Source: Microcaldota archaeon (GTDB lineage Archaea; Micrarchaeota; Micrarchaeia; Micrarchaeales; Micrarchaeaceae). From it: DNA of 8,508 bases. The stretch lies in the NCBI GenBank assembly GCA_021816645.1, contig JAKAXF010000023.1, positions 1 through 8,508 of the forward strand, written 5' to 3'. This document shows positions 1 through 8,508 of the stretch, piece after piece. A program made the position numbers and the translations under genes. The notes under the pieces were generated by a model that was given only the letters and a program-made list of their open reading frames with translations, had not been told where the DNA came from and searched no databases. The first letter of the stretch is position 1; each line of letters begins with the position of its first letter.

Positions 1-2279
1 ATCTTGGACTTGAACTCGTCAAGCTTGTCCGCGTTTAAGAAAGTAAGGTACATGCTTACGTCGGGATACAGCGTTATCTTGCGGAACTTGCTGGAATCTG
101 AGTATATTACTATGTACACCCTGTCGCCGCGTATCGTTGCAACCATGTCGGCGAGGCTGCTCGCGTCAAGGTCCGAGAAGATGAACGTGTTCGAAACGAA
201 GAATGTCCTTAGCTTCTTGAAGGTGGCGAGGTAGTCCGGATCGTGGCCGCTCTGCTCTACCCAGTAGGCCGGCATGTACAGCCCGTCGCGCTCAATCAGC
301 AGCTTGTTGGCCTGAAGCTTGCTGAGTATCATATCTATGTTGTTGTACGTAAGGTTGACCGGTACGTTGCCGAACCTTATGTAGTTCGCTATAGCGCTCC
401 TTATCTCCTTCTTCGACAGCGGCATGAACTTCCAGTGATAGTACAGGTTGAGCTTGTCGAAAGCGCCGAGCAATTCCTTTGACTGCAGCTTTATCTGCGT
501 CTTGGCCTGCGGCGGCAGCATCGGCACGTCTATGTAGAATTCGTCCCTGTTCGGCGCCCTTACGAGCACCAGCATCAGGAAGACGATTATTGCAACTACG
601 GCCAATTCTAGGTACTGCTTATTTATCTTGAGCACCTGCGGCGGATTGTAAAGGGAGTACGTGAAGTTCTCGGAGAACATTCCTATGTAGAAGCTAACAT
701 TGCCGAACAGCTGCGGAGAGCCCCTGGGCAGCGTGTATGTTATCGTGCCGTTCGACACGACTCCGCTCTCGGGGTAGAGCTTGTTCGCGTTTATCGTGTA
801 GTTTATGCCCGATATAGATACTCCTACGTCTGATATGGAGAAGACAAAGGTGCCTGACGAAAAGTTCTTCACTATTGGGTTTATTGTGAGCGGTGGAACG
901 TACACCAGCGCGTCGCCGTACCTTTTATTGGACAGGCCCTGAAGCGAAGCTACGTAGCTTCCAGGTCCGAGCGGTATGCTCATGTACTTTATGAACGTGA
1001 AGTTCCCCGAAGCCGATATGGGAGGTAGCGGCAGGGAGAGCACGCTCTCCCCGTACAGATTGTATATAGTGAGGTGAGGCTCTATCGGTATTGGAGATGA
1101 CGAATTCGTGAATATTTGCATCTGCACGTTGATGTTTGTATTTGGCGTTATAACTCCAGGCAGAGAGAGTGTTCCGTTTATCGCAAACTTGGGCTCAAAA
1201 TTCGAGTAGTAGAAGAATGAGTTAGACGCGTCAGAGAAGCTCGAGTTGGTATACACGGCGATCCTTCCGTAGCTGCTGTCCAGCTGCGAGAGCATCGAGC
1301 CCCCGTAGCTTATCATCGGAGTTTCAAGCAGCAGCCCGCTGCTGCCTGTAGAGAACGAGTATGAGTCCGCTGGTATCGGTATCTTCTCGTAACCGCTCGA
1401 ATAGTACGGAAGCCAGAAGAGCGACGCTATGGCCCTGGATATATCGGAAGCCGAATCCGAGGCGCTGCTCCACGAATTTAGGTAGTTGGAAAAAGCCACT
1501 ATCGAACCGTTGTCTACATTCTCGTACGTGGAATTGTAATACGACTGGCCGTCGACGAATGAGAAAGTAGGAGCGGAGAAGTAAAAGGTGCTATTTGGTA
1601 TAGCGCCCGGATGAATCTTGCTCGAGTATGAGGACGTCTTCAGGAACGTTGGTAGAGAGTAGACGGGAGTAATCACGCTCCCCTGCAGCAACACGTTCGA
1701 AAAGTTCCTGCCTATATACACTATGCTTGTACCCTTCGATAGCAGATAATCCATGACTGTTATGTTTGTGTTGTAGTAGGGCTGGAGGAAGACGCCGGGC
1801 AGCAGGCCGTTCGGTACCACCAGCACAGAATCGTTCTGTATTCTGGTCACGTTCTGCAACGATACGCCGATAAGTGAACTCTGGTTTGCGATTACTCCGT
1901 AGTGATATAGATCTGTAGAGAGATCCGAGGTGAACAGGGCGATGTTACCGCAACCTATGCATTCGTTTGTGGTGTTTAGGATGTATACGTTGGAAGGTAT
2001 CGGGTCCTTGTAGAGTGCCGCGTACACGTAAAGGGACGAGACGTTCCACGAGGAGTAGTCCAGCAACAGGTACGGCACCACGGTGCTGAGGTTGCCGTAG
2101 AAAAGCAGATCCTGCGACGACACGTCAGCACCTAGCGACGGAGGCCCGGTTTTTACTGCGATCGGAGTTGTTGGATGTATGCTCGAAAGCTCAATTTTAA
2201 GATACACCACCATAGCTACAACGAGTAGGACCATGATGACCAGTATTGCTATAATAGTCATTTTGGTTTTTTTCTGCAT
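1..2279 (-). CDS. Large two-helix membrane protein with glycosylated-looking outer region and cytosolic winged-helix-like domain (3' end outside window)
   Basis: I do not recognise a named family. The frame is open from ATG at 2279 to the window edge (759 codons, no stop), so the C terminus is missing. Residues 8-27 form an uncleaved-looking anchor after a Lys-rich start. Residues about 34-553 should be outside the cell: they are rich in Ser, Tyr and Asn, carry about 20 N-X-S/T sequons (for example N63, N79, N192, N257, N426, N538), and contain one C-x-x-C pair (C107, C110). The stretch around 150-195 (VLVVPNGLLPG, then KGTSIVYIGRNF) resembles a Rossmann/GATase-like fold; that is inference. 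A second helix at about 556-573 is followed by RAPNR, consistent with return to the cytoplasm. Residues about 618-672 look like a winged helix (KKEIRSAI, then LSKLQANKLLIERDGLY). The start is favoured by GGAG 11 bases upstream (GGTG is also present, but only 2 bases away). It follows the 45-aa ORF and may share its transcript. It could be a surface sensor or an exposed part of the neighbouring secretion-like machine. Confidence 0.85.
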   Translation of the reverse strand, partial: MQKKTKMTIIAILVIMVLLVVAMVVYLKIELSSIHPTTPIAVKTGPPSLGADVSSQDLLFYGNLSTVVPYLLLDYSSWNVSSLYVYAALYKDPIPSNVYILNTTNECIGCGNIALFTSDLSTDLYHYGVIANQSSLIGVSLQNVTRIQNDSVLVVPNGLLPGVFLQPYYNTNITVMDYLLSKGTSIVYIGRNFSNVLLQGSVITPVYSLPTFLKTSSYSSKIHPGAIPNSTFYFSAPTFSFVDGQSYYNSTYENVDNGSIVAFSNYLNSWSSASDSASDISRAIASLFWLPYYSSGYEKIPIPADSYSFSTGSSGLLLETPMISYGGSMLSQLDSSYGRIAVYTNSSFSDASNSFFYYSNFEPKFAINGTLSLPGVITPNTNINVQMQIFTNSSSPIPIEPHLTIYNLYGESVLSLPLPPISASGNFTFIKYMSIPLGPGSYVASLQGLSNKRYGDALVYVPPLTINPIVKNFSSGTFVFSISDVGVSISGINYTINANKLYPESGVVSNGTITYTLPRGSPQLFGNVSFYIGMFSENFTYSLYNPPQVLKINKQYLELAVVAIIVFLMLVLVRAPNRDEFYIDVPMLPPQAKTQIKLQSKELLGAFDKLNLYYHWKFMPLSKKEIRSAIANYIRFGNVPVNLTYNNIDMILSKLQANKLLIERDGLYMPAYWVEQSGHDPDYLATFKKLRTFFVSNTFIFSDLDASSLADMVATIRGDRVYIVIYSDSSKFRKITLYPDVSMYLTFLNADKLDEFKSK

Positions 2280-2306
2280 CACACCTACCGCTCCGGCTCT
2301 CTAGGC

Positions 2307-2444
2307 CTAAGACTGCTCCTGCTTTATCCTAAACACCTTCATAAAAAGCTTGGTCATAAAGTTCTGCTTCCCCCCGAGGGGGTTAACGACGTTGTAGACC
2401 TTTATGTAGCGTAGCTTCTTGTTGATCCTTACAAAGTATTTCAT
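2307..2444 (-). CDS. Small basic protein, 45 aa, hypothetical
   Basis: An ATG-to-TAG frame begins MKYFVRINKKLRYIKVY and ends MKVFRIKQEQS. It is strongly basic, with many Lys and Arg and few acidic residues, and has no membrane helix or cysteine. It fills the gap between the 245-aa coiled-coil gene, whose stop lies 12 bases upstream, and the large membrane protein, whose start lies 27 bases downstream. Codon choice (AAG, AGG, ATA, TAC) matches the neighbours. The ribosome site is weak: only GAATGAT close to the ATG. Such a protein could bind nucleic acid or an acidic membrane-protein tail, but nothing in the sequence decides this. It could also be an untranslated spacer that happens to be open. 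Confidence 0.55.
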   Translation of the reverse strand: MKYFVRINKKLRYIKVYNVVNPLGGKQNFMTKLFMKVFRIKQEQS

Positions 2445-2456
2445 AGTATCATTCGA

Positions 2457-3194
2457 CTATCCTCTGAGCTCTATGTATCCGAGCGAAACCATCTTGTTGA
2501 GTATCTGCTCTACGCGCGGAGGTATCATCTTGTAGGTTTCCGCAAACTCGTTGACGTCTATCGTGTTGTTGTGCGATTCTATCCACTCCTGCACCATGAC
2601 CATCAGTGACTCGTCGGAATACGTCTCAAGCGATTTGAGCCTGTCCTTCAGCGCCGCGTTCTCCTGGCTCAGCTGCGAAGCCTGAACCGTAAGGTTTTTG
2701 TTCGATGAGGTAAGCTCTATGTTCAGCCTCTTGAGCTCGCGGTATTCGTTGAAGAGAGAATCGTAGTTGTTGAACAGTGTGCTGTAGCTCTGCGACATAG
2801 AGTTAAGCACGTCGTCTATGGCTGAGTCGGAGTACTGGAAAAATTCGGCCAGGTTGGGAGTGTACAGATCTGATATCAGAGAGAGGACGCTGAACACGTT
2901 CTTTATTACAGACAGCCTTCTGAGCTTCTCGCTGGCGTCCATTGGGATTGTATACTCTATATCCATCCTGTCCTTGAAGAGCTTTATTACGAAGAATAGG
3001 AAGGGTCGTTTTTGTATGTCCCTGCTTTCTACTCTTATGAGAGACAGCGAATCCGCATCGCGCTTTACCGAGAACATCTGCAGCGATGAGAGCCTGCTCG
3101 CTATCGCGTCGAAGCTGCCGAGTAGGGTGCCGCCTATGCTTATCGTGCTTACCTTGGGCTCTACTACACCGCTCTCTTCAGCCAAAACAACCAC
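2457..3194 (-). CDS. Coiled-coil protein with C-terminal winged-helix-like domain, 245 aa
   Basis: No named family recognised. Residues 1 to about 88 look like a compact alpha/beta domain (SIGGTLLGSF, then RPFLFFVIKLFKDRMDIEYT). Residues 89-135 are helical, and about 140-192 form a heptad-like coiled coil rich in Leu, Asn, Gln and Glu (LFNEYRELKRLNIEL, then LSQENAALKDRLKSLE). The last 50 residues fit a winged helix (MVQEWIESHNNTIDVNEF, then VEQILNKMVSLGYIEL). There is no signal peptide or membrane helix, so it should be cytosolic. It starts at GTG; an in-frame TAG lies four codons upstream, and a weak GGGAT sits 6 bases before the start, so a longer protein is excluded. A 134-base gap with a possible TATA box precedes it, suggesting its own promoter. 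It may be a transcription regulator, or a dimeric DNA-binding or scaffold part of the adjacent machine. The domain calls are by eye. Confidence 0.85.
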   Translation of the reverse strand: MVVLAEESGVVEPKVSTISIGGTLLGSFDAIASRLSSLQMFSVKRDADSLSLIRVESRDIQKRPFLFFVIKLFKDRMDIEYTIPMDASEKLRRLSVIKNVFSVLSLISDLYTPNLAEFFQYSDSAIDDVLNSMSQSYSTLFNNYDSLFNEYRELKRLNIELTSSNKNLTVQASQLSQENAALKDRLKSLETYSDESLMVMVQEWIESHNNTIDVNEFAETYKMIPPRVEQILNKMVSLGYIELRG

Positions 3195-3223
3195 TAAGTG
3201 ATCCCGCTATCAGACAGGCGTTC

Positions 3224-3238
3224 AAAGACACCGTCTTT
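3224..3238. repeat. Perfect inverted repeat in the leader of the coiled-coil gene
   Basis: AAAGAC and GTCTTT flank three bases (ACC on the plus strand). The dyad lies 30-44 bases before the GTG start at 3194 and downstream of the TATA-like element at 3278-3286. In RNA it would be a 6-bp, A/U-rich stem with a 3-base loop; in DNA it could be an operator half-site pair. A 6-bp dyad can occur by chance. Confidence 0.35.
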
Positions 3239-3277
3239 TCGTCCGTGAGGGCGGAACATAGATATAGAGGAATAAGG

Positions 3278-3286
3278 TTATAAAAA
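3278..3286 (-). promoter_or_regulatory. Candidate TATA box for the coiled-coil gene
   Basis: The minus strand reads TTTTTATAA within CTTTTTATAACC. Archaeal transcription starts about 25 bases downstream of the box centre, here near 3256, which would leave a leader of about 60 bases before the GTG at 3194. The same T run could instead be the termination signal of the upstream operon. Confidence 0.4.
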
Positions 3287-3306
3287 GATTGTTATGCTAT
3301 CGGGCG

Positions 3307-3325
3307 CCTCGTTTTATGGCCGAGG
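3307..3325 (-). terminator. Possible terminator hairpin after the zinc-ribbon gene
   Basis: Just after the TGA at 3329, the minus strand reads CCTCG, a 9-base loop, then CGAGG: a 5-bp stem. About 20 bases further on comes a run of five T (3286-3282). Archaeal termination depends mainly on T tracts, so the T run may matter more than the short stem. Confidence 0.3.
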
Positions 3326-3328
3326 TTG

Positions 3329-3754
3329 TCAGCGCTTGCCTGCCGCTTTCGCAGCGGTCTTTTGGTTGCCGCTGCCCGCAACCGCCCTGTTAGGGACAAC
3401 AAGTGCGGGCACGTAATTCACAAGCGAGAGCAGGTAGAGGAAAAGAATGATTATGGCGCCGTATAGAAGCGCCGACAGCTTGTCATGAGACAGCACTACG
3501 AATGCCCCGGCAAAGAGGAAGCCCAGTACGAGGTAAACGACCTGACGCCTGACCATCCGCTCTCTGGCCTTCTTGTACTTTGGATAGCACTCCCTGCACA
3601 CCACGAGCTCGTACCCCTTCTCGTTTCTCGTCACATACCTTTTTATGAGTCTTATCCCGTTTATCACGAAGTCTTCCTTTACCGGCAGGCCGTCCTTTGC
3701 CTCGCCGCAGATTATGCACCGCTTGCCGTTGCTCTTTGCGTTTTCTGGGTTCAA
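3329..3754 (-). CDS. Zinc-ribbon membrane protein, 141 aa, TTG start
   Basis: Residues 13-16 (CIIC) and 53-56 (CREC) form two C-x-x-C knuckles about 36 residues apart, the pattern of a zinc ribbon, on the N-terminal side of two membrane helices (about 71-88 and 92-119). The basic stretch KYKKARERMVRR before the first helix places the ribbon in the cytoplasm. The C terminus is a short Ala/Lys/Gly-rich tail (about 120-141). No family name is recognised. The start is TTG, sharing TTGA with the TGA stop of the preceding gene, so translation is probably coupled. GGTG at 3763-3760 lies 5 bases upstream and supports this start; no in-frame ATG exists before the first cysteine pair. It is the last gene of the VirB4 cluster and may link DNA or a protein partner to the membrane complex, which is inference. 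Confidence 0.85.
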   Translation of the reverse strand: MNPENAKSNGKRCIICGEAKDGLPVKEDFVINGIRLIKRYVTRNEKGYELVVCRECYPKYKKARERMVRRQVVYLVLGFLFAGAFVVLSHDKLSALLYGAIIILFLYLLSLVNYVPALVVPNRAVAGSGNQKTAAKAAGKR

Positions 3755-4059
3755 CCAAACACCACGTCCGCCTCGTACACCCTGCCTATTTCAGAAGTTA
3801 TCCTTTTCTCGTCGACCATCCCCATGACCCCGTTTATCATTACGTCGTCCATGCCGAGGCGCCTGAGCACGTTGATTATGTCGTCCCTCTCCAGGCCCGC
3901 TTTCTCGAGGAGCGACACGAACGAAACCACGTTTATGTGCCTGTGCGACTTCTCCATCGCCGCTATGAGCCCTTCTATGTTCTTCTCGCTGACCTTGAGC
4001 GCGAGAAGGACGCGCCTTATCTCGATTCTTGATATCGCGAAGGTGTTTGTGCTAGCCAT
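3751..4059 (-). CDS. Free-standing copy of the motor ATPase C-terminal helical domain, 102 aa
   Basis: Residues 9-80 align without gaps to residues 427-498 of the ATPase encoded just upstream, with about 19 of 72 identical and most other positions conservative. Shared landmarks are E-(I/L)-(R/K)-x-VL, S-x-x-x-I, G-x-x-x-x-DII and LG-x-x-D-x-x-I-x-x-x-MG. The protein is mostly helical, with no membrane segment. The spacing resembles a degenerate EF-hand (helix, loop, helix, then a second helical pair), but the calcium ligands are not kept. I chose ATG at 4059 because GGGTG at 4070-4066 sits 6 bases upstream. A GTG at 4068 would add three residues, but it lies inside that ribosome site. The ATG overlaps the ATPase stop by 8 bases (ATGGCTAG), and the end overlaps the next gene by 4 bases. 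A regulator or assembly partner competing with the ATPase tail is the simplest idea; no function is known. Confidence 0.85.
   Translation of the reverse strand: MASTNTFAISRIEIRRVLLALKVSEKNIEGLIAAMEKSHRHINVVSFVSLLEKAGLERDDIINVLRRLGMDDVMINGVMGMVDEKRITSEIGRVYEADVVFG
3760..3763 (-). promoter_or_regulatory. Ribosome binding site GGTG deciding the TTG start
   Basis: GGTG is complementary to the archaeal 16S 3' end (CACC) and sits 5 bases before the TTG at 3754. It lies inside the end of the preceding gene and is the main support for the unusual start codon. Confidence 0.5.
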
Positions 4060-5560
4060 TCTGCGCACCCATTATCCTGGTTATCAGCTGGTCGGGTATG
4101 CCGAGGTTCTTTAGGAAAGATATTATGTCACCGACCCTTGCGCCGTGAGACTTTAGCGAGTTTATGAAGTCGTTCATCTTGAAAGTCCTGTCCTGCTGGT
4201 CGAAAGTTGTGAAGATCGAGCTGATGTCCTCGTTCGACAGGTTGCAGTCTATCAGCACATTCTTCAGTTCGTCTTTTTCGAACTGGTACTCGCGCTGTAT
4301 GATTCCCGAGGATATCTCGCTCTGAGTCAGCATATCGGCGAGGTCGATGGTGTACACGTACAGAGGTTCCTCGCCCTTGACTTTCTCGAGCAGGAAGGTC
4401 TCTGGAAACCTCAGCGCGGTCTGGAACGCCATGACGACCGCTACCTGTCCCACTCCGAACTTTCCTATCTCGGACCTTATAAAGTCGGAGAAGTTCAGCG
4501 ATCCCTGAAGATAGTTCATGAACTTTTCGAACTTTATCCTTAGCACGAAGTTCGTGCCGACGTTTGAGAATATCGCCTCGTTTATGTCCGTCGGGTTCTG
4601 CGAAGCGACTATGAGTCCGAACCTGTACTTTCTTCCCTCCCTGACTATCGTAACTGCGTCGCTCTTCTCGTCGCTCGCTACCTTCCACGCCTCGTCCAGG
4701 ACCACGAACGTCTTGAGTCCTTTTGTCTCGCTCCACACCTCTGCCCTCATCAGCTCCTTGAGCGTCTGGAGTATGAACAGCGCTGCTAGTGCCCTGAACG
4801 TGTCGTCTGACAGCGCGGACAGATCTATGTCTACGAGCCCCGACTCCACGAGCTTCGAAAGTTCGAGCGTACTCTTCCTTGCGAAGTAGTCCTCACCTTC
4901 CCGGGCGAACTGCCTCAGCCTGTATATCGCGTTCTCGAGCTCGGCAGGGTACTCGTACGTGCCTTCCTGCAGCTTCTCCTCGAGCAGCGAGATCGCGTCC
5001 TTCAGCGTTGGAGCGTCCTTGCCCTCGGGCGCCCTCTCCGACAGCGTGAATCCAGCGTTGACATATGCCTGCTCTATCGCTTCCTCGGTCAGCCTCTTCT
5101 GCTCCGGATATGCGCCTATGTCCGTCAGTATATCCAGAGAGTTTATTATCTGCTTCACCCTGTCCAGAGGCTTCATTCCGGACAGGTCCATTATGTTTAT
5201 GTACGAACCTTTGCCAAGCGAGACTACCGTTCCGCCGCTCTGATTGACCCAAGCTTTGTACTCTCCAGCCCAGTCTATTATGACCGCGTTTGTCCCCCAT
5301 ATGTAGTTTGCCCTAAGTATGAAGGTCTTTACGAAGTAGCTCTTTCCGGCTCCGGTTATACCGACAACGGCTATGTGGGGGTTGGTGATGTTGAGGAACG
5401 ACCACGTGAACGGCACGCGGAATATCTTAGTGTTGCCTATGAATATCGACTTGAACGGGTCGTTGAGCAGCACGCTCGCCGGAGGCTCGGGGGGCCTGGA
5501 TATGAATGACCTCTTCGCTATTTCGTTGCTCATTATATGCTGGAATCTTAGTATAGTCAT
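4052..5560 (-). CDS. VirB4/HerA-type secretion motor ATPase lacking the usual VirB4 N-terminal domain, 502 aa
   Basis: This is a RecA-fold hexameric motor of the VirB4/TraC/HerA-FtsK superfamily, expected on the cytoplasmic face of a membrane channel. Visible motifs are Walker A GITGAGKS (67-74), a following strand NAVIIDWAGEY (91-101), Walker B TFVVLDEAW (284-292, the DEAW form typical of VirB4) and VASQNPTDI (318-326), the sensor-like strand. NPHIAVVG and INIMDL are also typical of VirB4. The usual VirB4 N-terminal domain of roughly 200 residues is absent: only about 60 residues precede Walker A. The two genes upstream appear to supply it. HerA's N-terminal barrel is also not evident, and no NurA gene is nearby. 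Residues about 427-502 form an extra helical domain, repeated in the next gene. ATG at 5560 follows GGATGAT and lies 4 bases after the previous stop. Archaeal relatives would be CedB/TedC-like motors. The ATPase call is firm; the substrate is not. Confidence 0.93.
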   Translation of the reverse strand: MTILRFQHIMSNEIAKRSFISRPPEPPASVLLNDPFKSIFIGNTKIFRVPFTWSFLNITNPHIAVVGITGAGKSYFVKTFILRANYIWGTNAVIIDWAGEYKAWVNQSGGTVVSLGKGSYINIMDLSGMKPLDRVKQIINSLDILTDIGAYPEQKRLTEEAIEQAYVNAGFTLSERAPEGKDAPTLKDAISLLEEKLQEGTYEYPAELENAIYRLRQFAREGEDYFARKSTLELSKLVESGLVDIDLSALSDDTFRALAALFILQTLKELMRAEVWSETKGLKTFVVLDEAWKVASDEKSDAVTIVREGRKYRFGLIVASQNPTDINEAIFSNVGTNFVLRIKFEKFMNYLQGSLNFSDFIRSEIGKFGVGQVAVVMAFQTALRFPETFLLEKVKGEEPLYVYTIDLADMLTQSEISSGIIQREYQFEKDELKNVLIDCNLSNEDISSIFTTFDQQDRTFKMNDFINSLKSHGARVGDIISFLKNLGIPDQLITRIMGAQNG

Positions 5561-5564
5561 ATTA

Positions 5565-6398
5565 TCATCCCTGCTGGCTGAACTGCGCAGCCACGTCGTC
5601 GAATGAGGTGGGCAGCATGAAGCTGTACATGAATAGAGTATACAGTTCCCTGCCCTCTATCCTAGTCAGATCCACGTCCAGAGCGCTAAGCGCGACCTGA
5701 AGCTGTTTCACCTGCGCGTCAAGAGCGTCGAGCGATGCCTTCTCGCTTATCCCCACGGCTGTGGTCTCTATGTACATCAGCGTGGCGACGGGTTTTTCGC
5801 CCTGCGAGATCCTGTCTATCTTCGCCTGTATCATGTTGATGTTGCGCTGTATGTTGGTTATCGTGACGTCGTTTGCGCCCTGGCTCTGCAGCGCTCGCGA
5901 AAGCTGGAACTCCTGGTATCCCCTCTTGCCCTCGAGCTCGTCCCTTACCTTCTGCACGTCCATCCCTGAAGATATAACGTGATACTTGAACGGGAAGTGG
6001 ATGTTCGCTATCGCACGCTCCCATTTCTCCGGAGCCTGGCGCAGCTGATCTTCTACAGACTCCTCAACCCGTTCTTCCTTGAAAGTGTAGGCGAAGAGGT
6101 TCGCAGATATGTAGCCGGTCGAGTAGAATATGCCGTTGACGTTCTTTACAACTGCGTTCTGCTTCTTTACTATGTAGTAGTTGGCGACGGGCTGGAACGA
6201 CACTCCTAGTATCGTTGTGAAAAGCGGAAATACCACGAAATCAGCGAACGTAAAGAGCAAAAGGAATCCGAGAGTCAGAAGGGACAATACCACTACAGTG
6301 GACGACGCTAGACCCTTGCCGAAGCTGCCCGCGCCTTCTATCGCGATCAGCGTTATCAGCGCGGTAAACGCAAGGTACATTATTGTCTCTTCGTCCAT
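5565..6398 (-). CDS. VirB3-VirB4-N-like membrane adaptor, 277 aa (second of a tandem pair)
   Basis: Two membrane helices (about 7-24 and 34-60) are followed by a soluble, presumably cytoplasmic, domain. From about residue 70 the order of elements resembles the N-terminal domain of VirB4 (CagE/TrbE/VirB type): strand region YYIVKKQNAVVKNV; HFPFKYHVISSGMDVQKVRDEL (134-155, like the FPW/F strand plus helix of VirB4); a long helix (about 177-198); strand ATLMYIETTAVG (205-216); a helix; and DVDLTRIEGRELYTLFMYSF (241-260, like the LdteEL segment). The resemblance is by eye. Bacterial VirB3 is a short two-helix protein sometimes fused to VirB4; here it would be fused only to VirB4's N-terminal part. 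Its ATG follows the TAG of its paralogue with no gap, with GGTGA 4 bases upstream, and the motor gene starts 4 bases after its stop. It likely anchors the motor to the membrane channel. Confidence 0.85.
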   Translation of the reverse strand: MDEETIMYLAFTALITLIAIEGAGSFGKGLASSTVVVLSLLTLGFLLLFTFADFVVFPLFTTILGVSFQPVANYYIVKKQNAVVKNVNGIFYSTGYISANLFAYTFKEERVEESVEDQLRQAPEKWERAIANIHFPFKYHVISSGMDVQKVRDELEGKRGYQEFQLSRALQSQGANDVTITNIQRNINMIQAKIDRISQGEKPVATLMYIETTAVGISEKASLDALDAQVKQLQVALSALDVDLTRIEGRELYTLFMYSFMLPTSFDDVAAQFSQQG

Positions 6399-7235
6399 CT
6401 ACTCACCGGTTTGCTCCCCGACTCCCTTGGTGAGACTTTCGCTCACCGTAGAGTAGGGTATCAGGAATTCTGGTTCTACGAACTTCAATAGGTCTTTGCC
6501 TGTTATTATGCTTGGAGTAACTCCGAGTATGGCGCCTATTCCAGACATGAGCTCCGTAGCTTTCTGCTGCGCTATCGATACGGCTTCGTACTCCTTTGTC
6601 CCCGAAGCAGAAACTCCGGCGTAAGTGAGCAGCTCGAGTGACTGCATAGAGGTTATGCTGTCGAGTATGTTTCTCCACATTGAGAGCTCGCCTCTCAGCC
6701 TTTCCACCATCTTCGGATCTGTGCCGTCCTGCGACGCCTTGACCTCTTCGTTCTCCAGTTCGTTGATCTTCTCCCTGAGCTGCATTATGTAGACATCCTT
6801 GTCCATCGTGTAGAGCTGCGTTGTGAACCTGGCGGGATCCTTGCTCAGGCTTACGAGCCTGCTCACCTGCGTTGCAAAATCAATCTTCTCCTCATCGCTC
6901 ATTTCCGTAGCCGATCTGTATAGCGGAACGCTTATGTATATCGTAGCGATGAAGTCTTCGCCGCTCTTGCGGAGTATTGAGTCCTGGGCTGTCGATAGCC
7001 AGTAGGCGTTCTCGTCGCTCAGCACAACCATCTTTGACCTCTGCCTCATCATCGGTATTAGGAAAGGAGTGTAGTATCTTGTCATTATGGCGAGTATGTC
7101 CATGAGCAGAGCGAGCAGCAGCAGCACGAACTTGGCTATCAGCAGAAATGAAGCAGAAGGCAGGGTGATTGACGCGGCTAGGAAGACCACGGACAATACG
7201 AGGAAGCCTATGAATACGAGGTATTTTTTTTCCAT
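6399..7235 (-). CDS. VirB3-VirB4-N-like membrane adaptor, 278 aa (first of a tandem pair)
   Basis: Same layout and length as the gene that follows: two N-terminal helices (about 6-23 and 30-50) and a soluble domain. Matching elements are RFTTQLYTMDKDVYIMQLREKI (136-157) against FPFKYHVISSGMDVQKV; a long charged, coiled-coil-prone helix (about 152-193); strand SLELLTYAGVSAS (199-211); a helix; and LGVTPSIITGKDLLKFV (237-253) against DVDLTRIEGRELYTLFM. Sequence identity is low, so this is an old duplication or two members of one family. ATG at 7235 is favoured over an out-of-frame ATG at 7242 because GGAG at 7249-7246 lies 10 bases upstream. It is the first gene after the promoter region, so it probably begins a five-gene unit running to 3329. 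A hetero-oligomeric membrane platform for the motor is the likely role. Confidence 0.83.
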   Translation of the reverse strand: MEKKYLVFIGFLVLSVVFLAASITLPSASFLLIAKFVLLLLALLMDILAIMTRYYTPFLIPMMRQRSKMVVLSDENAYWLSTAQDSILRKSGEDFIATIYISVPLYRSATEMSDEEKIDFATQVSRLVSLSKDPARFTTQLYTMDKDVYIMQLREKINELENEEVKASQDGTDPKMVERLRGELSMWRNILDSITSMQSLELLTYAGVSASGTKEYEAVSIAQQKATELMSGIGAILGVTPSIITGKDLLKFVEPEFLIPYSTVSESLTKGVGEQTGE

Positions 7236-7276
7236 TCCGCATCGTCTCCGTTAAAGGGTCGCACTACGAACTATTG

Positions 7277-7289
7277 TATTGGACCAATA
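7277..7289. promoter_or_regulatory. Perfect palindrome at the predicted transcription start
   Basis: TATTGG-A-CCAATA is a 6-bp perfect dyad around one central base at 7283. The TATA box at 7305-7314 predicts a transcription start about 25 bases downstream, almost exactly at this centre. Archaeal repressors often act by binding at the start site, so this is a candidate operator for the motor operon. It also overlaps a second TATA-like ATATATT. Confidence 0.45.
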
Positions 7290-7304
7290 TATGAACCTTG
7301 CAAA

Positions 7305-7314
7305 TTATATAAAA
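7305..7314 (-). promoter_or_regulatory. TATA box for the adaptor-motor operon, inside the end of the preceding gene
   Basis: The minus strand reads TTTTATATAA, very close to the archaeal consensus TTTATATA. It overlaps the last codons and the TAA stop (7307-7305) of the VirB6-like gene. The start codon of the next gene is at 7235, leaving a leader of about 45-50 bases. A weaker alternative is TTCATATATT at 7294-7285. Confidence 0.5.
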
Positions 7315-8438
7315 CTTCTTAGTCTGCTTCCTGTATACGTCGCACCGCCTATGAAAGCCGCTACCTGCGTCACGAAAGCATACGTAACGGCCATTATCAG
7401 CGACGGGTAGAACAGTATGAGCAGCCAGAATGAACTCATCTCGCTGTTGACGTTCTGCAGCAGTGCTGGTAGCGGGCTTGTGGCGGTGAGTCCGTTGGTT
7501 TCCGCACCTGTGCCGGCGCCAAAGCGCGTAAGCTGCGATGCCGTCAACTGCATGCTGCTCAGCAGATTAGGTGCTGTGAAGTAGTACGCTACGGCGAAGA
7601 GAGAGGGCATGACTATGAAGAATCCCATGGCAAGCGCTATCAGCATTCCTCCGAACGCCCTCGTTGGGAAGATGGCGCGGAATATCGTGCCGGGGACCAG
7701 GAACGCCGGGATAGATACCGAAGCGAAGAATATAAGCAGGTAGTATTCGGCGTAGAGGGCAGTAATACCGTCGATTATCAGGCCTCCGAGAGCCGAAGCC
7801 GGCTCCAGAACGAAGATGCTGAGCGGAATCGCGAATAGCTGCGGTATCGATGTAAGGATCTGCGATGAAAGGGATTTGAGCGGAGCGCCACCGACCAAAA
7901 GCGTGATGGTTATCGAGGAATACTGCGCGTCCGTAGCGTATATGTTGAACAGCGAGGTGTATATAGCTTCTGCGCTGTTTATCGTCTTGTTTATCAGCCC
8001 CAGCGATGTAGCATAGGGATTTATCGTGCCGACTACGATAGATGGTATGAGCCCGAAGGCGACCGCTGAGACGAAGAGGAAGATGAGTATTATTATCGAG
8101 CTCGCCGTGGCCTCGTAGAGCTCGCCGATACCGAAATTGCGTATCCTGTCGCTCTTTATTCCTGCGCCTACAGCAAATATTACAGACGCTATCGAGAACG
8201 CTATCAGAAGCGCGATCTCCGCGAGCGGGAGGTCGCCCTTCCATATCGATGCGATTTGCGCGTTTATGGCGCAGTACCACGGCGCCTGTGACGTTATGTT
8301 GAGCTGCATACCCAAGGGCAGGCTAGAGCACTGGTTGTTTGGAGACGAGGATTGGCCGCCGCCCGGTTGCGCACTGGCTATCGAAGCAAGCGAGAGCATG
8401 GAAATGAACAACAGTGCGATCAGAACGTTTTTCTTCAT
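7305..8438 (-). CDS. VirB6/CedA-like multi-pass membrane protein with signal peptide, 377 aa
   Basis: Residues 1-23 form a signal peptide (MKK, hydrophobic core, ASA before Q24). A short outer segment follows with two cysteines (C37, C56) and a Gly/Ser/Asn-rich linker. Hydrophobic segments lie at about 72-93, 111-137, 195-222, 229-251, 262-287 and 336-364, with Gly/Ala/Ser-rich helices suited to a channel. A loop at about 290-330 is polar and rich in Thr and Ala. This number and layout of helices, next to a VirB4-like motor, fit the polytopic channel subunit VirB6/TrbL of type IV secretion or archaeal CedA; sequence conservation in that family is too low to prove it by eye. ATG at 8438 has GGTG 7 bases upstream and lies 4 bases after the stop of the preceding partial gene. 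The charged helix-connecting segment KSDRIRNFGIGELYE (95-109) probably faces the cytoplasm and could contact the motor. Confidence 0.82.
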   Translation of the reverse strand: MKKNVLIALLFISMLSLASIASAQPGGGQSSSPNNQCSSLPLGMQLNITSQAPWYCAINAQIASIWKGDLPLAEIALLIAFSIASVIFAVGAGIKSDRIRNFGIGELYEATASSIIILIFLFVSAVAFGLIPSIVVGTINPYATSLGLINKTINSAEAIYTSLFNIYATDAQYSSITITLLVGGAPLKSLSSQILTSIPQLFAIPLSIFVLEPASALGGLIIDGITALYAEYYLLIFFASVSIPAFLVPGTIFRAIFPTRAFGGMLIALAMGFFIVMPSLFAVAYYFTAPNLLSSMQLTASQLTRFGAGTGAETNGLTATSPLPALLQNVNSEMSSFWLLILFYPSLIMAVTYAFVTQVAAFIGGATYTGSRLRSFI

Positions 8439-8442
8439 GTTA

Positions 8443-8508
8443 TTACACCATACCAGATAGCAGAGACATGAAATTCACACGCTCTCCTATCGCTGTCGAG
8501 AAGTCAGA
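8443..8508 (-). CDS. 3' end of an upstream gene, last 21 codons
   Basis: One minus-strand frame is open from the window edge to TAA at 8445-8443 (ends LLSGMV); the other two frames contain stops. The stop lies 4 bases before the VirB6-like start and leaves room for that gene's GGTG ribosome site, as between the other genes here. The fragment is too short to identify. By position it may be another part of the machine, possibly a pilin or channel subunit, but that is only a guess. Confidence 0.45.
   Translation of the reverse strand, partial: SDFSTAIGERVNFMSLLSGMV

Follow-up and report, generated by a model that had tools for sequence, protein, structure and literature searches.

An 8,508-nucleotide stretch of DNA from a micrarchaeon, a DPANN archaeon (hereafter the window), carries a single block of eight minus-strand genes, g8 to g1 (Table 1), which probably specifies the central components of a type IV secretion-like translocator carried on micrarchaeal chromosomes. 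A first-pass annotation of the same DNA had proposed a reduced type IV secretion system (T4SS)-like machine, and this proposal is supported by the predicted fold of g6, the paralogy of g6 and g7, the motor motifs and the presence of a pilin in relatives. We stop short of a firmer assignment because seven loci have no adjoining g8-like gene and because the ATPase tree is less favourable.

Table 1. Genes and motifs of the proposed translocator block, with positions in the window.
Feature	Positions	Strand	Length (aa)	Description
g8	7305..8438	-	377	N-terminal hydrophobic helix followed by a number of long membrane helices; candidate VirB6/CedA-like channel protein
g7	6399..7235	-	278	Membrane-anchored g6 paralogue, VirB4-N-like by that kinship
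g6	5565..6398	-	277	Two N-terminal helices (3-26, 30-50) and a soluble domain
g5	4052..5560	-	502	VirB4/HerA-superfamily ATPase without large N-terminal domain; C-terminal tail domain
Walker A of g5	5339..5362	-		Motif GITGAGKS
Walker B region of g5	4682..4705	-		Motif VVLDEAWK
g4	3751..4068	-	105	Free-standing copy of the g5 C-terminal tail domain
g3	3329..3754	-	141	CxxC...CxxC zinc-ribbon-like part, then hydrophobic part
g2	2457..3194	-	245	Coiled coil, winged-helix-like C-terminus; syntenic
g1	3..2282	-	at least 760	Open frame, leaves the window; syntenic

The reading frames of the first-pass annotation are open on the minus strand where it placed them, and the tight block that it described is borne out by intergenic distances, in order from g8 to g3, of +69, 0, +4, -17 and -4 bases. 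The unit is nevertheless larger than annotated: by synteny g2 and g1 also belong to it, g1 leaves the end of the window, and at the opposite end the window stops where most relatives carry more VirB6-like genes. We compared the block with 80 loci retained from 102 relatives obtained by scanning a genome collection. In 62 of the 80, all eight genes stand on a single strand in the order g8 g7 g6 g5 g4 g3 g2 g1, and same-strand relatives of g1 to g8 occur, in order, in 69, 69, 76, 78, 80, 78, 77 and 66 of them. These loci are mostly named Micrarchaeota or Micrarchaeaceae, the other names being Marsarchaeota, Mancarchaeum, Micrarchaeum, Fermentimicrarchaeum, 'ainarchaeum' and uncultured archaeon. 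The nearest g5, 98% identical over its best segment, is that of the Micrarchaeota genome YF1.bin22 (L001), and against this single relative the dN/dS values of all eight genes range from 0.017 (g5) to 0.077 (g3) by the NG86 method.

The central pair of the block, g6 and g7, are paralogues (hhalign probability 99.7, E = 9.3e-26, 257 columns). In the predicted model of g6, the soluble domain folds like the latter half of the VirB4 N-terminal domain, and the five highest-ranking PDB entries (Foldseek and VIA entries) are all R388 VirB4, with a best Foldseek E-value of 0.013. At the sequence level, neither protein matched this domain in Pfam, among PDB sequences or in hhalign comparisons with single proteins. 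Given the paralogy and the predicted fold match, VirB4 looks as if it were divided here, with the motor in one protein and the N-domain in two others that are anchored in the membrane. The pair had been annotated as VirB3/VirB4-N-like. The predicted fold supports the VirB4-N part of this label for g6, and paralogy does so for g7; for the VirB3 part, which would concern their membrane hairpins, hhalign probabilities to R388 VirB3 remained below 2%. Among the other pairings of the eight genes, g3 with g6 scored highest by hhalign (41%), over 20 columns of hydrophobic helix, and was rejected as kinship.

In the motor itself, g5, Walker A and DEAW are retained by all 81 aligned sequences, the window row included. 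G67, G70, G72, K73, S74 and LDEAWK are invariant; of the remaining Walker A sites, I68 is kept in 80 rows and T69 in 79, while position 71 holds A in 49 rows and S in 32. Its best Pfam match is DUF87 (1.5e-15), followed by AAA_10 (1e-12) and the TraG P-loop (3.6e-9). Among NCBIfam models CedD (3e-20, 72 bits) and CedB (1e-17, 64 bits) come first, both below their cut-offs, slightly ahead of VirB4 (60 and 57) and HerA (54), while the best PDB sequence matches are HerA proteins, with a VirB4 third. In a tree of 37 rows, with many long branches and no CedB or CedD sequence among them, the ATPases of the window type cluster with those of the deep lineages (100/99). A second branch (89/98) joins the VirB4 rows, the plasmid ATPases and one pKEF9 row, and excludes both this cluster and the two HerA-like rows. 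The annotation of g5 as a VirB4-type motor agrees with its motifs and its Ced and VirB4 profile matches; the PDB matches and the tree neither set it apart from HerA-like proteins nor place it inside VirB4. The sequence of g5 alone cannot settle VirB4 versus HerA, and gene context carries most weight. Residues 5-85 of g4 align with residues 420-500 of g5 (hhalign probability 98.3, E = 1.2e-14).

In relatives, g8 usually closes a tandem array. Among the natural proteins that Foldseek listed for g8, VirB6 ranks first, with a moderate fold match. No VirB6 sequence signal was obtained from Pfam, NCBIfam, PDB sequences or hhalign against single proteins, and the CedA model NF041796 matched one of 57 g8 relatives (E = 0.15), short of the NCBIfam level for CedA. 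VirB6/CedA, the first-pass assignment of this protein, is thus a candidate identity drawn from predicted fold and gene context, and a weaker point of that annotation. Upstream of g7, stop-to-stop frames with g8 as best profile, as counted within 10-kb flanks and contig ends, number four to six in 60 of the 80 loci, three in one, one in five and none in 14. Among the 14, five loci (L028, L041, L069, L072 and L080) start inside the block or no more than about 0.6 kb from g7, one has 1.3 kb upstream of g7 (L023), and that of ARM-1 (L040) has its array elsewhere in the genome. The other seven (L018, L024, L025, L037, L050, L067 and L073) show no g8-like frame in the 3.8-8.3 kb upstream of g7 at the locus itself. 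In Fermentimicrarchaeum (L077), one VirB6-like member of the array reaches 902 aa and includes a long hydrophilic stretch.

Pilins had been marked for inspection in the surroundings, and a VirB2-like pilin was found beside the locus in relatives, where small proteins with two hydrophobic helices adjoin the array or the compact locus described below. Ten aligned members matched T4SS_pilin PF18895 (8/10) and TrbC/VirB2 PF04956 (7/10) at E<=1, with best E-values of 1.1e-5 and 1.8e-5, respectively; the member examined in full lies below both curated cut-offs. R388 TrwL was the best of all PDB chains for the pilin profile (E = 0.086) and reached an hhalign probability of 74.4, against at most 0.2 for seven other R388 proteins. 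Profile matches at E<=0.01 occur in 16 of 16 genomes, and in G002, G016, G053, G019 and G007 the main array is preceded by such a pilin at a distance of about 1-3 kb.

The other end of the block encodes accessory proteins. Cysteines 13, 16, 53 and 56 of g3 are kept in 75, 76, 77 and 63 of 77 aligned rows, and no Pfam or NCBIfam family exceeded its cut-off for this protein; Pfam gave weak winged-helix and coil matches for g2, below cut-off. The layout of g1 consists of an N-terminal anchor, a large middle part that is probably outside the cell, a second hydrophobic helix and a C-terminal domain, and its orthologue in A_DKE has two hydrophobic segments.

Seven genomes (G001, G002, G003, G007, G016, G019 and G053) also contain a compact block of pilin, g8', g6' and ATPase', in which the g6' frame of G019 has an internal TGA. 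Kinship with the main locus is seen by hhalign for g6'-g6 (99.5) and g8'-g8 (99.7), and a protein of about 215 aa behind ATPase' is akin to g2 (probability 96.7, E = 4.3e-10). The stretch between the two motor halves of the compact ATPases is unmatched in six of six. A search for the compact-locus ATPase matched 52 of 116 at E<=1e-15, of which 44 (E<=2.4e-19) are likely compact-locus ATPases and eight, matched by a short stretch, possibly the main ATPase. In three deep-lineage genomes (G073, G075 and G167), the ATPase stands with one g8-like match, one g6/g7-like match and a relative of g1 (hhalign probability 98.5).

At E<=1e-20 the ATPase matches 250 of 295 sampled genomes of the phylum of A_DKE, and 246 do so at E<=3.4e-52; the remaining four (G111, G127, G199 and G260; E 1e-20 to 1e-22) may be paralogues. 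In ARM-1 (genome G003) the unit is split in three places, with g8-like frames at 343-351 kb, g5-g1 at about 427-432 kb and g7-g6 at 450-452 kb, and because these parts are kept though apart, this genome speaks for their joint use. Protein searches scored 7999 candidates for g8, 7997 for g6 and 7995 for the deep ATPase. Among the matches listed (the best 120 of 163, 194 and 219, respectively), named organisms are Micrarchaeota, Micrarchaeia, Micrarchaeales, Micrarchaeaceae, Anstonellales, Anstonellaceae, Bilamarchaeaceae and Marsarchaeota bins, along with a mine-drainage metagenome and a single Methanothrix (g6) and a single Baltobacteraceae (g8), which we take as putative misbinning. Distant relatives of g5 occur in six of 72,556 PLSDB plasmid records, and in five of these the ATPase gene belongs to a block that also has PrgI/VirB3 genes (at a distance of two genes for PrgI in Embleya); the block of the Synechocystis plasmid has no PrgI. 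An exact-peptide scan of IMG/VR, which reaches close relatives only, gave no close relative of g5.

We propose that g5, a VirB4-type motor devoid of the N-terminal domain, would form a ring that g6 and g7, the membrane-anchored VirB4-N-like paralogues, would dock onto a pore made of VirB6/CedA-like proteins, that is, g8 and its tandem copies. The VirB2-like pilin encoded upstream in relatives would provide a filament or sleeve, g4, as a copy of the motor tail domain, may share the docking site of the motor, and g1 would be a surface-exposed contact protein. The most likely task of such a machine would be to carry nucleic acid, or macromolecules of another kind, through the envelope of the micrarchaeal cell where it touches a host or neighbour. 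The relaxase and coupling ATPase that had been reported missing from the window were also sought in a wider sample: relaxase PF03432 and VirD4 PF02534 matched in none of 16 genomes, compared with one and five of 14 controls, respectively, and self-transfer is disfavoured for this reason. VirB11, likewise reported missing, is also missing from some T4SS. Among the tasks that the machine might perform we tentatively rank DNA import first, at a likelihood close to but short of even, because these two markers of self-transfer gave no match, because ARM-1 (PMC11329633) and Mia14 (PMC5498576) are described in the available text as lacking nucleotide synthesis, and because import of DNA or other macromolecules has been suggested for the T4SS of Patescibacteria in the accessible part of PMC12102498.

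The same parts could instead drive proteins (effectors) or DNA outward into the host, which we see as possible but on the unlikely side. Export would suit the 902-aa VirB6-like protein of L077, the host dependence of ARM-1 (PMC11329633, in part) and the secretion that the available sections of PMC10266531 propose for giant proteins of nanohaloarchaea in which a VirB4-like domain occurs. It is less easily reconciled with the lack of VirD4 PF02534 in all 16 genomes, given that most exporting T4SS use VirD4, with exceptions named in the accessible text of PMC12102498. Somewhat more doubtful is a machine for pilus formation or adhesion only, in which pilin, membrane proteins and motor would build and retract a host-holding filament: the pilin profile matches in every one of the 16 genomes and the thin filaments of ARM-1 are possible pili according to the authors (PMC11329633, available text), but several tandem VirB6-like genes would exceed the needs of a plain filament, and Mia14, a relative, is already equipped with two type IV pili systems (PMC5498576, available text).

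We consider it very unlikely that g5 is a HerA-like helicase for repair or defence and that its membrane-protein neighbours have nothing to do with it. DUF87 as best Pfam match, HerA models scoring close behind CedD/CedB and VirB4, HerA chains as best PDB sequence matches and a tree that does not join g5 to VirB4 are all compatible with such a helicase, but NurA PF09376 occurs in two of nine genomes and adjoins g5 in neither, g5 is steadily linked to VirB4-N-like genes, the compact locus repeats this linkage together with a pilin, and five of the six plasmid matches sit in PrgI/VirB3 blocks. The rarity and position of NurA and the plasmid context led us to disfavour a HerA-NurA repair system. 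Less probable still, and in our view close to negligible, is a relic of a conjugative element retained by chance. The core parts are indeed conjugation parts, and Fermentimicrarchaeum has elsewhere a VirB4 with its own N-terminal region, yet a relic would hardly combine low dN/dS across all eight genes in the one comparison made, an ATPase in 250 of 295 genomes, no PF03432 relaxase in the 16 genomes, no close g5 relative in IMG/VR and distant ones only in PLSDB.

The translocator would bear on material exchange between DPANN archaea and their hosts, and its conserved, named components can be sought in proteomes and tomograms. ARM-1, which carries the system (genome record L040), is the organism in which host-made nanotubes with a 4.4-nm lumen end on a 21-nm barrel of unknown make-up; preparation artefacts are possible in these images, as the authors state (PMC11329633, available text). 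One could go further and imagine a phylum-defining host-interface organelle of Micrarchaeota, a T4SS whose VirB4 motor has three parts, one ATPase and two N-domain adaptors, and sits on a mixed ring built from several VirB6 paralogues; it would serve as a symbiont-side port, perhaps the 21-nm barrel of ARM-1, and draw in host DNA as nucleotides for cells unable to make them; we rate this picture as a whole improbable. The translocator would also be an archaeal parallel to the T4SS of Patescibacteria and would show VirB4 taken apart by nature, the motor being separate from its adaptors. We found no description of the locus in the available full-text Micrarchaeota/DPANN literature, including PMC10266531 and PMC10354927, a body of text from which preprints and most subscription papers fall outside. 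Neither 'Micrarch' nor 'DPANN' occurs in the text of the Ced/Ted papers PMC9905601 and PMC11868833, the A_DKE culture paper (PMC8975820) contains no 'secretion', 'pili' or 'DNA uptake', and the Mia14 paper (PMC5498576) no 'VirB'.

Comparison with known systems places the machine within the T4SS/Ced/Ted-like kind, in a new form and outside Ced. According to the available text of PMC11868833 and PMC9905601, Ced of Sulfolobales (CedA, CedA1, CedB and CedD) shares with it a VirB6-like channel, a VirB2-like pilin and VirB4-like motors, the N-domains of which cover different parts of the VirB4 N-domain. In Ced these N-domains are fused to the ATPase domains, whereas the micrarchaeal block encodes two N-domain-like proteins separately from a free-standing ATPase. 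Those available sections on Ced contain no tandem VirB6-like arrays, no g1-g4 and no second compact locus. In terms of family models, g5 scores 72 of the 600 bits required by NCBIfam for CedD and 64 of 700 for CedB, and CedB is above cut-off in none of four genomes. Ted of Thermoproteales (TedA, TedB and TedC), compared by description only from the accessible part of PMC9905601, resembles the compact locus in that the pilin gene adjoins the channel gene with the ATPase near; it differs in that a separate VirB4-N-like gene lies between channel and ATPase here. The T4SS of Patescibacteria, as portrayed in the available text of PMC12102498, is likewise phylum-wide, mostly devoid of relaxase, found in ultra-small cells and equipped with VirB4, VirB6 and VirB2-like parts, but it is bacterial, nested in monoderm conjugation systems, and has PrgI/VirB3 and TrsD coupling homologues. 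With R388 (TrwK/VirB4, TrwI/VirB6 and TrwL/VirB2) the machine shares the predicted g6 domain fold, less surely that of g8, and a weak pilin similarity, whereas R388 has VirB4 in one piece together with the relaxase and coupling protein for which PF03432 and PF02534 found no counterpart in the 16 genomes. The best plasmid relatives of g5 are found in Bacillales blocks of PrgI, a protein of about 320 aa and a DUF87 ATPase that, unlike g5, retains its own N-terminal region. The 320-aa protein reaches an hhalign probability of 49.5% with a merged g6, g7 and compact-locus profile (1.6-6.1% with single profiles), a hint that it may be a VirB4-N half and that the N-domain could be split there too.

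Seven loci depart from the usual layout of the block, with no gene resembling g8, which codes for the putative VirB6/CedA-like channel protein, within 3.8-8.3 kb upstream (L018, L024, L025, L037, L050, L067 and L073). All seven keep g7-g3, and L050 has a further rearrangement of g1 and g2 (table). Their g8-like arrays may be located at another site, as is the case in ARM-1. The g8 profile yields 15-17 matches per genome in G060, G126, G209 and G104, spread across several contigs, these figures being profile matches rather than gene counts. The hydrophilic part of the long VirB6-like frame of Fermentimicrarchaeum (L077) contains, as judged by eye, two similar blocks.

Two ATPase frames related to the motor gene g5 carry long insertions. 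The long internal stretch of the 911-aa frame of L119 (genome G132, minus strand) is a candidate intein that ends as an intein would, its terminal HN immediately preceding the S in the Walker A GKS. In the G060 frame, approximately 515 residues separate the two matched parts, and the break falls close to Walker B, around query residue 285; this insertion is perhaps another intein.

Features with coordinates in micrarchaeal genomes and loci
Feature	Location	Strand	Length	Remark
VirB4-like ATPase	L086 (G004:C1:1113689)	minus		own N-terminal region; Fermentimicrarchaeum, separate site
HerA-like ATPase	L085 (G002:C1:91106)		568 aa	A_DKE
VirB6-like frame	L077:1438-4146		902 aa	long hydrophilic part
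ATPase frame	G060:C37:2710-5751		1067 aa	two separately matched parts
g1 + g2	L050:3914-7175			inverted, upstream of g7-g3

Other VirB4/HerA-like ATPases are encoded in micrarchaeal genomes. The one of A_DKE matches the CedB profile at 1.2e-20, and no match to NurA (PF09376), the nuclease partner expected beside a HerA repair helicase, was found in that genome.

Bacillales plasmids (L173, L174 and L177), typed as non-mobilizable, contain blocks in the order PrgI, a ~320-aa protein, a DUF87 ATPase, a ~900-1030-aa protein and an M23 peptidase, which look like type IV secretion systems with a split VirB4.
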